Part shown: one piece after another, positions 1-62,563 of the stretch
How positions within the stretch are numbered: position 1 is the stretch's first letter
How the letters are laid out: the number at the start of each line of letters is the position of its first letter
Notes under the pieces: model-generated
What the model was told of the DNA's origin: nothing
Seen by the model: only the letters and a program-made list of their open reading frames with translations
Database searches by the model: none
Assembly: GCA_021413925.1 (NCBI GenBank)
Contig: JAIOPL010000025.1
Span: forward strand, 1 to 62,563
Length of the DNA stretch: 62,563 bases
Reading direction: 5' to 3'
DNA from: Verrucomicrobiota bacterium
GTDB lineage: Bacteria > Verrucomicrobiota > Verrucomicrobiia > Chthoniobacterales > UBA6821
Translations under genes and position numbers: made by a program

Positions 1-18
1 CGGAGTTCTTCCCAAACC

Positions 19-73
19 GGTAGCTCTGGCTTAGCGCCAGCGCCCGAGCTGTGCGACTCGGGCTGCCGCTACC
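19..73. other. Cloverleaf-like palindromic element
   Basis: A 6-bp closing stem (19-24 with 68-73, GGTAGC/GCTACC) encloses two hairpins: TGGC/GCCA (27-30 with 36-39) and CCCGAG/CTCGGG (43-48 with 57-62). It is not a tRNA: it is too short and has no T-arm or anticodon arm. It could be a REP-like element or part of a structured RNA continuing beyond the window edge. No gene is seen in positions 1-274 apart from this and the repeat arms. Confidence 0.4.
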
Positions 74-130
74 TTGCCCTTCCGGGCATTTGCGAATAAC
101 TCCTTGAATCTCCATATTCCGAGACCTACA

Positions 131-246
131 AGGCGCAGAGGAGTTTAAGAGTGATTGAATATTTTTGAGATTTAGTTTTTAAGAGGTCCTTTCATGAGTT
201 CATGAGTTCCATATTCAAATCTCTGCGCCTTTGCGCCTCTGCGCGA
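131..246. repeat. Dispersed inverted-arm repeat (GCGCAGAG family)
   Basis: The short left arm AGGCGCAGAGGAG (131-143) is answered by a longer right arm at 221-246 made of CTCTGCGCCTTTGCGCC-type units ending GCGCGA. Just before the right arm lies a second repeat type (ATGAGTTCATGAGTTCC, 194-210), which also recurs near 10431-10644. Similar arm pairs occur at about 12.1, 24.4, 31.6, 49.8 and 56.6 kb, always between genes. Confidence 0.6.
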
Positions 247-274
247 TCATCAGTCTTGAAGCTACTAAAAGGCA

Positions 275-337
275 TCACTTGCCCTGGAGTAGGGTGAGGG
301 CCGGACGAGGAAAGTTCTCGTCTAGAAAGAAACGCAT
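275..337 (-). pseudogene. Decayed DUF5615 (PIN-like) toxin, N-terminal remnant
   Basis: Reading the minus strand from an ATG at 337 gives MRFFLDENFPRPALTLLQGK and then a TGA at 275-277. The first ten residues match the usual DUF5615 start, where the Asp in LDEN is an expected catalytic acid. Full-length members are roughly 100-120 residues, so only the first strand and helix remain. It begins 20 bp after the stop of the DUF433 gene, which is the normal antitoxin-then-toxin order. I infer a toxin gene truncated by deletion or by repeat insertion; sequence beyond the stop is repeat-type and shows no further homology by eye. Confidence 0.65.
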
Positions 338-356
338 CCGCTTGTCTTTTCGGAGC

Positions 357-584
357 TCAGGCCTCGACGGTTTCCATGGCGGTCAAGTGACCGGCAAAGT
401 CCAAGCAGGAACGGATATCCTCCTCTTGAAGCGAGGGGTAATCCTCCATGATCTCCTCGAATGTCTCGCCGGCGGCAACTGCTCCCACAACATTTGCCAC
501 GAGGATCCGTGTTCCGCGAACTACGGGTTTTCCATGGCAGATTGAAGGATCTAGATCGATGCGATTGGAAAGCCAGCTCTGCAT
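357..584 (-). CDS. DUF433 family antitoxin
   Basis: This 75-residue protein has the DUF433 signature CHGKPVVRGTRI at residues 16-27, followed by the predicted helix pair containing FEEIMEDYPSLQEEDI. DUF433 proteins are small helix-turn-helix-like antitoxins, typically paired with a DUF5615 PIN-like nuclease immediately downstream. Here the downstream partner survives only as a 20-codon stub (275-337), so the gene is probably an orphan antitoxin. The ATG at 584 gives a normal family length. It may still repress its own promoter or neutralise a related toxin elsewhere; that is inference. Confidence 0.85.
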   Translation of the reverse strand: MQSWLSNRIDLDPSICHGKPVVRGTRILVANVVGAVAAGETFEEIMEDYPSLQEEDIRSCLDFAGHLTAMETVEA

Positions 585-607
585 AGATCGAAATTAATCC
601 TCTGGAT

Positions 608-890
608 CATGAATGGCAAAGGGAATTCCAGTCGGGCGGTTATTGTCTCAGGAACTCAGGAACTGAAGAGTTTTAAGGATTCACTGCGATGAACCAAGCC
701 TATGCGGAGCAGCGCGGAAGACTACCGAAGGTAGCCCGGAGGGTGGCACTGCTTGCCGTGAGGCAAGTGCCATCAAGGGGATAAAAGGGATGGGAAGAAT
801 GTCCGGCATGAATCTTTTATTTCAGGGCATCCCTTTTTGCCTCCATGATTGAGCTCCTCTCCGCGTTCTCCGCGCCCCCGCGTGAGAATT
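608..890. repeat. Direct repeat copy 1 (upstream side of relB/yafQ cassette)
   Basis: Starts CATGAATGGCAAAGGGAATT and ends CCCCCGCGTGAGAATT. It matches 1577-1778 over nearly its whole length, except for an extra block of about 80 bp at roughly 694-775. The copies flank the RelB/YafQ genes in direct orientation. The end (about 854-886) is a diverged right arm of the GCGCAGAG family. No gene is seen in 585-917. Confidence 0.8.
694..775. repeat. Double-hairpin insertion in repeat copy 1 (REP-like)
   Basis: This block is absent from the second repeat copy. It holds a small hairpin CTACC-gaa-GGTAG (722-734) and a larger one in which GGCACT(GC)TTGCC at 745-757 pairs with GGCAAGTGCC at 762-771. Two adjacent hairpins in a block of this size resemble REP/BIME elements; its presence in only one copy suggests that it inserted. 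Boundaries are uncertain by a few bases. Confidence 0.45.
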
Positions 891-917
891 GTAATGATTC
901 CTCACATCAGCGATTCC

Positions 918-1187
918 CTACCGGAACAGATCTGCGTGCGTTCCGGTTCTTTCCAGACGGAGATGGCTCTGATCGAGCGTGTAGATCAATAACCAGTCTG
1001 GTTCGATATGCAGATCCCTGCTCCCTTTGAACTCACCCTGCAGAGCATGATCCCGGAGCGACTCTGGAAGAGGCTTTGCATCGATCAGAAGATCGAGAAC
1101 AGCACGCAGTCTTTTCAGGTCTTTTCCTCGTTTCTCGGCCTTTTTGACATCCTTCTTGAATTGGGATGTCCTGCTGAGTGACCTCAT
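918..1187 (-). CDS. YafQ-type mRNA interferase toxin (RelE superfamily)
   Basis: An 89-residue toxin of the RelE/YafQ group, which cleave mRNA on the translating ribosome. Residues known to matter in E. coli YafQ have counterparts: His47 (RDHAL), His60 (DLHIEPDW), Asp64, Trp65, His84 (GTHADLF) and Phe88, so it looks intact. Its ATG overlaps the last codons of the antitoxin gene by 4 bp (1184-1187), the usual translational coupling of a TA pair. The stop is 28 bp from direct-repeat copy 1, so the operon sits snugly between two repeat copies. Confidence 0.88.
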   Translation of the reverse strand: MRSLSRTSQFKKDVKKAEKRGKDLKRLRAVLDLLIDAKPLPESLRDHALQGEFKGSRDLHIEPDWLLIYTLDQSHLRLERTGTHADLFR

Positions 1188-1444
1188 AGACCGAGGTCAG
1201 TATAGAGTTCTTTTTTGGAGGAGAACTTCTCGACGCCTTCACCCTTCTTGCTTCTGCGAAGAACCTTTGCTGTGGTTTTATTCGGAATGGCCACTTCAAA
1301 GGGGAGTCCCTTTCGCAGTTGAATTTGGTGAAAGAGCAGTTGGATCGCATCCGAAACCGTAAGGCCGAGCGCAGAAAGGGTTTCCTCTACCTCCTCTTTA
1401 AGGCTGGGGGAGAGTCTAGCGCGAATGATGGATGTCTTAAGCAT
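1184..1444 (-). CDS. RelB/DinJ family antitoxin
   Basis: An 86-residue partner of the YafQ-type toxin. The N-terminal half (IIRARLSPSLKEEVEETLSA, then LGLTVSDAIQLLFHQI) is the ribbon-helix-helix DNA-binding and dimerisation fold of DinJ/RelB; the charged C-terminal tail would wrap the toxin. It is first in the operon and overlaps the toxin start by 4 bp. A perfect 12-bp palindrome (1463-1474) lies 18 bp upstream of the ATG and is a likely autoregulatory operator. Confidence 0.88.
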   Translation of the reverse strand: MLKTSIIRARLSPSLKEEVEETLSALGLTVSDAIQLLFHQIQLRKGLPFEVAIPNKTTAKVLRRSKKGEGVEKFSSKKELYTDLGL

Positions 1445-1576
1445 GTGGGTATGATGACACGTTTGTAGCTACAATCAAACAAAAATCCTTGTCGGTACTG
1501 ACGAATGCCTCCACCTCCTGCTGCGCATTGGCTAAGAGAGTGTCATCATCGGTTCCGGGTGAAAACACCTCCAGTG
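1437..1576 (-). pseudogene. PIN-domain (VapC) toxin remnant
   Basis: On the minus strand, a frame open from about 1576 to a stop at 1437-1439 reads EVFSPGTDDDTLLANAQ, then EAFVSTDKDF and LIVATN. This matches the third and fourth motifs of PIN-domain toxins (the D-D-D-x-L-L-A-x-A helix and the V-x-x-D-K-D strand). The 5' part is missing and is replaced by direct-repeat copy 2 at 1577. It overlaps the relB start. I read it as a decayed toxin cut off by the repeat; it is too short to be functional. Confidence 0.5.
1463..1474. promoter_or_regulatory. Candidate operator of the relB/yafQ operon
   Basis: TTGTAGCTACAA is a perfect 12-bp palindrome 18 bp upstream of the antitoxin start. RelB/DinJ antitoxins bind palindromes overlapping their own promoter, so this is the natural candidate; binding is inferred. 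Confidence 0.45.
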
Positions 1577-1778
1577 CATGAATGGCAAAGGGAATTCCAG
1601 TCGGGCGGTTATTGTGTCAGGAACTCAGGAACTGAAGAGTTTTAAGGATTCACAGGGATGAAGGGGATAAAAGGGATGACAAAAATGTCAGGTATGAATC
1701 TTTATTTCAGGGCATCCACTTTTTTCCTCCATGATTGCCCTTCTCTCCGCGGTCTCCGTGTGCCCCCGCGTGAGAATT
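1577..1778. repeat. Direct repeat copy 2
   Basis: Second copy of the 608-890 repeat without the double-hairpin insertion, beginning CATGAATGGCAAAGGGAATT and ending CCCCCGCGTGAGAATT. It includes the GGAACTCAGGAACTGAAGAG motif and a diverged GCGCAGAG-family right arm near 1740-1775. It lies between the VapC remnant and the intact vapC gene. Confidence 0.8.
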
Positions 1779-1782
1779 TTCC

Positions 1783-2184
1783 TCACCCCTCTGCTAGGAA
1801 GGCCAGACAGTCACGGGGGTTGAGGATCGGGATGCCTTTGTATTTCTTCAGTCCTAGCAGATCCTGGTCTCCCGTCACGATGGTGTCGGCTTTGGCTTCA
1901 ACGGCGCCGCCGAGGACCAGATCATCATCCGGATCTCGGCAGACAGGCTGGCTGAGTGCTTTCGCTTGGATGATCTCTGCATCTGCTCGGACGGCGGATA
2001 TCACCTCCTTGGCATCATTCCTTGATACATTTGCCTTGGTGATCAGTTTCTCCTCCAGTTCGGCAAGAATATGATCAGAGGCCACTATGGTCGCACGTTG
2101 AAGACACTCCTCGTAGAGACCGGCGCAGACGCCATGCGAGACGAATGCCGAAAAGAGGACATTCGTATCGAAGTAAATCCTCAT
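1783..2184 (-). CDS. PIN-domain ribonuclease toxin (VapC-like, PF13470-type)
   Basis: A 133-residue PIN-domain toxin. The acidic residues expected to hold the catalytic metals are present: Asp6 (FDTNVL), Glu42 (LAELEEKL), the Asp84/86-88 cluster (RDPDDDLVLGGA) and Asp106/108 (VTGDQDLLGL). The two-domain-like spacing and RDPDDD motif suit the 'putative toxin-antitoxin system, PIN family' branch rather than classical VapC. It follows its antitoxin gene by 15 bp on the same strand. The 3' end abuts direct-repeat copy 2. Confidence 0.87.
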   Translation of the reverse strand: MRIYFDTNVLFSAFVSHGVCAGLYEECLQRATIVASDHILAELEEKLITKANVSRNDAKEVISAVRADAEIIQAKALSQPVCRDPDDDLVLGGAVEAKADTIVTGDQDLLGLKKYKGIPILNPRDCLAFLAEG

Positions 2185-2199
2185 CGAGAGATCACGGGG

Positions 2200-2418
2200 T
2201 CACGAGATCACCTTGAAGACATCCTCATCCGTGTGCAGTCCTGCCTTGCTTCCCTTGGGGACAAGTCGCTCCCGCAGATTACGGAAGCGCTCCAGAGCGA
2301 TCTGTCGTCTCAGGGCATCCTGCACGACCTGACTACGGCTCTTCCCGCTGCTTTTGACCAAGGAGGAAAGACCGATATTGATCTCTTCCGGCAAACTGAT
2401 GGTGAGTGTTGCTCTCAT
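2200..2418 (-). CDS. Ribbon-helix-helix antitoxin (CopG/VapB-like)
   Basis: A 72-residue protein beginning RATLTISLPEEI, the beta strand of a ribbon-helix-helix repressor, followed by the helix SGKSRSQVVQDALRRQI. These proteins bind operator DNA as dimers and block a partner toxin with their C-terminus. It is the upstream gene of the PIN-domain toxin at 1783-2184. The intergenic stretch upstream (2419-2678) has no other gene and should contain divergent promoters for this operon and for the gene at 2679. Confidence 0.83.
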   Translation of the reverse strand: MRATLTISLPEEINIGLSSLVKSSGKSRSQVVQDALRRQIALERFRNLRERLVPKGSKAGLHTDEDVFKVIS

Positions 2419-2553
2419 GTGTTTGAATCTATTACAGGCAAGTCATGAAGTCAAGTTTCCGTGTGAGATCAAACAAGGCACAAGGCACATGCGCTGAGGA
2501 TCCTAATGTGGAAATCAGTAACAGAAGATAGCTGTAAGGAAAAAAAGGGATGC

Positions 2554-2599
2554 CCGTAGAGAATTTGCAATCCTCTTCATCCCGTTCATCTCTCTACGG
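2554..2599. other. Inverted repeat in the divergent promoter region
   Basis: Perfect 9-bp arms CCGTAGAGA (2554-2562) and TCTCTACGG (2591-2599) are separated by 28 bp. There is no T-run, so it is not a standard terminator. It could be a regulator site or a decayed small repeat. Confidence 0.35.
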
Positions 2600-2639
2600 T
2601 GTTCTGCTTTCCTGTTGATTGTAATCAGTGCAAATCGAT

Positions 2640-2666
2640 TTGACATCAGAGTGGTGATGGTATGAA
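2640..2666 (+). promoter_or_regulatory. Candidate promoter of the repeat-protein gene
   Basis: TTGACA at 2640-2645 matches the sigma-70 -35 consensus. TATGAA at 2661-2666 is a weak -10 preceded by TGG (extended -10 style), spacer 15 bp. Transcription would start just before the ATG at 2679, giving a very short leader; no Shine-Dalgarno sequence is seen. Confidence 0.3.
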
Positions 2667-2678
2667 ATTTTTTGACAT

Positions 2679-5126
2679 ATGCGTTCCGTCAAATTACTCC
2701 CCCACACGATTTTGGCACTGCTTCTGACGGGAATGAGCTTTATACCGGTCACCCAACTTCAGGCTGGGGCTTCTAATAAGAGCGGTAATCCCTACGCTGG
2801 TCCTGCAGGTAATTATTATTTCAATGGTGGCACCTTCAGCGCTGTGATTCGCGGACAGAACCTCTCCGGAACCATGTTGGTTTCCGCCCCTCCGGGAGCC
2901 TCGGGAGGCAATACTAACACCAACAGCTCCGGAGGAGTTGCCACTATCATTTATCAGGGAAACGTCTTTCAGGCCAATGCCAATGCAAATGTGGACGCAT
3001 CGTCGAGTCAGATCGGAGGAAATTTTTATGGAGGCATCACGCTATCCGGTGCCCGAAGCAATAGCATCCTGGCTAGTACGACGAACCCGCTTACCCCGGT
3101 GATTTCCAATACGAATCTCTTTGCGACGAATTACACAAGGAGTGTAACGAATGAAATTAATATTATTCCTTACATCTCCTCGACGACGAATTGGGATTTT
3201 ACCATTCAGACCTATACGAATACCAATCCCGTGGTAACAGTAACTACCAATAGCAACCCCGTGACGACGAGTTTTACAAATAATGCCCCAGTGGTGACGG
3301 TGACAACTAACAGTAATCCCGTGATCACGAGTTACACGAACGAGTTCCCCGTAGTGAGTATCTCGACGAACACGAACTATAACATCACCAGCTTCACGAA
3401 CTCAGGTCCCGTGGTGACCGTGGTGACGAACTCGAATCCCGTGATCACGAGTTACACAAATCAGTTCCCAGTGGTAACTATCTCGACCAATACGAACTAC
3501 AACATCACCAGCTACACGAACTCAGGTCCCGTGGTGACCGTGGTGACGAACTCGAATCCCGTGATCACGAGTTATACGAATGCAACTCCTATTGTAACCA
3601 TTTATACAAATAATACTTACACTTATTCTTATTCGACGAATTCAAACCCCGTGGTGACGACCTACACGAATTACACTTACACGTACAATTATTCGACGAA
3701 TTCGAATCCCGTAGTGACCACTTACACGAATTACACTTACACGTACAATTACTCTACAAACTCAAATCCTGTAGTTACGACCTATACTAACTACTCCTAC
3801 ACGTACAATTACTCTACAAACACAATATATACAACGAATATATACTCAACAAATTCAGTGTATACAAATGAATTTGCTCCAGTGACTTTAATTGGTTTTC
3901 AACCTAATGTTACTTATACTCCGGGAACTAATCCACCTGCTACTGCTCAGTACTCGACAAATTATATTCAGTATACTTATGTAGATTATGGTCAATTTGG
4001 AACAAATATTGAAAACATCACTTCATATGGCACAAATATAATCACAAATACCGCCGTAAATGTAAACACTAATACAAATTACTCCATTCTGGCCTACACC
4101 AATAACTTCCCAACCGTCACTGTCTCGACGAACACAAATTACGATATTCAGAGTTTTACGAATAGCTTCCCTGTAGTAACTGTTTCGACGAACACAAATT
4201 ACGATATTCAGAGTTTTACGAATAGCTTCCCTGTAGTAACTGTCTCGACGAACACAAATTACGATATTCAGAGTTACAAAAACACGAACCCTCAGGTCTA
4301 CTTTCAGACGAACTACGACATAGCCTACCAGACCTATACAAATACGAATCCTCAGGTGAATTTCATCACGAATGCGACGTACGCTTACGTACCCTTTACC
4401 AATAACAATCCTCAGGTCTACTTCCAGACAAACTTTGATATTACTTACCAGACCTACACAAATACGAATCCTCAGGTGAATTTCATCACGAATGCAACGT
4501 ACGCTTACGTACCCTTTACCAATAACAACCCGCAGGTCTATTTCCAGACAAACTACACTTATACCTACGCATTTTCTACGAATACGAATCCCGTGATCAC
4601 CACGCTCACGAACTACGTCTACACCTACACACCCTCCACAAACACCAATCCTGTGGTGACGGTCATCACAAACTCCAATCCCATCGTCACCTACACCACC
4701 AATACGAATGCTATCACTTATATAGCTAATGGAGAATTACTATCCAACTACACTATCTCCAGTTTTACAAATACCAACTCGATCAACGTCTACGCCACCA
4801 ATATGTTGATGACGAATTATCTGAATCTCCAGCCGGTCGCCACTACAGCCTACAATGATGCAGTTCAGTTTATCGGGTCCTATGTCGGCCCTCTCAAAAA
4901 CCAGTATCCCAATCAGACATTCCTAGGAAATGGGGCTGTGACTCAGAAGCAACTTTCTTTTGGTACGGATGGAATACCCACCGTTCAGATGCAGAATTAC
5001 CCGATTTCTGTTCAGGGTATTCTGATTTCGTCAACGATGCAGTCGTTTCCGATATATTCCAATTCTGTCCCCTACGCCACGACGATCTATACACTGACGA
5101 ATCTAACAACCACCTCATTCCGGTAG
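2679..5126 (+). CDS. Secreted protein with twenty 20-residue Asn/Thr/Tyr-rich tandem repeats
   Basis: An 815-residue protein with a classical signal peptide (hydrophobic core about residues 8-24, likely cleavage after LQAGA). A glycine/asparagine-rich region follows, then two arrays of exactly 20-residue repeats: ten units at residues 178-377 and ten at 472-671, separated by a diverged linker. Units follow the pattern S-Y-T-N-x-x-P-V-V-T-V-x-T-N-S-N-P-V-I-T, alternating short beta-prone and TN-rich turns. This suggests a beta-solenoid, a fibre or an amyloid-like surface protein, but the family is not recognised. The C-terminal 140 residues are not repeated. Next downstream are a pseudopilin and an Ig-like/ASH protein, so a role in a surface structure is plausible inference only. 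Base composition is more AT-rich than the neighbours. Confidence 0.85.
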   Translation: MRSVKLLPHTILALLLTGMSFIPVTQLQAGASNKSGNPYAGPAGNYYFNGGTFSAVIRGQNLSGTMLVSAPPGASGGNTNTNSSGGVATIIYQGNVFQANANANVDASSSQIGGNFYGGITLSGARSNSILASTTNPLTPVISNTNLFATNYTRSVTNEINIIPYISSTTNWDFTIQTYTNTNPVVTVTTNSNPVTTSFTNNAPVVTVTTNSNPVITSYTNEFPVVSISTNTNYNITSFTNSGPVVTVVTNSNPVITSYTNQFPVVTISTNTNYNITSYTNSGPVVTVVTNSNPVITSYTNATPIVTIYTNNTYTYSYSTNSNPVVTTYTNYTYTYNYSTNSNPVVTTYTNYTYTYNYSTNSNPVVTTYTNYSYTYNYSTNTIYTTNIYSTNSVYTNEFAPVTLIGFQPNVTYTPGTNPPATAQYSTNYIQYTYVDYGQFGTNIENITSYGTNIITNTAVNVNTNTNYSILAYTNNFPTVTVSTNTNYDIQSFTNSFPVVTVSTNTNYDIQSFTNSFPVVTVSTNTNYDIQSYKNTNPQVYFQTNYDIAYQTYTNTNPQVNFITNATYAYVPFTNNNPQVYFQTNFDITYQTYTNTNPQVNFITNATYAYVPFTNNNPQVYFQTNYTYTYAFSTNTNPVITTLTNYVYTYTPSTNTNPVVTVITNSNPIVTYTTNTNAITYIANGELLSNYTISSFTNTNSINVYATNMLMTNYLNLQPVATTAYNDAVQFIGSYVGPLKNQYPNQTFLGNGAVTQKQLSFGTDGIPTVQMQNYPISVQGILISSTMQSFPIYSNSVPYATTIYTLTNLTTTSFR
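3210..3809 (+). repeat. 60-bp tandem repeat array A (10 units)
   Basis: Ten consecutive 60-bp units, each encoding 20 residues, with no length change. Units 4 and 6 and units 8-10 are very similar at DNA level; others share mainly the protein pattern. Confidence 0.85.
4092..4691 (+). repeat. 60-bp tandem repeat array B (10 units), with 120-bp higher-order repeat
   Basis: Ten further 60-bp units. Two adjacent units around 4141-4260 differ at a single base, and a 120-bp two-unit block (about 4321-4440 and 4441-4560) is nearly duplicated. This points to recent expansion by slippage or unequal recombination. Confidence 0.85.
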
Positions 5127-5284
5127 TCTTGATGACCTTATTTCATTTGGCCTGTACCCAATGGTCTGGCTTGGTTCTGGACTTTGAGAATCTCCCCTCA
5201 AGTTGTTGAAATCTCATTTTGCTCTCAGCAGGAATTGGTGGCTCGGTACACTGATTGTCACATGTGGTCCTTATTAATTTGAAG

Positions 5285-5821
5285 ATGAGAATTTTACTTC
5301 AGAGGGGGTTCACATTGGTCGAGTTACTAGCGGTCATCTTCATTATTTCCATTTTGATGGCGTTGCTCTTCCCGGCAATGAAGAGTGTGATTCCCAGGGC
5401 ACAAGAGGTGGTCTGCATGTCTCATCTGAGGCGTCTCTGGCTGGGATTTGCACCTAGCGTGACGGACGGTACAGGTTGGCCGCAGGTTCCTGCTTCTATC
5501 CCGATAGGCTCACAGGCTGAGCAGCAGTGGTGGATCGATACATCCTCGAATCTCTTTAACATCCCACCCAGTGACTGGCGCTGCCCTACGGTCACGGCTC
5601 ATGTTGGACTGCCAAATGCGGCTAATCCATCCAATACGATTCCCCTGATCGATTATATGCCGACGCTCTTCGATGCCTTCCCGATGACCCCTAATAAGTG
5701 GCCGAATATGCCTTGGTTCATGGAGATATCCAATGCCCATGGAAAGGGGAATCTCATGATCCGCCCTGATGGGTCGATCATGCCCGCCCCGGGATTCCAG
5801 ACGGCACCGTTGGCTCGGTAA
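5285..5821 (+). CDS. Type IV pilin-like / pseudopilin protein
   Basis: About 178 residues from the ATG at 5285, giving the leader MRILLQRG followed by FTLVELLAVIFIISILMALL. This is the class III signal and N-terminal helix recognised by prepilin peptidase PilD, with Glu at mature position 5. A TTG at 5255 in frame would add ten residues; I prefer 5285 because it gives a standard short leader. The C-terminal domain is small and contains Cys residues (VVCMSHL and WRCPT) and a late PDGS motif, as in the pseudopilins abundant in Verrucomicrobiota and Planctomycetes. The partner assembly genes are not in this window. It lies between the repeat protein and the ASH-like protein, suggesting joint surface function. 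Confidence 0.85.
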   Translation: MRILLQRGFTLVELLAVIFIISILMALLFPAMKSVIPRAQEVVCMSHLRRLWLGFAPSVTDGTGWPQVPASIPIGSQAEQQWWIDTSSNLFNIPPSDWRCPTVTAHVGLPNAANPSNTIPLIDYMPTLFDAFPMTPNKWPNMPWFMEISNAHGKGNLMIRPDGSIMPAPGFQTAPLAR

Positions 5822-5836
5822 TAGAGGCTCAGCTTT

Positions 5837-7429
5837 ATGAGATGTCCCGCTCTTTTATTTCTAGGATTACAGATCCTAAGGCTCTCTTCGGTTCATTCAG
5901 AAATCTCCCTTCCCCTACAGACCCTATCGAAGCCTACATTACTCCTGCATCCAGTAAGAGCTTCTGTAGAGCGGGGAGGAAGTGGTGACATTCTGATAGA
6001 AGCTATTCCTGCTGATGGTGCTGATATCAGGTTAACGATCAAGCAGCCTCCCTCCCATGGAACTCTGGGTGAGATTAAAAGCGCGTCTCCAAGCACCTTT
6101 CGGATCACTTATACGAACAATGGTGACAAGGATAAGGAAGATGAATTCACCTTCCGGATCAGGACATCTGGCAAAACATGGCTCACATCTCGCGCCTCCC
6201 TTTCGATCGAAGATCCCACGGACAGTCTCCAGATCTCTCCTAGATCGCTCGATTTCGGAAGGGTAGGAGTGGGGGAATCCTTTTCTAAAAAGCTCCTGCT
6301 CAAGAACCGACTGGCGGGATCACTTTCGGGCACTCTCGTCATCCCTTCTCCATGGAGGGTTGAGGGAGATGATTCCTATGATCTTGGGTTTGGGGAGAGT
6401 AGGAATTTCACAATTGTCTATGAACCCCATGGAGTGATGGATTCCTATGCCACGGTGCACCTTCTTTCCTCTGGGAAGGGACCAAGTCTCACTCTGCATG
6501 GTGAGTCGGTGGTGCCTTTTACCATAGCTCCGGAATCGGTAGAAATTCTCCCTGGATCAGTCGGGCCCGAGGTGAGTGTCAAAAACTCTCTGGAACACCC
6601 TATCGTGCTGAAGGCGGTCACGGATGATCTGGTGGGTGTGATCCCTATGGTCTCTCTTAAGCCAAAGGGTGAGATGAAGGTACGTCTCAAGGATATTCAA
6701 CATCCGATCAAGGAGATGAATACGTCCGTCAGGTTTGTGATGGGTGGCTATGAAACGGGAGTTGCGGTTAAGATTCTCCCTTTGCCACCATCAACCAACG
6801 AAGTTCTTAAGGCTACTCATAGTGATCCAAAACCTAAGTTGCCTAAGGATAGGGGAATCGAATCTAACGACACGACGCATGTCACTACGGTCCACTTGCC
6901 GACACACACGGTAGATTCATCTTCGGTACAAATCGGCACAGGCCTTCCGCAGATACAGACTGGCCCATCTCTCTTGCCAGAGGAGGAGCAGGTGAAACTC
7001 CGAAGGCTTCTGGTGAGTGATCTTTCCTATTTCCTTAAACCGGGATGGATTGGATGGAATCTGACTCTTCAATGGAGCTATGACGATCCGCCACCCAAGG
7101 AGTTTCTGATTGAGGAGAAGATCATGAATTCTTCTGAAAATGTCGCAGACAGTGAACTGACTAGTCAGGAGTACCGTCGAATCAAGCCTTACTGGATCAG
7201 ACCTCAAGCTCATGGAATCTGGCAGGCGAGTATCCCCTCTCCACCAGCGGGATTCCGATTCATAAGAATTGCCCCAGTCCAGCAAGATACTGACAAAACA
7301 ATCTGGGCTTCCTTCCAGATTCAGATGCCTTCGAATCACCTGATCTGGGAGCAATACAGGGGACCCTTTGCTCTCCTGCTGCTTGTTATCCTCGTGGTTC
7401 TTGTCCTGAGAATGACTGGTAGGCTTTAA
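5837..7429 (+). CDS. Exported protein with Ig-like and ASH-like domains and a C-terminal anchor
   Basis: A 530-residue protein with an N-terminal signal-like hydrophobic stretch (PALLFLGLQILRLSSVHS) and a C-terminal transmembrane helix (about residues 507-525, ALLLLVILVVLVL) followed by a short basic tail. Residues about 45-125 look like a cadherin-like/Big-type Ig domain (PPSHGTLGEI, FRITYTNNGDKDKEDEFTF). Residues about 130-230 resemble an ASH/'choice-of-anchor D' domain (ISPRSLDFGRVGVGES, FTIVYEP). A second beta domain follows and then a Pro/Ser/Thr-rich linker. It starts 15 bp after the pseudopilin stop. It is probably an extracytoplasmic beta-sandwich protein anchored in a membrane; function unknown. 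Confidence 0.75.
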   Translation: MRCPALLFLGLQILRLSSVHSEISLPLQTLSKPTLLLHPVRASVERGGSGDILIEAIPADGADIRLTIKQPPSHGTLGEIKSASPSTFRITYTNNGDKDKEDEFTFRIRTSGKTWLTSRASLSIEDPTDSLQISPRSLDFGRVGVGESFSKKLLLKNRLAGSLSGTLVIPSPWRVEGDDSYDLGFGESRNFTIVYEPHGVMDSYATVHLLSSGKGPSLTLHGESVVPFTIAPESVEILPGSVGPEVSVKNSLEHPIVLKAVTDDLVGVIPMVSLKPKGEMKVRLKDIQHPIKEMNTSVRFVMGGYETGVAVKILPLPPSTNEVLKATHSDPKPKLPKDRGIESNDTTHVTTVHLPTHTVDSSSVQIGTGLPQIQTGPSLLPEEEQVKLRRLLVSDLSYFLKPGWIGWNLTLQWSYDDPPPKEFLIEEKIMNSSENVADSELTSQEYRRIKPYWIRPQAHGIWQASIPSPPAGFRFIRIAPVQQDTDKTIWASFQIQMPSNHLIWEQYRGPFALLLLVILVVLVLRMTGRL

Positions 7430-7502
7430 GTCTTATTTATCACCCCGCAGTCACTGAATTTCTAAATTCTGGAAAGGATCCCTGAAACGGTTATTGATAC
7501 GC

Positions 7503-7707
7503 CCTCGAGATCCTTGGAAGTATGCGCCGTTGAGAGGAATCCAGCTTCGTACTGGGAGGGGGCGAAGTGGATGTCTTCCTGCAGCGCGGCTTGGAATTAG
7601 CGGGTGAAGGCGGCCGTGTCGCTCCGCTTGGCGTCCTCGAGGTTACGGACGGGGCCATCCGTGAAATAGAGGCAGAACATGGAACCGATCGGGTGGAAAG
7701 TAAGGGG
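7503..7707 (-). pseudogene. Decayed duplicate of the hemL 3' end
   Basis: The minus strand encodes a stretch from [15 protein letters not shown] to AHTSKDLE that aligns without gaps to the C-terminal part of HemL (gene at 10784-12067). By hand count there are 14 differences over 68 codons, one of them an in-frame TAA replacing a Tyr codon. The last ~15 HemL residues are missing. It has the same orientation as intact hemL and lies 3.1 kb away, so the two copies are direct repeats enclosing a VapBC and a HipBA module. The divergence argues against a very recent duplication. Confidence 0.88.
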
Positions 7708-7719
7708 ATGCCCAGAATA

Positions 7720-7757
7720 TTGACAAGTACCCATATTACCATACGCTATTCCGTATG
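7720..7757 (+). promoter_or_regulatory. Promoter and palindromic operator of vapBC (7755)
   Basis: TTGACA at 7720-7725 is a consensus -35. A perfect inverted repeat CATACG-ctattc-CGTATG (7740-7757) overlaps the likely -10 region and the start codon at 7755. That is the position where a ribbon-helix-helix antitoxin would repress its own operon. It begins only about 13 bp after the hemL fragment ends, marking the island boundary. Confidence 0.5.
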
Positions 7758-8012
7758 AAGACGACGCTCGAACTGCCCGACGCTCTCTTGATGGAGGTCA
7801 AGGCTGTGGCTGCACGCCGTCGGACGACGATGCGATCGATCATGGAGCACGCCCTGCGCCGTGAACTGGGTGAGCTTGCTCCCGCTAAGAAAGAGCAAGA
7901 AGTTCTCACGGAAGTGAATGCCTACGGGTTCCCGATACTGAAAAGGAGGGGTCGCGGGCGCATCACCAGTGAGATAGTATACGCGCTTCAGGATCAGGAA
8001 GCAGAGGAGTAG
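7755..8012 (+). CDS. Ribbon-helix-helix antitoxin (VapB/Arc-like)
   Basis: An 85-residue protein starting KTTLELPDALLMEVKAVAA, the beta strand and first helix of an Arc/MetJ-type repressor, then TTMRSIMEHALRRELG as helix 2. The C-terminal half is charged and would contact the toxin. The toxin gene starts 2 bp after its stop. A palindrome overlapping its start codon (7740-7757) is the likely operator. It belongs to the island bounded by the hemL fragment. Confidence 0.82.
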   Translation: MKTTLELPDALLMEVKAVAARRRTTMRSIMEHALRRELGELAPAKKEQEVLTEVNAYGFPILKRRGRGRITSEIVYALQDQEAEE

Positions 8013-8014
8013 TC

Positions 8015-8440
8015 ATGGTTGTTCTCCTGGATGTGAATGTGCTGATTGCCCTGGGGGATCCGTTTCATACTCACCATGAACGGGTGCAGGAGTGGTTCCA
8101 TCATGAGCGAGCTCGGCCATGGGCTACCTGCCCGATCACGGAGAATGGATTCCTAAGAATCCTAGGTCACCCGAACTACAAGGACTCGCCGGGATCTCCT
8201 GCAGAACTTCAGGAGGTGCTCCGAGTGATCTGCTCGGCTCCTGGGCACCAATTCTGGAGTGATGCCATCTCATTCAGGGACGAAAAGAAATACCCTCAAC
8301 TTCCTGGTTCCAAACAGCTCACGGATTTCTATCTGCTGGCACTGGCAATCCATCACAAAGGAAAACTTGCCACGCTGGATCGCCGAATTGATGCCTCTGT
8401 CATCCCTGGTGGAGAGAAGGCCTATCTCGTGATTCCGTAA
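8015..8440 (+). CDS. vapC: VapC-family PIN ribonuclease toxin
   Basis: A 141-residue PIN-domain toxin. The four acidic positions are present: Asp6 (LLDVNVL), Glu43 (ITENGFLRIL), Asp104 (LTDFYLLALA) and Asp122 (LATLDRRI). TENGFLRIL with the GHPNY-type loop places it in the subgroup annotated 'TA system VapC family ribonuclease'. VapC enzymes cleave tRNA or rRNA; the substrate cannot be read from sequence. It is translationally coupled to the antitoxin (2-bp gap). It converges on hipA, separated by 104 bp containing short GGGACAC repeats. Confidence 0.87.
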   Translation: MVVLLDVNVLIALGDPFHTHHERVQEWFHHERARPWATCPITENGFLRILGHPNYKDSPGSPAELQEVLRVICSAPGHQFWSDAISFRDEKKYPQLPGSKQLTDFYLLALAIHHKGKLATLDRRIDASVIPGGEKAYLVIP

Positions 8441-8471
8441 GCGGGGAAGCCTCGACCGAAATCCACCCCGA

Positions 8472-8514
8472 AGGGACACTTTCAGGGACACAGAGGGACA
8501 CTTCTTTGTGTCCG
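8472..8514. repeat. GGGACAC short repeats with terminal hairpin
   Basis: Three GGGACAC units at 7-14 bp spacing, the last forming the hairpin GGACAC-ttcttt-GTGTCC. It lies between convergent vapC and hipA. It could act as a weak bidirectional terminator, though there is no T-run. Confidence 0.4.
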
Positions 8515-8544
8515 CCTTGGCATCAGCTTCCACCGGTTGGAGCG

Positions 8545-9870
8545 TTATGCTTCGCGCAACTTCTGCGCTTGATTGCGGATTCCTTCAAAAATCGCATCTC
8601 GGATTTTCTTGGGAAAGTCCTTGGGGATCTCCCGATCCACGACGGCCAGAACTTTGGGAACTTGTGTGGTGATTTCCTCGATTAAGTCGGAAGCATTCCC
8701 CAGTCCCCCTAGCTTTGCGGCCCAGTCCCAGTGGTAGGGACGGATTTCATGAATCTTTCGGTGCAGGCTCTTCCCCTTCACACCCATGGCCATGGTGGCT
8801 TTCCTGAGATCAAGCAGGCCAGTGCCATGTCCAATGATTGGCCACATGGAGATCACGTCATAGAATGGGGTCAGTCGATAGGTGCCACCGCGCTCGTGGA
8901 AGATCGAGAAGTTCTTGGCGTGACCATCCGTTGCGGCCATTAGCCAGAATACAATCTGGGCTTTCACAAAGGCCCTCTTGTCCTCCATGGGGGTCGAACT
9001 CGCATTGAGAACCCTTAGAATGTTCGCAATACCTGGACCTCCTTGGTTTTCATACTTCTCCGTTACTGGCACTCCGAGGGCCTGACAGAAATCCTCCTGA
9101 GGCAGACGAGCAATCCATGATCCCACCATCAGGGCCCGATCAAAGCGTTCAACGGAAAGCACCTTTCTTTCCCCGAAGCGCAGAATCTCACATTCAGCCG
9201 TCTTCAGGCCAAAGGCATTCATGATGCGCGAGCTGATCCATTCATTCTCCACTGATCCCTGCATATCCACCTGGAGATTTCCAATGAGCCCCAGCGGGAG
9301 CTTGAAAATATGGGTCGTCGGCGTAGCTCCAGCAGGACGCCACCAGCGCCCCTTATGAAAAAGAAACGCCGTTTTCTCCTGAGCCCCGGCTATCGAGATT
9401 CTGAACTCCTCATCCGCATCCATGGCCATGAGAGGGCTCCCTGAGATAGCCGCATTGAGCGCCTGCTCGACACCCTTCTCATCGAGCACCTCCCCCTCAA
9501 TTCGATCAAACCCTATTGGCGTTTCGCCCTCCGGCAGCAACTGAATTGCTCCCACGCATTCCCTGCCCACGGCTGTGAGCAGATCAAATGGCTTTGTCGA
9601 GCGCGTCCCGTAACGAGTCCTTATCTTTCTTCGGATCTCTTCCGTGTCAGGAAGCAGATTGTCGAAGAAATCGGTCACCATCTTCCCACGCAGGGGAACA
9701 TTCCCAGGTGTGAAGGGAAGCGACAGCGAAAGCACCCTCCTCTCCGGCGCATCAATCCATTCCGGGTCATAGTGGAAACTCGACGCATTGGAAACCGGCG
9801 GAGTCCACACGCCCACCCGGATACCGTTCATCCAGATTGCTAACGGGGTTCTGAGCGACTTGGTGGCCAT
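8545..9870 (-). CDS. hipA: HipA-type serine/threonine kinase toxin
   Basis: A 441-residue protein, about the length of E. coli HipA (440). The N-terminal domain (LAIWMNGIRVGVW to FDNLLPD) is the HipA_N fold. The kinase core has the ATP-loop region SIAGAQEKTAFLF (about 159-171), the catalytic DGHAKNFS (Asp315, Asn320) and the metal-binding Asp338 in FYDVIS, matching the E. coli catalytic pattern. HipA phosphorylates glutamyl-tRNA synthetase in E. coli and causes growth arrest; other HipA-like kinases have other targets. The hipB antitoxin gene is 8 bp upstream, giving the classical order. No inactivating change is seen. Confidence 0.93.
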   Translation of the reverse strand: MATKSLRTPLAIWMNGIRVGVWTPPVSNASSFHYDPEWIDAPERRVLSLSLPFTPGNVPLRGKMVTDFFDNLLPDTEEIRRKIRTRYGTRSTKPFDLLTAVGRECVGAIQLLPEGETPIGFDRIEGEVLDEKGVEQALNAAISGSPLMAMDADEEFRISIAGAQEKTAFLFHKGRWWRPAGATPTTHIFKLPLGLIGNLQVDMQGSVENEWISSRIMNAFGLKTAECEILRFGERKVLSVERFDRALMVGSWIARLPQEDFCQALGVPVTEKYENQGGPGIANILRVLNASSTPMEDKRAFVKAQIVFWLMAATDGHAKNFSIFHERGGTYRLTPFYDVISMWPIIGHGTGLLDLRKATMAMGVKGKSLHRKIHEIRPYHWDWAAKLGGLGNASDLIEEITTQVPKVLAVVDREIPKDFPKKIRDAIFEGIRNQAQKLREA

Positions 9871-9878
9871 GGCTCGCT

Positions 9879-10160
9879 CTACCAGTTAGAGGGTGCTTTC
9901 TGAGCACTCTTAGCAACAGGCTTCTTGGCAGTCATCTCAGGGACAACCCTCACCTCCAGCCTCCCTCCCAGCGCCGTGACAAGCCGGGAGATCTGCTCAA
10001 AACTCGTCCGATCAGGTGCAGCCTCGATCCGGGCAAGACGCCCCTGTGTGACGCCAAGAAGGCGAGCGGCATCCTCCTGATTGAGGCCACGAGTCTGCCT
10101 CAAAGATCGCAAAATCGCTCTAAGCTCTATCGGCGTTGAGATTGAGTAGTTCTCTTTCAC
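9879..10160 (-). CDS. hipB: HipB-type antitoxin, XRE-family repressor
   Basis: A 93-residue protein whose central region (LRQTRGLNQEDAARLLGV, TQGRLARIEAAP) is a Cro/C1 helix-turn-helix. The C-terminal tail is Lys/Ala-rich and flexible, as in HipB proteins targeted by proteases. It lies 8 bp upstream of hipA on the same strand. The region upstream contains several TTTATTAC/GTAATAAA half-sites, including a perfect inverted repeat, which are likely to be its binding sites. Confidence 0.9.
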   Translation of the reverse strand: MKENYSISTPIELRAILRSLRQTRGLNQEDAARLLGVTQGRLARIEAAPDRTSFEQISRLVTALGGRLEVRVVPEMTAKKPVAKSAQKAPSNW

Positions 10161-10168
10161 AGAATCTC

Positions 10169-10231
10169 TTTATTACACTTGAATCATAATTGCAATAAAA
10201 TACATAAAGGTAATAAATGGAGTTTATTACC
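10169..10231 (-). promoter_or_regulatory. hipBA operator region
   Basis: A perfect inverted repeat GGTAATAAA-tggag-TTTATTACC lies at 10209-10231, with another TTTATTAC half-site at 10169-10176 and GCAATAAAA at 10192-10200. Clustered half-sites 9-71 bp upstream of hipB fit cooperative autorepression by HipB. Binding is inferred. Confidence 0.55.
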
Positions 10232-10277
10232 CAAATGTAATATTACTAATCCTTGAACACTCGAGGCGTGCTTCCTC

Positions 10278-10391
10278 TAGAGCATCATCTAGTTAATCTG
10301 TCGTCCCTTGGGCGATCAGCTTAACCATCGAAAAATAAAAGTACTCGCGCAGAGGCGCAAAGGCGAAGAGGAAAAGAGAAAGAATTGGGTT
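10278..10391. repeat. Dispersed ~110-bp repeat, copy 1 (includes a GCGCAGAG arm)
   Basis: The stretch from TAGAGCATC through CTTGGGCGATCA to AGAATTGGGTT matches 24385-24499 nearly base for base, with scattered differences. Inside it is the arm CTCGCGCAGAGGCGCAAAGG (10344-10363). It is part of a 620-bp gene-free stretch (10161-10783) made almost entirely of repeat sequence. Confidence 0.7.
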
Positions 10392-10430
10392 CCTCGCTGT
10401 TTTCAGTGGGTAAGAGGGAAGACAGAGAAA

Positions 10431-10644
10431 AAATATGGAACTCAGGAACTCAGGAAAAGAAACCGACGAGGAAGTTTGCCGCTGAGAGCAATCTGATGCT
10501 GAGTAATGGTGGATCGATGGAAGCAGAGCAATCCGCCAAGAATGCAAAGTGACGGTCCGGCCAGCCAATGCAACAAGGATCACGAGAACTTATCACATCC
10601 ATACCTATTCAGCTTTTCTTCCTGAGTTCCTGAGTTCCATATTC
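10431..10644. repeat. Long inverted repeat (GGAACTCAGGAACTC arms)
   Basis: The left arm (10431-10461) contains ATATGGAACTCAGGAACTCA; the right arm (10614-10644) contains its reverse complement with the flanking TTTTCTTCC almost intact. About 150 bp of unique sequence separates them. Related single arms are seen at about 194-215, 646-666, 1618-1640 and 52363-52375. No gene is seen in the interior. Confidence 0.7.
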
Positions 10645-10783
10645 AAAAAACCCTGTTTGGTTCTTCTAAATCCTTTTCGAAACCAAAGGCCTAGGCGCCG
10701 ATTGTTTTCGATCCAGCAGATTCACCCATTCCAAATAGCGGAGAGCCATCATTCCCTAAGAGGCCGCCTTTCAGGGCGAGAGT

Positions 10784-12067
10784 TTAGATTTCTTTAAGGA
10801 TCCTGGAGGCGATGTCTGATGATCGCTCCAAGGCTTCCGAAGTATGCGCCGTTGAGAGGAAACCTGCCTCGAACTGGGAGGGGGCGAAGTAGATTCCTTC
10901 CCCAAGCGCCGCATGGAAGTAGCGGGCGAAGGCAGAGGTATCGCTCCGCTTGGCATCCTCGAGGTTCCGAACTGGCCCCTCGCAGAAGTAGAGACAGAAC
11001 ATGGAGCCAATCCGCTGGAAGGTGAGGGGCTTACCTTTGATTGAGGAGCGCATGGCCTCCTCTATCTGTGCGCCGAGCGACTCAAGGAGAGCCCATCCGT
11101 TGATTCGCTCCATCTCCTTCAGCTGGGCGAGACCCGCCGCGAGGGCGAGGGGATTTCCCGAAAGCGTACCGGCCTGATAGACAGGTCCCAGTGGCGCTAG
11201 CTGATCCATGATGTCTGCGCGACCGCCGAAGGCTCCGACGGGAAGGCCTCCGCCGATGACCTTCCCCATGGTGGTGAGATCGGGCGTGATCCCGTAGATC
11301 TCCTGAGCCCCTCCCGGAGCTAGGCGGAATCCTGTCATGACCTCGTCGAAGATGAGCAGGGCGCCATGCTCATTGCAGAGATTCCTGATGGCTTCCAGAT
11401 AGCCTGGCTCCGGCAAATAGAGACCGGCATTGGCCGGGACAGGCTCGAGGATGACGCAGGCAATCTCGGATCCCTTTTCCTGAAAGACGTGCTTGAGTGC
11501 CTCAATGTCGTTGAAGGGGACAGTGGAGGTGAGGGAGGCAAGTGATGCGGGAATGCCGGCGCTGTCAGGCTGACCGAGGGTGAGGGCGCCGCTACCGGCT
11601 TTCACCAGCAGGGAATCGACATGGCCGTGGTAGCACCCTTCGAACTTCACGATCCGGTCGCGACCGGTGGCGCCGCGTGCCAGGCGGATCGCCGACATGA
11701 CGGCCTCGGTGCCAGAGTTCGTCATTCGGACCTTCTCCACGGATGGAACCATGCGGCAGATGGTCTCGGCCATCTCGACTTCGAGGGGATTGGGAATGCC
11801 GAAGCTGGTGCCGTACTTGGCCGTCTCGGTGACTGCATCGATCACGACCTGCGGGGCGTGACCCAGGATAGCCGGACCCCATGTCCCGACGAAGTCGATA
11901 TACTCGCGCCCATCGACATCGGTGATCCTGCATCCCTGAGCCTTATTGACAAAGAAGGGCTCACCTCCCACTCCACGGAAGGCGCGCACAGGGGAATTCA
12001 CCCCACCAGGAATGCGCGCGAAAGCACGAGTCCAAAGATCATGCGAGATGGGGCCTGGATGGTGCAT
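10784..12067 (-). CDS. hemL: Glutamate-1-semialdehyde 2,1-aminomutase
   Basis: This 427-residue enzyme converts glutamate-1-semialdehyde into 5-aminolevulinate, the tetrapyrrole precursor of the C5 pathway. It is a fold-type I PLP protein: the PLP lysine lies in [18 protein letters not shown], the conserved FDEVMTGFR precedes it, and GTLSGNPLA follows. The length is typical (about 425-430). The start [12 protein letters not shown] leads into the conserved [12 protein letters not shown]. It is the donor or homologue of the decayed fragment at 7503-7707, with the TA island abutting its 3' end. nadA lies upstream on the same strand after a repeat-filled gap. Confidence 0.96.
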
Positions 12068-12126
12068 TTGGACTGTTGGGCTGTTGGTCTATTGGGAAGG
12101 CAGGAAATGGAGCTAAAAGAAGCATT

Positions 12127-12290
12127 TCTCGCGCAGAGGCGCGGAGGCGCGGAGGCGCAGAGGAGATGGGATGAGAGTAGATATTTTGGGATTCAGAATT
12201 TAGAATTCTTTTTTCTTAAGCTGGCTTGTTTGGGCGCTTCTTCTGAATTCCAACTTAAAAATCTCTGCGCCTCTGCGCCTCTGCGCGAGA
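12127..12290. repeat. Inverted-arm repeat (GCGCAGAG family)
   Basis: Left arm 12127-12163 (CTCGCGCAGAGGCGCGGAGG and further GGCGC units); right arm 12262-12290 (ATCTCTGCGCCTCTGCGCCT and GCGCGAGA). The loop is about 100 bp. This is the clearest example of the family and fills the gap between hemL and nadA (12068-12319). Confidence 0.8.
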
Positions 12291-12319
12291 CCTTTCTGCC
12301 CTCAGCCAATAGCCTTCTC

Positions 12320-13285
12320 CTATCTGCTAAGCTCCAGCATGCGGCGCACAGATTTCTCCGCTTTTACCCTGAGTTTTTCCTCAAGCAGAATCTCGGGCTT
12401 CAGGTCGCGGAGGCAGAGGTAGAGCTTCTCTAGGGTATTCCGCTTCATGTAGCGGCACTCGGCGCAGGCGCAGGTGTCTGTGGGACCCGGGATGAAGACC
12501 TTGTCAGGAATCTCCCGTCGTAGGCGGTGGAGCATTCCCTCCTCGGTGACGATGACAAAGGCCTTGCCCGGGGAATTCTTGCAGAAGGTGACCATCTTCT
12601 CGGTGGAGCAGACCTCGTCGGCTAGCAAACGGACGGCCTGTGGACACTCGGGATGAGCTACGACGACGGCATCCGGGTACTCGCGTTTCGCACGCTCGAT
12701 GCTGTCACGTGTGTACTCCATGTGGACATAGCAGCTTCCCTGCCAGAGATCCATGGGCCGGCCGGTCTGCTCCATGACCCAGGCTCCGAGATTCTGGTCG
12801 GGAACGAAGAGGATGTGGCGGTCTTGGGGAGTGGCCTGAACGATCTTAACTGCATTGCCGCTGGTGCAGATGACATCGGCAAGGGCTTTCACCCCGGCGC
12901 TGCAGTTGATGTAGGCAATGACGAAGTAGTTCTTCTCCGCATGCTCCTTGAGGAATGCCTCGAGTTTCTCCGCAGGGCAGGAGTCGGAGAGGGAACAGCC
13001 TGCATCCATGTCGGGGATCACGACAGTCTTCCCCGGGCTGAGGATCTTGGCGGTCTCACCCATGAAGTGGACGCCGCAAAAGACGATGACGTCGGCATCG
13101 GTATCGGCTGCCTTCTGGCTTAGGCCGAGTGAATCCCCGACGAAATCGGCGACCTTCTGGATCTCCTCGATCTGGTAGTTGTGGGCAAGGATAACGGCAT
13201 TCCGCTCCTGCTTCAGCCGCAGGATCTCGGAGGGCAGATCGGTGGGATCTGCCGGCAGGGGCGTGTCGTTTGGCAAGTGGGTCAC
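12320..13285 (-). CDS. nadA: Quinolinate synthase
   Basis: 321 residues. NadA condenses iminoaspartate with dihydroxyacetone phosphate to give quinolinate in de novo NAD synthesis, using a [4Fe-4S] cluster. Signature segments are all present: AHNYQ near residue 35, VIVFCGVHFMGETAKIL, the DMDAGCSLSDSCPAE motif, YINCSAGVKALAD, HPECP, and C-terminal CACAECRYMKRNTL carrying a cluster cysteine. Length and motif order fit a complete enzyme. nadB and nadC are not in this window. It is flanked by repeat sequence on both sides. Confidence 0.95.
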   Translation of the reverse strand: MTHLPNDTPLPADPTDLPSEILRLKQERNAVILAHNYQIEEIQKVADFVGDSLGLSQKAADTDADVIVFCGVHFMGETAKILSPGKTVVIPDMDAGCSLSDSCPAEKLEAFLKEHAEKNYFVIAYINCSAGVKALADVICTSGNAVKIVQATPQDRHILFVPDQNLGAWVMEQTGRPMDLWQGSCYVHMEYTRDSIERAKREYPDAVVVAHPECPQAVRLLADEVCSTEKMVTFCKNSPGKAFVIVTEEGMLHRLRREIPDKVFIPGPTDTCACAECRYMKRNTLEKLYLCLRDLKPEILLEEKLRVKAEKSVRRMLELSR

Positions 13286-13394
13286 TTAGTGATGTGCCAG
13301 CAGAGGCTGTTGGACTGTTAGGCTGTTGGCTTGAGGAATCAAGGGATCCATTCACGTGTTAAGTGATCCCGATGTGATTCTCAAATGCCGATCC

Positions 13395-13427
13395 TTTCAG
13401 GTTTCAAGTTTCAGGTTTCAGCTTTCC
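13395..13427. repeat. TTTCAGG heptamer repeat arm
   Basis: Four tandem TTTCAGG/TTTCAAG/TTTCAGC-type units just downstream of acnA. The complementary form (GAAACTTGAAACCTGAAA) occurs at 16310-16328 on the other side of acnA, and both forms recur around the DUF1501 gene (45.2-45.4 kb). Confidence 0.6.
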
Positions 13428-13436
13428 TCTGCCCCC

Positions 13437-16241
13437 CTACTTCGTTTCGTTGATGAGTTGGCGGAGGATGAAGGGGAGGATGCCTCCGTGGCGGTAGTAG
13501 TCGACTTCGATAGGGGTGTCGATGCGGACCTTGACGGGGACTTCCTGGGTGCTTCCATCCTTGCGGGTGATCCTGACGGCCAGATCCTGACGCGCCTCGA
13601 GATTATCGCTGAGCCCGATGATGTCGTAGGTCTCGCTGCCATCCAGGCTGAGGCTCTGGGCGTTGGTTCCCTCCATAAACTGGAGCGGCAGGATGCCCAT
13701 GCCGACGAGGTTGGAGCGGTGGATGCGCTCGTAGCTGGCGGCTATGACGGCCTTGACCCCGAGGAGGCGGGTGCCCTTGGCAGCCCAGTCGCGACTGCTA
13801 CCAGTGCCGTATTCTTGGCCAGCAACGATAACCAGCGGGGTCTTCTCCGCCTGATACTTGTGCGAGGCGTCGAAGATGCTCATTCGCTCGCCGTCGGGCT
13901 GGTGTAGTGTCACGCCACCCTCGACACCCGGCAGCATGAGGTTCTTGATGCGAACGTTGGCAAAGGTGCCGCGTGTCATGATGCGGTCATTGCCGCGTCG
14001 GCTGCCGTAGCTATTGAAGTCTTCGTGGGTGACTCCATGCTCGCTGAGGAAGCGGCCTGCCGGGGATTTCTCCTTGATGGCTCCGGCCGGGGAGATGTGA
14101 TCGGTCGTGACAGAGTCGCCGAAGATGCCCAGCGCCCGTGCTCCGGAGATCGGCGTGATCGTGCCAGCTTCCATGCCGAAGTTCTCGAAGAAGGGAGGCT
14201 CTTGGATGTAGGTGCTCTTGGTATCCCACTCGTAGATCTCTCCAGTTGGGGCGCTGATCTCGTTCCACTTGGGATTCTGTCCCGCGAAGTTGCCGTAGAG
14301 GTTAGTGAACATCTCGGGCGTGAGGGCACTGCGGAGAGCGTCCCGGATCTCGGAAAGGCTCGGCCAGATATCCTTGAGGAAGACTTCCTTGCCATCCTTA
14401 CCCTTGCCGATCGGCTCCTTGACGAAATCAATATCGACCCGGCCAGCTAGGGCGAAGGCGACGACTAGAGGAGGGGACATCAGGAAGTTGGCCTTGATGT
14501 TCTGATGGATACGGGCTTCGAAGTTGCGGTTTCCGGAGAGGACTGCCGCAGCGATGAGATCGTTGTCGGTGATGGCCTTCTCCACCTCGGGGTTGAGAGG
14601 TCCGGAGTTTCCGATGCAGGTGGTGCAACCGTAACCGACGGTCTGGAAACCTAGCTTGTCGAGGTAGGGCTGGAGACCTGTCTTATCCAGATATGCGGTG
14701 ACGACTCGTGAGCCAGGCGCGAGCGAGGTCTTGACTGTCGGATCCATCTCGAGGCCTAGCTCCACGGCTTTCTTGGCCAGGAGTCCCGCCGCGAGCATGA
14801 CGCTAGGGTTGCTGGTGTTGGTGCAACTCGTGATGGCGGCGATGAGAACGCTGCCGTTGCTGATTGTGCTGGTGTTGCCATGGAATGGTGATTCCGGCAT
14901 CTGGGAAACTGTGTCCGGGGTTGGCCGGTCACTGATCATCTCCTCCTCATCCTCGGGAATGGTCGGATTACGACGAGCAACGGAGGCCTTGGCCTTGATG
15001 TTTGCATCATCCTTACCGTAGCCGCCATCAGCGATGGACTTGGTGAGGAGGTCGTGGAAGGTGGACTTGAGCTGAGGGAGATCGATGCGGTCCTGAGGAC
15101 GCTTCGGGCCGGCAACACTAGGGACGACAGTCGAGAGATCGAGCTCGAGATCGACGCTATAGTCGATCTCTCCCTTGCGGGGCATGCCAAACATCCCCTG
15201 CGCCTTGAAGTAGTTCTCAAAGGCGCTGCACTCGGCCTCGGTACGACCTGTGGCTCGAAGGAAAGCGACGGATTCCGCATCGACCGGGAAGATGCCCATG
15301 GTGGCACCATACTCAGGGGCCATGTTGGCGATGGTGGCGCGGTCGGGGAGCGGGAGAGACTCGGCACCCTCGCCGTAGAACTCGACGAACTTGCCCACGA
15401 CCTTCGCCGCGCGAAGCATCTGGGTGACGCGGAGTGCGAGGTCGGTGGCGGTGACACCTTCGCTCAGCTTGCCGGTGAGGTGGACGCCGACGACTTCCGG
15501 AGTGAGGAAATAAACCGGCTGGCCAAGCATGCCGGCTTCGGCCTCGATGCCTCCAACACCCCAGCCGACAACTCCAAGGCCGTTGATCATGGTGGTGTGG
15601 GAGTCGGTGCCGACCAAACTGTCTGGGTAATAAACGCTGCCGGAGGCATTCTTGGAATGAAGAACGCCGCGTGCCAGGTACTCGAGATTCACCTGGTGGA
15701 CGATACCGATGCCGGGAGGGACAACTCCAAAGGTCTCGAAAGCCCCTTGACCCCACTTCAGGAATTCGTAGCGCTCGCGGTTGCGCCTGAACTCCATGTC
15801 GAGGTTCAGCTTCATGGCGTCTGCCCAGCCGTAGTAGTCGACCTGCACGGAGTGATCGACCACTAGATCGACGGGAACCAGAGGCTCGATGATGCCGGGC
15901 TTCCCGCCTAGACGGGCCACAGCACTACGCATAGCCGCGAGATCGACGAGCAAAGGAACTCCAGTGAAGTCCTGCAGCACGATGCGCGCGACGACAAACG
16001 GGATCTCCTCGGGGGCCGGTGCCATGGCATTCCAAGCCGCAAGAGCCCTCACATCCTTCTCATGGACCTTCTTATTGTCGCAGTTACGCAACACCGACTC
16101 CAGGACCACACGGATCGAGAAGGGAAGGCGCGAGATCTTGCCGAGGCTCTGCTCTTCAAGTGCGGGGAGGGAGTAGTAGGATGAGCTTGTTCCTGCGGAT
16201 GGCTCAAAGCTGCGAAGTGTCTTGAATGGGTCGGTGCTCAT
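13437..16241 (-). CDS. acnA: Aconitate hydratase A
   Basis: A 934-residue aconitase of the AcnA/IRP1 type, isomerising citrate and isocitrate in the TCA cycle. The [4Fe-4S] ligands are in [15 protein letters not shown] (first Cys) and [12 protein letters not shown] (second and third). The swivel domain carries [17 protein letters not shown] and the late motif [15 protein letters not shown]. The length agrees with AcnA enzymes (about 890-940). A segment near residues 400-440 (REEE-like acidic stretch [13 protein letters not shown]) is longer than in E. coli. It stands alone, with heptamer repeats at both flanks, rather than in a TCA operon. Confidence 0.96.
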
Positions 16242-16254
16242 TGGAGATCGGATC

Positions 16255-16345
16255 TAGGGAATGGGTGATGGGGAATGGGTGATGGGGAATGGGTTAGAAG
16301 GATGAAATCTGAAACTTGAAACCTGAAAAGTTAGAACCTGAAGGG
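16255..16345. repeat. GGGTGATGG and GAAACCTGAAA tandem repeats
   Basis: GGGAATGGGTGATG units are repeated about three times (16258-16292), followed by GAAACTTGAAACCTGAAA units (16310-16328). Both are short-period intergenic repeats between acnA and the peroxiredoxin gene. GGGTGATGGGTGAT recurs at 16858-16871. Confidence 0.6.
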
Positions 16346-16353
16346 CTGAAAAA

Positions 16354-16845
16354 CTATTTGAGTTCGGCGAGCTTGGCCTGGATCTTGGCGAAGTCGGGGA
16401 GTTGCTTCGGATCCTCGTTCGACTCGGCGTACTGGATGACTCCGGAGCGGTCGATCAGGAAGGCAGAGCGCTTGGGAACACCTCCCATGCCAAGTCCGAT
16501 CTGAGGCAGGAAGCTCTCGTAAGCGATCCCGTAGGTCTTGGCGATATTGTGCTCGTAATCGCTCAGGAGCTGGATAGTGATTCCTTCTTTCTGAGCCCAA
16601 GACTGCTGGGCAAAGGGGTTGTCCCCACTGATGCCATAGACAGTGCAGTCGAGGGAATCATAAGCACCGATGCTCTTGCTGATCTCGCAGAGTTCCGTCG
16701 TGCAGACACCGGTGAAAGCCATCGGGACAAAAAGGAGCAGGATGTTCTTCTTTCCGATTTCGGCGGAGAGAGTGATCTGCTTGGGGCCTTCGGATGTTGC
16801 GGTGGAGAGAGTGAAGTCGGGCGCTTTGGTTCCAATGGTGATCAT
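16354..16845 (-). CDS. Peroxiredoxin (AhpC/TSA family, AhpE-like)
   Basis: About 163 residues from the ATG at 16845 (MITIGTKAPDFTL), which is where thioredoxin-fold peroxiredoxins begin; the longer open frame upstream is unlikely to be coding. The active-site motif PMAFTGVCTTELCEI holds the peroxidatic Cys in the T-x-x-C-type position and a second Cys five residues later that may be resolving. The enzyme would reduce peroxides in the cytoplasm. The late segment GLGMGGVPKRSAFLIDRSG is the conserved Arg-containing strand. AhpE-like, Prx5-like and BCP-like assignments cannot be separated with certainty by eye. Confidence 0.9.
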   Translation of the reverse strand: MITIGTKAPDFTLSTATSEGPKQITLSAEIGKKNILLLFVPMAFTGVCTTELCEISKSIGAYDSLDCTVYGISGDNPFAQQSWAQKEGITIQLLSDYEHNIAKTYGIAYESFLPQIGLGMGGVPKRSAFLIDRSGVIQYAESNEDPKQLPDFAKIQAKLAELK

Positions 16846-16972
16846 GGGTTTTTGTAGGGTGATGGGTGATAGGAGTAGGGATGAAAGCTGAGACCTGAAA
16901 TTCAGGAGACGAAGAAACAGGAGACAATTCCATGAAAATAATCTGGGAGGTGCCTTGGGAGAAAGGCTGAAA

Positions 16973-18352
16973 TCACTGGGGAGATGCCAAGAGTGATGGT
17001 GATGACGCGGAGTTCGTGGGCACCACTGAAACAGGAGGATTTGTGCCGGATAAAGAATTCGTCTGCGAAGGTGTTTCCGCTGAGGGTGAGGAAGTCGGAA
17101 GCGGCGTGAGAAGTGGTGGGGGTGTCGGGGTTGGAGTAGGAGTAGGCCATGGTTTTTCCAAGGAGCTCCACTCATGCCATGATGCGGTGTCACTGCCTCC
17201 GAATTCCTTCCAGAGCTGATGGCAGCGCTCGGACCAGTGGGCATAATCCGGTGAGGTAAACGGCTTCTCCGCAGTACCAGGGAAGACAAGATAAACAACT
17301 TCGGGGCGGCTGACGGGGCGGCGATCCGCTCCGGATTCAGGGAAGATCTCTCGACAGATTCTCAGTGAGGCTTCGCCGATCTTGGAGTTCGGCCCCAGAT
17401 CACCCAGGATAGCCGGATAGAGTATTCCCTTCGCGATCACGACAGCGTAGTCGCCGATTTCCGGTTGGCCGGCCGATTTCCCCACCATGAACGAAGGAAG
17501 GACGATAAAGGGGTCGGAAGTTCCCGCAAGGAAGCTCCATCGCTTTAGTTCAGCGATCGTGGCCTTCGCAGCTGTGCAACGAGACTCAAGTGAGGTCTTC
17601 TCACCGGCAGCCATAGTTATGCTGGATAGCTCTGCTTCGGCAAGGGCGAGTTGAGACACTTCATTGCGAAGGCAGGGGTTAGGGCGGTCGCTTTTCTTTG
17701 GCCAGCGGTAATTTGTCTGCGGCTGGAATGTCGAGGAGAGTCGGTCGATGGGAAGATTCCGATCGCCGTCGGATCCGTCTGTATTCACGTTCATGATGGC
17801 CTGGATAAACAGGGCGCGGCGGGAGGTCGCGGGATGACTCAGATCGAGGATCGTCTGGCAATCAAACAGGGAGTCCCGGTAGGGAAGCTTCTGAAGTTGG
17901 CCGAGGTTAGCTCGGAGCGATCTTTCCTTGTAATACAGAAGAGTTGCAAAATTAGGTGACAGGGTCGCATTGGTGAGGAGGGATGTCAGTTCAGGGAGCA
18001 ACTCGATAATCTCCGGGGTGGCAGCCAGCAGGTCGGCTGGGGTTGTTGCTGCTTTGGGCCAATGGACATGCAGGGTGATGTCCATCTTGTAAGAGTTGCT
18101 GTCCGTTACTGCACCCAGCGCGGTTTCCCGTGAGTTAGTGCAGTCGACGCTGCTTTTGAGAGTAATGCCATTGAAAAGCCTCGCCGTGTCGTAATTTTTA
18201 CGCGGCAAGACGGGAACTGGGGTTGGATGTCCGCTTTCTTGATTTAAGGCCTGTTTAGAGGTCTGTTTTTTCGAGCATCCGAGCGGAACGAGAAGTAGTA
18301 CCAAGGCTCCTACCATGCATCCTCGGATCCCGAGAGTTTTTGAGGCCTGCAT
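16973..18352 (-). CDS. Putative lipoprotein with GH75-like (chitosanase-type) domain
   Basis: 459 residues. The N-terminus ends in a lipobox-like LVPLGC (Cys26), so it is probably lipid-anchored. The central region resembles glycoside hydrolase family 75: AIMNVNTDGSDGD (about 185-197), PFIVLPSFM (281-289), GDYAVVIAKG (300-309) and GDLGPNSKIGEAS (317-329). Asp318 and Glu327 sit where GH75 catalytic acids are expected. GH75 enzymes cleave chitosan; the family is best known from fungi but is present in bacteria. The C-terminal ~75 residues are Pro/Thr/Ser-rich low complexity (TPTPTPTPPP). Function as a chitosanase is inference. Confidence 0.65.
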   Translation of the reverse strand: MQASKTLGIRGCMVGALVLLLVPLGCSKKQTSKQALNQESGHPTPVPVLPRKNYDTARLFNGITLKSSVDCTNSRETALGAVTDSNSYKMDITLHVHWPKAATTPADLLAATPEIIELLPELTSLLTNATLSPNFATLLYYKERSLRANLGQLQKLPYRDSLFDCQTILDLSHPATSRRALFIQAIMNVNTDGSDGDRNLPIDRLSSTFQPQTNYRWPKKSDRPNPCLRNEVSQLALAEAELSSITMAAGEKTSLESRCTAAKATIAELKRWSFLAGTSDPFIVLPSFMVGKSAGQPEIGDYAVVIAKGILYPAILGDLGPNSKIGEASLRICREIFPESGADRRPVSRPEVVYLVFPGTAEKPFTSPDYAHWSERCHQLWKEFGGSDTASWHEWSSLEKPWPTPTPTPTPPPLLTPLPTSSPSAETPSQTNSLSGTNPPVSVVPTNSASSPSLLASPQ

Positions 18353-18392
18353 GGGACGAAATCAGCGGTTGCTTAGATCTCCTTAAACCTAC

Positions 18393-20249
18393 TCAAAGGT
18401 AGGCCAGGAAGGAGCCCATGACATCACCTGGGATGTCGATCATCTTGTAATCCGTCGAGGAGACAAAGAGCAGGCTCTGGCTTCCCTTGCCCAGAATGTT
18501 GCCTGTCGAATCGTAGATTTCATGCTCTAGGGTTACAAACTTCCGATTATGCCCTGACACACGGATCTTCACGCTGACTGTTTCAAACTCCTTGGTCTCC
18601 CTGACGAACTTGTGCTCGAACGACCTGGTAAGGATATAGAAAGGGGTCTCCTTGAGATTGAACTTAGGCATGACCTTGTTAAAGAAAAGCTCACGGGTCT
18701 TGCCCACCCACATGGCGTACATGCCGAAATAGACATTTCCCACCGAGTTGGTGTCGGCATAGGTGGCGATGAAGGAGTGAACGAACCACTTGCCCTCGAA
18801 GTGTCCCGAGATGTCATGGGTACCGGTCGGTGAAGGAGTAAGGATGGTCCCCACAGGAGTCAGGGGAACGACGGAGACCGTGGCAGGTTGATCCAGTTCC
18901 TCGGAATCAGTCGTGAAATCCTCGCCGGTGAAGGGCTTGATCATGAGCCAGATCACATATCCTAGCGGAAGAAGTGAGGCCAGCATCTGAAAGATGGGCT
19001 GATGGAGGAAGTAGCCGTAGGCAAAAATCACCACAGCCAGTGATCCGATGCAGAACATCTTGATCTGGGGGATGACGTTGACAGGGCCGTTCATGAAGGC
19101 GCGCCCGATCGCGAGAGCGGAGTAGCCGACAAAGAATGTCGCAAAGAAGATCATGAAATACTCCAACTCGATCCCGATCGCCGCCCCGATGACTGCAATC
19201 AGGGCACAGAGGATGAAGGTAGGGATGGGGGATGTGATGAGTTTCTGGGGGATTAGGGCAAAGATGGGATTCTTGCTCTGGCTGGCGTTGGCCTGGAAGA
19301 ACCAGCGGAGAGCGATATAGCCACTGTCGAGCGTCGTAAGGATGCATCCGCCAAGGAACACGAGATACGCACCGAGCAGCCAAGCATTCACCGGGGGCTG
19401 GCTGAAGACGCGGGTCAGCAGGGACTGGGCATAGGGATAACCTGCCAGTCCTTTCTGGATGAATTCTGCTCCGCTTCCTTCCATCGCCCAGAGAGCCAGG
19501 ATGCCATGGAAAAGAAGAATCGCTCCGAAGAGGGTGGCTCCGACGGCATAGGAGGCCGTGATGGAGGTGTTCTCCCGACGCATCTGGATAGCCCGCTGCC
19601 ATTGCTGAAGGTCAAGCCAAGGTCCCACGATGAAGCCGATACAGATCGGGATCACATAGCCCCAGAAGTTCCAGTCATGAGTCGGCAGTAAGCTCGGGCG
19701 ATGGATTCCGCGGAAGTAGGGAGATCCCAGTTCTGAGATGATGATGACCACGCAGACAATGATCAGCGCGAGGAAGGCGGCGTGGCTGTACTTGATACGC
19801 CGTATGGAGAATTCCTCACCGAATAGAATGCCTGCGGCCAAGATGATAAGTGCCGTCAGCGGCAGGTAGAGGGAGTCTGGCTGCAGTCCTAGGGGCTGCC
19901 ATCCGTAACGGATCAACGCGAAGATGGTGAGTGAGATGGCGATGATCTGGTAGAGGAAAAAAACCAGACGAAACGGGCGCGACCAGTTGTTGAAAAACGC
20001 CGCGAGACTCTCAGAGCCGGGGTGCCTTTTGGCGATGTGATCGGCGACGACTCCGAAAAGGAAGAGACCCAGACAGTTCGGGATTAGGAAGGTGAGCAGT
20101 CCTGTGAGACCGAACTCGACTGTGAACTGAACGGAGAAAAAGAGACCGAGTCCCCAGACCCAAGATAGGGCGACGGTGTTTCCCCAGAGGAGAACATTCA
20201 GGAAACGGAATTGTGGGGAGGAAAGCGTAGGAGTAGCCATGAAGATCAA
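18393..20249 (-). CDS. Multi-spanning permease-like protein fused to a hotdog thioesterase domain
   Basis: 618 residues. Roughly residues 15-450 form about 12 hydrophobic helices with a symporter-like arrangement; the central GPWLDLQQWQRAIQMRRE recalls the D-x-Q-R region of sodium:solute symporters, but I cannot assign the family firmly. After a linker, residues 482-618 are a 4HBT-type hotdog domain: HSFIATYADTNSVGNVYFG, with Asp499 as the likely catalytic acid, then MWVGKTRELFF and a final beta strand GKGSQSLLFV. Hotdog thioesterases hydrolyse acyl-CoA or acyl-ACP. A permease fused to one is unusual; it may couple transport or sensing to acyl-thioester turnover. A second Met four codons in is an alternative start. 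Confidence 0.7.
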   Translation of the reverse strand: MIFMATPTLSSPQFRFLNVLLWGNTVALSWVWGLGLFFSVQFTVEFGLTGLLTFLIPNCLGLFLFGVVADHIAKRHPGSESLAAFFNNWSRPFRLVFFLYQIIAISLTIFALIRYGWQPLGLQPDSLYLPLTALIILAAGILFGEEFSIRRIKYSHAAFLALIIVCVVIIISELGSPYFRGIHRPSLLPTHDWNFWGYVIPICIGFIVGPWLDLQQWQRAIQMRRENTSITASYAVGATLFGAILLFHGILALWAMEGSGAEFIQKGLAGYPYAQSLLTRVFSQPPVNAWLLGAYLVFLGGCILTTLDSGYIALRWFFQANASQSKNPIFALIPQKLITSPIPTFILCALIAVIGAAIGIELEYFMIFFATFFVGYSALAIGRAFMNGPVNVIPQIKMFCIGSLAVVIFAYGYFLHQPIFQMLASLLPLGYVIWLMIKPFTGEDFTTDSEELDQPATVSVVPLTPVGTILTPSPTGTHDISGHFEGKWFVHSFIATYADTNSVGNVYFGMYAMWVGKTRELFFNKVMPKFNLKETPFYILTRSFEHKFVRETKEFETVSVKIRVSGHNRKFVTLEHEIYDSTGNILGKGSQSLLFVSSTDYKMIDIPGDVMGSFLAYL

Positions 20250-20443
20250 CCTACACTAATGACTGATTGCAGCCTCTTCAATCCGAATGGGTACTATAAG
20301 GATTGAAATATGCAAAAGGATTAGGCGAACTCCTGCCGGGAGACTCCTCCCAACTCCTCCCGTTCTTGCAATTGCATTGCAGCAAAGGCACTCTCCTGTT
20401 TTGCCGCCCCCTCCGTGGTAGAACCTCTTCTTTCTCTGAATCC

Positions 20444-21550
20444 TTGAAAATCCTCGACCGGTATCTTCTGACCTCCCTCGCTGTGGCAACGCTGATGGGT
20501 GTAACACTGCTAAGCGTGGTGCTGGTGTTGGGGAATGTCTTCAAGGAGATGCTCGATCTGCTGATCAATCACAACGTGCCGCTTGAGACGGTCCTGGGGT
20601 TTGTTGCCTTTGTCCTCCCTTTCTCGATGACTTTCACGATCCCGTGGGGTTTTCTCACAGCCGTTCTGTTGGTCTTCGGTCGTCTCTCTGCGGATAATGA
20701 AATCATCGCACTGCGCTCCAACGGGGTGAGTTTCCCTAGGGTCTTGATCCCCGTTCTGGCCATGGCGCTCCTGCTTGTCGGGGTCTGTTTCTGGATCAAT
20801 AGTGACGTCGCGCCACGCGCCCAGTACTCGATGCTGTCCTCCCTGTTTCGGATCGCCACGAGCAATCCCGTCTCGATGTTCCAAGCGGACGAAGTTGTCG
20901 ACCAATTTCCAGATCGGAGGATCTTCGTGGGAGGGCGCGATGGGGATCTCATAAAGAATCTCGTGGTCGTGGAGCTGGATGATCATGGGGATGCCTCGAA
21001 GGTGGTCTTTGCAAAGACCGGCACGCTCTCCACGGATACGGAGAATCACCGCCTCCTACTCAGGGTTCAGGATGCCAACTTCGAGCAACGCGACGAAAGG
21101 GATCCTGGAAATGTCAATCTGATCCGCCAGGGCATCACGATGAAGGAGGGGGTCTTCCCGATGTCGCTCCAGAAGCTTCTCGATCAAAAGAAGAGACGCA
21201 AGCCACTCACTTCCCACACGCTCCGGGAGCTTTTTGAAGAGATTTCAAAACCCGACTGTCCGCGCCGGCTTGCCTATGAGGTGGAGGTGAGTAAACGATT
21301 CTCTCTTTCGCTAGCCGCTCTTTCCTTCGCGCTCATCGCAGTTCCTCTTGGTATCACCGCCCACCGCAAGGAGACCTCCGTGGGATTCGCGCTGAGTCTG
21401 GTGATCGCCTTTGGTTATTTCTTCCTGATTATCATCGCCGACACCTTCCACGAGAACCCCCGCGCCATGCCTGTTCTGCTGGTCTGGTTGCCCAATCTCA
21501 TCTTCACGGGATTTGGGATCTGGCTCTTCTCGCGTCTTGCTCGTCGTTAA
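20444..21550 (+). CDS. LptF/LptG family permease
   Basis: About 368 residues from a TTG at 20444 (LKILDRYLLTSL), which fits the family's usual start; the frame is open further upstream to a TTG at 20303, but that part does not look like LptF/G. The N-terminal helices (TLMGVTLLSVVLVLGNVF) and AVLLVFGRLSADNEIIALRS are typical. A periplasmic beta-jellyroll region follows (about 140-260) and three C-terminal helices (KRFSLSLAALSFALIAVPLG). LptF and LptG form the ABC permease that extracts LPS for transport. Only one of the two is here, with no lptB or partner gene next to it. Confidence 0.88.
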   Translation: MKILDRYLLTSLAVATLMGVTLLSVVLVLGNVFKEMLDLLINHNVPLETVLGFVAFVLPFSMTFTIPWGFLTAVLLVFGRLSADNEIIALRSNGVSFPRVLIPVLAMALLLVGVCFWINSDVAPRAQYSMLSSLFRIATSNPVSMFQADEVVDQFPDRRIFVGGRDGDLIKNLVVVELDDHGDASKVVFAKTGTLSTDTENHRLLLRVQDANFEQRDERDPGNVNLIRQGITMKEGVFPMSLQKLLDQKKRRKPLTSHTLRELFEEISKPDCPRRLAYEVEVSKRFSLSLAALSFALIAVPLGITAHRKETSVGFALSLVIAFGYFFLIIIADTFHENPRAMPVLLVWLPNLIFTGFGIWLFSRLARR

Positions 21551-21584
21551 AGATCTACCGATCGTCAACTCACCCTCATTTATA

Positions 21585-22682
21585 ATGCCATCCTCCAAGG
21601 AAATTTCACTTAACGATCCCGCGACCAAAGAAACCATCCGCAAACTTGTCACGGGTATCGCGAGTGGACGCCGTGCGGATCTTCTGAGCGACATGATGGA
21701 GACGGTGATCAAGTATGGCCTTGATGATGCCTCGATCGGGGATCTCAAGCTGGTCAGTCGCTCCATGCGAGAGATGCGCTATGCGGCCTCGGTATTTCAG
21801 GAATACAATACAGTCCGCAAGGTAGCGGTCTTCGGCTCCGCCCGAACCAAGTCTGATGAAGCTGACTTCCAGTTGGCTCGTGAGTTTTCACGCCGGATCG
21901 TCGAGGAGAACTTCATGATCATCACTGGCGGTGGCGATGGTATCATGGGTGCTGCACAGCAAGGAGCCGGCGCAGAAAAGAGCTTTGGCCTGAATATCAG
22001 GCTTCCCTTTGAGCAGAGTGCCAACCAAGTGATCCTAGGAGATCCCAAACTGATTAACTTCAACTATTTCTTCGCCCGAAAGCTCAGCTTTGTGAAGGAG
22101 ACCAGCGCCTTTGTCCTTTTCCCCGGTGGTTTCGGGACGCTCGACGAGGGCTTCGAGGTGCTGACGCTCCTGCAGACGGGGAAGACCTCCATCGTCCCGA
22201 TCATCTTGATGGACAGGCCTAATGGCTTTTACTGGGAGACCTGGCGGCGCTTTATGGATAACGACATCCTCGAACTTGGGCTCATCTCCCGTTCCGATTT
22301 CCATCTCTTCACGATCACGCATGATGTCGATCGCGCAGTGAATGAGATCAAGCACTTCTACAAGGTGTTCCATTCCTATCGCTGGGTCCGTGACGAAATG
22401 GTGATCAGGATCAATAAAAAGCTCACGCCGGCAGCATTGGAAAACCTTAACCAGCAGTTCGATCATCTCCTCATTTCGGGCCATATCGTCCAGCGGGATG
22501 CTCTTCCCGAGGAGGCCGATGACCGCGATTCGATCCATCTTCCTCGTCTTGTGCTGATTCCTCACAAGAGGGAATTTGGAATGCTTCGTCTCCTAATCAA
22601 CGCGATCAACAACTCCCAAGTGATCGAGACCCCTCACGATGAAGCTCTCCGTGCTCCGGGAATTCCTAGCGCCCAGGATTGA
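21585..22682 (+). CDS. LOG family protein (putative nucleotide phosphoribohydrolase)
   Basis: 365 residues from the ATG at 21585 (MPSSKEISL), 35 bp after the LptF/G stop. The Rossmann core holds VFGSARTKSDEADFQLA, ITGGGDGIMGAAQQGA and the family signature PGGFGTLDEGFEVL. The Arg/Lys pair in FARKLSFVKE supports catalysis. LOG proteins release a base from nucleoside 5'-monophosphates (cytokinin activation in plants, probably nucleotide scavenging in bacteria). N- and C-terminal extensions of about 90 and 100 residues make it longer than minimal LOG proteins and closer to the large bacterial type. Confidence 0.87.
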   Translation: MPSSKEISLNDPATKETIRKLVTGIASGRRADLLSDMMETVIKYGLDDASIGDLKLVSRSMREMRYAASVFQEYNTVRKVAVFGSARTKSDEADFQLAREFSRRIVEENFMIITGGGDGIMGAAQQGAGAEKSFGLNIRLPFEQSANQVILGDPKLINFNYFFARKLSFVKETSAFVLFPGGFGTLDEGFEVLTLLQTGKTSIVPIILMDRPNGFYWETWRRFMDNDILELGLISRSDFHLFTITHDVDRAVNEIKHFYKVFHSYRWVRDEMVIRINKKLTPAALENLNQQFDHLLISGHIVQRDALPEEADDRDSIHLPRLVLIPHKREFGMLRLLINAINNSQVIETPHDEALRAPGIPSAQD

Positions 22683-22716
22683 AGAATCATTCTTTCGAGG
22701 ATAGAATGCGGTTTCA

Positions 22717-24282
22717 ATGACGACGAAGGCCAAGGTTTTTCTCTACGACACCACACTGCGTGACGGCACCCAGGGTGAGGGGATCTCTTTCAGCCTGCTG
22801 GATAAGATCCGGATTGCCGAGAAGCTTGCCGGTTTTGGCATGGATTACATCGAGGGTGGATGGCCCGGTTCGAATCCCAAGGATCTCGCATTCTTTGCGG
22901 AGGCTCGGAAACATGATTTCGGGAAGACAAAGATCGCCGCCTTCGGCAGCACCCGTCGTGCAGGGATCAAGGCTTCAGAGGATAACCAATTAGCCCAGTT
23001 ACTGGAGGCGGAAACACCCGTGGTCACCATCTTCGGGAAGAGCTGGAAACTTCAGGTGGATAAGGTGCTGGGGGTTCCCCATGAGGAGAACCTCGCGATG
23101 ATCAGCGATAGCGTGTCCTACCTGAAGTCGTGCGGACGTGAGGTCTTCTACGATGCCGAACATTTCTTCGATGGTTACAAGGATGACGCGGAGTTTGCCT
23201 TGAGAACGCTTGCCGCTGCTGCCGAAGCGGGAGCCGATATGCTCGTCCTCTGCGACACCAACGGGGGCACGATGCCAGAGGAGATCTCAGCAATTACCGG
23301 CGCAGTGGAATCTCGTTTCCCGGGGAAGGTGGGCATCCATACTCATAACGATTGCGGGATGGGTGCTGCTAATGCACTTGCTGCAGTCCATGCCGGTGCG
23401 ATCCAGATCCAGGGGACGATGAACGGCTACGGCGAGCGCACAGGTAACTGCAACCTCACGACCGTGATCCCATGTCTCCAGCTCAAGATAGGCATACCTG
23501 TCGTTCCTGATCTCACGAGACTGAGAGAGGTGTCTCTCTTTGTGGACGAGTTGGCAAACTGCCAGCCTGATGTGCGGGCTCCTTTCGTTGGCAACACAGC
23601 CTTCGCTCACAAGGGGGGGATGCATGTGAATGCGGTGGCCAAGACAGCGGCAGCCTATGAGCACATCGAGCCTTCTGCTGTAGGCAATCATCAGAACATT
23701 CTGGTCTCCGAGCTTTCAGGTCGGAGTAATATCCTTCTCAAGGCTGAGGAGCTAGGCCTAGAACTTACCAAGAGCGACCCTGCCGTGCTCCGGGTGCTGG
23801 AGAGGATCAAGGCCTTGGAATCCGAAGGGTTTGAATTTGAAGCGGCTGATGCCTCACTCGATTTGCTTATCCGGAAGGAACTTGGGCTTCATACCCCACT
23901 CTTCGAGCTGCAGGGATATCATTGTAGCTTCCGCCGTAACGCTGCTGGGTCATCCACAACCTGCGAGGCCACCATCACAATCCTGAACAATGGCCATTCG
24001 CTTGTAATGACAGCCGAAGGAGATGGGCCCGTGAATGCCCTGGATGCCGCCCTCCGCAAGGCCCTGCTGCAGCTTCATCCTTGGATCGCCGGGATCAGAC
24101 TTTCCGATTACAAGGTCCGCATCGTCGATGGAGGAAGAGGGACTGCCGCGCGAACCCGCGTTCACATTCTCTCAAGCGAGGGAGTCGATTCTTGGGGAAC
24201 CGTCGGAGTCTCGGATAACATCATCGAGGCGAGTTGGATGGCGCTGGTTGACTCCCTTGAATACCGCGCCTCAAAGCGTTAA
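22717..24282 (+). CDS. cimA: (R)-citramalate synthase
   Basis: 521 residues. It condenses pyruvate with acetyl-CoA to citramalate, the threonine-independent entry to isoleucine. The N-terminus FLYDTTLRDGTQGEGISF is the HMGL/isopropylmalate synthase signature with metal-binding Asp; the metal-binding His pair is in GIHTHNDCGMGAANALA. The EGGWPGSNPKD motif is characteristic of the citramalate synthase subgroup (TIGR00977-type) rather than LeuA. The C-terminal ~130 residues form the LeuA dimer/allosteric domain, where isoleucine feedback would act. It begins 34 bp after the LOG gene. Confidence 0.92.
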   Translation: MTTKAKVFLYDTTLRDGTQGEGISFSLLDKIRIAEKLAGFGMDYIEGGWPGSNPKDLAFFAEARKHDFGKTKIAAFGSTRRAGIKASEDNQLAQLLEAETPVVTIFGKSWKLQVDKVLGVPHEENLAMISDSVSYLKSCGREVFYDAEHFFDGYKDDAEFALRTLAAAAEAGADMLVLCDTNGGTMPEEISAITGAVESRFPGKVGIHTHNDCGMGAANALAAVHAGAIQIQGTMNGYGERTGNCNLTTVIPCLQLKIGIPVVPDLTRLREVSLFVDELANCQPDVRAPFVGNTAFAHKGGMHVNAVAKTAAAYEHIEPSAVGNHQNILVSELSGRSNILLKAEELGLELTKSDPAVLRVLERIKALESEGFEFEAADASLDLLIRKELGLHTPLFELQGYHCSFRRNAAGSSTTCEATITILNNGHSLVMTAEGDGPVNALDAALRKALLQLHPWIAGIRLSDYKVRIVDGGRGTAARTRVHILSSEGVDSWGTVGVSDNIIEASWMALVDSLEYRASKR

Positions 24283-24384
24283 GGAATTCTTAAGGATTTC
24301 GGTGCATTGCATGGTCATTGCTCACTTGCCGTAGGTTGAAGCTACGACTGCGCTGCCATTCCTGTCACTGCATCCCGAACTTCT

Positions 24385-24580
24385 TAGAGCATCTTGCGTT
24401 TAGTCTGTCGTTCTTTGGGCGATCATCTTGACCGTCGATAAATAACAGGACTCGCGCAAAGGCGCAAAGGCGCGGAGGAAAAGACAAAGGATTGGGTCCG
24501 GAGAAGATTGTCACCGATGTCTTCAAAGATACGTTGCCATGAGTCATAAAAACTCTGCGTCTTTGCGTCTTTGCGCGAGA
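24385..24580. repeat. Dispersed ~110-bp repeat copy 2 plus inverted GCGCAGAG arms
   Basis: 24385-24499 matches 10278-10391. It contains the left arm CTCGCGCAAAGGCGCAAAGG (24451-24470), answered by the right arm AACTCTGCGTCTTTGCGTCT with GCGCGAGA (24551-24580). It occupies most of the 356-bp gap between cimA and the M23 peptidase gene; no gene is seen there. Confidence 0.75.
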
Positions 24581-24638
24581 TTTCTTCCCTTTTACATGCG
24601 TCAAATAAAACCGAAACCGCTCTAATGCTCGGGAAACT

Positions 24639-25586
24639 CTACTGACTGCTGTGGGAGTCGGAAGAACTGGAGGAGGACTTGTGGTGTTTGTGCTTTTTCT
24701 TCGAGTGATGGGAATGTGAGGCTTTGGAAGAGCTCTTTTTCTTCTGGGGATGAAAGAAGAAGCGATGAAAGGACCAAGGGTTTTCCGGAGTCGGCAGCAA
24801 GAAGTGGGCAGCCGGAGTCGGGACATGGCGTCCGCCACCGTGGAGCTTTCGATGCTCCATGATAAAATCCGTGGGGACCCAGTAGCTGAGAAGGTCGCGG
24901 GTGCCTCCCGCATGATTCACTCCGATTGAAAGATCCTTGTGCATCTCGAAGTGAAGGTGAGGAGGGTACATTCCGTGATTATTACCGATGGTGCCTATCT
25001 GCTGACCTCGTTTCACCTGCTCTCCCTCCTTCACCATCATCCTATCGAGATGACCATAGAGAGAATCGGCAAAATGCAACTGCCTGTTATCGATCCAGGC
25101 ATGGCGGACGATGACAACGTTCCCCCAGTCGGCATGGATGTCCCGTGCCAGAACGACGAGGCCATTCCCGATGGAATGCACAGAATGCCCGAATGCTTGC
25201 CCTTTTCCTCCGGCGATGACCCAGTCCTCTCCAAGATGACCATGGGCACGGAATCCCCGTGATTTGCAAAATCCTGTTCCGTTGGGAGGCGCCACTGCCA
25301 AGTCGAACCCATCAGCCGTGACGGCTGATGCCTCAGGTAAAATATCAATCGAGGGGAAGGAGTGGAATAAGCGCGCAAAAAAACCCTGAGGGGCTATGGC
25401 GGAATCATCAGCCCGGCCTTGTGGTGACAGGAATGCAAAAACCAGTGCCGGAAGAAAGCAGGCAATGAATGGAGGTCGGCTCAACACGAAAGTTTTTATT
25501 CTAGAAAAGGAAGCGGTGACCGTGCAACCCCGCGGTTCGATTCCTTCATCATAGTAACTGGTAATCTGATTGCATGGACGCGCCAC
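24639..25586 (-). CDS. M23-family peptidase (LytM domain), secreted
   Basis: Up to 315 residues. A hydrophobic stretch ([22 protein letters not shown]) is the probable signal peptide; the ATG at 25586 leaves a long n-region, and a GTG at 25487 would give a more standard one. The LytM core runs from GHLGEDW (first zinc His and Asp) to [20 protein letters not shown] and HLHFEM, the H-x-H zinc motif. Such enzymes cut peptidoglycan cross-links or cell-wall peptides. The C-terminal tail is an extreme Ser/His/Lys-rich low-complexity stretch ([16 protein letters not shown]) that may bind metal or wall polymers. It is divergent from carA. Confidence 0.87.
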
Positions 25587-25621
25587 GCGTGATGAGATTA
25601 ATAGGTTTCTCTTTTAATTAC

Positions 25622-26761
25622 ATGCCTGCATCATCCCATCCATCTCCCGCTATTCTGGCACTTGAAGACGGTCGCATCTTTCCTGGTTTTTCCATTGGTG
25701 CACCGGGAAACGCTATTGGTGAGATTTGTTTCAATACCTCCATGAGTGGCTACCAAGAGGTTCTTACTGATCCTTCCTACCGGGGACAGATCGTCACGAT
25801 GACTTATCCCCTTATCGGCAACTACGGAACGGGCGTTGAAGATGGGGAGAGTTCAGTTCCTCAGGTGAGCGGATTTGTCATTGAGGAGCTTTCCAGAGTG
25901 GATAGCAGTTGGCGCTCTTCGGAAAATCTGCACTCCTATCTGCGCCGTCACGGAATTCCGGCGATTTGCGGAATCGATACCCGCTCACTGACCCGTCATC
26001 TTCGGACCCAAGGTGCCATGCGGGCCTGTCTCAGTACGGATGGATCAGATGCCGCTGCTGCCGTGGCTCGGGCTAAAGATGCACCTAAGCTTGAAGAACT
26101 CGATCTGGTGGGAGAGGTCTCCACTAAGGAAACCTACGAATGGGATCCCGAATGCAAGGAAAGCATCCAGTTCGGAATGACCCGACATTCAGGCGAGGGG
26201 AGGGAGCCTCTGGTTGTCCTCTACGACTTCGGTGTGAAGCGTAACATCCTGCGACTCCTTCGTTCTCAGGGCGTACGTGTGATGGTTGTCCCTTCCACGA
26301 CTTCTGCTGAGGAAGCGCTTGCCCTGAACCCCGACGGCATCTTTCTCTCCAATGGCCCCGGTGACCCGGCTGTGCTCACTCAGGCCCACGAGACAGCCAG
26401 GCGCCTTGCCGAGGTAAAGCCCGTCTTCGGCATCTGTCTGGGCCACCAGATCCTCTCGCTGGCTTTCGGCGCGAGCACGTTCAAGCTCAAGTTCGGCCAC
26501 CGTGGAGCGAATCAGCCAGTTCAGGATCTGAGGACAGGCCGTGTGATCATCACCTCGCAGAATCATGGCTATGCGGTTAAAGAGGAGGGGTTGCCTTCCG
26601 ATCTGGAGATCACTCACCGGCATCTGAATGACGGAACGGTTGCGGGTATAAGGCACCGCACGAAAACTGTTATGGCCGTCCAGTTCCATCCCGAGGCATC
26701 CCCCGGGCCCCATGATTCCGCATCCTTCTTCGAGGAGTTTGTTCAGGTACTGAAGGGCTGA
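25622..26761 (+). CDS. carA: Carbamoyl-phosphate synthase small subunit
   Basis: 379 residues from the ATG at 25622 ([17 protein letters not shown]). It hydrolyses glutamine and feeds ammonia to CarB for carbamoyl phosphate in pyrimidine and arginine synthesis. The N-terminal domain shows [18 protein letters not shown] and NYG; the class I glutamine amidotransferase domain has LSNGPGDP, the nucleophile in [10 protein letters not shown] and the His/Glu of [11 protein letters not shown]. The length is normal. carB does not follow: the next gene is a convergent HNH nuclease, so the subunits are unlinked. Confidence 0.95.
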
Positions 26762-26769
26762 TGCCTTAG

Positions 26770-26872
26770 GTGGATAGACTGAAGGCTGTTAGACTTTTAG
26801 GAAATGGATTGGAGGTAACTTTAGCGGCTGGGGTTTCACTAAAAACCATCAGTCTTTAGTCTAAAAGCCTTC
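26770..26872. repeat. Inverted short repeat between carA and the HNH gene
   Basis: GACTGAAGGCTGTTAGACTT (26778-26797) is answered by AGTCTTTAGTCTAAAAGCCTT-like sequence at 26853-26872. It is similar in style to the CTGTTGGACTGTTAGGCTG stretch at 13310-13328. It may act as a loose bidirectional terminator for the convergent genes. Confidence 0.4.
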
Positions 26873-26881
26873 CCCCACATC

Positions 26882-27493
26882 CTACTCACCCAGCTCTACA
26901 TTCCAGTATGCTAGGTCGATGAAGTGGCTCCAGCTGTCATCAACGCCCCCTGCAAACGTGATGTTGACGAAGGGGCGCCATTTCGGCCTCTTCGGTTTCT
27001 TAAGGAGTTGCATCCGTGCCTCATGTGGGAGTCGATTCCCCTTGCGGGTATTGCAGGTAATGCACGAACAGACGACGTTCTCCCATGTTGTCTGCCCACC
27101 CCGGTCTCGGGGTAGCACGTGATCGATGTTCAGATTGTTACGCTCGAAGAGTTCACCGCAGTACTGGCAGGTATTCTTATCGCGCTCAAAGACGTTGAGT
27201 CGCGTGAATTTTACCTCCTTCTTAGGCAGTCGGTCAAAGAGGCAGAGGACGATAATGCGGGGAACTCGGATCTTGAGCGAGATTGTCTGCAGCATCCGGG
27301 GTTCCGGGTGGGAAAGTGAAAAGTGTCTCCAGCTGAGAAAATCATGGGTAAAAAAATTCTTCTCTCCGTCGGTTGCGACAACCTGAGCATGCCCTTGGTA
27401 GAGAAGGGTGAGAGCCCGGCGTGCGGAGCAGGTATTGATCGCCTGCCACAATCTGTTGAGTACAAGCACTGGTTGATCGAGTAGAGTATCCAT
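26882..27493 (-). CDS. HNH endonuclease
   Basis: A 203-residue protein with an HNH zinc-finger nuclease core: CQYCGELF supplies one Cys pair, NIDHVLPRDRGGQTTWENVV contains the His-Asn-type catalytic segment, and CITCNTRKGNR the second Cys pair. The N-terminal ~90 residues (VLVLNRLWQAINTCSARRAL, LYQGHAQVV) match the widely conserved chromosomal type found in many phyla rather than a phage or intron enzyme. Its role is unknown; DNA repair or RNA processing has been suggested for such stand-alone HNH proteins. Convergent with carA. Confidence 0.88.
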   Translation of the reverse strand: MDTLLDQPVLVLNRLWQAINTCSARRALTLLYQGHAQVVATDGEKNFFTHDFLSWRHFSLSHPEPRMLQTISLKIRVPRIIVLCLFDRLPKKEVKFTRLNVFERDKNTCQYCGELFERNNLNIDHVLPRDRGGQTTWENVVCSCITCNTRKGNRLPHEARMQLLKKPKRPKWRPFVNITFAGGVDDSWSHFIDLAYWNVELGE

Positions 27494-27672
27494 GATCTTG
27501 TGTTTGGTAAGTCAAGAGCATGGAAGTCAGCAATCCTTGCTGTCAATGCCTCAGGCGCGACAATTTCGTGACATGTAGGAGGCACGGTAGCCCCGAATCC
27601 TTTTTCTGAAAAAAGGTAGGTTTGCTCTCCTCGCATGAAACAGGTATTTTCACCAACCCTTTCAGTACCGTT

Positions 27673-30600
27673 ATGAATCGATTCCTTCTCTGCCTCTTTC
27701 TACTTCTCGGTGGTGCGGAGGTTCTGTTGGCGGCGGACTCTTCCGAACAGTTTCTCAATGCCTATCAGGCCTATCAGCAGGGCGAGAAATTGGAGAGGGA
27801 CGGGAGTGCTTCCGAATCTTTGAAAAAGTACAGGTTTGCTCAGAGTCTTCTTATTGAAATCGAGAAGAACGATCCCTCCTGGCAGAAAGCCGTTGTCGAG
27901 TACCGCCTCAAGAAGACACAGGAAGGGCTTGAACGTCTTCAGGGAGCAGCAGGAAACTCCAATGATAGTTCCGTGAATCAGTCTCCGGCACAGCCTGAGG
28001 GGATCTCCCCGGAAGCAACCGGGGGAGCTCCGAGCATTTCGATCGTCCCTCCAGGAGCTAAATCCGCAAGCAATGAGGGACGCCCATCCTCAGGAGATTC
28101 GTCAACCGAAGTCCGTCGCCTCAAGCGAATGCTCGAAACACTCCGAGGGGAACTCAAGGAGGCTAGGGAGGCCATTTCCTCGGAAAAAAACCGAACCAAG
28201 GATCTCGAAAATATCAAGTGGGTCGAGGAACGTTCCAAATTAGAAAAGGAACTTCAGATTACGAAGAATCAGGTTGGTGCACTCAATGAGAAACTGCAAA
28301 AGCGCGATTCTTGGGAAAACGACCTGAAGTCCCTTCAAAAGAAACTGGATGATACTCTCGCTGACAAAGTTGCCTTCGAGGAGGAGTACCAGAATCGAGA
28401 AAAAAAGAAGGATGAGTCCAACGCGCTGCTCGTGAAGCAACTTGACGAGGCGCGTCAGAAACTTGTCCTCAGTTCATCCGCGGAGAAAAAGTCTCAGCAG
28501 CTCAGCGCCGACCTGGACAATGCAAGGCAAGAAGTCGCGGGCATAAAGGAGCAACTTAACCACGCTGTCCAGGCTACGAAGGATTACGAGGCCAAGAACG
28601 AGGGCCTTCGCAAGGAGATGGATTTCACCAAGGAGAAGCTGAACGTCGCCTTGAGGCAGGCGGACGAGCTTGCTCCGCTCCGGGGAAAGATCCAAAAACT
28701 TCAGGCCGATTCAGTCAAGGCCGAGGCAGATGCCAGAGCTTCCAAGGAGAAGGTGGCGGCTCTCGAAAACGACACTCTTAAGCTGCAAACAGATTCCAAG
28801 AACCGAGAGGCGTCTTTGAGGGCTGATTTTCAGGCTCTTGAGGAAGAGCGGAACAAACTCTCCGGAAAAGTTTCCCAATTGTCGGAAGCAACCCGTGATG
28901 CGGGTAAGGTCAAGGGATTGGAGTCTGATGCGGAGTCGTTGAAAAAAGCAGTGCTCGAGCTTCAGGAGAAAGCACTCCTTGCAGGACAGGAAATCACCAA
29001 GGCTCGCGCGGATGCCGATGCCTCTGCCAAGGAAGCCAAGGTAGCCGAAGGGAAACTAGCCGCAAATATAGCAATCGCATTAGCGGACCGGGCAGTTCTT
29101 GAGGAGGAGAGGCAGAGACTCACAGCTAAGCTCGAAGATTTCGTTCGTAAAAACGAAGAGCTTGGAAAGGTAGCAGCAACAGCTGCACCGCTCACCAAGG
29201 AGATCGAGAATCTCACTACGAAACTCGCCTCGAACAATGAGGCTCTCACGACGACAAAAAACAAGTTGGCCCAAACGGAAAGGAATGCGGAGCAGTCCAA
29301 AAAGGAAGCTGACTCGTCGTTGAAGGATCTTACGGCGCTCAGAGAAGCCTCTGCGAAGAGTGCCGCTGCTGCCGAAGCTGAAAAGGCCGCTCTCGAGGAG
29401 GAGAGGCGGAGACTCACAGCTAAGCTCGAAGATGCCGTTCGTAAAAACGAAGAGCTTGGAAAGGTAGCTGCAACAGCTGCGCCGCTCACCAAGGAAATCG
29501 AGGATCTCACTACGAAACTCGCCTCGAACAATGAGGCTCTCACGACGACAAAAAACAAGTTGGCCCAAACGGAAAGGAATGCGGAGCAGTCCAAAAAGGA
29601 AGCTGACTCGTCATTGAAGGATCTCACTGCGGGCAGAGAAGCCTCTGTGAAGAGTGCCGCTGCTGCCGAAGCAGACAAGGCTGCTCTTGAGGAGGAGAGG
29701 CGGAGACTCACAGCTAAGCTCGAAGATGCCTCGAAAAGGAATGAGGAGTTGAAGAAGGTTGCTGACTCATCAGTCCCCCTTGCCAGGGAGATCGAGAATC
29801 TCAAGTTACGTTTGCTCGAGAACAGCAAAGCCTCGGATCAAGCCAAGTCAAATAACGATCTGGCATTGCAAGCCGCCAGCGATTCAAAATCGGAACTTCA
29901 GAGACGGCTGGACGCGGCAACGGGACTTAAGCAGATTCTTGAAAAGCAGAATCTCTCACTTCAGGAGCAGCTCAAGTCCGTCATGGTTCAGATGGGCTCA
30001 CTTGTCGATCGTGGACAAGATTCAGGCGCTCTTCGGGGACAGATCGAGAAACTGCAGCGGCAGATGGATTCTAGTGTTGCCGACTCCACCAAATCTCAGC
30101 AACAGCTTGTCGAACTATCAAAAGCACGCCCCGAGCAGGAAAAGCTTATTCAGCAGAAAGAGATCGACCTAGCCGCCGCTAAACAAGATGCCGAAAAACT
30201 CCGGAATGAACTTTCTCAAGCCAATCAGAGAAATGCGGATCTCCAGCGACATGCCGACGAGGGCGATGATCATCTCAAGAAACTCCAGGATCAGTTGGCA
30301 TCTCTTTCAACAACGATGCCCGGTCAGGAGAAGCAGCTTTCCGAGGCCAAAGACGAGGCCGGGAAGCTCCAATCCGAGCTTGCCGACGTAAAGACTAAAC
30401 TATCCCTTCTTCAGAAAAAAAACGCCTCGGGGGGCGATCAACTCAAGGATCTCAAGGACCGCCTTGAGGAGAAAGAAGCACAACTTGCCCGATACAAGAA
30501 AAAGAAGAGTAAGTCGGAAGGCGATGGCAATCTCGTGAAGGAAAACGATCTCCTGCGTGGAATTATCATGAGGCAGGTTAAGGAAGAGGCACGGCGTGCT

Positions 30601-31521
30601 CAGGCGCGGCGTCTCCTCGAGGATGAAATGAAACGTCTGAATGTGCAGTCTCAGTCTTTAAGTGATCAGGTTGTTTTGCTTTCCACTCCCTCAGCCGAAC
30701 TAACCCCGCAGGAGCGATCCCTCTTCAAGCAGGGACAGCTTGTGGTGGCCGAGTCGGCTGATGGTAAAATCCAGGAATCCATCTCCGCCCGGAAGATTAA
30801 TGACTCAGGGAGTGACGCTGAGATGACGAATCAGCAAACGAACCCCTCTATCGAAAGCGTTGCTGCAAAAGGAGACACCAAGACGTCGGAGGGCAGCTCA
30901 ATCCAAACGATAAACGGAATCTCTGCCAACTCATCTACGAATCCGGCAACTCAAGAAATCCCTTGGGAAGGAAAGCTCAAGGCATGCCTAGCCAAGGCCA
31001 AGGATGAATTTGACAGGCAGGATTACCTCCAATCCGAAAACACTTTCCAGGAAGCCTTGAAAATTTCCCCGGATGATTATTTTGCTCTTTCGAATATCGG
31101 CGTTGTGGAATTCCAATTGGGTAAAATGACCGAGGCCGAGGAGTTTCTGAAGAGGGCCTCGACCAAGGTGACCGATAGTTCCTTTGCGCTTACCACCCTG
31201 GGTATTGTGCATTATCGTCAACAGAGGTTGGACGATGCTGAAAAGGTCCTCAAGAAGGCTGTCGCGATCAATCAGCAGGACTTCACGGCGCATAATTACT
31301 TGGGAATCGTCCTTGCAGCATCGGGTAAGGGAAAGGCCGGAGAAGAAGAGATCATGAAGGCTATCGAGATCAATCCTCAGTATGCTGACGCTCATTTCAA
31401 CCTGGCTGTCATCTACGCTACCGGCAAACCCCCAGCCAAGATGATGGCCAAGAAGCATTATGCGAAGGCGATCGAGCTCGGTGCGCCCCCCGATCCCTCG
31501 CTGGAACGGCTAGTTCAGTAG
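27673..31521 (+). CDS. Giant exported coiled-coil protein with C-terminal TPR domain
   Basis: 1282 residues from the ATG at 27673, which opens directly into a signal peptide (NRFLLCLFLLLGGAEVLLAA). The region to about residue 120 looks like a TPR-type helix pair. Then about 800 residues of Lys/Glu/Ala/Leu-rich heptads form a long coiled coil. Within it a 98-residue block (14 heptads) is repeated: blocks starting with EEER at 29098, 29392 and 29686 are nearly identical in DNA. The last ~190 residues carry about four TPR units (FALSNIGVVEFQLGKMTEAE, and so on). It is probably a periplasmic or envelope scaffold with a protein-binding end; function unknown. Smooth-muscle-myosin-like hits would be coiled-coil artefacts. 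Confidence 0.85.
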   Translation: MNRFLLCLFLLLGGAEVLLAADSSEQFLNAYQAYQQGEKLERDGSASESLKKYRFAQSLLIEIEKNDPSWQKAVVEYRLKKTQEGLERLQGAAGNSNDSSVNQSPAQPEGISPEATGGAPSISIVPPGAKSASNEGRPSSGDSSTEVRRLKRMLETLRGELKEAREAISSEKNRTKDLENIKWVEERSKLEKELQITKNQVGALNEKLQKRDSWENDLKSLQKKLDDTLADKVAFEEEYQNREKKKDESNALLVKQLDEARQKLVLSSSAEKKSQQLSADLDNARQEVAGIKEQLNHAVQATKDYEAKNEGLRKEMDFTKEKLNVALRQADELAPLRGKIQKLQADSVKAEADARASKEKVAALENDTLKLQTDSKNREASLRADFQALEEERNKLSGKVSQLSEATRDAGKVKGLESDAESLKKAVLELQEKALLAGQEITKARADADASAKEAKVAEGKLAANIAIALADRAVLEEERQRLTAKLEDFVRKNEELGKVAATAAPLTKEIENLTTKLASNNEALTTTKNKLAQTERNAEQSKKEADSSLKDLTALREASAKSAAAAEAEKAALEEERRRLTAKLEDAVRKNEELGKVAATAAPLTKEIEDLTTKLASNNEALTTTKNKLAQTERNAEQSKKEADSSLKDLTAGREASVKSAAAAEADKAALEEERRRLTAKLEDASKRNEELKKVADSSVPLAREIENLKLRLLENSKASDQAKSNNDLALQAASDSKSELQRRLDAATGLKQILEKQNLSLQEQLKSVMVQMGSLVDRGQDSGALRGQIEKLQRQMDSSVADSTKSQQQLVELSKARPEQEKLIQQKEIDLAAAKQDAEKLRNELSQANQRNADLQRHADEGDDHLKKLQDQLASLSTTMPGQEKQLSEAKDEAGKLQSELADVKTKLSLLQKKNASGGDQLKDLKDRLEEKEAQLARYKKKKSKSEGDGNLVKENDLLRGIIMRQVKEEARRAQARRLLEDEMKRLNVQSQSLSDQVVLLSTPSAELTPQERSLFKQGQLVVAESADGKIQESISARKINDSGSDAEMTNQQTNPSIESVAAKGDTKTSEGSSIQTINGISANSSTNPATQEIPWEGKLKACLAKAKDEFDRQDYLQSENTFQEALKISPDDYFALSNIGVVEFQLGKMTEAEEFLKRASTKVTDSSFALTTLGIVHYRQQRLDDAEKVLKKAVAINQQDFTAHNYLGIVLAASGKGKAGEEEIMKAIEINPQYADAHFNLAVIYATGKPPAKMMAKKHYAKAIELGAPPDPSLERLVQ
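29098..29760 (+). repeat. 294-bp in-gene tandem repeat (98 residues, 14 heptads)
   Basis: Unit starts at 29098, 29392 and 29686 are exactly 294 bp apart. The first two units differ at only a few bases, and the third diverges after about 50 bp. The unit length is an integer number of heptads, so copy-number changes keep the coiled-coil register. Confidence 0.85.
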
Positions 31522-31576
31522 ATCTTGATCAACGAGTTTTTTGTTTACTCTTAAGCATTTGACCAAAGAGAGAAAA

Positions 31577-31761
31577 TCTCGCGCAGAGACGCAGAGGATA
31601 AACTCAAAGGCATTTGGATCAGATTGGAGTACCACACCATGCATTATCCGAATGCAGAGACTTATTCTTATCGTAAAACCTTCCTATCGCACGATGCCTG
31701 CTAGTTTAAGATCTTTTGTCTCCAGACTAAAAACCTCAGCGTCTCTGCGCCTCCGCGGGAG
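31577..31761. repeat. Inverted-arm repeat (GCGCAGAG family)
   Basis: Left arm TCTCGCGCAGAGACGCAGAG (31577-31596); right arm CTCAGCGTCTCTGCGCCTCC ending GCGGGAG (31735-31761). The loop is about 138 bp. It fills the 303-bp gap between the coiled-coil gene and the phosphatase-like gene; no coding sequence is seen there. Confidence 0.75.
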
Positions 31762-31824
31762 TCTTTTTATTTTCCGAGAAAAATGGGCGTTCCTTTTAAT
31801 GTGATAAATTAACAAGTCAACACT

Positions 31825-33114
31825 CTAAAGTGCTTGATGGATGATCCGGTGGATCTCCGTTAGATCGATGAATCCGTGAAGTTTTTCGGATCCCGGACCC
31901 GATCCTAAGGAGAGAACGTCTCCTGCCGTTCCTACTGAAGAGGGAAGCCTGAAGGCAGAGGGTTGAGTCAGGATGCCTGGCGATAGTCCGTTTGTTTTGC
32001 TAGCGTGGGCAGTAGAAGGAGAAGTTGAAGTGGATTGTTCGGGAGCGAAGCCGGGTCCCGTGGACCAGCAGATGGAAGGGTAGCCCTCGTTATTCATTGC
32101 CAGGATCGAAATGCCCTTGTCTCGAAGAAAGGGGTATCCGTTCAATGCCATGCCACCGATATTCTCGCGGCCCGTGACAATCACAAGAGCCTTCTCCCCT
32201 GCATAGCGTCGTGCTGTGGCGATGGCTCGATCGAATGTAAGCATACGCCCGAACATAGACTCCGCATCGTTGGATAAAGCCGCAGCACCGATCATCGGGT
32301 CGTCGATGACAAGAAGGTATCCCTTGCTGTTGGATTGAAGATTCCTGATAGCGATGCGCACGAGGTCGGAGAGGGAAGGGGACTCCTGATTCCCCTCTCC
32401 GAATCCACTCTGTGAGAGTGCCGTGAGCGGAAGGATTCCTAGTGTCGGGATTTTTTTCCAGAAGGGCTGGTTTTCCAGATCTGTAACCGATCGAATGATG
32501 CTGACCGCTCCCGCTTCGGATGGCTTGGCTTCTGGATTCTTCGCATCCTTCCGGGAAGTATGTGTATTCATGGCAGCTAGTATTTCACTACCTCCGCCTC
32601 CCGCGACAAAGTCGAAGGGTTGATGCGCTGAGAATTGGGAAAGAAGAGCATTTGTGTCTCCGGCATTAAGCGTTTTGGAGTAATAAGCGGCGGAAGTCGG
32701 TCCCGTAAGCGTTCCGGTGCTGAGTAGTCCGGTCGCGCGGCCCTGAGCTGCCGCTTCTTCCAGCAGGCTGGGAAGTATCGCTCCCGTTGCATCCATGCAC
32801 AGGGCGCCCCTGTTGACCTTCCTACCCGCTGCGATCGCGGTTGAGGCAGAGGCGGCATCCGGAACGGAATAGTCGTTTGCCGCGTTGCGGGATATCGCCG
32901 TGTTGGGGAAATCCTCAATCTGAAGTCTGGCATCACCCCCACCGGAAAAGAGTCTGGCAGCCGCCAGATTCGAGGGGGAGATATTGTCCGCAACAAAGAG
33001 GATGATGGCAAAAGGCTTGCGATTCGTCGTTGTGAGAAAGAGGGCCGCTCCGATGGAGAGGAAAAAAATCAGGCAAACCAGGGCGATCAGCCTATTGCGA
33101 AGTTTCATGCTCAT
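31825..33114 (-). CDS. Alkaline-phosphatase-fold protein lacking catalytic residues
   Basis: 429 residues with an N-terminal membrane anchor/signal (LIALVCLIFFLSIGAALFL). The fold is recognisable: AIILFVADNISPSNLAAAR matches the first metal-binding strand (Asp43), and DYSVPDAASASTAIAAGRKV aligns with the nucleophile motif. However, the Ser that follows Asp in true enzymes is Ala87. The D-H pair of the TADH motif reads VTGREN (313-318), and the expected Asp-x3-His stretch around 276-280 is GAAAL. With the nucleophile and several metal ligands gone it should be catalytically dead. A binding or scaffolding role is possible; the gene frame is intact, so it is not simply decaying. Confidence 0.72.
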   Translation of the reverse strand: MSMKLRNRLIALVCLIFFLSIGAALFLTTTNRKPFAIILFVADNISPSNLAAARLFSGGGDARLQIEDFPNTAISRNAANDYSVPDAASASTAIAAGRKVNRGALCMDATGAILPSLLEEAAAQGRATGLLSTGTLTGPTSAAYYSKTLNAGDTNALLSQFSAHQPFDFVAGGGGSEILAAMNTHTSRKDAKNPEAKPSEAGAVSIIRSVTDLENQPFWKKIPTLGILPLTALSQSGFGEGNQESPSLSDLVRIAIRNLQSNSKGYLLVIDDPMIGAAALSNDAESMFGRMLTFDRAIATARRYAGEKALVIVTGRENIGGMALNGYPFLRDKGISILAMNNEGYPSICWSTGPGFAPEQSTSTSPSTAHASKTNGLSPGILTQPSAFRLPSSVGTAGDVLSLGSGPGSEKLHGFIDLTEIHRIIHQAL

Positions 33115-33249
33115 AGTGTCTTCCTATGAATGAACTAGAGTAGAAGCCTGTTGAGAAGGCTATTTGCCTTTCGACTCATCCAACATCTTGCGGAAGCTCT
33201 GGATTTCTCGTTGCCGTTCGATCTCCCCGGAGATTAAATACGTATCGAT

Positions 33250-33320
33250 TGCCCTGTGGTGTAACGGTAACACAGTGCCCTTTGGAGGCATTATTCATGG
33301 TTCGAATCCATGCGGGGCAG
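33250..33320 (+). tRNA. tRNA-Gln (anticodon TTG)
   Basis: A full cloverleaf: acceptor TGCCCTG (33250-33256) pairs with CGGGGCA (33313-33319) with one G-T wobble; D-arm GTGT/ACAC; anticodon stem GTGCC/GGCAT around the loop CTTTGGA, giving anticodon TTG; T-arm CATGG-TTCGAAT-CCATG. The discriminator base is G at 33320 and CCA is not encoded. U1 at the first acceptor position is typical of tRNA-Gln. It stands alone between convergent neighbours. Confidence 0.93.
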
Positions 33321-33443
33321 CTTCTTTATTTATGGGGTTCTAGCGGGTAGTGTCAGCAGGATTGCAACTACAACCTTGGAGGCTCAATTTTTCTCTCCTT
33401 TAGGGGCCTTTGCAGTCGTTTTGTGGATGCAAAAAAATTACTC

Positions 33444-33480
33444 AAAAAAAAGCCGGACCGAAAGATCGGCCCGGCTTTTT
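33444..33480 (-). terminator. Rho-independent terminator of the small lipoprotein gene
   Basis: An inverted repeat AGCCGGACCG-aaaga-TCGGCCCGGCT is flanked by A8 on one side and T5 on the other, so it works on both strands. It lies about 50 bp beyond the stop of the lipoprotein gene at 33529, and could also stop readthrough from the tRNA side. Confidence 0.88.
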
Positions 33481-33528
33481 AAATGAGATTGGATCATCCG
33501 AAAACCGGATAACCTCCCCCTGCTACAA

Positions 33529-33642
33529 TTACTTGCTCTTGCCCACGGTGGCGGGAGCAGGTGCCTGCTTCTGCGCACAGGCGCCGAGTGTGAGAGTAGC
33601 TGCCGCGAGTGCGACGACTGCTGCGATCTTGGTGATGGTCAT
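33529..33642 (-). CDS. Small entericidin-like lipoprotein
   Basis: 37 residues starting at the ATG at 33642, which is preceded by a strong Shine-Dalgarno AAAGGAGG eight to nine bases upstream; this decides the start over a longer upstream frame. The peptide is MTITKIAAVVALAAATLTLG with the lipobox Cys right after (GAC), leaving only a 15-residue mature peptide (AQKQAPAPATVGKSK). Size and layout match entericidin-type and other tiny lipoproteins common in PVC bacteria. A strong terminator follows, so it is a monocistronic and probably well expressed gene. Function unknown. Confidence 0.78.
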   Translation of the reverse strand: MTITKIAAVVALAAATLTLGACAQKQAPAPATVGKSK

Positions 33643-33757
33643 GATAAATTTCGCCTCCTTTCTAAGCTGGTTGCTAAAATGTGATTTTAAGGTCTCAGGG
33701 CGATCCAACAAAGCAAATTCCCCAGGAATTTTTTTTCGCCTTCATCCGCGGCTGTTA

Positions 33758-34240
33758 TCAGGGCTGGATGTGGACCTCCGTGCCGGTCGCTACCTGGTCG
33801 TACAGGTCGATCATCTCTTGGTTCCTCAGCCGGATGCAGCCATGGCTTGCAGGTGTTCCTATCAGGTCTTCCTGATTGGTGCCATGGATATAGATGTAGC
33901 GTTCTTTCGTGTTCTCGTTCTCCTCATCCAGTCCCTCCAGCCAGAGAATGCGGGTCAGCACATGATCTTCTTCTCCGCCTGGAGTTGCGATCTCGCCTGT
34001 TGGGACGCGTCCTTTGAAGACCATCCAGGAAGGAATATGGTCGCCAATCTTTTCACAGATTCTGAAGCGCCCCATGGGAGTACGGAAGCTTCCCACCTCG
34101 GTTCCCAGTCCGAACCGGGAACTGGAAATGGGATAAGACGCGGCAAGTTGCTCGCCGCTGCGGAGTTCGAGAACCTGCCGTTTGATCTCAATGACAATGG
34201 ATTTCATCGGTTCGGGCTCCACGGGTGATTTGGATATCAT
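33758..34240 (-). CDS. L,D-transpeptidase (YkuD domain)
   Basis: A 160-residue protein that is essentially just a YkuD catalytic domain. The active-site motif IHGTNQEDLIGTPASHGCIR supplies the conserved His and the nucleophilic Cys in SHGCIR (about residues 132-135). Such enzymes make 3-3 cross-links in peptidoglycan or attach proteins to it. There is no visible signal peptide or membrane helix: the start reads MISKSPVEPEPMKSIVIEI. Either export uses an unusual route, or a short upstream segment is missed. It is divergent from asd, which makes a diaminopimelate precursor of the same wall. Confidence 0.88.
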   Translation of the reverse strand: MISKSPVEPEPMKSIVIEIKRQVLELRSGEQLAASYPISSSRFGLGTEVGSFRTPMGRFRICEKIGDHIPSWMVFKGRVPTGEIATPGGEEDHVLTRILWLEGLDEENENTKERYIYIHGTNQEDLIGTPASHGCIRLRNQEMIDLYDQVATGTEVHIQP

Positions 34241-34304
34241 GGCTTCCTTTTTTTTCTGGATGCTTGCAGAGAGGGCCGGCTGAAGGCAATTTTTACCTCA
34301 CATC

Positions 34305-35330
34305 ATGAGCATGACAGACCAAGGTAACAGTATCTCCTCTCCCAAGCACATTGCCATCGTCGGGGCCACCGGCGCTGTTGGCATCGAGATGATAAGGGTT
34401 CTGGAGAGACGGAACTATCCCGTCGCTTCCCTGCGCCTGCTTGCGTCACCCCGTTCTGCCGGTAAGAGCCTGGAGTTCCGCGGCGAAGAAATCATGGTTG
34501 AGCCGCTCACCGAAATGAGCTTTGAGGGAATCGACATAGCGCTTTTCAGTGCCGGGGGAGGGATCTCCAAGGAGTTCGCGCCTCATGCGGTAAAGGCCGG
34601 CGCGATCGTCGTGGATAATTCCTCGGCATTCCGGCTGGACCCGGAGGTTCCGTTGGTCGTTCCGGAGATCAATGCCGCCGATGCTGCCTCTCATTCAGGG
34701 ATTTTGGCTAATCCGAACTGCACCACCGCAATCACGCTGTTGGCGGTTTATCCCCTGCATCAGGCCTTTGGACTGAAGAAGGTCATTGCTTCAAGCTATC
34801 AGGCCGTCTCCGGCACGGGAGCCCGTGCCATCGAAGAACTCCGCGAGCAGGTCGAGGCGATCTCCGAGGGTCGCCCTGTTACCAAGGAGGTCTATCCCCA
34901 CCAGATCGCCTTCAATGTCCTTCCTCATGTCGATTCGTTCCTGGAGGATGGCTACACACGCGAGGAAATGAAGATGCAGAATGAGGGTCGCCGGATCATG
35001 CACCTCCCTCACTTCACAGCATCGGTGACCTGCGTCCGGGTTCCTGTCTACCGCGCCCACTCGGTGGCGGTAACCGCCGAATTCGAGAAGCCCATCTCGC
35101 TTGAGAAAGCTCGTAAGGTTCTCATGGCTGCACCGGGTATTATTCTGCATGACGATCCTTCCAAGGCGATCTACCCGATGCCGATCGAGTGCAGTGGGGA
35201 AGATGACTGCCGAGTGGGAAGGCTTCGTCTTGATTGTGCCCTGCCGAATGCCCTGACATTCTGGGTGAGCGGGGATCAACTCCTGAAGGGGGCGGCTCTG
35301 AATGCCGTCCAGATCGCCGAGTTGCTCTAA
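34305..35330 (+). CDS. asd: Aspartate-semialdehyde dehydrogenase
   Basis: 341 residues. It reduces aspartyl phosphate to aspartate semialdehyde, the branch point for lysine/diaminopimelate, threonine and methionine. The NADP-binding GATGAVG is at about residues 19-25; the catalytic Cys is in NPNCTT and the substrate-binding region is SYQAVSGTGARAIEEL. The late HFTASVTCVRVPVYRAHSVAV is typical. The start MSMTDQ has an alternative Met two codons later. It precedes the FmdB-type gene by 41 bp and probably leads the operon that runs to 42.3 kb. dapA, dapB and dapF lie together at 56.7-59.3 kb. Confidence 0.95.
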   Translation: MSMTDQGNSISSPKHIAIVGATGAVGIEMIRVLERRNYPVASLRLLASPRSAGKSLEFRGEEIMVEPLTEMSFEGIDIALFSAGGGISKEFAPHAVKAGAIVVDNSSAFRLDPEVPLVVPEINAADAASHSGILANPNCTTAITLLAVYPLHQAFGLKKVIASSYQAVSGTGARAIEELREQVEAISEGRPVTKEVYPHQIAFNVLPHVDSFLEDGYTREEMKMQNEGRRIMHLPHFTASVTCVRVPVYRAHSVAVTAEFEKPISLEKARKVLMAAPGIILHDDPSKAIYPMPIECSGEDDCRVGRLRLDCALPNALTFWVSGDQLLKGAALNAVQIAELL

Positions 35331-35371
35331 GGAACCTAGTAGTCGGGAATTTTACCCTATAGCATCAAGTC

Positions 35372-35761
35372 ATGCCGACCTACGAATACGAATGCTCCAA
35401 GTGCAAGAAGACCTTTGAGGCCTTCCAATCCATGAAGGATGATGCCTACAAAACCTGCCCCAAGGAAAAGTGCTGCATGAAGACTTGGGGTAAGGGAAAG
35501 GTGAAGAGACTGATCGGGGCAGGGGCGGGGCTCATTTTCAAGGGCTCAGGCTTCTATATCACCGATTATCGTAGCGAGGGATACAAGAGCGCGGCGGAAA
35601 GCGCTAAAAAAAGTGAATCAACACCCTCAAAGCCTGCAGAAAGCTCTTCTGCCCCGGCCAAGACTGATAAGGCTGAAACTTCCACACCCAAGGCCGAAAC
35701 AAAGAAAACCTCCTCGCCTGAGTCCACTAAGGGCAGGAAATCCCCGCCTAAGAAATCATGA
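35372..35761 (+). CDS. FmdB-type zinc ribbon protein
   Basis: A 129-residue protein beginning MPTYEYECSKCKKTFEAFQS, the FmdB/CxxC_CXXC_SSSS signature, with the second Cys pair in TCPKEKCC. GLIFKGSGFYITDYRS is the usual conserved end of the domain. The tail (residues about 75-129) is a Lys/Ser/Pro-rich low-complexity extension that is disordered. FmdB was named for a putative regulator of formamidase, but most members have unknown roles; a zinc-dependent binding function is likely. Its stop overlaps the next start (ATGA at 35758). Confidence 0.85.
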   Translation: MPTYEYECSKCKKTFEAFQSMKDDAYKTCPKEKCCMKTWGKGKVKRLIGAGAGLIFKGSGFYITDYRSEGYKSAAESAKKSESTPSKPAESSSAPAKTDKAETSTPKAETKKTSSPESTKGRKSPPKKS

Positions 35762-36516
35762 GCATCATCCGCTGCGCCTCTTGCGCTCAGGATAGCTCCT
35801 CCTCGCTGGTTTACTGCTCTCATTGCGGGGCTATCCTTCCAAAAACTCCAAAAACTTCTCAGGGTGATGGGAGTGCGCCCCTTCTGCCATCGGTGGCTAT
35901 CGCAGCCGGCCGGGCGCAACGATTTGATGAAGAGTCCAAGGAAAAACGTTCTCTCTTTTCCCATCTCTTGGGAATTTTCCGTTATCTCCTATTGGTTGCT
36001 CTGGGCGTCGCGTTCGTTCTGGCCCTGATGGATCCTAAGTCGCCACTTCCCGACTCCCGCCCGATTGCCAATGCCCCGGCTATCCTCCAGCAAAATATCC
36101 TAGGGTCAAGGGGAGTGCCGGTGACAATCTCACAGCAGCTCATCAATCAGGCGCTTGCTCAGGCGGGAAAAATCCAATGGGCTCCACCCTTTGATTTCAT
36201 ACCGATGCCTCAGTGGATGGAGAGTTCGGTGATACTTACCAATGGTGCCCTTCGTTTTTCGGTGACGATAACCTTGATGAGTTATCCTCTCCATCTTTCA
36301 GAGTCATTCAGTCTCTCCGGTGGCTCGCGGCAGTGGAATCTCATGCCCGAGTCAGGAAGTCTCGGACTGCTGCCCCTAAACGGGCCGCTCCTTTCGCTGA
36401 TTACCCCATTCATGAATTCCTGCTCCGCCCCCTTTGCCAAAGAGTTGCAGGTGATCAAGGGGGCCGAGACAGTGCGGATCCGCCCCGGCTACATTGACTT
36501 GATCACACGCCCTTAG
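35758..36516 (+). CDS. Zinc-ribbon membrane protein, unknown function
   Basis: 252 residues. The N-terminus has a zinc ribbon with Cys at 6, 9, 20 and 23 (RCASCAQ, YCSHCGAIL), then a linker and a single transmembrane helix at about residues 74-92 (YLLLVALGVAFVLALM). The remaining ~160 residues are extracytoplasmic with no family I recognise. It is translationally coupled to the FmdB-like gene by an ATGA overlap and is followed after 13 bp by the next gene. Cytoplasmic zinc ribbon, one helix and a periplasmic domain suggest a signalling or assembly factor, but that is inference. Confidence 0.75.
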   Translation: MSIIRCASCAQDSSSSLVYCSHCGAILPKTPKTSQGDGSAPLLPSVAIAAGRAQRFDEESKEKRSLFSHLLGIFRYLLLVALGVAFVLALMDPKSPLPDSRPIANAPAILQQNILGSRGVPVTISQQLINQALAQAGKIQWAPPFDFIPMPQWMESSVILTNGALRFSVTITLMSYPLHLSESFSLSGGSRQWNLMPESGSLGLLPLNGPLLSLITPFMNSCSAPFAKELQVIKGAETVRIRPGYIDLITRP

Positions 36517-36529
36517 TTTGCCTAATCAC

Positions 36530-37807
36530 ATGACCGGAGGAGGTAACTGTTTCCGTATCCTCCTCGTTGTCGGGGTTGTGGCCTGGATTTTCATGCTGCT
36601 ACGCGTTCAGAATGCCGTTGCGGGTCAGGCCGACAGCACTACTCCCCAGGGGGTCTTTCGTCTGCATTGCGGTGATCCCTCTATCTTACGCACTGAGGAA
36701 CGTCTATTGAGCGGTGTCGAGAAACGTTTTTACGAGTTAACCGGCTTTGAGCCGCAGGATTATCATCCTGTCATGATCGTGCTACATGGTCTCGAGTCCT
36801 CGGGACAAGCGCTGCCAAGTCTCAGGGTTGATGCTCTGGAAGGCGGCCAGCCCCGTATTCAGGTTGATCTCTTGGAGCAAGACACTCCGCAATCGGCAAG
36901 CCAGACAGCTAGACTTCTCATAGCAGCGATGCTTCTCCGGGAGTGCTATCATGGGAAAGCCCCTCCAGTTGGTTCCTCCATTCCGAAGATCCCTGCATGG
37001 CTCTCCCACGGATTGGCCGCCCTATGTATTGATGCCAAAACTCAAAAAACCATCCAGGCCTCGTATCTACGCGGAGGAGCGCCGCCTGGAATCGAGGCCT
37101 TTCTGGTAGAGAGACCTCCTGATGAGAGTAATCATCTCTTGGAAGCAAATTACGATGCTAGGGCAGCGTGTCTCCTTCAGGTAGGATTGAAGGGAGAGAG
37201 GGGTACCATATTCAGAAAATGGATCCAGTCTGACTCCTCCGCAAAGCAATCTGGCTCATTGTCCTCATTATCACGTTGGCCTTCTGGATGGCCGATGCAG
37301 AAGGTGGAGAGGGAGTGGCTTTTGCTAATGGCAACTTCTTCCCGTGAAGAAAAAAACATCACCGAAGAGCTGACCTCCACGGAGAGCCTCGGCAGATATG
37401 ATGTTATCGCAAAGGCGATTCCTATCGATGCCGGCTCCTTTGAGAAGCTTCGCAAGGAGAGGGGATGGGAATTCACTTCCCAAGGGATTTGTGCAAAACT
37501 CCGTGCCTTGCGTTTCCAAGCGAATCCCCTGGTGATTCCCCTCATCGACTCGACAACTGATCTCCTGCAATCGGGCAAAGCTCTTTCTGGGAAAAAACTC
37601 AGTGGACGCTTGGCCGCTCTCACTGCACTTCGATCAGATATTCTGAGACGCTCCCAAGCCATCAACGCCTATCTGGACTGGTACGAAGCGGCGAAGGTGC
37701 CCGTCCGCAGTGGTCTCTTTGACCTGTTTTTAAAATCTCCAGAATCCCCTGTTCGGAAAGGCCCGGTAGGCCGTTATCTGGATGCTGTCGAAACCCGGGG
37801 ATGGTGA
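36530..37807 (+). CDS. Exported gluzincin-like protein without the HExxH motif
   Basis: About 425 residues from the ATG at 36530; a TTG at 36518 is an alternative. A hydrophobic helix at residues 8-25 (ILLVVGVVAWIFMLL) is a signal or anchor. Residues about 120-165 (RLLIAAMLLREC, then IPKIPAWLSHGLAALC) resemble the 'HExxH ... P-x-W-L-x-E-G-L-A' region of the peptidase MA family, but the catalytic HE is replaced by REC and the distal Glu by His. It therefore looks like an inactive peptidase-fold protein; the assignment is tentative. It overlaps the next gene by 7 bp and sits within the asd-to-CHI run. Confidence 0.6.
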   Translation: MTGGGNCFRILLVVGVVAWIFMLLRVQNAVAGQADSTTPQGVFRLHCGDPSILRTEERLLSGVEKRFYELTGFEPQDYHPVMIVLHGLESSGQALPSLRVDALEGGQPRIQVDLLEQDTPQSASQTARLLIAAMLLRECYHGKAPPVGSSIPKIPAWLSHGLAALCIDAKTQKTIQASYLRGGAPPGIEAFLVERPPDESNHLLEANYDARAACLLQVGLKGERGTIFRKWIQSDSSAKQSGSLSSLSRWPSGWPMQKVEREWLLLMATSSREEKNITEELTSTESLGRYDVIAKAIPIDAGSFEKLRKERGWEFTSQGICAKLRALRFQANPLVIPLIDSTTDLLQSGKALSGKKLSGRLAALTALRSDILRRSQAINAYLDWYEAAKVPVRSGLFDLFLKSPESPVRKGPVGRYLDAVETRGW

Positions 37808-38040
37808 GGATAAGGGAAGAACTGAAGAGGCAGCAGTTAAAAGAAATGGAATCAACTTGTGACACTTGCACCTTCGCCCGTCCGCATTATCGTGTTGGGA
37901 TGTTGAATCTGACACGGCAGGAGCAGACAGTGATGATCTTCATTCTGGCATCATTGCTCGTGGGAGCAGGGATCAGGCATCTGCGTATGACAGGAATGCT
38001 TCCCCATCAAACAATTACTCACTCCGGTTCCACCCACTGA
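37801..38040 (+). CDS. Small membrane protein, unknown
   Basis: A 79-residue protein overlapping the preceding gene by 7 bp. Residues 36-57 (LTRQEQTVMIFILASLLVGA) form a polar cap followed by one transmembrane helix, a start style common for ComEA-like and other small verrucomicrobial membrane proteins. The N-terminal part has a C-x2-C (CDTC). An internal Met at residue 34 would give a short protein starting right at the helix. The next gene starts 18 bp later. It is probably real given its position in a packed operon. Confidence 0.5.
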   Translation: MVRIREELKRQQLKEMESTCDTCTFARPHYRVGMLNLTRQEQTVMIFILASLLVGAGIRHLRMTGMLPHQTITHSGSTH

Positions 38041-38058
38041 CCCCATCGACTTTATTTC

Positions 38059-38508
38059 ATGAAAGTTTCTGGATTTAACGAGGCTGTCGCCTTAGCTGTC
38101 GCCAAAAAGGACAAATACCGGCCCGAGGGATACCAGTTCTTGCGCGAGTCACTGGAGGAGACGCTCAAAAAACGCTCCAAATCTAAGCAGCAGCCAATCT
38201 CCTCCCATGTCTCGGCGGAAGAGCTCCTTGAGGGCTTCAAGCGCATGGCCCTGAGAGAATTCGGCCCGATGGCTCCGACCGTCCTTAATTATTGGGGGAT
38301 CGCTTCCTGTCGTGATATCGGAGAGATGGTGTTCAGCCTTGTGGAGGCGGGAGCCTTCGGTCGCACCGAGAATGACCGGATCGATGATTTTGAGAGTGGA
38401 TTCGACTTTCATGTGGTCTTTGTTGTCCCCTTTCTTCCTCCACCACCTGTACCAATGACCACTGCTGACCCGGTTTCTGGCGATCAGCAGGCGTTTTTTA
38501 CCAAATGA
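38059..38508 (+). CDS. Minf_1886 / TIGR04138 family conserved protein
   Basis: 149 residues. The core EGYQFLRESLEETLKKR, LEGFKRMALREFGPMAPTVL, GIASCRDIGEMVFSLVEAGAF and DDFESGFDFHVVF matches the conserved protein family restricted to Verrucomicrobia and Planctomycetes (TIGR04138, Minf_1886). No function is known. It is a good lineage marker for this window. It is coupled to the M16 peptidase gene downstream by a 4-bp ATGA overlap. Confidence 0.85.
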   Translation: MKVSGFNEAVALAVAKKDKYRPEGYQFLRESLEETLKKRSKSKQQPISSHVSAEELLEGFKRMALREFGPMAPTVLNYWGIASCRDIGEMVFSLVEAGAFGRTENDRIDDFESGFDFHVVFVVPFLPPPPVPMTTADPVSGDQQAFFTK

Positions 38509-41213
38509 AAACACTCCCAGTACTCATGACCATCCTTGCTCTTCCTGTACTCACTGCCTCTCCCGAGAAACATAACAACCATGGGTCTTCCAAAAAAAGT
38601 GAGGGGGACGTTTCTGCGATCGTCGATACTATTGCAAAAGGAGATCCGAGGCTTTCTTCAAAGCCGCAGGTCTTCACTTTCCCCAACGGACTGACCCTGA
38701 TCGTCGAGGAGAACAAGGGTGCGCCCGTCGCGAGCGTGCAGGCTTGGTGCAATACCGGATCCATCCACGAAGGAAAGCTCTTGGGAGCCGGGCTTTCCCA
38801 TATTCTGGAGCATATGCTTTTCAAGGGGACTACCTCCCGGGCACCCGGCGTGATTGCGAGTCAGGTCCAGGATCAGGGGGGGTATATCAATGCCTACACC
38901 TCCTATGATCGTACTGTCTACTGGATCGATGTCCCTGCCACGGGTGCAGCCAAGGCGGTCGATATTCTGGCAGATGCCATGATGAACGCCACGCTTCCTG
39001 AAGCCGAGTACAACAAGGAACAGGAGGTCATTCGTCGTGAATTCGCAATGGGCTACGACAATCCCGATCGCACCGCCTCGCTCCTGCTCTTCCGAACGGC
39101 CTTCCACACGAGCCCATTCAAGGAACCGGTGATCGGTCATCTCGACATCTATAACAAGCTGAACCGGCAGGATGTCCTCGATTACTACAAGCGCCGCTAC
39201 GTTCCGAACAATCTCTGCTTTGTCGTGGTCGGCGATGTCAATGCCGCCGAGATCCGCGATCAATTGACAGCCTGCTTCGAGAAATATCCCCGTATGCCGC
39301 TCGAACCGGTGACGATCGCTGAGGAGCCACCTCAACTCGGTAAGCAAGAGGCCAGGGATACCTTCCCCACGGATCTCAGCCGCATGAATATAGCCTGGCG
39401 TGCTCCCGGCGCCACGAGTCCCGATGCACCCGCCGTCGAGGTCCTCTCGGCTGTTCTTGGGACGGGTACGAGCTCCATCCTGAATACGGAGGTTCGTGAG
39501 AAGAAGGGGCTGGTTCACCAGATCGGAGCAGGACTCTATACCCTGACCCCTAAGGAAGGCCTGATCTATGTCGGAGCAATTGCTGATCCCGACAAGCGTG
39601 ATGCCGCCGAGAAGGAGATCCTTGCCCAGGTGGAGAAAGTCGCAAGGGAGGGGATTACCCTCCCCGAACTGGCCAAGGCGAAGAAGGCTCTTCTCTACGA
39701 GCATTATCACGGACTGTCCACAATGCGAGGGCGTGCTTCCGACTATGGGAACGGCTGGCTGATGACAGGAAATGCAGAATTTGGGAAACGATACCTCGAG
39801 TCTATCGAGAAGGTGAAACCTGAGGATGTTCGCCGCGTGGCTGCCCTTTATCTCAAGCCGGAGGGACTCACCGTTACCTCGCTCGATCCGATCGATCATA
39901 CAAAATCAGGTGAGGGGGTTGACGCAAAAACTGCCGAATCAAAGATCAGCAAGGAAGTCCTTCCCAATGGTCTCCGAGTCCTTATTCATCAGGATAACCG
40001 GCTCCCCTTGGTCTCCATCATCGCCGCATTCCGCGGAGGTCTCTTGGCCGAGATTCCTGAGAAGAACGGAGTCTCCCAGCTTGCAGCTAGCACCATTGTG
40101 AAGGGAACCCGGACCCGCACGGCCCAGCAGATCGCCGAGTCCGTTGAGCATGTGGGGGGATCGATCGGAGCCACTTCGGGCAACAATAGCTTCTCGGTCG
40201 CCGTCGAGGTGATGAAGGATGATCTTCCGCTAGGTATGCAGATCCTCTCGGATGTCCTGCTCAACGCCACTTTTCCGGAGGGAGAAGTCGCCCTAGAGAA
40301 GGATTCCCAGCTTGCGTCGATCAAGGCCGAGGATGACCAGATCACCACGACGGCTCGCAATCTCCTCAAGCCGCGTCTCTACGGGAGCCATCCCTACGCA
40401 CTCCGTACTACCGGGTCCCCGGAAACCGTTTCCAAGCTGACCCCTTCCGATTTGAAGGCCTATCGGGACAGGCTCGTTGTCGGCAAGAACGGAGTCCTCA
40501 CCATCTTCGGTGCGGTGAATCCCGACGAAGTGCTGGCCCTTGCGAAAAAAGAATTCGGGACTCTCCCTTCAGGCGAGATCTCCTTGGCCCAACCTCCTGT
40601 CTCTTCACCACTCAAGGAATCTGTGGAGGCTTCTGCCGAGCGCCAGAAACAGCAGTCGGTGATCATGAGGGGATTCCTGGGAACAACGATCGATGCAGTC
40701 GACCGACCTGCTCTGGAACTGATCGAGGAGGCTTCCAGCGATTTGGGCTCGCGCTTCTTTGTCCGCATCCGCGAAAAGCTCGGACTGGCGTATTTTGTAG
40801 GAGCGTCGAACTCCACCGGCCTGGCGCCCGGCGCCTTCGTCTTTTATCTCGGCACCGATCCGAAGAAGGTTGATCTGGCCAAGCATGAGTTCAACGACGA
40901 GATCGACAAGCTTGCTGCCGAGGGCCTTACGCAGGTCGAGCTCGACCGGGCTAAGGCCAAGCTGCTGGGCGCAGAGGCGATCCGAAATCAGTCAGCGGCT
41001 GCACTTGGCGGAGTCTGTGCAACTAACGAACTGCTCGGCCTTGGCTACGATCATGACAAGGTCCGTAAGGCCGAGATTGAAAAGGTAACCCTTGAGGATA
41101 CCAAGCGAGTGGCCAACAAATATTTCGGCGATGCCAAGAGCGTAGAAGTTGTCGTAGGTCCTCCAGTATCCAAGGCTGCCGAACCGCTTCACAATCCCAC
41201 CAAGGCACCTTAG
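38505..41213 (+). CDS. M16-family zinc peptidase (two-domain, exported)
   Basis: A 902-residue protein with a signal peptide (LPVLMTILALPVLTAS). The first half is an active M16 domain: HILEHMLFKGT gives His99-x2-Glu102-His103, the inverted zinc motif, with the distal Glu in the NKEQEVIRREF region. The second half (from about residue 485, EVLPNGLRVLIHQDNRLPLV) is the matching inactive domain, where GVSQLAASTIVKGT replaces the zinc motif. This single-chain pseudo-dimer is typical of pitrilysin-like M16 peptidases. It would degrade peptides in the periplasm. The C-terminus has no anchor. It is coupled to the Minf_1886 gene. Confidence 0.93.
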   Translation: MKTLPVLMTILALPVLTASPEKHNNHGSSKKSEGDVSAIVDTIAKGDPRLSSKPQVFTFPNGLTLIVEENKGAPVASVQAWCNTGSIHEGKLLGAGLSHILEHMLFKGTTSRAPGVIASQVQDQGGYINAYTSYDRTVYWIDVPATGAAKAVDILADAMMNATLPEAEYNKEQEVIRREFAMGYDNPDRTASLLLFRTAFHTSPFKEPVIGHLDIYNKLNRQDVLDYYKRRYVPNNLCFVVVGDVNAAEIRDQLTACFEKYPRMPLEPVTIAEEPPQLGKQEARDTFPTDLSRMNIAWRAPGATSPDAPAVEVLSAVLGTGTSSILNTEVREKKGLVHQIGAGLYTLTPKEGLIYVGAIADPDKRDAAEKEILAQVEKVAREGITLPELAKAKKALLYEHYHGLSTMRGRASDYGNGWLMTGNAEFGKRYLESIEKVKPEDVRRVAALYLKPEGLTVTSLDPIDHTKSGEGVDAKTAESKISKEVLPNGLRVLIHQDNRLPLVSIIAAFRGGLLAEIPEKNGVSQLAASTIVKGTRTRTAQQIAESVEHVGGSIGATSGNNSFSVAVEVMKDDLPLGMQILSDVLLNATFPEGEVALEKDSQLASIKAEDDQITTTARNLLKPRLYGSHPYALRTTGSPETVSKLTPSDLKAYRDRLVVGKNGVLTIFGAVNPDEVLALAKKEFGTLPSGEISLAQPPVSSPLKESVEASAERQKQQSVIMRGFLGTTIDAVDRPALELIEEASSDLGSRFFVRIREKLGLAYFVGASNSTGLAPGAFVFYLGTDPKKVDLAKHEFNDEIDKLAAEGLTQVELDRAKAKLLGAEAIRNQSAAALGGVCATNELLGLGYDHDKVRKAEIEKVTLEDTKRVANKYFGDAKSVEVVVGPPVSKAAEPLHNPTKAP

Positions 41214-41262
41214 CTCATTTCTTCCCATTACCCATCACCTAAACCCCATACCCTACAATCCC

Positions 41263-41715
41263 ATGGCCGAAATCCAGCAATCAACAAACTCCGCCGATCT
41301 CACCCAGCGCTTCATCGAACTTGTGATGATGAATGCACAGCAGGCAGCCCTCTGTCTCGGACAGATGGCCCATCCCTCCACAGGCAAAGCTGAGGTCAAT
41401 CTCGATGCTGCCAAGATGTTCATCGACCACCTGGAGATCATCAAGGAGAAGACCCGGGGAAACCTCAACCAGGATGAAGAAAAAATCCTGACCAGCGTCC
41501 TCTCGGAACTCCAGTTGGCCTTCGTTCAGGTGGCTTCAGGTTCAGTTGCTGGAGCCGAATCCGGAGCCACCGGACATGTCCATGATGAGAATTGCACTCA
41601 TGATCACGTTGATGCTACTGGGCCGACAATCCAGTCCGAGATCCCAAAAGCCGAGTCAACTCCCGTCGAGGAAGACGAGGGTAAGAAGAAGTTCACCAAG
41701 AGCTACGGCGCTTAG
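41263..41715 (+). CDS. DUF1844 domain protein
   Basis: 150 residues. The N-terminal ~85 residues (FIELVMMNAQQAALCLGQ, VNLDAAKMFIDHLEIIKEKT, NLNQDEEKILTSVLSELQLA) match DUF1844, a small helical domain found in Verrucomicrobia, Planctomycetes and deltaproteobacteria. The tail is acidic with a His-rich stretch (HVHDENCTHDHVD, after G at about 105) that could bind metal. Function unknown. It is next to the CHI-like gene (2-bp gap) and 49 bp after the M16 gene. Confidence 0.85.
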   Translation: MAEIQQSTNSADLTQRFIELVMMNAQQAALCLGQMAHPSTGKAEVNLDAAKMFIDHLEIIKEKTRGNLNQDEEKILTSVLSELQLAFVQVASGSVAGAESGATGHVHDENCTHDHVDATGPTIQSEIPKAESTPVEEDEGKKKFTKSYGA

Positions 41716-41717
41716 CA

Positions 41718-42284
41718 ATGAAGAGAGGATTCACACTTCCTATCCTTTCTCTGCTTCTGAGCGCGTTGCCTCTGAAGGCCCTTGAGATTCAAGGGGTGAG
41801 CGTTCCTCCGATGGCTCAGGTCAATGGTCAGAAACTGCAGCTCAATGGTGCGGGATTGCGTACATTCACCCTGCTGATGATCCCGATCAAGATCTACGTA
41901 GCCTCAGTCTACACTCCTGCGGCGATCAGGACGGCGACATCCATGATGTCTTCACAGGGCCCCATGCAGTTCGACTTCACCTTCCTGCGAGCCGTCGGTC
42001 AATCCGATGTAGTCAAGGCTTGGACCTCTCAGTTTGCCCAGAGCGTCAGCTACACCTATCCCGGCTATGCACGGGATCGCGATGCTTTCATTGCCATGCT
42101 CGGTCCCTTGAAAAACTTGGGGGTTGAGCAGGTCCAGTTTATCGGCACGAACACCATTGTGATCGATCAAGGAACCCTGAAGGGAACCATCCCGGGGCGC
42201 GACTTCCAGAAATCCTTTCTCAGCCTCTGGTTCGGGTCGAATCCTGTGGCCGCCGATCTGAAAGCGTCCTTGCTGGGTAAGTAA
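41718..42284 (+). CDS. Chalcone isomerase-like secreted protein
   Basis: 188 residues with a signal peptide (GFTLPILSLLLSALPLKA). The mature part (PPMAQVNGQKLQLNGAGLRT, IPIKIYVASVYT) is the CHI-like fold widespread in bacteria. The pattern G-x-G-x-R-x-x-x-x-x-x-K-x-Y-V-x-x-L/V-Y is clear. The fold can bind fatty acids or act as an isomerase in plants; bacterial members are uncharacterised and probably bind lipids in the periplasm. It is the last gene of the forward operon and converges on the beta-CASP nuclease gene with only 13 bp between stops. Confidence 0.88.
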   Translation: MKRGFTLPILSLLLSALPLKALEIQGVSVPPMAQVNGQKLQLNGAGLRTFTLLMIPIKIYVASVYTPAAIRTATSMMSSQGPMQFDFTFLRAVGQSDVVKAWTSQFAQSVSYTYPGYARDRDAFIAMLGPLKNLGVEQVQFIGTNTIVIDQGTLKGTIPGRDFQKSFLSLWFGSNPVAADLKASLLGK

Positions 42285-42297
42285 TCTTTACGATCTT

Positions 42298-43671
42298 CTA
42301 CAGCTCGATCGTCTGTCCTGGGGGAGGTGCGATGACCTTGGTGTCAGGTAGCGCTGAGTAGAGTTCGCTCTTGAACCATTCGACTGCCGGTTCGTCTCCA
42401 TGGACCAGAAGGATGGTCTTAGGCCTGACCTTGATCGCATAGGAGAGAAGATCATCCCTCTGAGCATGGGCACTGAAGGTGAAGACCTCCCTGTGGCAGT
42501 GAAAGGGAACGGGCGCCCCCGCTGAGGTAAGTTGCACGACGCTTCCCGGTTCAGCATTCCTGACATGTCCCGCGGGTGAGTTGGGATCTGCATAGCCGAC
42601 AAAGAAAAGATACTGAGAAGGATCAGGCAGCACCTTCCGGGCAAAGACATTGGAGAGAGTATTCTCGGTCATCATGCCGCTGCTGAGTGCATAGATGGCA
42701 CGCTTTCGGGGGTTGAGCGATTGAATCTCAGCCCCCCCGGCCACATACGGGGCGACGTCATTCATAAGGCGGAGATGGGGGAGGCGTCTCGGCACTTGAG
42801 CAGCCATTGTGTCGTAGACAGCTGTGATCTTGCTGCTGAGTCCCCCGACATAGAGAGGGGTGGGGGGGATGACGCGGTCTCTCTGCATTTGCCAGAGCAG
42901 TGCCATGACCTCCTGGGTCTTTCCGAGAGCGAAGACCGGGATTGTTATGCTGGCCCCTTCCCCGAGAGCCGCAGCGACGGCTGATGCAAATCGGATTTCT
43001 TCCTTAGCTCTGGTGAAGCCGTCGGGTAAAGGGGCATTCCCACGGGTCGTCTCCATGAGCAGGACATCGACCGGTTCCTCGGGGAAGCGGGCTCCTGTCT
43101 GGATGGTCTGGTCCTCGAAGTTCACGTCGCCCGTGTAGAAGAACTTCTTACCCTCCGAGCGGATCATGACGCCTGCGGAGCCTAGGATATGTCCCGCGTC
43201 ATGGAAGGTGACTGTTGTTGAGTCAGTCTCTCCCGCGACACGATCACCATCCAGCGAGAGAGGGCGCTCGAGAGCGCAGTGCCGCCACATACGCGAAGCC
43301 ATTTCAATGGCGCGGTGACTGAAGAGGGGATAGTCGGCAAGTTTCAGTTCTTCCTGCTGGCGGTTCATGACATTGACCGAATTGTGCAGCATGACATCGG
43401 CAATCCGGGCGGTGCCCAGGGTCATGAGGACGGGCATTCCCGGCTGACGGGACTGGAGTAGGGGAAGACAACCGACATGGTCCTGATGGGCATGGGTGAG
43501 GATCGTGGAGCGGATCGATCCATTTTCCACCTCCTCCAAGATGGGTGTCGCGTCATGGCCGACCTGCTCGGGATCCATGCCGCAGTCGAGGATCACGGAA
43601 CCCTCCGGAAGGTCGAGGCGATAACAGTTGGAACCGATCCCGGCACTCCTCGTCAGATTCGTAAAACGCAT
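42298..43671 (-). CDS. Beta-CASP metallo-beta-lactamase ribonuclease
   Basis: A 457-residue protein combining a metallo-beta-lactamase fold (THAHQDHVGCLPLL for the H-x-H-x-D-H motif, DAGHILGSAG, TGDVNFEDQT) with a beta-CASP insertion (PVFALGKTQEVMALLWQ) and the C-terminal motifs FSAHAQRDDLL and VHGDEPAVEWF. This is the RNA-processing exonuclease/CPSF-like family (YbiB/Ysh1-like). It is expected to cut or trim RNA in the cytoplasm using two zinc ions; all ligands appear present, so it should be active. H-x-Q-D-H rather than H-x-D-H is the only variation noticed. Confidence 0.92.
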   Translation of the reverse strand: MRFTNLTRSAGIGSNCYRLDLPEGSVILDCGMDPEQVGHDATPILEEVENGSIRSTILTHAHQDHVGCLPLLQSRQPGMPVLMTLGTARIADVMLHNSVNVMNRQQEELKLADYPLFSHRAIEMASRMWRHCALERPLSLDGDRVAGETDSTTVTFHDAGHILGSAGVMIRSEGKKFFYTGDVNFEDQTIQTGARFPEEPVDVLLMETTRGNAPLPDGFTRAKEEIRFASAVAAALGEGASITIPVFALGKTQEVMALLWQMQRDRVIPPTPLYVGGLSSKITAVYDTMAAQVPRRLPHLRLMNDVAPYVAGGAEIQSLNPRKRAIYALSSGMMTENTLSNVFARKVLPDPSQYLFFVGYADPNSPAGHVRNAEPGSVVQLTSAGAPVPFHCHREVFTFSAHAQRDDLLSYAIKVRPKTILLVHGDEPAVEWFKSELYSALPDTKVIAPPPGQTIEL

Positions 43672-43811
43672 GATCGTGAAGTCTATGAGAACGTTATCAG
43701 AACCCGCGAGGGCAATTTCGACTCAGTCCGTCTTAGTCATGAGTTCAGGGGAATCTAAAAACCCTCAAATCATACTGCAACTTTCCAAAGGACATGGTGT
43801 TGTAGTAACTG

Positions 43812-45239
43812 ATGTTCTCCCCGTTTCCCGAAAAGCTCTGGGATCGCAAGATGGCTGCACATCTGCTTGATAGGGCAGGCTTTGGAGGCACTCCTTCGGA
43901 GATAGATGCACTAGTCAGAATGGGGCCGGAAAAGGCTGTGGCCACCTTTATCCAGGCTGATGATGACAGTGATCTGTTTCCGAGACCCGAGTTACTCATG
44001 CCGGATCAACGCCTCGAGTACAAGCGGCGTGAAAAAGCGGCACTCACGGAGGACGAGCGCAAGACAGTAGTGAAGGAGTTACGCAAAGTGGAGGCCGCAT
44101 CGATGCTCGATCTCCGCCTCTGGTGGCTAAATAGGATGCGCTACACAGCCGCCCCCCTACAGGAAAAGGCCACCCTCTTCTGGCACGGTCACTTCGCCAC
44201 CAGCAATCAGAAGGTGAATGATCCCTACCTGATGTGGCAGCAGAACGATACGCTTCGCCGTTACGCCCTCGGGAAGTTTCCCGATATGCTCAAGGCCTTG
44301 TCACGCGATCCGGCCATGATCCGGTGGCTCGATCTCGGTCAGAGTCGCAAGGACCATCCCAACGAGAACTTTGCCCGTGAGATCATGGAACTCTTCTCCT
44401 TGGGTGAGGGTCATTACACAGAGAGGGATATCCAGGAATCAGCCCGTGCCTTCACCGGATACCGCATCAATTACGAGACCGGCCAGTTTCACTTTCAGGA
44501 AAGGGATTTTGATCCCGGCACGAAGACGTTTTTCGACAAGACGGGAAACTTATCAGGTGATGACATCATCGATGCGATCGTGGCTCAACCCCAGTGCGCT
44601 CGGTTCATTGGAAAAAAACTCTGGGTCTTTTTCGTGGCTGAGAATCCTCCTGAAGCAACCCTCAGCGCCGTGGCAGAACTCCTGCTCTCCAACGGTTATG
44701 ATATCGGGGCAACCCTCCAAAAGATCTTCAGCAGCTCTGTCTTCTATTCGCCTAAGGTCGTCCATCACCAGATTAAGAGTCCAGTGCAATGGATCATGCA
44801 GACAACCAAGATGCTGGAGATCCCTCTTCCGGATGAGCGAGTGCTGGAAAACTCCCTCTCCTCGCTGGGTCAGGTTGTTTTCGCTCCGCCGAACGTCAAG
44901 GGCTGGGATGGAGGGCGTTCATGGATCAGCGCCTCCAGTCTACTCTATCGTTACAACCTGGCAGCCTATCTGCTCAGTGGGAAGGCTCGCATCCTGGGTG
45001 GCGGCAATACCAAGATCGCGGTGATTCCTCTGGAAACAATCGCCCCGTTAAGCCTCCGGGGGAGCTCCGACCAGCTTCTGGATGAACTGGCATTTCGGGT
45101 GTTCAACTACCCGCTTCCTATCAAGGATCGCGCCACCTACCTGACCTATCTGGAAAAACACCCAACACCTTATTCCGATAATGTCGTCCGCGATCTCATG
45201 CAGCTCATGATGAGCACCCCCGACTACCAACTGACATAA
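43812..45239 (+). CDS. DUF1800 domain protein
   Basis: 475 residues. The N-terminal KMAAHLLDRAGFGGTPSEID is the conserved DUF1800 start, followed by MRYTAAPLQEKATLFWHGHF, REIMELFSLGEGHYTERDI and C-terminal VKGWDGGRSWISASSLLYR. DUF1800 proteins almost always pair with a DUF1501 protein, as here (gene at 45419). They are abundant in planctomycetes and verrucomicrobia and probably act in the cell envelope, but the activity is unknown. No clear signal peptide is visible at the chosen ATG. Confidence 0.93.
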   Translation: MFSPFPEKLWDRKMAAHLLDRAGFGGTPSEIDALVRMGPEKAVATFIQADDDSDLFPRPELLMPDQRLEYKRREKAALTEDERKTVVKELRKVEAASMLDLRLWWLNRMRYTAAPLQEKATLFWHGHFATSNQKVNDPYLMWQQNDTLRRYALGKFPDMLKALSRDPAMIRWLDLGQSRKDHPNENFAREIMELFSLGEGHYTERDIQESARAFTGYRINYETGQFHFQERDFDPGTKTFFDKTGNLSGDDIIDAIVAQPQCARFIGKKLWVFFVAENPPEATLSAVAELLLSNGYDIGATLQKIFSSSVFYSPKVVHHQIKSPVQWIMQTTKMLEIPLPDERVLENSLSSLGQVVFAPPNVKGWDGGRSWISASSLLYRYNLAAYLLSGKARILGGGNTKIAVIPLETIAPLSLRGSSDQLLDELAFRVFNYPLPIKDRATYLTYLEKHPTPYSDNVVRDLMQLMMSTPDYQLT

Positions 45240-45244
45240 GTGAA

Positions 45245-45410
45245 AAGGATGAGAGCTGAAACTTGAAAGCTGAAATAAAGTGCGGCCTTATGAAATCAAG
45301 TAAGTTTTTATCAGATTCTCAAATATTTCGTGCCAAGTTGATATATCGATTTCATCCGATCCAGTAACTACCTTCATATTCTTCAGGTTTCAGGTTTCAC
45401 CTTTCATCCC
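45245..45410. repeat. Inverted GAAACTTGAAAGCTGAAA arms between DUF1800 and DUF1501
   Basis: Left arm GAGAGCTGAAACTTGAAAGC (45250-45269); right arm TTCAGGTTTCAGGTTTCACC (45381-45400). About 110 bp lies between. This is the same heptamer family as around acnA. The 179-bp gap would have to carry any promoter for the DUF1501 gene. Confidence 0.55.
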
Positions 45411-45418
45411 TCCTTCCC

Positions 45419-46756
45419 ATGAAATCCCCCAAAGATCAACCCCTCCATACTCGGCGTGACTTTCTCAGGACATCGGTTCTAGGAGGTGCCCTTGCCTACA
45501 CGGTTCCTCTCTTTCTGGAGAAGACCTTTCTCTGTCTCGACACCATGGCCGCTGCCACTCCTGGACAGATCACGACGGGTAAGGATGGCACTATCCTGAT
45601 CGTGCTCCAACTGGCAGGTGGCAACGATGGGATGAACACACTCATTCCCTACGGGGATGACGCTTACTACAAGGCTCGCCCAAAAATCGCTATTCCAAAG
45701 ACGGGCGTCCTCAGGATCAGCGACTATGCAGGTCTTCATCCGAAGCTGACCGGCCTCCATGATCTCTACGCTCAGGGCTGCCTAGGCATGGTGCAAGGCG
45801 TCGGTTACCCTAATCCTAATCGCTCACACTTCCGATCGACCGAGATCTGGCAGACAGGAAGTGATGCAGACAAGAACGAGTCTGAAGGATGGCTTGGAAA
45901 ATATTTTGATAACTGCTGCCAGGGAACTGACCCCTCCACGGTGGGGGTGGCGATCGGCGGACAGACTCCCCAGGCTTTTGCCTCACCGATACCCAAGGGG
46001 GTGGCATTCAGTAATCCCGAGCAGTTCCGCTATATGAGCGATGCTGCGAGCGATCCGGCCTCAGCCGACATGTTCATGAGGCAAATGAACCAGCTTGCCG
46101 ATGCGGGACACAGTTCCCTGAGTGAGAATTCAGGAGGTTCGATCGGGATGATCTCCGGACCGGCGGACGACGAAGGGAGCACCGTCGAGTTCCTCCAGAG
46201 GACAGCTCTTGGTGCGCAGATGAGCAGTGACAAGATCCTTGCTATCACTCGGAAGACCAAGAGCTCGGTCAACTACCCGCAGTCACAGCTCGGGAACAAC
46301 CTCAATCTGGTCGGTCGCCTGATTGCCGGAGGATTGCCAACACGCGTCTATTACGTTTCTCAGGGAGGGTTCGACACGCATGCGAACCAGTTGCCCTCTC
46401 ATGAGCGTCTTATGAACGATCTGAGCATGGCAACATCCGCCTTTGCGCAGGATCTGAAGGCTCAGGGGAATTTCAACCGCGTTCTGATGATTTCCTTCAG
46501 CGAGTTCGGTCGCCGTGTTTCCGAGAACGCCAGTGGCGGTACGGATCACGGAGCCGCCGCACCACTCTTCGTCATGGGAGGGGGAGTGAAGCCCGGTCTT
46601 TACGGTAACTATCCAAGCCTGACCGATCTGCACGACGGCGATCTCAAGTTCGGCACGGACTTTCGTTCCGTCTATGCCACGGCTCTTGAGAAATGGCTCG
46701 GAGCGCCGAGCGAAATGGTCCTCGGGAAGAAGTACCCTCTCTTACCCTTTATCTAG
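45419..46756 (+). CDS. DUF1501 domain protein, Tat-exported
   Basis: A 445-residue protein. The N-terminus HTRRDFLRTSVLGGALAYTV carries a twin-arginine signal (TRRDFL). The body shows LIVLQLAGGNDGMNTLIPYG, RSHFRSTEIWQTG, GGFDTHANQLPSHERLM and SFSEFGRRVSENASGGTDHG, all classic DUF1501 motifs. The fold belongs to the alkaline phosphatase/sulfatase superfamily, with Asp/His metal ligands. It pairs with DUF1800 upstream; the two probably function together in the periplasm. Its stop overlaps the end of the convergent membrane-protein gene by 8 bp. Confidence 0.95.
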   Translation: MKSPKDQPLHTRRDFLRTSVLGGALAYTVPLFLEKTFLCLDTMAAATPGQITTGKDGTILIVLQLAGGNDGMNTLIPYGDDAYYKARPKIAIPKTGVLRISDYAGLHPKLTGLHDLYAQGCLGMVQGVGYPNPNRSHFRSTEIWQTGSDADKNESEGWLGKYFDNCCQGTDPSTVGVAIGGQTPQAFASPIPKGVAFSNPEQFRYMSDAASDPASADMFMRQMNQLADAGHSSLSENSGGSIGMISGPADDEGSTVEFLQRTALGAQMSSDKILAITRKTKSSVNYPQSQLGNNLNLVGRLIAGGLPTRVYYVSQGGFDTHANQLPSHERLMNDLSMATSAFAQDLKAQGNFNRVLMISFSEFGRRVSENASGGTDHGAAAPLFVMGGGVKPGLYGNYPSLTDLHDGDLKFGTDFRSVYATALEKWLGAPSEMVLGKKYPLLPFI

Positions 46757-47975
46757 GAGATCTAGGAAATCTGGGAAGCGTTTCTCGGACCAGCAGTCCC
46801 AGGGTGACGAAGGCAGGGGCCAGCCACGGAATAAGTATACCGTGACGTAAGGCGAGCATTGTGGCGGCAAGCGTTGCAACAGTCACTAGCACCGCCAGGA
46901 TCAGTGATGGTGTCCTGCCTGCCCGTACACCGATGAGGAGCAGTATCATGCATCCCGCACCGAGAACGATCTGGGAAATCCAGGAAAGATGCCTCCAAGC
47001 ACGTTGCGACTCCATTTGCTGAAGAGTTGCAAGGGAAGATAGGTCACCTTCGTGACACAGGACCACGAGGCCGTCATTCCACTGCATGTCGAAAGGGGCC
47101 GATTTCTCCCCACGCTCTTTCTGCTCAATTCCGAGAAGGAAGTCCTCAAGTCTAGGGGTAGGGGATTTGACCTTGTTGGATCTGCTCTCCTTGAGGGGAA
47201 GGGATCCGCGATTTGTAAGGAAAACCGGGGATCGTTCCGGAAACACAAGAAGCCTTCCTCCGAGAAGCCAGACAGGAGAAATGTCCGGGGAAGGTTTCAT
47301 GGATCCCAACCGGGAGATTTCCCGAAAAATCTCCCACCAGATGGATCCGACGATTTCGCCATGATTCGTTTCGGCAAAGAGTTGGAGACCACCCGAGGGA
47401 TCTGCTGAAGCTGGCAGAAAGCAATACTGGCCCTTATTTGATATTTTTCCGGGCACGCTTTCCAACCTCAAGGGATCACTGATCCAGTAGGGGAGATTAT
47501 AGCGGCAAAGGGGGATAGAATGGTACTCTGCTGCAGGCGAAGACTCCTGGGTTTGGATAATGTCAATTCCCTCGGCGCGGATCGTATTGAGAACTCCCAG
47601 CAGGAGTTGCTCTGATTCCTTATCCGAGGTCACTTTCCCTGCGATCAGGATCCGTGCCGGATGGAGTTTGCCCAAACCACGCAGAGCCATAGCGACGTCG
47701 AGGGATGCCAAGTTCCCGTTAGTGGCCGGAAGTTCAAGCGGTCTGATGGCGGGTGTTGGGGGATAATTTGGCAGTATTGATGGAGGGAGAGAAAGGAGGA
47801 GATGTTCCTCGAACGGCCACGTCAGGCCGAGCATTTGAACAAATGTGGCGAGCAGAATGATCGCACCAAAGGCGATGCTCAGGATAGGGGAGCTGATGTC
47901 CTTGGATTTGACTAATGCAGAGGGAGCCGCAGGCGTCCCCCCGTCATCTGATTCCTTGAGATAATAAAGTGCCAT
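46749..47975 (-). CDS. Membrane protein with an extracytoplasmic domain (CHASE2-like layout)
   Basis: 408 residues. One transmembrane helix near residues 32-50 (PILSIAFGAIILLATFVQML) is followed by about 270 extracytoplasmic residues, and then three C-terminal helices (SQIVLGAGCMILLLIGV, LILAVLVTVATLAATMLAL, LVRETL after LAPAFVTLGLL). That topology and the LASLDVAMALRGLGKLHPARILI segment recall CHASE2 sensor proteins, but no output domain is attached. The family is not recognised. It converges on the DUF1501 gene, with 8 bp overlapping, and is followed upstream by recN. Confidence 0.65.
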   Translation of the reverse strand: MALYYLKESDDGGTPAAPSALVKSKDISSPILSIAFGAIILLATFVQMLGLTWPFEEHLLLSLPPSILPNYPPTPAIRPLELPATNGNLASLDVAMALRGLGKLHPARILIAGKVTSDKESEQLLLGVLNTIRAEGIDIIQTQESSPAAEYHSIPLCRYNLPYWISDPLRLESVPGKISNKGQYCFLPASADPSGGLQLFAETNHGEIVGSIWWEIFREISRLGSMKPSPDISPVWLLGGRLLVFPERSPVFLTNRGSLPLKESRSNKVKSPTPRLEDFLLGIEQKERGEKSAPFDMQWNDGLVVLCHEGDLSSLATLQQMESQRAWRHLSWISQIVLGAGCMILLLIGVRAGRTPSLILAVLVTVATLAATMLALRHGILIPWLAPAFVTLGLLVRETLPRFPRSPR

Positions 47976-48014
47976 GACCGGTGCGTTACTCAGTGCTGTC
48001 CGCTGAAATCAACG

Positions 48015-49694
48015 CTAGCCAATGGATACCCGAATCAGCGCCTCAGCGTGGGCCTTTGCGGATTCGCTCACCCCTCCCAGCATTCTGGCGATCTCGGAGA
48101 TGCGATCGGATCCTTCGACCGAAGAGAGGGTTGTTTCGGTCCGTCCCTCTTGGACGGATTTTATCACCATGAACTGCGTCGCTGCAGCCGCTGCGACCTG
48201 AGGAAGGTGAGTGATGCAGAGGACCTGGTGGCCGGCCCCAAGTTCCCTCATCTTGGCCGCAACTTTGGTGGCGATCTCGCCTCCGACATTGGCATCGATC
48301 TCGTCGAAGACCAGAAGCGGAATCTTGTCCTGCGCGGCAAGTGCTGACTTGAGCGCCAGCATCACGCGGGAGATTTCTCCGCTGGAAGCGATGGATCGGA
48401 GGTTCTGTACGGGTTCACCCGGATTCGGAGCAAAGAGGAACTCTGCAACCTCACCTCCGTCAAGGCCGTACTCTGCCTGCTTCTCAAGAGTGATTTCAAA
48501 TCCAGCCTGCTTGAACCCTAGGTCGGCCAGTTCCCTAGCCACGAGCTTGGCAAGCTTGCCAGCTCCCTGTGCGCGTTTCGCTCCAAGCTTTTCGGCTGCT
48601 GATTGAAGCTTACTCTGTGCTTCGGAGAGATGCTGTTCGGCGGCAGATTTCAGTTCCGCGTACCCCGAGAGTTTATCGAGTAGGGCGGCTGAGGCCTCAC
48701 CCCTGGCAATCACGTCGGAAAGCGCCGGGCCGTACTTTCGCCGCAACGTGGAGATTAGGTTCAGACGCTCCTCGAGCTGATGGAGTTCACCGGCATCGAC
48801 CTCTATGGTCTCCGCATAATCACGAAGATCCGAGATCAGGGAATCAAGATCGCCCGTGATCCTCTCCAGTGTCTCCAGATGCGGGACGGAGCGGTCATCC
48901 AACCGACCGAGTTCCCTGAGAAGTCGGGCTGACTCCGAGAGCGCCAAACTCGCTCCCCGTTCCTCGTCATCGAGACGCTCGATCGAGGAGGCTGAGAGTT
49001 CGATCAGGCGGCGACTATTCGAGGCGGCTTTGTATCGGGCGTTCAGCGTCTCTTCTTCCTCTTCGACCAGATTGGCGGAGTTGATCTCCCCGACTTCGAG
49101 CCGCAGTTGTTCGATGCGATCCCCACCACCGGCCGAGGCCTCGAGTTCATCCAGATGACGTTTGGTTGAGGCCACATCAGCGCGCCGTTCCAGATAGACT
49201 TCTCTCAGCGGAAGTGCCTCGCAGTAACGGTCCAGCAGCAGGGTCTGCTCACGTCGTGAGAACAGGGATTGGTGATCATGGGGGCCGTGCAGATCGACGA
49301 GACGAGTGCCGAGTTCCTTGAGGACCGAGAGATTGCAGGGACTGCCGTTGATGAACTGCCTTCCCATCGTGTTGCTCCCCTCAGCGGCGATGGTTCTTTT
49401 CAGAATCAGTTCTCCCTCCTGACAGGGATCGATGCCGGATTCCTCTAGTAGTGAATCGATCTCACGAGTCTCCTCCAGTGAGAAGAGCGCCTCGATCCCC
49501 GCAGACGATGCGCCGGCTCTGACTACCCCTCGGTCCGCCCTTTCGCCTAGCAGGAATTTGAGTGCTCCTAGGATAATCGATTTTCCGGCGCCGGTCTCGC
49601 CGGTCACGGCTGTGAAACCGGCAGGAAGATCCCATTCCAGCTCCTCAACAAGGGCTAGATTGCGGATTCGGAGAGATCGGAGCATGGCCGACAT
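48015..49694 (-). CDS. recN: DNA repair protein RecN
   Basis: About 559 residues from the ATG at 49694 (MSAMLRSLRIRNLALVEEL). An open frame extends to 49820, but its extra residues are translated from a GCGCAGAG repeat arm and are not part of RecN. The SMC-like ATPase has the Walker A GETGAGKSIILGALKFLLG, a long coiled-coil middle, and the C-terminal SGGEISRVMLALK-type signature (here ASSGEISRVMLALKS), Walker B LLVFDEIDANVGGE and ITHLPQVAA. RecN binds DNA ends and promotes recombinational repair. The signature reads SSGE rather than SGGE, a conservative change. Confidence 0.93.
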   Translation of the reverse strand: MSAMLRSLRIRNLALVEELEWDLPAGFTAVTGETGAGKSIILGALKFLLGERADRGVVRAGASSAGIEALFSLEETREIDSLLEESGIDPCQEGELILKRTIAAEGSNTMGRQFINGSPCNLSVLKELGTRLVDLHGPHDHQSLFSRREQTLLLDRYCEALPLREVYLERRADVASTKRHLDELEASAGGGDRIEQLRLEVGEINSANLVEEEEETLNARYKAASNSRRLIELSASSIERLDDEERGASLALSESARLLRELGRLDDRSVPHLETLERITGDLDSLISDLRDYAETIEVDAGELHQLEERLNLISTLRRKYGPALSDVIARGEASAALLDKLSGYAELKSAAEQHLSEAQSKLQSAAEKLGAKRAQGAGKLAKLVARELADLGFKQAGFEITLEKQAEYGLDGGEVAEFLFAPNPGEPVQNLRSIASSGEISRVMLALKSALAAQDKIPLLVFDEIDANVGGEIATKVAAKMRELGAGHQVLCITHLPQVAAAAATQFMVIKSVQEGRTETTLSSVEGSDRISEIARMLGGVSESAKAHAEALIRVSIG

Positions 49695-49760
49695 GGCGGC
49701 TACTATGCCACCGGGGGGAGGGAAGTTGAAGCGCTCAATTGGTGCCCCGAAAGAAAACAG

Positions 49761-49941
49761 ACTCGCGCAGAGGCGCAGAGGCGCAGAGAATAAATGAATG
49801 AAATGGAATGTGTTTCGCATTCAATTGTTTGAATCTGTCATCACTCAGTTCACGAAAACAGAGTACTTCTCAAAAACCGGATTGCCGTCTGCATCCATGG
49901 AATTGAAGGATTATACTCAGCGTCTCTGCGCCTCTGCGGGA
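49761..49941. repeat. Inverted-arm repeat (GCGCAGAG family)
   Basis: Left arm ACTCGCGCAGAGGCGCAGAG with a further GCGCAGAG unit (49761-49789); right arm CTCAGCGTCTCTGCGCCTCT ending GCGGGA (49916-49941). The loop is about 126 bp. It lies in the divergent promoter space between recN and the PhnP-like gene, so the right arm is only 9 bp from that gene's ATG. Confidence 0.78.
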
Positions 49942-49950
49942 TAAAGTCTC

Positions 49951-50751
49951 ATGGATTCGTTGGAAATCACCTTTCTTGGCACAGGTACCTCCCAGGGTGT
50001 TCCCATCATTGGCTGCGACTGCCCCGTCTGTTGTTCTTCTGATCCTAGGGATCAACGCGGTCGCACTTCTCTCTTGGTGAAAGCTCCTGACTTCCATTTC
50101 GTGATCGATACCGCCCCTGAGTTCCGAATGCAGTGCCTTCGGGAGGGGATTACCAGACTGGATGCGGCCCTGATCACGCATGCCCATACGGATCACATCA
50201 TGGGATTCGACGACATGAGACGCTTCTGCGAAATGGATGATAAGGAAATGCCTATTTATGCCTCCGCAGAGACGATGGAGGGGCTCAGAAATACCTTCCG
50301 TTATGCTTTTGATGAACCTCAGACTTGGAAAAATTATCTCCGCCTTGCCCCGAATCTGATCCGGGGTCCTTTTCAACTGGGCGAGACGACCGTGGTCCCC
50401 GTCGACCTGCCGCACGGGAAATTCACCACCACAGGCTATGTTTTTCATAGGAATGGTCGGAAGTTACTAGCCTACTTCACCGACTGTTCAGAACTGCCGA
50501 CTGCGGCTGTCGAGGCCGCCCGGGGCGCCGAGCTACTGGTGCTGGACGCCCTAAGAGATAGACCTCATCCTACACACATGAATTTCGATCAGGCCATTGT
50601 TGCAGCTAGATCAGTCGGGCCAGCAAGCACCTTGTTCATCCATTTATGTCATGAGGTTTCCCATGCTGCGAAGCAGCAGGAACTGCCTCCGGGATTCCAT
50701 CTTGCCTATGATGGCCTCCGCGTGAAGTTGGGTGAAGCAAGGCAGGCATGA
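49951..50751 (+). CDS. MBL-fold hydrolase, PhnP-like
   Basis: 266 residues. The start ITFLGTGTSQGVPIIGCDC followed by CPVC is typical of the PhnP/lipoyltransferase-adjacent phosphodiesterase group, with the extra Cys cluster binding a structural zinc. The active site is THAHTDHIMGFDD, with later LPHGKFTTTGYVF, LAYFTDCSELP and the closing His in FIHLCHEVSH. PhnP is a cyclic phosphodiesterase in phosphonate degradation; related members elsewhere have other phosphodiester substrates, and no phn genes are nearby. It overlaps the next gene by 4 bp (ATGA). Confidence 0.88.
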   Translation: MDSLEITFLGTGTSQGVPIIGCDCPVCCSSDPRDQRGRTSLLVKAPDFHFVIDTAPEFRMQCLREGITRLDAALITHAHTDHIMGFDDMRRFCEMDDKEMPIYASAETMEGLRNTFRYAFDEPQTWKNYLRLAPNLIRGPFQLGETTVVPVDLPHGKFTTTGYVFHRNGRKLLAYFTDCSELPTAAVEAARGAELLVLDALRDRPHPTHMNFDQAIVAARSVGPASTLFIHLCHEVSHAAKQQELPPGFHLAYDGLRVKLGEARQA

Positions 50752-52358
50752 GTATGAAACGGATCTTTCACCTATTGCCTGGATTCCTCCTGGTTGCAGT
50801 CTTTCTGAATTGTGGCCAGCTATCTGCAGCAACTCCCCAGGAGGATGCGGCCGCGACCGTGGTGATTTATAATGCGAATGATCCCGACTCCAAGGTGTTG
50901 GCCGACTTCTACTGTTCAGCACGAGAGATTGATCCCTCGCATGAGATCCCCCTTTCGACAACAAATGCGGAGGAGATTACCCGGAACGATTACGACACCT
51001 CCATCGCTACGCCGCTCAGGCAGGAACTAGTGAGGCGCGGGTATTGGAGCGTCACTAGGGACATGATGAACCGTCCCATCGTGATCGCCTCGAGCATTCG
51101 TTATGCTGCTGTGATCCGCGGTATCCCCTTGAAGATCAAGGAATGCGCCGACTATCCCGGTGATTCACAGATCCAGCCTGCTCCAGTCGGCACTGTAAAT
51201 GCCGCATCTGTCGACTCGGAGCTCTCTATACTGGGACTCTTTTCACCGCAGATCTCGGGCGTGCTCAAGAACCCCATCTGCAACAACGCCTCGCAATCCA
51301 TCTTCAACTCCCAGGTGCCTCCGGCCCTGCTCTTCGTGGCTCGGCTCGACGCTCCGAGCGTAGAGGCCGTCAGATCCATGGTTCTGAATGGTATCCGGGC
51401 AGAGAAAGAGGGCCTTTGGGGGTGGGGATATATCGATCTTCGTTCCATCACCTCTGCCGGATATGTGCAGGGGGACAACTGGATCAGGGCCGCCGGCGCG
51501 GCCATGAGGCGTTACGGCATCCCGGTGATCACGGATGACCTGCCCGATACTTACCAATCAGGATTTCCGGTCACTGATGCCGCCGCTTATTACGGCTGGT
51601 ACTCCGAGAATATCGACGGCCCATTCGCGGATGCTTTCTTCCGGTTCGTGCCGGGAGCCGTGGCCGCGCATTTGCATTCCTTCAGCGCCACCACCTTGCA
51701 TGATCCGCTCAAGGGATGGACCGGCCCGCTAATCCAACATGGGGCCAGCGCCTCCGTGGGGAATGTCTATGAGCCTTACCTGGCTTTCACCACCGACTTC
51801 GGCATCCTGAGTTCCAGCCTGCTTTCCGGATCCAATCTGGCCGAGAGTTACTATGCTGCCCAGCCCGTACTCTCTTGGATGAGCATCCTGGTGGGTGATC
51901 CCCTCTACCGTCCCTATGCCTGCTTTGCTCAGGCCGACAGTACATCTCCCTCAAAGAGCGTCTGGACCGATTATCGCAGGATCATTCTTGCCCATAACGG
52001 GGATGTGCTTCAGTCGGCCGGGGATCTTGTCGCCCGGGCCAAACAGGGTGGGCAGAGCCTTTACCTTGAGGCTCTGGGAGCCGCCCAGATGGATGCTGGG
52101 GTTCTTCCGGCGGCGGAGGCCAGCTTTGCCTTAGCTTATAAGCTGGCCAAGGAAAATCCTGTCCAGTTCCGCTTACTGCTTGAGGGTGCTCGATGCTTCG
52201 AGAAGCAGGGAGATCCCGCCCACGGAGCATCACTACTACGTTGGGGACTACTTCACTTCACCACATCCTCTCAACGGGGGATTCTTCTGGCATGGATCGC
52301 TAGGATGGATCCGATCAAGCCTGCTCCGTCATCATCTCCGGCACCATCCCCCAAGTAA
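50748..52358 (+). CDS. TIGR03790 family exported protein
   Basis: 536 residues with a signal peptide (LLPGFLLVAVFLNCGQLSAA). The body (VVIYNANDPDSKVLADFYCS, SIRYAAVIRGIPLKI, ITSAGYVQGDNWIRAAG, GAVAAHLHSFSATTL, ILVGDPLYRPY) corresponds to the TIGR03790 family of large exported proteins known from Verrucomicrobia, Planctomycetes and Acidobacteria; function unknown. The last ~110 residues look like a TPR-type helical extension (YLEALGAAQMDAGVLPAAEA). It is coupled to the PhnP-like gene upstream and is followed after 5 bp by the ecotin homologue, so the three are probably co-transcribed. Confidence 0.82.
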   Translation: MSMKRIFHLLPGFLLVAVFLNCGQLSAATPQEDAAATVVIYNANDPDSKVLADFYCSAREIDPSHEIPLSTTNAEEITRNDYDTSIATPLRQELVRRGYWSVTRDMMNRPIVIASSIRYAAVIRGIPLKIKECADYPGDSQIQPAPVGTVNAASVDSELSILGLFSPQISGVLKNPICNNASQSIFNSQVPPALLFVARLDAPSVEAVRSMVLNGIRAEKEGLWGWGYIDLRSITSAGYVQGDNWIRAAGAAMRRYGIPVITDDLPDTYQSGFPVTDAAAYYGWYSENIDGPFADAFFRFVPGAVAAHLHSFSATTLHDPLKGWTGPLIQHGASASVGNVYEPYLAFTTDFGILSSSLLSGSNLAESYYAAQPVLSWMSILVGDPLYRPYACFAQADSTSPSKSVWTDYRRIILAHNGDVLQSAGDLVARAKQGGQSLYLEALGAAQMDAGVLPAAEASFALAYKLAKENPVQFRLLLEGARCFEKQGDPAHGASLLRWGLLHFTTSSQRGILLAWIARMDPIKPAPSSSPAPSPK

Positions 52359-52363
52359 AAAAT

Positions 52364-52906
52364 ATGGAACTCAAGAGATCCGGAAAGGTTTCAAGAAAGG
52401 CTTCATTAAGATTGAGCGGCATTCTATGCCTCTTTTGGCTTTTAGCATCCACTGGGTCATGCCTCATTCCGGAAGATGTCAGTTACAATGCAGGCAAGGA
52501 ACTCAAAGCCTTCCCACCCGCAGGGGAGGGGATGAGCCGCTTCGTGATCATGCTTCCACCCCGGAAGGACGAGGAACTCCTGAAAGTTCAACTCCTTGTT
52601 GGCAAGACCGTGAAGCTTGATCCCCAGAACCGTTACTTCTTTGGTGGGAAGCTTGAGACCGAAACGATCACGGGTTGGGGCTACGACCGCTACATTCTGA
52701 AATCCCTCGGCCCGATGGCCGGAACCCTCATGGCCGTCGATCCGAGCGAGCCAAAGGTCGATCGATACATCACCCTCGGAGGGGAGCCTGAACTCCTCCG
52801 CTACAACAGCCGCCTCCCGCTGGTGGTTTACGTGCCGAACGATGTGGAAGTACGCTATAGAATCTGGACTACTGAAGTGAATATTCAGACGGCTCCCAAG
52901 GATTAA
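52364..52906 (+). CDS. Ecotin-family serine protease inhibitor
   Basis: 180 residues. After a signal-type stretch (SGILCLFWLLASTGSC), the mature part matches ecotin over its length: FVIMLPPRKDEELLKVQLLV, GGKLETETITGWGYDRY, LLRYNSRLPLVVYVPNDVEV and RYRIW. Ecotin inhibits trypsin-like proteases of many specificities. The reactive loop reads GTLMA; aligned to E. coli STMMA, the P1 residue becomes Leu122. Both E. coli disulfide Cys (50 and 87) are replaced (Pro87 and Val125). Cys33 after TGS suggests lipid modification, though the lipobox is atypical. Inhibitor of which protease is unknown; the M16 peptidase is a metalloenzyme and not a likely target. Confidence 0.88.
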   Translation: MELKRSGKVSRKASLRLSGILCLFWLLASTGSCLIPEDVSYNAGKELKAFPPAGEGMSRFVIMLPPRKDEELLKVQLLVGKTVKLDPQNRYFFGGKLETETITGWGYDRYILKSLGPMAGTLMAVDPSEPKVDRYITLGGEPELLRYNSRLPLVVYVPNDVEVRYRIWTTEVNIQTAPKD

Positions 52907-53028
52907 TTTTCGCCCACTGAGTGCTTTCTTGGGATTAGGCGAAGCAAGTTGCAGAGAATATAGCTAGCCTGCAGCGAACTGCAGTCCAACAAAGCCAGTG
53001 CTAGAAATTGCGAGCCGCTGAAGACAAA

Positions 53029-54822
53029 TCAGTTTGTTTTCAGCACCTCGATGAAGGCTTCTTGGGGAATATTCACCTGCCCGATCGCCTTCATCCTCTT
53101 CTTACCCTCTTTCTGCTTCTCGAGGAGCTTGCGCTTGCGGGTGATGTCGCCTCCGTAGCACTTGGCGGTCACGTTCTTGCGCATGGCACCGATACTCTCC
53201 CTGGCCACGATCTTGCCGCCGACGGCGGCCTGGATGGCGACCTGATACATCTGAACGGGAATGACATCCTTGAGCTTTGCAGCAAGTGAACGGCCGCGGG
53301 CTTCGGCCTTGTCCCGATGGACGATGCTAGAGAAGGCATCCACGGGCTCTCCATTGACGAGCATCTCGAGCTTGACCATGCGGTCTGGTCTGTAGCCTGC
53401 AGGCTCGTAGTCAAGGGAACCGTATCCGCGGGTGACGGATTTGATCTTGTCGTGGAAGTCGACCAAGATCTCGTTGAGAGGAAGGACGGCGGTGATCATG
53501 ACGCGCCGGGTGTCGATCGAGTCGGTGCTCTCCACGATGCCACGCTTCTCCATCATGATCTGCATGATGTCGCCGATGTTTTCGTTCGGGATCATGACAA
53601 AGCATTTCACGACAGGTTCGCGGATCTCCTCGACGACACTCATGTCGGGGAGGTTGGCGGGGTTGTCGACCATGAGGAGATCACCATTGGTCTTGATCAC
53701 CTCGTAGACGACGCTCGGATAGGTCGCGATGATATCCATGTCGTACTCACGACGCAGGCGCTCAACGATGATCTCCATGTGAAGGAGTCCTAGGAAGCCG
53801 CATCGGAAGCCAAAGCCCAGAGCGACGGAACTCTCGGGCATGTAGTTGAAGGCGGCATCGTTGATCTGGAGCTTGCCCATGGCCGTCTTGAGTGGCTCAA
53901 AGTCGGCTGTGTTGATCGGGTAGATGCCGCTGAAGACCATCGGCTGAACTTTCTTGAAGCCGGGGAGGGGTTCTGAGGCCGGTTTCTTGGAATCAGTCAA
54001 GGTGTCGCCGATCTTGATCTCGGCAGTGCTCTTGATATTCCCGATGAAGTAGCCGACATCGCCCGGGCCCATCGCACCCGTGGCAGTCATCTTCGGGGTA
54101 AAGATGCCGACCTCCTTGACCTCATAGGACTGGTTGGTCGACATGAGCTTCACCTGGGTTCCAGCTTTGAGATTTCCCGAAAAGACACGGATATAGCTGA
54201 CAACTCCTCGGTAGGTATCGAAGAGGGAATCAAAGACAAGAGCTCTCAGGGTGCCATCTCCCTCAGGGGGTGGGGGGACGCGCTGAACCACGGCCTCCAG
54301 AATTTCGACGATTCCGATGCCTGCCTTGGCACTAGCGGGGATCGCCTCCTCGGCGGGGATGGCCAGGAGGTCCTCCAGCTGTTTTTTGACCGCTGGAAGA
54401 TCCGCGTTAGGCAGGTCGATTTTGTTAATGACCGGGATAATCGTCAGGCCCTGTTTATGGGCCAGATGGATATTGGCCATGGTCTGGGCCTCTACTCCCT
54501 GAGCCGCGTCCACAACAAGGATGGCACCCTCGCAGGCGGCGAGGCTGCGGGAGACCTCGTAGGCGAAATCCACATGGCCGGGAGTGTCCATGAGGTTGAG
54601 AGTGTACTCCTGACCATTCTTGGCCAGGTACTGCATGGAGACCGGGTGAGACTTGATCGTGATGCCGCGCTCGCGCTCCAGATCCATAGAGTCCAGAACT
54701 TGCTCCTGCTTGTCACGGTTGGCGATCGTGTTGGTGACCTCCAGAAGACGGTCGGACAGGGTGGTCTTCCCGTGATCAATATGGGCGATGATGCAGAAGT
54801 TGCGGATATGCTGAACAGACAT
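53029..54822 (-). CDS. lepA: Elongation factor 4 (LepA)
   Basis: 597 residues from the ATG at 54822 (MSVQHIRNFCIIAHIDHGKT); the frame is open further upstream but the length to this Met equals typical LepA (about 600). GTPase motifs: AHIDHGKTT (G1), DTPGHVDF (G3), NKIDLP (G4), and SAKAGIGI (G5). Domains II-V and the LepA-specific C-terminal domain (RDKAEARGRSLAAKLKDVIP, GGDITRKRKLLEKQKEGKKR) are intact. LepA is a membrane-associated or ribosome-bound translation factor. No lepB (signal peptidase) follows, in contrast to E. coli. Confidence 0.96.
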   Translation of the reverse strand: MSVQHIRNFCIIAHIDHGKTTLSDRLLEVTNTIANRDKQEQVLDSMDLERERGITIKSHPVSMQYLAKNGQEYTLNLMDTPGHVDFAYEVSRSLAACEGAILVVDAAQGVEAQTMANIHLAHKQGLTIIPVINKIDLPNADLPAVKKQLEDLLAIPAEEAIPASAKAGIGIVEILEAVVQRVPPPPEGDGTLRALVFDSLFDTYRGVVSYIRVFSGNLKAGTQVKLMSTNQSYEVKEVGIFTPKMTATGAMGPGDVGYFIGNIKSTAEIKIGDTLTDSKKPASEPLPGFKKVQPMVFSGIYPINTADFEPLKTAMGKLQINDAAFNYMPESSVALGFGFRCGFLGLLHMEIIVERLRREYDMDIIATYPSVVYEVIKTNGDLLMVDNPANLPDMSVVEEIREPVVKCFVMIPNENIGDIMQIMMEKRGIVESTDSIDTRRVMITAVLPLNEILVDFHDKIKSVTRGYGSLDYEPAGYRPDRMVKLEMLVNGEPVDAFSSIVHRDKAEARGRSLAAKLKDVIPVQMYQVAIQAAVGGKIVARESIGAMRKNVTAKCYGGDITRKRKLLEKQKEGKKRMKAIGQVNIPQEAFIEVLKTN

Positions 54823-54964
54823 GGGCAGTCGGTGAATATCGTGCACTGGGGGAACAGGGTCAATGTTCTTGGAAGATTCAGTAAGGATCACTGGACGATT
54901 TTTTAAGATAGCTTCTTTTCTTTGAACTTGATTCCTAAATCCGCGGATCGCAGGGTTCTGTGAG

Positions 54965-55546
54965 ATGAGCGACAACGATGAATCCTCCGGTCGTTCCAAG
55001 GCCTGGATCTGGATAGGCTTGTTGGTGGGGATTCTGATTGTTTTGCTGACGGTTCCCTTCATGGCTATGGGAGTGGCATTGACGAAGGCTTGTTTCACGC
55101 CCCTCCATGGTCGGGAGACGAATCCTCCATCATCGCTTATGACGACGAATTCTTTGGTGGGCGGAGACGCATCTGGCCCCATGGGGAGTTTGCGGGCCAG
55201 CTTGGAGAGGGCGGCATCAAGCGCCATCAGGTTGCCTCAGTTAAACTCCAAAATGAAAGAGATACAGATTCTGGCGCCTCCTGCATCAATGACCAGAGCC
55301 ACCAATGAGATTCATCACATCTTATCAGACCGCAAGCTCCAGTACGTGGAAGCTGTTGAGACTGACCGTATCCGCATCGTCGTCATTATCAAGAGTAAGG
55401 AATGGTCTGAGCTCTCGGGGAGTCTTCAGACAGCTATCCAGAAGGATGGATTCATCTATCGAGGGCCTAGCCAGACAGCTACCGTGGGTGATCAAGCTGA
55501 CTCAATGGTCGCCGAGATCGAGATTATCAAGAGATCATCTGATTAG
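54965..55546 (+). CDS. Single-pass membrane protein, unknown
   Basis: 193 residues. A transmembrane helix at about residues 14-33 (WIWIGLLVGILIVLLTVPFM) follows a charged Ser/Asp-rich N-terminus. The remaining ~150 residues are outside or in the periplasm: a Ser/Thr-rich linker, then a small alpha/beta-type domain (MTRATNEIHHILSDRKLQYV, RIRIVVIIKSKEWSELSGSL). I do not recognise the family. It is divergent from lepA (142 bp apart) and followed by a 135-bp gap before trpA. A codon pattern like its neighbours suggests a native gene. Confidence 0.65.
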   Translation: MSDNDESSGRSKAWIWIGLLVGILIVLLTVPFMAMGVALTKACFTPLHGRETNPPSSLMTTNSLVGGDASGPMGSLRASLERAASSAIRLPQLNSKMKEIQILAPPASMTRATNEIHHILSDRKLQYVEAVETDRIRIVVIIKSKEWSELSGSLQTAIQKDGFIYRGPSQTATVGDQADSMVAEIEIIKRSSD

Positions 55547-55681
55547 GTGGATTGGCTCTTGCGATCTTCCGTATTCCACTATTCATGACATATATTATCT
55601 GTAGTTATTGAATGGGGAAGATAATAGGGCCTACAGGATTGTTTTCTAACGCATTTGGCCTTTTGATCTCTTACTTCCTGC

Positions 55682-56518
55682 ATGACTGCTAGCACTTCCA
55701 AACCTGTCCCCACTAATCGCATCGAAGCACTCTTTGCTCGCCTAAAGGCCGAGGGAAGGACCGCTATGATCGCCTACATCACCGGCGGCGACCCTACACT
55801 GAGCGCCTCGGCTCAGATCGCCATCGAGATGGAGAAAGCTGGAGTCGATCTCCTTGAACTCGGTATTCCCTTCTCAGACCCTCTGGCGGATGGAGCCACC
55901 ATCCAGATGGCGGCTGGGCGCGCCCTGGCCGCAGGAGCCTCAGTCCCGGGGATCATCGATCTCGTCCGCGAGATCCGCAAGACCAGCCAAATCCCGATCG
56001 TCCTCTTTGCCTACCTGAATCCGGTCTATATCTATGGATTTGAGAAGTTCCAGAGAGATGCCATCGCGGCGGGTGCCGATGGCTTGCTGCTGCTTGACCT
56101 GCCGCCCCAGGAGGCAGCCAGGAATAACGAGCTCTTATCGGACCATGGACTGAAGGCCATCCGTCTGATCGCCCCGACCACTCCACCCGAGCGACTCAAG
56201 GAGATCACGGATGCTTCCGAGGGCTTTATCTATTATGTCTCCCGTGAAGGAGTCACCGGAGAACAGACCACCCTCTCGACCGATATTGCCGAACGGGTCG
56301 CCGCCATCCGTGCCCTCACGGAGGTGCCGGTCGCCGTCGGATTTGGCATTTCAAATCCTGAACAGGCAGCAACGGTCGCCGGACTAGCCGATGGAGTGGT
56401 CGTGGGCAGTGCCATTGTCCGCAGGATTGCTGAGATCGGCGATACGCCGGAACTGCCCGCTAAGATTGCTGACTTTGTCCGTCCCATTGCCGAGGCAGTT
56501 CATGGCACAAAAGGCTGA
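55682..56518 (+). CDS. trpA: Tryptophan synthase alpha chain
   Basis: 278 residues. It cleaves indole-3-glycerol phosphate to indole and glyceraldehyde-3-phosphate. Catalytic acids are in the segments VDLLELGIPFSDPLADG (Glu and Asp of the alpha subunit), and YYVSREGVTGEQ contains loop 6. FGISNPEQAATVAGLADGVV with GSAIVR closes the phosphate-binding barrel end. No trpB or other trp gene is adjacent, so the partner subunit must be encoded elsewhere. It lies ahead of the dap cluster but is separated from it by a 230-bp repeat-containing gap. Confidence 0.95.
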   Translation: MTASTSKPVPTNRIEALFARLKAEGRTAMIAYITGGDPTLSASAQIAIEMEKAGVDLLELGIPFSDPLADGATIQMAAGRALAAGASVPGIIDLVREIRKTSQIPIVLFAYLNPVYIYGFEKFQRDAIAAGADGLLLLDLPPQEAARNNELLSDHGLKAIRLIAPTTPPERLKEITDASEGFIYYVSREGVTGEQTTLSTDIAERVAAIRALTEVPVAVGFGISNPEQAATVAGLADGVVVGSAIVRRIAEIGDTPELPAKIADFVRPIAEAVHGTKG

Positions 56519-56550
56519 CGTTTTTTAATCCGTATCTGGTTAAAATTTTT

Positions 56551-56699
56551 CCCGCAGCGGCGCTGAGACGCTGAGAACAATTCCCAAGCACTGCGATACT
56601 ATGCGCGCCCATCTCACTAAAAGGGGAAATCCTCTCTCTAGCCAATTTCTTCCTTCGGCTGTTTTCTTAAAATTCTCTGCGCCGCGCCTCGGCGGGAGA
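56551..56699. repeat. Inverted-arm repeat (diverged GCGCAGAG family)
   Basis: Left arm CCCGCAGCGGCGCTGAGACG with CTGAGA (56551-56576); right arm ATTCTCTGCGCCGCGCCTCG ending GCGGGAG (56671-56697). The loop is about 95 bp. It is a diverged member, still paired. It occupies the gap between trpA and dapF. Confidence 0.65.
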
Positions 56700-56748
56700 A
56701 TGCCCCTTCATCCTTTCCATTATGATCATTGCGAATGATACTTACGGG

Positions 56749-57555
56749 ATGACTTTGGAGTTCACCAAGATGAATGGTGCCGGAAATGACTTTGTCATGG
56801 TGGATAACCGTGATGGCTCACGCAGTCTTTCCTGCGAGCAGATCGCGCGTCTTTGCGACCGTCACCGGGGCATCGGAGCCGATGGCCTGATCGCCCTCGA
56901 AGGCTCGCCGGAGCTACCCCGCATGCGCTATTACAATGCCGACGGCGGTGAGGCCGAGATGTGCGGCAATGGAGCCCGGTGTTTTTCCCGCTTTACAGCG
57001 AGACTGCTGGCCCTGACCGCCGGAAGTCTCTCCTTCCAGACCGAGGTGGGGATACTTGCGGCTGAACTCCTCCCTGATGACCGTGTCCGTCTCCGCATGA
57101 GCGAGCCTCACAGTCTTCAGTTGGCCCACTCGCTGCGTGTGTTGGATCGGGATTTGGAGGTGCATTCCCTGAATACCGGGGTTCCCCATGCCGTCACCTT
57201 CGTACAGAACCTCGAGGAGACCCCGGTCTTTGAGTTAGGCCGCGCCCTCCGCCAACACCAGCGCTTTGCACCAGCCGGGACGAATGCCAATTTCGTCAAG
57301 ATTCTGGCTCCTGGCTCTCTGTCCATCCGCACCTACGAGCGCGGGGTTGAGGATGAGACCCTGGCCTGTGGTACCGGCGTTGTTGCGTCTGCATTGATTC
57401 ATCATCATCTGTCTAAGGCCCCCTCTCCCATCTCTGTACAGGTTCGTGGCGGAGAGACTCTTGAGGTGGGATTCCAAATGCAAAACGGACAACCTGAAGC
57501 TGTGACCCTCGCAGGGCCAGCTGATTTCGTCTTTACTGGCAATGTGACCATCTAG
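56749..57555 (+). CDS. dapF: Diaminopimelate epimerase
   Basis: 268 residues from the ATG at 56749 (MTLEFTKMNGAGNDF), which fits the family start; an ATG at 56722 would add nine residues. It interconverts L,L- and meso-diaminopimelate. The two catalytic cysteines are in GGEAEMCGNGARCF and DETLACGTGVVAS, and both are present. ANFVKI and YERGVEDETL are typical. It starts the run dapF-dapA-dapB on one strand; dapF and dapA are separated by 77 bp containing TTTCAACTTTCAC-type repeats. Confidence 0.95.
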   Translation: MTLEFTKMNGAGNDFVMVDNRDGSRSLSCEQIARLCDRHRGIGADGLIALEGSPELPRMRYYNADGGEAEMCGNGARCFSRFTARLLALTAGSLSFQTEVGILAAELLPDDRVRLRMSEPHSLQLAHSLRVLDRDLEVHSLNTGVPHAVTFVQNLEETPVFELGRALRQHQRFAPAGTNANFVKILAPGSLSIRTYERGVEDETLACGTGVVASALIHHHLSKAPSPISVQVRGGETLEVGFQMQNGQPEAVTLAGPADFVFTGNVTI

Positions 57556-57589
57556 GAAGACAAAGAGCCCATTGCTTCGTTTCAAAGCT

Positions 57590-57631
57590 CTAACCTTTCA
57601 ACTTTCACTTTTCACCTTTCACTTCAGCTTC
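57590..57631. repeat. TTTCACTTTTCACC short repeats
   Basis: Tandem CTTTCAA/CTTTCAC/TTTTCACC units immediately upstream of dapA, of the same style as the TTTCAGG family. They end two bases before the dapA ATG and so form its 5' leader, which has no Shine-Dalgarno sequence. Confidence 0.45.
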
Positions 57632-57632
57632 C

Positions 57633-58520
57633 ATGTCTAAGATTTCCTTTGCTGGTGCCCATACTGCGCTTGTTACCCCGTTCAAGGATGGCACCCTTGA
57701 CGAAGTTGCCCTCACTGCTCTCATCGAGACTCAGATCCAAGGTGGTATCTCCGGCATCGTGCCCGTGGGCACAACTGGTGAATCCCCCACCCTCAGCCAT
57801 GAGGAGCACCGCAGGGTGATCGAGATTGCTGTTAAGGCAGCTGACAAGAGAGTACTGGTCATTGCCGGCACGGGATCAAATGCCACCTCAGAGGCTGTTG
57901 AGCTGACTATCGAGGCCGAGAAGCTTGGAGCTGATGCCGTCCTGTTAGTAGCTCCCTACTACAACAAGCCCTCTCCTGAGGGCCTCTACCGTCATTTCAA
58001 GAAGGTTGCCGACTCAGTCTCCATTCCGATCGTCCTCTACAGTATCCCGGGACGTTGCGGTATCGAAATCCCCGTATCGGTCGTAGTCCGTCTGCTAGGG
58101 GATTGTCCGAATGTGGTGGCGATCAAGGAGGCTGGAGGTAATGTCGAGCGGGTCCATCAGCTACGTGCTGCCCTTCCGCCTAGCTTCCAGATCCTCTCCG
58201 GTGACGACGCCCTAACATTTCCTTTTATGGCCGCCGGAGGGGTCGGTGTAATCAGTGTTGCCTCCAATATTATTCCCGCTGAGGTAACGGAGCTTGTTCA
58301 GAACTTCCTGAAGGGAGATCTGGCTAAGTCAGAGGAAATTCATACCCTCTACGCACCACTCTTCCGCGATCTCTTCATCGAACCCAATCCCGTACCTATC
58401 AAGACAGCACTAGCCGTCATGGGAATTTGCGCAGATGATGTCCGCCTTCCTCTTTGTGAGATGACTGCCGTCAATAAAGGGATTCTCTTGAAGACCCTTG
58501 AAGAGGGCAAGATTATCTAA
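57633..58520 (+). CDS. dapA: 4-hydroxy-tetrahydrodipicolinate synthase
   Basis: 295 residues. It condenses pyruvate with aspartate semialdehyde. The TIM-barrel signature VGTTGESPTLSHEEH holds the substrate-binding Thr pair; YYNKPSPEGLYRHF contains the catalytic Tyr; VAIKEAGGNVERV contains the Schiff-base Lys. The length is normal. The product goes to DapB, whose gene begins 15 bp downstream. asd, which supplies its substrate, is 22 kb away at 34.3 kb. Confidence 0.96.
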   Translation: MSKISFAGAHTALVTPFKDGTLDEVALTALIETQIQGGISGIVPVGTTGESPTLSHEEHRRVIEIAVKAADKRVLVIAGTGSNATSEAVELTIEAEKLGADAVLLVAPYYNKPSPEGLYRHFKKVADSVSIPIVLYSIPGRCGIEIPVSVVVRLLGDCPNVVAIKEAGGNVERVHQLRAALPPSFQILSGDDALTFPFMAAGGVGVISVASNIIPAEVTELVQNFLKGDLAKSEEIHTLYAPLFRDLFIEPNPVPIKTALAVMGICADDVRLPLCEMTAVNKGILLKTLEEGKII

Positions 58521-58535
58521 TTGCAACACTATACT

Positions 58536-59282
58536 ATGAATAGACTTAAAGTTGTTATTTACGGATCTAAAGGAAGAATGGGGCAGGCCCTTATTGCCGC
58601 TGCCAAGGATATCCCTGCTCTGGAACTGGTGGGTACGATAGATACCGGAGAGTCCTTGGAAGCGATCGCTGGTTGTGATGCCCTCATTGATTTCACCCAT
58701 GCCGATGCAACACTACCAGCTCTCAAGAAATGCGTTGAATTAGGCAAGATTATTGTCATTGGAACAACGGGACATTCTAATGATGTTCGTCAGGCGATCA
58801 CTGAGGCCTCGGCAAAGATCCCTGTCATCTTCTCGCCGAATTATAGCGTCGGAGTGAATACCCTCTTCTGGCTAACCAAGAAGGCTGCCGAGATTCTCGG
58901 GCCCGATTACGACGCCGAGGTGATCGAAGTTCACCATCGCCTCAAGAAAGATGCTCCCAGCGGCACCGCCCGACGCCTAGTTGAAGTGCTGGATGAAGCC
59001 TATAACCTTGATTACGAAAAGGATACCCGTCACGGACGTTCCGGTATGACAGGCGAGCGTACCCAGAACGAAATCGGCGTACATGCAGTGCGAGGCGGCG
59101 ATGTCGTTGGTGACCATACAGTCCTACTGGCAGCTCCTGGTGATCGCTTGGAGTTGATTCACCGGGCCTCTAGTCGAGAGACCTTTGCCCGAGGAGCTCT
59201 CCGCGCTGCCCTATGGGCCCGTGATACCAAGCAAAACCAGTCAGGCCTGTACGATATGCAGGATGTGCTCGGTTTACGCTGA
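58536..59282 (+). CDS. dapB: 4-hydroxy-tetrahydrodipicolinate reductase
   Basis: 248 residues from the ATG at 58536 (MNRLKVVIYGSKGRMGQAL); a TTG at 58521 directly after the dapA stop would add five residues. NAD(P)H binding is by GSKGRMG. The catalytic region is VIEVHHRLKKDAPSGTARRL, with the His-His and Lys of the family signature E-[IV]-x-E-x-H-H-x-x-K-x-D-A-P-S-G-T-A. VHAVRGGDVVGDHTV follows. It completes two consecutive lysine/diaminopimelate steps with DapA. Confidence 0.95.
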   Translation: MNRLKVVIYGSKGRMGQALIAAAKDIPALELVGTIDTGESLEAIAGCDALIDFTHADATLPALKKCVELGKIIVIGTTGHSNDVRQAITEASAKIPVIFSPNYSVGVNTLFWLTKKAAEILGPDYDAEVIEVHHRLKKDAPSGTARRLVEVLDEAYNLDYEKDTRHGRSGMTGERTQNEIGVHAVRGGDVVGDHTVLLAAPGDRLELIHRASSRETFARGALRAALWARDTKQNQSGLYDMQDVLGLR

Positions 59283-59309
59283 TCTTTCACGCTTCCAGGA
59301 GACCAGATT

Positions 59310-59777
59310 ATGCGCGCCGGCATCGCCCTCGGCTCCAATCTGGGCGATAGAAATGCCATATTAAAAGAAGCAATCAGTCATCTCCGGAGTCTTCATGAGA
59401 AGGGTGAGTTCCTTGTCTCCAAGCTGCATGAGACCGAGCCGATCGACTGCCCTCCCGGATCGCCCCTCTTTCTGAATGCCGTGGTGGAGCTTGAGACATC
59501 CCTCGATCCGTTGATTCTTCTCCGGCGCCTACAGTCTCTCGAGATGGCATCCGGTCGGCCTGAATATCGAGGGATTAATGAACCTCGCACCCTTGATCTG
59601 GATATCCTGTATTGTGACGGATTGTCTCTGCGTCTCTCGGAGTTGGAGTTGCCTCATCCTCGAATTCCTGAGCGCGCCTTTGTTCTGACTCCCTTGGCTG
59701 AGATTCGGCCAGATCTTCAGCTTCCCGGATGGTCTCATACTTGCCTAGAATACTTATTAAATATTAGTAATAAATAG
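59310..59777 (+). CDS. folK: 2-amino-4-hydroxy-6-hydroxymethyldihydropteridine pyrophosphokinase
   Basis: 155 residues. HPPK transfers pyrophosphate from ATP to the pterin in folate synthesis. IALGSNLGDRNAILKEA is the N-terminal signature; FLNAVVELETSLDP and EPRTLDLDILYCDG follow, the latter holding the metal-binding Asp pair. The W that usually precedes GPRTLDLD is replaced by an INEPRTLDLD variant. HPRIPERAFVLTPLAEI is typical of the C-terminal part. folB and folP are not adjacent. It lies 27 bp after dapB. Confidence 0.94.
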   Translation: MRAGIALGSNLGDRNAILKEAISHLRSLHEKGEFLVSKLHETEPIDCPPGSPLFLNAVVELETSLDPLILLRRLQSLEMASGRPEYRGINEPRTLDLDILYCDGLSLRLSELELPHPRIPERAFVLTPLAEIRPDLQLPGWSHTCLEYLLNISNK

Positions 59778-59804
59778 TCTTATATCATTAACCATCAATG
59801 CATA

Positions 59805-60569
59805 ATGAATATAAAGGATAATTTAATTGCATCCAAGGCCCTGGGTCATCGCCAGGCATGGTTGACAGCTTACGACTACCCCTCGGCACGTCTTCTGGAC
59901 GAGTCCGGAATCGATCTGATCCTGGTGGGAGATTCTCTGGGCATGGTTGTTTTAGGTCAAAAAGACACCATCGATGTTACCCTGGACGAGATCATCCATC
60001 ACCTGAAGGCTGTCCGCCGAGGGGTCATGCATGCTCCCGTGGCAGCAGATCTCCCATTCCATACCTATCAGACTCCCGAACAAGCACTTGCCAGTGCAAG
60101 ATTGCTCGTAGAAGCTGGTGCTGATGCCGTTAAGCTGGAGGGCCCCCTGCCTGATCAGATCGCCCTGCTTGTTTCGAATGGCATTGAAGTGATTGGACAT
60201 CTCGGGATGCTTCCCCAGCATGTCCGTGAGGAGGGAGGTTACCATCGTAAGGGGAAGACCGAGTCAGAAGCCGAGGCTATCCTTCAGGCCTCCTTTGCTC
60301 TTCAGGCAGCCGGATGCTGCGCCCTGGTCCTGGAGATTGTCGAAGAGACTCTGGCTGGAGAGATAAGTAGACAACTGGACATTCCGACGATTGGTATCGG
60401 GAGTGGCACCCAATGTGATGGACAGATTCTCGTAACCCCGGATCTGCTGGGACTCCAGCCTTGGTTCCGCCCTGCTTTTGTCAAGCCGAAGGCTGATCTG
60501 GCCACTCCTTTCCAATCAGCAGTCCGAGAGTATATTCGGGAGACTAAAGAGGCTTTCAAAACTGAATAA
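59805..60569 (+). CDS. panB: 3-methyl-2-oxobutanoate hydroxymethyltransferase
   Basis: 254 residues. PanB adds a hydroxymethyl group to alpha-ketoisovalerate, the first committed step to pantothenate and CoA. The barrel begins with LTAYDYPSARLLDESGIDL, then VGDSLGMVVLGQKDTIDVTL (metal-binding Asp) and HLGMLPQHVREEGGYHRKGK. GIGSGTQCDGQILVTPDLLG contains the family's late signature. It ends three bases before the next start, so it is probably co-transcribed with the cation-efflux gene. The upstream 27 bp are very AT-rich, with ATTAAATATTAGTAATAAAT at the folK end. Confidence 0.95.
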   Translation: MNIKDNLIASKALGHRQAWLTAYDYPSARLLDESGIDLILVGDSLGMVVLGQKDTIDVTLDEIIHHLKAVRRGVMHAPVAADLPFHTYQTPEQALASARLLVEAGADAVKLEGPLPDQIALLVSNGIEVIGHLGMLPQHVREEGGYHRKGKTESEAEAILQASFALQAAGCCALVLEIVEETLAGEISRQLDIPTIGIGSGTQCDGQILVTPDLLGLQPWFRPAFVKPKADLATPFQSAVREYIRETKEAFKTE

Positions 60570-60572
60570 CGG

Positions 60573-61475
60573 ATGAATGGTGATATCCAGCGCAAGGCAG
60601 CCGAGGGGCAGAAGGTGATTCTCACCGGCGTTCTGCTCAATCTGATACTCTCGACAGGCAAGATCGCCGGAGGACTTCTTGGGCGCTCCAACGCCTTGAT
60701 TGCCGATGGTATCGAGTCACTTCTCGACCTCTTTAGTTCTCTGCTGATGTGGGCAGCCCTGAAATATGCCGCCAAGCCACCCGACGAGGACCACCCTTAT
60801 GGTCATGGGAAGGCTGAGTCCCTTTCCTCTCTCATCGGATCGCTCGTTCTGGCCATCGCTGGAGCCCTGATCGCCCACAACAGCATCATCCAGTTGATCG
60901 CCGCCGCGCATGGTGCGCCCGTTCACCTCCCCTCCCCATGGACCCTGCTGATCCTAATCGGGGTGATTGCTCTCAAGGAGACCCTCTACCAGTTCATGGC
61001 CCGACGTGCCCGCAAGATTGGAAGCAATGCTCTCCTAGCGGATGCCTGGCACCACCGCTCCGATGCCGTAACCTCAATTGCTGCCTTCATCGGCATCTCG
61101 ATTAGCCTACTCGGAGGCCGTGGTTATGAAGTGGCCGATGACTGGGCGGCCCTCTTCGCCTGCGTCGTGATCTTTTACAGCTCCTACAATATGTTGAAGC
61201 TCTCTCTTGGCGACGTGATGGATGCCCGGGTTTCTCCCGACGCTGAGAAGACGGTGATGAATATCACCTGCTCCGTTCCCGGAGTCATCAGCGCCGAGAA
61301 ATGCCGCATCCGCAAGAGTGGCCTCTCCTACATCGCCGATCTCCACATCAGGGTTGGTGGCGACATCTCTGTCCGTGAGGGGCATGCCATCTCCCACCTG
61401 GTCAAGGATAAGCTGATGACTTCGGAATTACCTCTCGAAGATGTGACCGTCCACGTAGAACCCGAAGAAGGGTAG
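60573..61475 (+). CDS. Cation diffusion facilitator transporter
   Basis: A 300-residue CDF protein exporting divalent metals (Zn, Fe, Mn or Co) by proton exchange. Six transmembrane helices are seen; helix 2 has ADGIESLLDLFSSLLMW and helix 5 ADAWHHRSDAVTSIAAF. Both carry the metal-site acids: Asp-x3-(Ser)-Asp in TM2 and His-x3-Asp in TM5. DHPYGHGKAESL is the conserved loop. The C-terminal ~90 residues form the cytoplasmic metal-binding dimer domain. The TM2 pair is D-x3-L-x2-D, so the metal specificity cannot be read with confidence. It follows panB by 3 bp. Confidence 0.93.
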   Translation: MNGDIQRKAAEGQKVILTGVLLNLILSTGKIAGGLLGRSNALIADGIESLLDLFSSLLMWAALKYAAKPPDEDHPYGHGKAESLSSLIGSLVLAIAGALIAHNSIIQLIAAAHGAPVHLPSPWTLLILIGVIALKETLYQFMARRARKIGSNALLADAWHHRSDAVTSIAAFIGISISLLGGRGYEVADDWAALFACVVIFYSSYNMLKLSLGDVMDARVSPDAEKTVMNITCSVPGVISAEKCRIRKSGLSYIADLHIRVGGDISVREGHAISHLVKDKLMTSELPLEDVTVHVEPEEG

Positions 61476-61540
61476 GAGTTGGACTCTTGGCGGAGATTGT
61501 TGCTGCTGCGCATACGCTACGGCGTACCGTTAGAGTTTTT

Positions 61541-61978
61541 TTAGGCCGACCCTTTTTTGAGTGTCCAGGGGTTCAGGACAGGTATCCCGCAATGACAAAA
61601 ATCATCGGTATTACGGGTTGCCAGGGTCAGCCCATGAGAGAGTGCTGTCGCTGCAATCAGGCTGTCCATGGCAGGGAGTCGATGGCCGGCTTTTTCCGCA
61701 TCGGCCTGCAGAGTTGCCCACACGCTCATTTCCTCTTCCCCTAGCGTCAGGATGCGCTCCTCAAAGGCCGGCAGCAGCTCTTCGGCAAGCCAGGCTTCCA
61801 GTTGCTGACGCTTTTTCCCACGGGGTAGCAGGAGGATCCCTTTCCGGATTTCCGCAGTGGAGATGACGCTGATAAAGCAAGAGCCGGCAGCTCGACGGGA
61901 GAGCCACTCCGCCACACAGGCGTCGGGGTTGCTCCTCGTCGCCTCGCTGAGGACATTGGTGTCGAGAAGATAGTTCAC
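61541..61978 (-). CDS. vapC: VapC/FitB-like PIN ribonuclease toxin
   Basis: 145 residues. PIN-domain acids: Asp6 in YLLDTNVLSE, Glu43 in TAEIRKGIL, Asp105 in AMDSLIAATAL (two residues after LP) and Asp123 in TRNTDDF. This arrangement (LLDTNVLSE, S-x-x-T-x-x-E, L-P-x-x-D-x-L-I-A-A-T-A) is the FitB/VapC branch, which cleaves tRNA or mRNA. It overlaps the antitoxin gene by 4 bp (61975-61978), the standard operon. It is intact. Confidence 0.9.
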   Translation of the reverse strand: MNYLLDTNVLSEATRSNPDACVAEWLSRRAAGSCFISVISTAEIRKGILLLPRGKKRQQLEAWLAEELLPAFEERILTLGEEEMSVWATLQADAEKAGHRLPAMDSLIAATALSHGLTLATRNTDDFCHCGIPVLNPWTLKKGSA

Positions 61979-62223
61979 AGGGCTACCTTGCGGGGAAGCT
62001 CCTTGCTACGGCTGATCTGGAGTTCATTCAGGTCCATGGGGCAGGCCCTGAGGACCTCCCAGAGGGGTCGTTTGGACGCAGTCTTTTCCTGCCAATCAGA
62101 CGCACTCACAATGACCACAAAGGGCTTGCCGTGTTTTGTCACGAGCTGAGGTGCTCCTTTGGCGGCTCTTCCCGCAACGAAGGAAAAGTGCTGTTTGGCG
62201 TCTTGGAGCTGGTGGGCGATCAT
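61975..62223 (-). CDS. Phd/YefM-family antitoxin
   Basis: An 82-residue protein. The N-terminal QLQDAKQHFSFVAGRAAKGAP followed by QLVTKHGKPFVVIVSASDWQ is the Phd/YefM fold, which binds DNA and the toxin. The C-terminal segment (RPLWEVLRACPMDLNELQIS) is the toxin-wrapping part. The pairing of a Phd-type antitoxin with a FitB-like PIN toxin is common. No operator is obvious in the upstream stretch, but expression should be autoregulated. Confidence 0.87.
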   Translation of the reverse strand: MIAHQLQDAKQHFSFVAGRAAKGAPQLVTKHGKPFVVIVSASDWQEKTASKRPLWEVLRACPMDLNELQISRSKELPRKVAL

Positions 62224-62563
62224 AGGCGGAACCTCTCATATTCTGACCAGTCTGTCCAGAAGCTATTGTGGCAGTAGCTCTGCGGCATCCCTTCCTTTGC
62301 TTCCCCGGCCGTTACATCGCGCGTGCTTTCCGTGCCGTTTCCGTAACGAACCATAATCTACCCCACCATTCTCATCGTGGCTGGGGGAACCTCTTCATAG
62401 CAAACGCGTCCTGCAAGAAAATAGGTTCTTCATCAGTTAGCTTGGGAAATGGGATGGAAAAGAGTAAGTGGAGAGGATGGAAAGCACTGAATTATACGCG
62501 AGAGCGATAGGAGTTGAAACTCCGTGGAGGGTGAGGGAAGTGGAGATGGATATGGAGGGGAAA
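62224..62563. other. Gene-free stretch at the window end
   Basis: I see no convincing gene, RNA or long repeat in these 340 bp. The final ~100 bp are purine-rich on the plus strand (GGAAGTGGAGATGGATATGG-type). It presumably contains the promoter of the Phd/VapC operon at its left end. Confidence 0.6.

What the first reader, a model, noticed from the sequence alone, without database searches (positions are those of the whole stretch)
2679..7429. Possible undescribed surface system: 20-residue-repeat protein + pseudopilin + anchored Ig/ASH protein
Three consecutive same-strand genes encode exported proteins of different kinds: a long repeat protein with alternating beta-prone and TN-rich units, a protein with a class III prepilin leader, and an anchored beta-sandwich protein. 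The order suggests a surface fibre, its processing or tip, and its anchor. I recognise no known system with this trio. Seen in sequence: signals, repeats, anchor. Inferred: joint function.
Basis: partly seen in the sequence, partly recalled or inferred. Interest (0 to 1): 0.72.

Follow-up and report, generated by a model that had tools for sequence, protein, structure and literature searches.

The report
Pseudopilin-linked exported β-barrel gene module
Three neighbouring genes in a freshwater verrucomicrobial genome form a conserved, apparently undescribed module: a small exported barrel protein that almost always sits next to its own pilin-like protein and travels with a membrane-anchored Ig-domain protein; the long repeat that caught the eye is a species-specific loop insertion in the barrel.

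Summary
Window 2679-7429 holds, on one strand, an exported 815-aa repeat protein (P1), a class III prepilin-like protein (P2) and an Ig/ASH protein with a C-terminal membrane anchor (P3). The trio is not coincidental. P1 lies directly upstream of P2 on the same strand in nearly every P2 locus examined across the order. P3 directly follows in 13 of 13 assessable genomes of the genus, is linked in 7 of one other family, and elsewhere co-occurs with P2 although unlinked (70 both, 64 neither, 22 one only; 156 genomes). P2 is an H-x9-DG pseudopilin subfamily, not part of the genome's T2SS cluster. The 'repeat fibre' reading does not hold. Relatives of P1 have a median of about 235 aa and form a small antiparallel β-barrel with no Pfam match. 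The 20-residue repeat (a doubled TN-x8 decapeptide) is a ~600-aa insertion in one loop; other lineages have independent Thr/Ser/Asn-rich insertions in a different loop. Best model, inferred: P1 is a Sec-exported, non-pilin effector carried by its dedicated pilin P2 on the cell's Amuc_1098-type type IV pilus, analogous to TcpF-TcpB or CofJ-CofB, with P3 as membrane-anchored accessory. No function was tested.

The parts
2679..5126 (+). P1: exported small beta-barrel protein with a ~600-aa TN-rich repeat insertion (815 aa)
   Evidence: ORF; relatives 173-815 aa, profile A1; no Pfam match for P0001 and nothing significant for relatives
2679..3047 (+). P1 N-terminal part: signal peptide, conserved Gly/Pro/aromatic tail (GASNKSGNPY), barrel strands 1-5 (residues 51-121)
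   Evidence: AF2 (strands at pLDDT about 75-95); tail motif 82/91 members
3048..4853 (+). TN-x8 decapeptide / 20-aa repeat insertion (residues ~123-725)
   Evidence: GC 41.7% against 54% for the window
4854..5126 (+). P1 C-terminal barrel strands 6-8 (residues 729-784) and tail
   Evidence: AF2; similarity to the C-terminal half of relatives
5285..5821 (+). P2: orphan H-x9-DG pseudopilin (likely start ATG 5285; ORF from TTG 5255)
   Evidence: PF07963 and TIGR02532; 16/16 aligned members carry H-x9-[DGN]G; A2 profile 1.4e-72
5837..7429 (+). P3: Ig/ASH (HYDIN-like) protein with C-terminal membrane anchor
   Evidence: A3 profile 5.3e-108 and 1.2e-42

Best explanation
The trio is a type-4-filament-associated module of Chthoniobacterales and some other Verrucomicrobiae. 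P1 is exported by Sec and folds as a small antiparallel beta-barrel behind a flexible, conserved N-terminal tail. P2 is its dedicated pilin, processed by the prepilin peptidase and inserted in a filament built by the cell's own machine (Amuc_1098-type secretin, PilB-type ATPases). P1 binds P2 by its tail, leaves the cell on or at the tip of that filament, and is displayed or released. The barrel loops, which expand repeatedly into Thr/Asn/Ser-rich repeats, are the variable outward face. P3, anchored by its C-terminal helix with its Ig domains in the periplasm, holds or hands over P1 or P2. Shown: gene pairing, co-occurrence, domain anatomy, the loop position of the repeat. Inferred: use of the pilus machine, P1-P2 binding, P1 location, role of P3, role of the repeat.
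For: P1 lies immediately upstream of P2, same strand, in 19/19 loci of a named genome-wide scan. In a further 59 P2 hits, mostly from other genomes, 49 met a strict adjacency rule; most of the rest are tandem P1 copies, diverged P1 recognisable by eye, an over-extended ORF start or contig ends. Flanking genes differ between families, so the pairing is not a frozen chromosome block. P2-P3 co-occurrence: 70 both, 64 neither, 12 and 10 single in 156 genomes (Fisher p 1.7e-20; 8e-4 by genus). All 33 P2-positive genomes of 56 have the Amuc_1098-family secretin, while 8 of 23 P2-negative ones lack it (p 3e-4). The genome has PilB/GspE-type ATPases, a PilT-like ATPase and such a secretin. The P1 tail motif (G/N)P(F/Y/W) or GGP is in 82/91 members, against 1.6% of windows elsewhere, in a stretch AF2 leaves at pLDDT 46-58. 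Precedent: TcpF hooks its flexible N-terminus on the minor pilin TcpB and is exported by the pilus (PMC9565799); non-pilin tip effectors are a recognised class (PMC10191384).
Against: No interaction, localisation or secretion datum exists. P1-P2 were not found in the pilus gene cluster; one P1 copy next to an Amuc_1098 secretin is a single case among 37 secretin loci. Many genomes have the secretin but no P1-P2. Co-occurrence tests are not corrected for phylogeny, and family f5 accounts for half of the secretin-negative genomes. The P1 barrel resembles soluble (avidin, FHbp) and outer-membrane (OmpX, Ail) barrels about equally, so P1 may be a membrane protein. The tail motif may be conserved by common descent alone.
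Confidence: 0.4

Rival explanations
1. P1 is an 8-stranded outer-membrane beta-barrel (OmpX/Ail-like) whose extracellular loops carry the variable repeats; P2 is a pseudopilin of the same surface organelle, but P1 is inserted by BAM and not carried by the pilus.
For: OmpX Z 8.0, Ail 7.7, PagL 7.5 among the top structural matches. The two loops with independent expansions (strands 5-6 in the window, near the last strand in genus g172) would lie on the same, outer side of such a barrel.
Against: No conserved C-terminal aromatic; several members have tails after the last strand. The strand 2-3 loop, which would be periplasmic, is also long and variable. Soluble barrels score about as well.
Confidence: 0.2
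2. P1 is a substrate of the genome's type II secretion system and P2 a substrate-specific pseudopilin for it.
For: The genome has a T2SS-like cluster with pseudopilins, a PilN/GspL-like protein, GspM-like protein and a GspD-like secretin. P2 hits GspG below cut-off (27.6 of 88.85 bits).
Against: P2 is not in that cluster; the cluster's pseudopilin scores only 1.3e-5 with the P2 profile, and all 16 P2 members tested share an H-x9-[DGN]G C-terminus.
Confidence: 0.17
3. One reading: the repeat protein is the surface fibre, P2 its processing or tip factor, P3 its anchor.
For: Regular beta-strand every 10 residues in the repeat model.
Against: The repeat is absent from or different in relatives; median P1 length is ~235 aa. 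Repeat pLDDT is only about 26-69. P3 has its own membrane helix and no evident sorting signal.
Confidence: 0.08
4. P1-P2(-P3) form a non-exported periplasmic or inner-membrane envelope complex unrelated to filaments; P2 has been co-opted as a membrane-anchored subunit.
For: P2 stands alone, away from pilus genes; P3 is membrane-anchored.
Against: All P2 genomes tested have the pilus secretin; the prepilin core including the cleavage site and E5 is kept in almost all members.
Confidence: 0.15

Closest known systems
TcpB-TcpF (V. cholerae TCP) and CofB-CofJ (ETEC CFA/III): minor pilin plus secreted soluble effector
   Same: Pilin-type protein and Sec-exported protein encoded together; flexible N-terminal tail on the exported partner; pilus machinery in the genome.
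   Different: No sequence relation found; P1 is a small beta-barrel; P2 is an H-x9-DG protein; genes lie outside any pilus operon; a third Ig/ASH protein; binding and secretion untested.
Amuc_1098-type type IV pilus of Verrucomicrobiota
   Same: Amuc_1098-family secretin in all P2-positive genomes tested; one P1 copy sits next to such a secretin.
   Different: P1, P2 and P3 are not in that gene cluster in the window genome; many genomes have the secretin without P1-P2.
Verru_Chthon cassette and T2SS pseudopilins (TIGR02596/TIGR02599/TIGR02600, GspG)
   Same: Class III leader and hydrophobic helix in Verrucomicrobiota.
   Different: P2 scores far below every curated cut-off except the generic leader; different genomic context; own C-terminal domain with H-x9-DG and WPQ/MPWF motifs.
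H-X9-DG prepilin-like proteins of PVC bacteria (TIGR04294)
   Same: Literal H-x9-[DGN]G near the C-terminus in 16/16 aligned P2 proteins.
   Different: TIGR04294 itself matched only 1 of 16 members, at E 0.015.
HYDIN/ASH/choice-of-anchor D Ig-like proteins
   Same: P3 relatives match PF15780 and PF22544 in 12-13 of 17.
   Different: Bacterial exported protein with an N-terminal extra domain and C-terminal membrane helix plus basic tail.

Membership tests
Type 4 filament pilin (P2) | Class III leader, hydrophobic alpha-1, Glu at +5 | tested here: met
   RG|FTLVELLAVIFIISILMALLF; PF07963 29.9 bits (cut-off 21.2), TIGR02532 30.1 (16.3)
Type 4 filament pilin (P2) | Assembly into a filament | not testable with these tools
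   needs shearing or microscopy
T2SS major pseudopilin GspG | Equivalog score and location in the T2SS cluster | tested here: not met
   27.6 bits against cut-off 88.85; P2 on contig C25, T2SS cluster on C26
Verru_Chthon cassette protein D | TIGR02596 cut-off and four-gene cassette | tested here: not met
   20.4 bits against 70; neighbours are P1 and P3
TIGR04294 H-X9-DG | H-x9-DG motif | tested here: met
   16/16 members carry H-x9-[DGN]G; the window protein has H-x9-DG
TIGR04294 H-X9-DG | Model score in curated library | tested here: not met
   absent for the window protein at E up to 1; 1/16 members at 0.015
T4P non-pilin tip effector (TcpF/CofJ/PilY1/PulA kind) | Exported protein encoded with a pilin | tested here: met
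T4P non-pilin tip effector (TcpF/CofJ/PilY1/PulA kind) | Binds the pilin and depends on the pilus for export | not testable with these tools
   no binding or secretion assay; complex prediction not available
8-stranded outer-membrane barrel (OmpX/Ail) | Fold match clearly above soluble barrels | tested here: inconclusive
   OmpX Z 8.0 against avidins and FHbp about 7
8-stranded outer-membrane barrel (OmpX/Ail) | Terminal aromatic on the last strand | tested here: not met
   C-termini variable: SFR, VGSF, TYY, LTQ, IGN, tails
ASH/HYDIN Ig-like domain (P3) | Pfam gathering score | tested here: inconclusive
   window 22.3 bits against 25.5; 12-13 of 17 members match at E below 0.01, best 4e-11

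The most novel reading that the evidence does not exclude
An undescribed pilus-dependent display or secretion system of Verrucomicrobiota: a dedicated H-x9-DG pilin carries a new family of beta-barrel effectors whose loops repeatedly expand into hypervariable repeats, with an Ig-domain membrane protein as loader. It would be an evolutionarily separate counterpart of TcpF-TcpB.
Probability: 0.35. Interest if true: 0.75.

Novelty: new variant of a known kind. Interest (0 to 1): 0.55.

Why it matters
H-x9-DG prepilin-like proteins are common in this superphylum and, to my knowledge, have no assigned function. A strict partner gene gives a testable one. If P1 depends on P2, this shows a pilin-effector pair outside pathogens and outside any pilus operon, and explains at least one of the many orphan pseudopilins. 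The P1 loops also give a natural series of independent repeat expansions on one scaffold (173 to 815 aa), useful for asking what drives surface variation in freshwater bacteria.

Tried and rejected
Coincidental trio: rejected by synteny, pairing and co-occurrence. Repeat as the defining feature: rejected, relatives lack it. P2 as T2SS GspG or Verru_Chthon D: rejected by curated cut-offs. A shared upstream neighbour of P3 in other families turned out to be reading-frame artefacts. Recurrent secretin neighbour of P1: only one case in 37 loci. PDB sequence search with P1: nothing significant. Foldseek on the P1 model: no match with E below 0.001. Scan for promoters and terminators: counts near shuffles and no + strand terminator-like site between the genes. 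Paper searches for H-X9-DG, UBA6821, Verru_Chthon, and Verrucomicrobia or Chthoniobacterales with pseudopilin: no description of this module found. A first profile scan of named genomes failed for lack of conserved stretches and was redone with a narrower alignment.
Full report
1. What is in the window. The finding's coordinates are right. Three + strand ORFs follow one another: P1 2679-5126 (815 aa), P2 5255-5821 (188 aa; likelier start ATG 5285, leaving 158 bp after P1) and P3 5837-7429 (530 aa, 15 bp after P2). The scan shows no + strand terminator-like site between them. The window is one contig of a 2.4-Mb genome. Named relatives are freshwater Spartobacteria / Chthoniobacterales MAGs.

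2. P1. Neither Pfam nor NCBIfam recognises it. Relatives in the genus are only 173-457 aa and match residues 1-150 and 690-815, mostly not the repeat. AlphaFold2 of a 224-aa relative gives a small antiparallel beta-barrel (mean pLDDT 75, many strand residues above 90). AlphaFold2 of the window protein gives strands at 51-121 and 729-784 at mostly about 75-95, and low confidence for 123-725. So the repeat is one long loop between strands 5 and 6 of an 8-stranded barrel. The structural second look ties soluble barrels (avidins, FHbp) with outer-membrane barrels (OmpX, Ail) at Z 7-8; the class is unresolved.

3. The repeat. 22.9% Thr, 17.6% Asn, TN every 10 residues; lag-20 identity 0.45 against a shuffle maximum of 0.18. 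DNA periods are 60 and 120 bp with up to 97% matches, and GC is 41.7% against 54% for the window, which suggests recent expansion (inference). The nearest relative (G007) has a 457-aa P1 with a different Thr/Asn-rich loop. In genus g172 of another family, P1 proteins reach about 380-714 aa through other Thr/Ser/Asn/Gln-rich repeats placed before the last strand. Expansion is therefore repeated and independent, and the array of the window is not the conserved part.

4. P2. Canonical prepilin N-terminus; below cut-off for all specific pilin families. Its C-terminal domain carries WPQxP, MPWFxE and H-x9-[DGN]G, the last in 16/16 aligned members. The P2 profile separates it well: full members down to 3.6e-28, best paralogues about 1e-23 to 1e-21. 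The genome's T2SS cluster lies on another contig and its pseudopilin scores 1.3e-5.

5. P3. HYDIN/ASH Ig-like domains, with a C-terminal hydrophobic helix followed by a basic tail in nearly all complete relatives, as expected for an inner-membrane anchor with the Ig domains outside the cytoplasm (inference).

6. Is the trio real? Genome-wide scan with names: P1 directly upstream of P2 in 19/19 true P2 loci. Further set: 59 P2 hits, mostly in other genomes, 49 by a strict rule. The other ten are tandem P1 copies or larger gaps (G387, G381), an over-extended ORF start (G383), four diverged P1 recognised by eye (G357, G348, G349, one G344 copy), one contig end (G358), one paralogue (G044) and G287, where P1 is inverted with a 1374-aa gene between. 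Flanks differ between families and only P1, P2 and P3 recur widely; in the genus the trio sits near queA-like and hemL-like genes (by sequence; class-III aminotransferase in the window). P3 follows P2 in 13/13 assessable genomes of the genus and is linked in 7 of family f7, once in the order P3-P1-P2. Elsewhere it is unlinked yet co-occurs: 70 both, 12 P2 only, 10 P3 only, 64 neither; by genus 20, 6, 3, 12, p 8e-4. Phylum-wide (289 genomes) the three co-occur in the same few lineages. P3 is dispensable: most P2 genomes of family f9 lack it.

7. Machine. The genome encodes two PilB/GspE-like ATPases in tandem, a PilT-like ATPase, a T2SS-like cluster and Amuc_1098-family secretins. All 33 P2-positive genomes among 56 carry that secretin; the 8 without it are all P2-negative. 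One P1 copy in G270 sits directly upstream of such a secretin. These point to the Amuc_1098-type pilus (whose Akkermansia PilQ was located in the outer membrane, PMC4960237) but do not prove it.

8. Mechanism. The closest working parallel is the minor pilin plus secreted effector pair: TcpF hooks its flexible N-terminus on TcpB and leaves by pilus elongation and retraction (PMC9565799). P1 has a conserved (G/N)P(F/Y/W) or GGP motif just after the signal peptide, in a stretch predicted flexible, in 82 of 91 members against 1.6% of windows elsewhere. I propose this tail as the docking element for P2. This is resemblance of working, not membership: binding and pilus-dependent export are untested.

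9. Verdict. It is novel as a gene module with a new protein family and an orphan pseudopilin, and of a known general kind if the pilus model is right.

Noticed in passing
window 918-1444, 1783-2184, 7755-8440, 8545-10160: The trio is flanked on both sides by toxin-antitoxin genes: YafQ/RelB, a PIN toxin, a second PIN toxin with a small upstream partner, and HipA with an HTH partner.
   Followed up: partly
G000:C6:51661-56669 and 117294-120158: Two Amuc_1098-family secretin genes in tandem and two MshEN-T2SSE ATPase genes in tandem; the doubling recurs in much of the order. A pilus with two secretins and two assembly ATPases would be unusual.
   Followed up: no
L159:6890-10331 (G270:C57): A second P1-family gene directly upstream of an Amuc_1098-family pilus secretin; not seen in the other secretin loci examined.
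   Followed up: partly
L247:3106-5499 (G345), L245:1-2250 (G349), L236:3532-4893 (G350): P1 proteins of genus g172 carry long repeats of other kinds, for example QNKNQNQVASENANASQTAT and DLAKGSSVTAGSVQASTVTQ, before the last barrel strand.
   Followed up: partly
L217, L218 (G386, G387): Two P1-family ORFs in tandem upstream of P2.
   Followed up: no
L257/L158 (G287:C14): P1 and P2 are inverted relative to each other, with a 1374-aa Ig and DUF5122 propeller protein gene between them.
   Followed up: no
L123:5101-5529: A TIGR04073 exosortase-system-associated protein gene near the trio in a genus relative.
   Followed up: no

What the first reader, a model, noticed from the sequence alone, without database searches (positions are those of the whole stretch)
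18393..20249. Permease fused to a hotdog thioesterase
About 12 membrane helices are followed in frame by a 137-residue 4HBT-type domain with its catalytic-type Asp499. Hotdog enzymes are normally soluble stand-alone proteins; a membrane fusion implies acyl-thioester hydrolysis next to a transported substrate, or sensing of acyl-CoA by a transporter.
Basis: partly seen in the sequence, partly recalled or inferred. Interest (0 to 1): 0.57.

Follow-up and report, generated by a model that had tools for sequence, protein, structure and literature searches.

The report
Transporter fused to acyl-thioester-cutting enzyme
A bacterial gene really does join a sodium-symporter-like membrane transporter to an enzyme domain that cuts acyl thioesters; the same joined protein is kept in many other bacteria and seems not to have been described, but what it carries and cuts is unknown.

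Summary
The fusion is real. The ORF at 18393-20249 (-) has no internal stop; the likelier start is ATG at 20240, giving 615 residues. Residues 10-435 form a 12-helix LeuT-fold permease related to solute:sodium symporters (best match DUR3, Z 30.8), though Pfam's SSF model misses it. A variable 47-69 residue linker leads to a hotdog domain. Of 80 related loci kept, 77 carry both halves in one frame (Chthoniobacterales, other Verrucomicrobiota, Apibacter, Arachidicoccus); the other 3 end at contig ends. Methylorubrum extorquens AM1 carries a 33% identical copy. The hotdog is the more conserved half in 171 of 171 pairs compared.
The position of the classical catalytic Asp is an invariant Asn (N498), as in enediyne-type thioesterases (EspE7, CalE7); the Arg matching EspE7 R35 is also invariant.
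Some other Verrucomicrobiota carry a related stand-alone permease overlapping or abutting a gene for a probable, different hotdog protein (7 of 7), an independent sign of functional coupling. Own-genome searches rule against menaquinone (no menB) and polyketide (no PS-DH) roles.
Most likely it is a membrane-tethered, cytosol-facing acyl-thioesterase working beside a Na+-coupled carrier. Substrates are unknown; nothing was assayed.

The parts
18393..20240 (-). fusion gene, 615 aa from the ATG at 20240 (the TTG at 20249 is the first possible start); stop codon at 18393-18395
18936..20213 (-). permease domain, residues 10-435, 12 helices, LeuT fold of the solute:sodium symporter kind
   Evidence: DUR3 9vim_B, Z 30.8, rmsd 3.5 over 396; 25% identity over 308 to a canonical SSF protein
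19323..19337 (-). TTLDS motif (residues 302-306) in core helix 8; S/T pair at the position expected for the Na2 sodium site
   Evidence: S/T at 302 and 303 in 19 of 19; aligned to STLDS of an SSF protein; definition of Na2
18801..18935 (-). linker, residues 436-480, low confidence in the model (438-477 under pLDDT 50), 47-69 aa in the 17 relatives aligned, not conserved
18396..18800 (-). hotdog thioesterase domain, residues 481-615
18747..18755 (-). D496-T497-N498: N498 occupies the catalytic-Asp position of 4HBT/YbgC proteins and matches N17 of EspE7
18693..18695 (-). R516, matching R35 of EspE7
16973..18352 (-). downstream gene, about 40 bp after the fusion: Cys-containing N-terminus (lipoprotein-like by eye) with a GH75 chitosanase-type domain; probably co-transcribed
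   Evidence: PF07335, 49.8 bits; found downstream on the same strand in 36 of 89 loci

Best explanation
It is a single-chain transporter-enzyme. A divergent, 12-helix solute:sodium-symporter-like permease, with both termini in the cytosol, carries on a flexible C-terminal tether an acyl-thioesterase domain of the enediyne (E7) hotdog type. Because hotdog active sites form between two subunits, the protein should work as a dimer or tetramer, which fits the dimeric state of its nearest transporter structures. I propose that the hotdog hydrolyses an acyl-CoA, acyl-ACP or similar acyl thioester at the inner face of the membrane, close to the mouth of a Na+-coupled carrier for a chemically related solute (most likely a carboxylate), so that the acid and CoA/carrier pools at that site are coupled to transport. 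SHOWN: the fusion, its conservation, both folds (by model and sequence), the E7-type active-site residues, purifying selection on both halves, and recurrence of a related permease beside another probable hotdog gene. INFERRED: topology, sodium coupling, oligomeric state, catalysis. GUESSED: the substrate and the direction of transport.
For: Fusion in one frame in 77 of 80 kept loci, with a 33% identical copy in M. extorquens AM1. Permease: Foldseek and VIA-align 2 put DUR3, CHT1, SGLT and SiaT first among transporters (Z 30.8 to about 24), and BLASTP against an SSF protein gives E 2e-14. Sodium-site hydroxyls kept in 19 of 19. Hotdog: EspE7, CalE7, DynE7 and SgcE10 are the nearest solved relatives by sequence and fold. 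D496, N498, Y508, W511 and R516 are invariant in 19 of 19. The hotdog is more conserved than the permease in 171 of 171 pairs, and distances in the two halves correlate at 0.90. The linker is variable in length and sequence, which favours a tether over a rigid signalling coupler. A related stand-alone permease (hhalign probability 96, E 4.7e-9) has a probable hotdog gene directly upstream, overlapping or abutting, in 7 of 7 genomes found to hold that gene. Lysine and arginine are mostly enriched in the loops predicted to be cytosolic.
Against: No activity or transport has been measured. Na+ symporters normally import, and a thioesterase beside an importer of acids would undo CoA activation rather than help it, so the direction of coupling is unclear. 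The stand-alone permeases of other Verrucomicrobiota lack the TTLDS motif, so sodium coupling is not general. The catalytic loop (495-500) has pLDDT under 50, and no dimer was modelled. Neighbouring genes differ between lineages, and the GH75 partner is found in only 36 of 89 loci. The gene is absent from a 96%-complete relative in the same family (G017) and is rare across the phylum (fused form in 9 of 337 genomes).
Confidence: 0.45

Rival explanations
1. Transporter as sensor: solute or sodium binding in the permease sets the activity of the hotdog enzyme, by analogy with SSS/SLC5-STAC histidine kinases (CbrA, CrbS), where the symporter domain is fused to a cytosolic signalling domain.
For: Precedent for SSS domains fused to C-terminal cytosolic domains (PMC7918813 passages; PMC9100948 abstract). 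In the stand-alone relatives the sodium-site motif is lost; the Na2 residues are also not conserved in CbrA, which still transports histidine.
Against: No STAC, PAS or kinase domain was found. The linker is variable and disordered. The hotdog, not the permease, is the most conserved part.
Confidence: 0.22
2. Hotdog as acyl-CoA sensor: the hotdog domain binds acyl-CoA or acyl-ACP without much catalysis and gates transport, as the non-catalytic hotdog of FapR serves regulation.
For: FapR is a non-catalytic hotdog regulator (PMC516016 abstract). The usual catalytic Asp is absent.
Against: The residues kept are those of active E7 thioesterases, at 19 of 19, and E7 thioesterases hydrolyse without that Asp (recalled from the CalE7 literature, not read here).
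Confidence: 0.15
3. The permease is only a membrane anchor and oligomerisation scaffold that keeps an ordinary thioesterase at the membrane.
For: The permease evolves faster than the hotdog, and the stand-alone relatives have lost the sodium-site motif.
Against: Permease dN/dS is about 0.03, and the core SSS motifs GPWLDLQQWQRA and TLDSGY are invariant in the 18-sequence alignment. A 426-residue transporter is a costly anchor.
Confidence: 0.13
4. It serves a known thioesterase pathway: DHNA-CoA hydrolysis for menaquinone (MenI), or product release from an enediyne-like polyketide synthase.
For: The best NCBIfam hit is MenI_Staph, 30.2 bits against a cut-off of 225. The nearest structures are enediyne thioesterases. 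A Bacteroidota polyketide synthase carries a fused E7-type hotdog.
Against: menB is absent from all 22 genomes of the window's family. PS-DH domains occur in 1 of those 22 and not in the own genome.
Confidence: 0.04
5. Artefact: an assembly chimera or frameshift error joined two genes.
For: None found.
Against: The same junction occurs in 77 of 80 kept loci from separate assemblies, including isolate genomes of Apibacter and Arachidicoccus.
Confidence: 0.01

Closest known systems
Solute:sodium symporter family (SSS, TC 2.A.21, SLC5), nearest solved members DUR3 and CHT1
   Same: LeuT-type core (Z 30.8 to DUR3), QxWQRA and S/T-T-L-D-S motifs, S/T pair at the Na2 position
   Different: Not recognised by Pfam SSF at E 1; aligns only from the first core helix, so the extra N-terminal helix of SSS proteins appears to be missing; carries an enzyme domain
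Enediyne E7/E10 hotdog thioesterases (EspE7, CalE7, DynE7, SgcE10)
   Same: [DE]TNxVGNVYFxxYxxWxGxxRE-like motif, Asn17 and Arg35 equivalents, 27-28% identity to the A. verrucosospora/EspE7 structures
   Different: Fused to a permease; no polyketide synthase PS-DH in the own genome
SLC5/STAC histidine kinases (CbrA, CrbS, RpuS)
   Same: Symporter-type domain fused to a C-terminal cytosolic domain
   Different: No STAC, PAS or kinase; the fused domain is an acyl-thioesterase fold
YbgC/4HBT class I thioesterases and MenI (DHNA-CoA hydrolase)
   Same: Same hotdog superfamily, Pfam 4HBT_2
   Different: Catalytic Asp replaced by invariant Asn; far below the NCBIfam cut-offs; menB absent

Membership tests
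Solute:sodium symporter family (SSS/SLC5) | LeuT-type fold matching solved SSS members | tested here: met
   DUR3 9vim_B Z 30.8, rmsd 3.5, 396 aligned; CHT1, SGLT1/2, SiaT and vSGLT also listed
Solute:sodium symporter family (SSS/SLC5) | recognised by the Pfam SSF profile PF00474 | tested here: not met
   no SSF hit at E up to 1; the own genome's only SSF match is another gene. Hence described as SSS-related, not filed as an SSS member
Solute:sodium symporter family (SSS/SLC5) | two Ser/Thr hydroxyls of the Na2 site in core helix 8 | tested here: met
   S/T at 302 and 303 in 19 of 19; placement by alignment to an SSF protein
Solute:sodium symporter family (SSS/SLC5) | Na+-coupled transport of a solute | not testable with these tools
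   needs an uptake assay
4HBT class I / YbgC thioesterase | catalytic Asp in the D-x-D motif | tested here: not met
   own YbgC-like protein has DTD, fusion has DTN in 19 of 19
Enediyne E7-type hotdog thioesterase | hotdog fold, nearest to E7/E10 proteins | tested here: met
   EspE7, 5vpj, CalE7, DynE7 and SgcE10 lead by sequence and by fold
Enediyne E7-type hotdog thioesterase | Asn17 and Arg35 equivalents | tested here: met
   N498 and R516 invariant; EspE7 numbering set by the R35A mutant 9ccr
Enediyne E7-type hotdog thioesterase | works with an iterative enediyne/polyene polyketide synthase | tested here: not met
   no PS-DH in the own genome; so E7-like domain, not an enediyne pathway member
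DHNA-CoA hydrolase MenI | above the curated NCBIfam score, in a menB-containing genome | tested here: not met
   30.2 against 225 bits; no menB in the own genome
SLC5/STAC histidine kinase | STAC, PAS and kinase domains after the symporter | tested here: not met
   only 4HBT_2 and a sub-threshold 4HBT hit

The most novel reading that the evidence does not exclude
A vectorial transporter-thioesterase: a Na+-coupled carrier whose own cytosolic hotdog domain cleaves an acyl thioester obligatorily linked to the transported solute (for example trapping an imported acyl-pantetheine-like thioester, or releasing an acid for the carrier), a kind of chemically coupled secondary transport that I know of in no LeuT-fold protein.
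Probability: 0.18. Interest if true: 0.78.

Novelty: new variant of a known kind. Interest (0 to 1): 0.5.

Why it matters
Both halves are of known kinds, but I found no description of the combination, and Pfam does not recognise the permease half, so automatic annotation is likely to call the protein only a thioesterase. A conserved transporter-enzyme fusion, plus a related permease beside another probable hotdog gene, makes a concrete, testable case that acyl-thioester hydrolysis and secondary transport are coupled at the bacterial membrane.

Tried and rejected
Frameshift, missed stop or chimera: rejected. The apparent split genes: L111 (probably the G033 permease, same contig position) ends 13 bp before its contig end, and L100, L110 and L036 come from one fragmented bin; these look like assembly breaks, though I did not check where the G033 hotdog lies on its contig.

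MenI role: rejected for this genome (menB in 0 of 22 genomes of the family). Polyketide-release role: rejected for this genome (the own genome has four ketoacyl-synthase matches, but no PS-DH).

GH75 neighbour as clue to the substrate: recorded but not used, because it occurs in only 36 of 89 loci; 4 of the 89 (L124-L127) are second copies of loci already in the set. The luxR/luxI-type genes about 6 kb from the M. extorquens copy may be chance.

Partner protein of the stand-alone permeases: no Pfam hit, no useful PDB sequence hit, one irrelevant sub-threshold NCBIfam hit, low-confidence model (mean pLDDT 52). The Foldseek and VIA-align rows shown are nearly all named thioesterases or the like; for the few with uninformative titles I recall, but did not check, that they are hotdog folds. 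The best E is 1.7e-3 and the best Z 6.2, so 'hotdog' is probable, not proven. My first label 'DUF4442-like' was by eye and no profile confirmed it.

Literature: six searches ran for the combination; none of the listed titles describes it, and two more searches were for CalE7 and for symporter-kinase fusions. The held library lacks most subscription papers. Papers: passages of PMC516016, PMC7918813 (plus its section 10), PMC8918352 and PMC3107222; abstract and outline of PMC9100948; others in listings only. Roles of Asn17 and Arg35 in CalE7/EspE7 catalysis are recalled, apart from the PDB title naming an EspE7 R35A mutant.

Full report
OBSERVATION. The minus-strand frame 18393-20249 is open for 618 codons from a TTG. 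Pfam sees only the C-terminal half (4HBT_2, residues 498-611 in the 618-residue numbering, 34.9 bits, cut-off 25.5; 4HBT below cut-off). NCBIfam gives MenI_Staph, YbgC/FadM and ybgC far below their cut-offs.

IS THE FUSION REAL? Yes. A scan of one genome per species found 101 relatives among 108 pattern matches, 80 kept. In 77 of these 80 one frame covers both domains. The exceptions are L100 and L110, two halves from one fragmented bin, and L111, whose permease runs to the contig end; all three lie at contig edges. In the nearest relatives 36 of 58 genomes, the window's own included, have a match; one of these (G048) is only a canonical SSF protein. Absences include G017, same family and 96% complete. 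In an even sample of the phylum 14 of 337 genomes match, 9 with the fused form and 5 with a stand-alone permease. In the phylum of Arachidicoccus 4 of 395 match: one fusion (G385), three with only a hotdog match. Hence patchy but wide: Chthoniobacterales, 'subdivision 6' Verrucomicrobia, Apibacter, Arachidicoccus and records titled Verrucomicrobiales (titles), and the megaplasmid of Methylorubrum extorquens AM1 (32.7% identity over 96% of the query, the only plasmid record of 72,556).

SELECTION. Against the two 95%-identical relatives L034 and L035 dN/dS is 0.031 (permease), 0.07-0.09 (linker) and 0.019-0.029 (hotdog). Eight relatives were compared in that call; for 5 of them dS was saturated in at least one part (L039, L045 and L048 in all three), and those ratios are not used. 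Across 19 sequences the hotdog is the more conserved half in 171 of 171 pairs, and pairwise distances of the two halves correlate at 0.90, consistent with one old fusion that travelled as a unit.

PERMEASE HALF. An AlphaFold2 model from 18 sequences (mean pLDDT 78.8, pTM 0.67) shows 12 long helical stretches in residues 9-434, a disordered linker (438-477 under pLDDT 50) and a hotdog. Structure comparison gives SSS transporters first: DUR3 (Z 30.8, rmsd 3.5, 396 aligned), then CHT1, SGLT1, SiaT, SMCT1 and vSGLT. The alignments start at about residue 45-90 of those chains, so the extra first helix of SSS proteins seems to be absent here and both ends should be cytosolic. Lys/Arg counts in the loops mostly agree, the two long outer loops being an exception in absolute number. 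BLASTP to a canonical SSF protein from G048 (PF00474 E 3.2e-28) gives 25% identity over 308 residues, E 2e-14, aligning GPWLDLQQWQRA with GSISDQQYWQRA and LTTLDSG with MSTLDSG. SSS proteins bind sodium (Na2) through two Ser/Thr of core helix 8 (PMC7918813 section 10); here positions 302 and 303 are Ser/Thr in 19 of 19. Pfam's SSF profile nevertheless misses it, so I call it SSS-related.

HOTDOG HALF. Nearest solved relatives by profile and by single sequence are the enediyne thioesterases: 5vpj, EspE7 (9ccr), DynE7, SgcE10 and CalE7, and Foldseek agrees (5vpj and EspE7 first, 27-28% identity). The motif reads YADTNSVGNVYFGMYAMWVGKTRE against FADTNLVGNVYFTNYLSWQGACRE of 5vpj. EspE7 mutant R35A (9ccr) fixes the numbering: R35 is R516, N17 is N498. 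The genome's own YbgC-like protein (L001) reads FFDTDAGGVVHNIAY, and D16 of the S. aureus DHNA-CoA thioesterase is a catalytic Asp (PMC8918352 passages; its equivalence to N498 is my reading of the motif, that pair was not shown aligned here). D496, N498, Y508, W511 and R516 are invariant in 19 of 19. More distant stand-alone hotdogs found in the phylum of Arachidicoccus (L129, L130) have DTD, while a PKS-borne one (L128/L136, with PS-DH) has ETN.

INDEPENDENT LINK BETWEEN PERMEASE AND HOTDOG. The five weak permease matches are stand-alone ~390-residue proteins, homologous to the fused permease along 350 columns (hhalign probability 96, E 4.7e-9) but without the TTLDS motif. In all five a ~200-residue gene sits directly upstream, overlapping by 4 bp in four and abutting in L135. 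A search with that partner in 146 genomes of the class found 7, the same five plus G833 and G353, and the permease is adjacent there too (in G353 the partner is cut by a contig end): 7 of 7, but from only two genera. The partner has no Pfam match and a poor model (pLDDT 52). The 50 Foldseek rows shown are nearly all named thioesterases or the like, the rest hotdog folds as far as I recall (best E 1.7e-3), and the VIA-align rows agree (best Z 6.2, within the range the tool warns about). I take it as a probable hotdog of another subfamily. If so, related permeases have been paired with hotdog proteins twice, by fusion and by operon.

CONTEXT. About 40 bp downstream on the same strand lies a GH75 chitosanase-type gene, kept downstream in 36 of 89 loci. 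All 36 are on the same strand, and none is among the Apibacter, Arachidicoccus or Methylorubrum copies. Other neighbours vary: LptF/LptG, a lysine-decarboxylase-like (LOG) protein and an HMGL/LeuA-type synthase gene in the window, different genes elsewhere.

PATHWAY TESTS. menB is absent from all 22 genomes of the window's family, and PS-DH occurs in 1 of those 22 and not in the own genome. So neither menaquinone nor enediyne-like polyketide synthesis explains the domain here.

MECHANISM. Hotdog thioesterase active sites lie between subunits (stated for the S. aureus enzyme in PMC8918352), so the fusion implies at least a dimer; DUR3 and CHT1 entries are described as dimeric. A variable, disordered 47-69 residue linker fits tethering better than rigid signalling. 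The best reading is a cytosol-facing thioesterase held at the mouth of a Na+-coupled carrier. Whether the carrier moves the acid product, a precursor, or acts as sensor is open, hence a confidence of 0.45 for the mechanism although the architecture is near certain.

NOVELTY. Dillon and Bateman's hotdog survey describes fusions to other enzymes in the passages I saw, and the word 'transmembrane' does not occur in its text (PMC516016). The SSS review describes fusions to sensor-kinase domains and does not contain the word 'thioesterase'. None of the papers listed by my searches has a title or abstract start that describes an SSS-hotdog protein. New variant of a known kind.

Noticed in passing
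16973-18352 (-): GH75 chitosanase-type gene with a lipoprotein-like N-terminus, directly downstream of the fusion in 36 of 89 loci; Pfam describes GH75 as fungal chitosanase, so its conservation beside a transporter gene in Chthoniobacterales is odd.
   Followed up: partly
L131-L135, L146, L149: Operon of a divergent SSS-related permease (~390 aa, sodium motif lost) and a ~200 aa protein without any Pfam match, probably hotdog.
   Followed up: partly
L136:7424-13462 (G491): Polyketide-synthase-like protein of about 2013 aa ending in PS-DH, a weak ACPS match and a fused E7-type hotdog thioesterase.
   Followed up: partly
L122:19236-20781: LuxR-type regulator and autoinducer synthase genes about 6 kb downstream of the M. 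extorquens AM1 fusion.
   Followed up: no
L138:7644-11216: 1191-aa protein next to a canonical SSF gene that by eye looks like a caspase-like, NTPase, pentapeptide-repeat and sulfatase-modifying-factor-like mosaic (no profile run).
   Followed up: no
window 20303-24282 (+): Divergently transcribed LptF/LptG permease, lysine-decarboxylase-like (LOG) protein and HMGL/LeuA-type synthase genes; ordinary.
   Followed up: no
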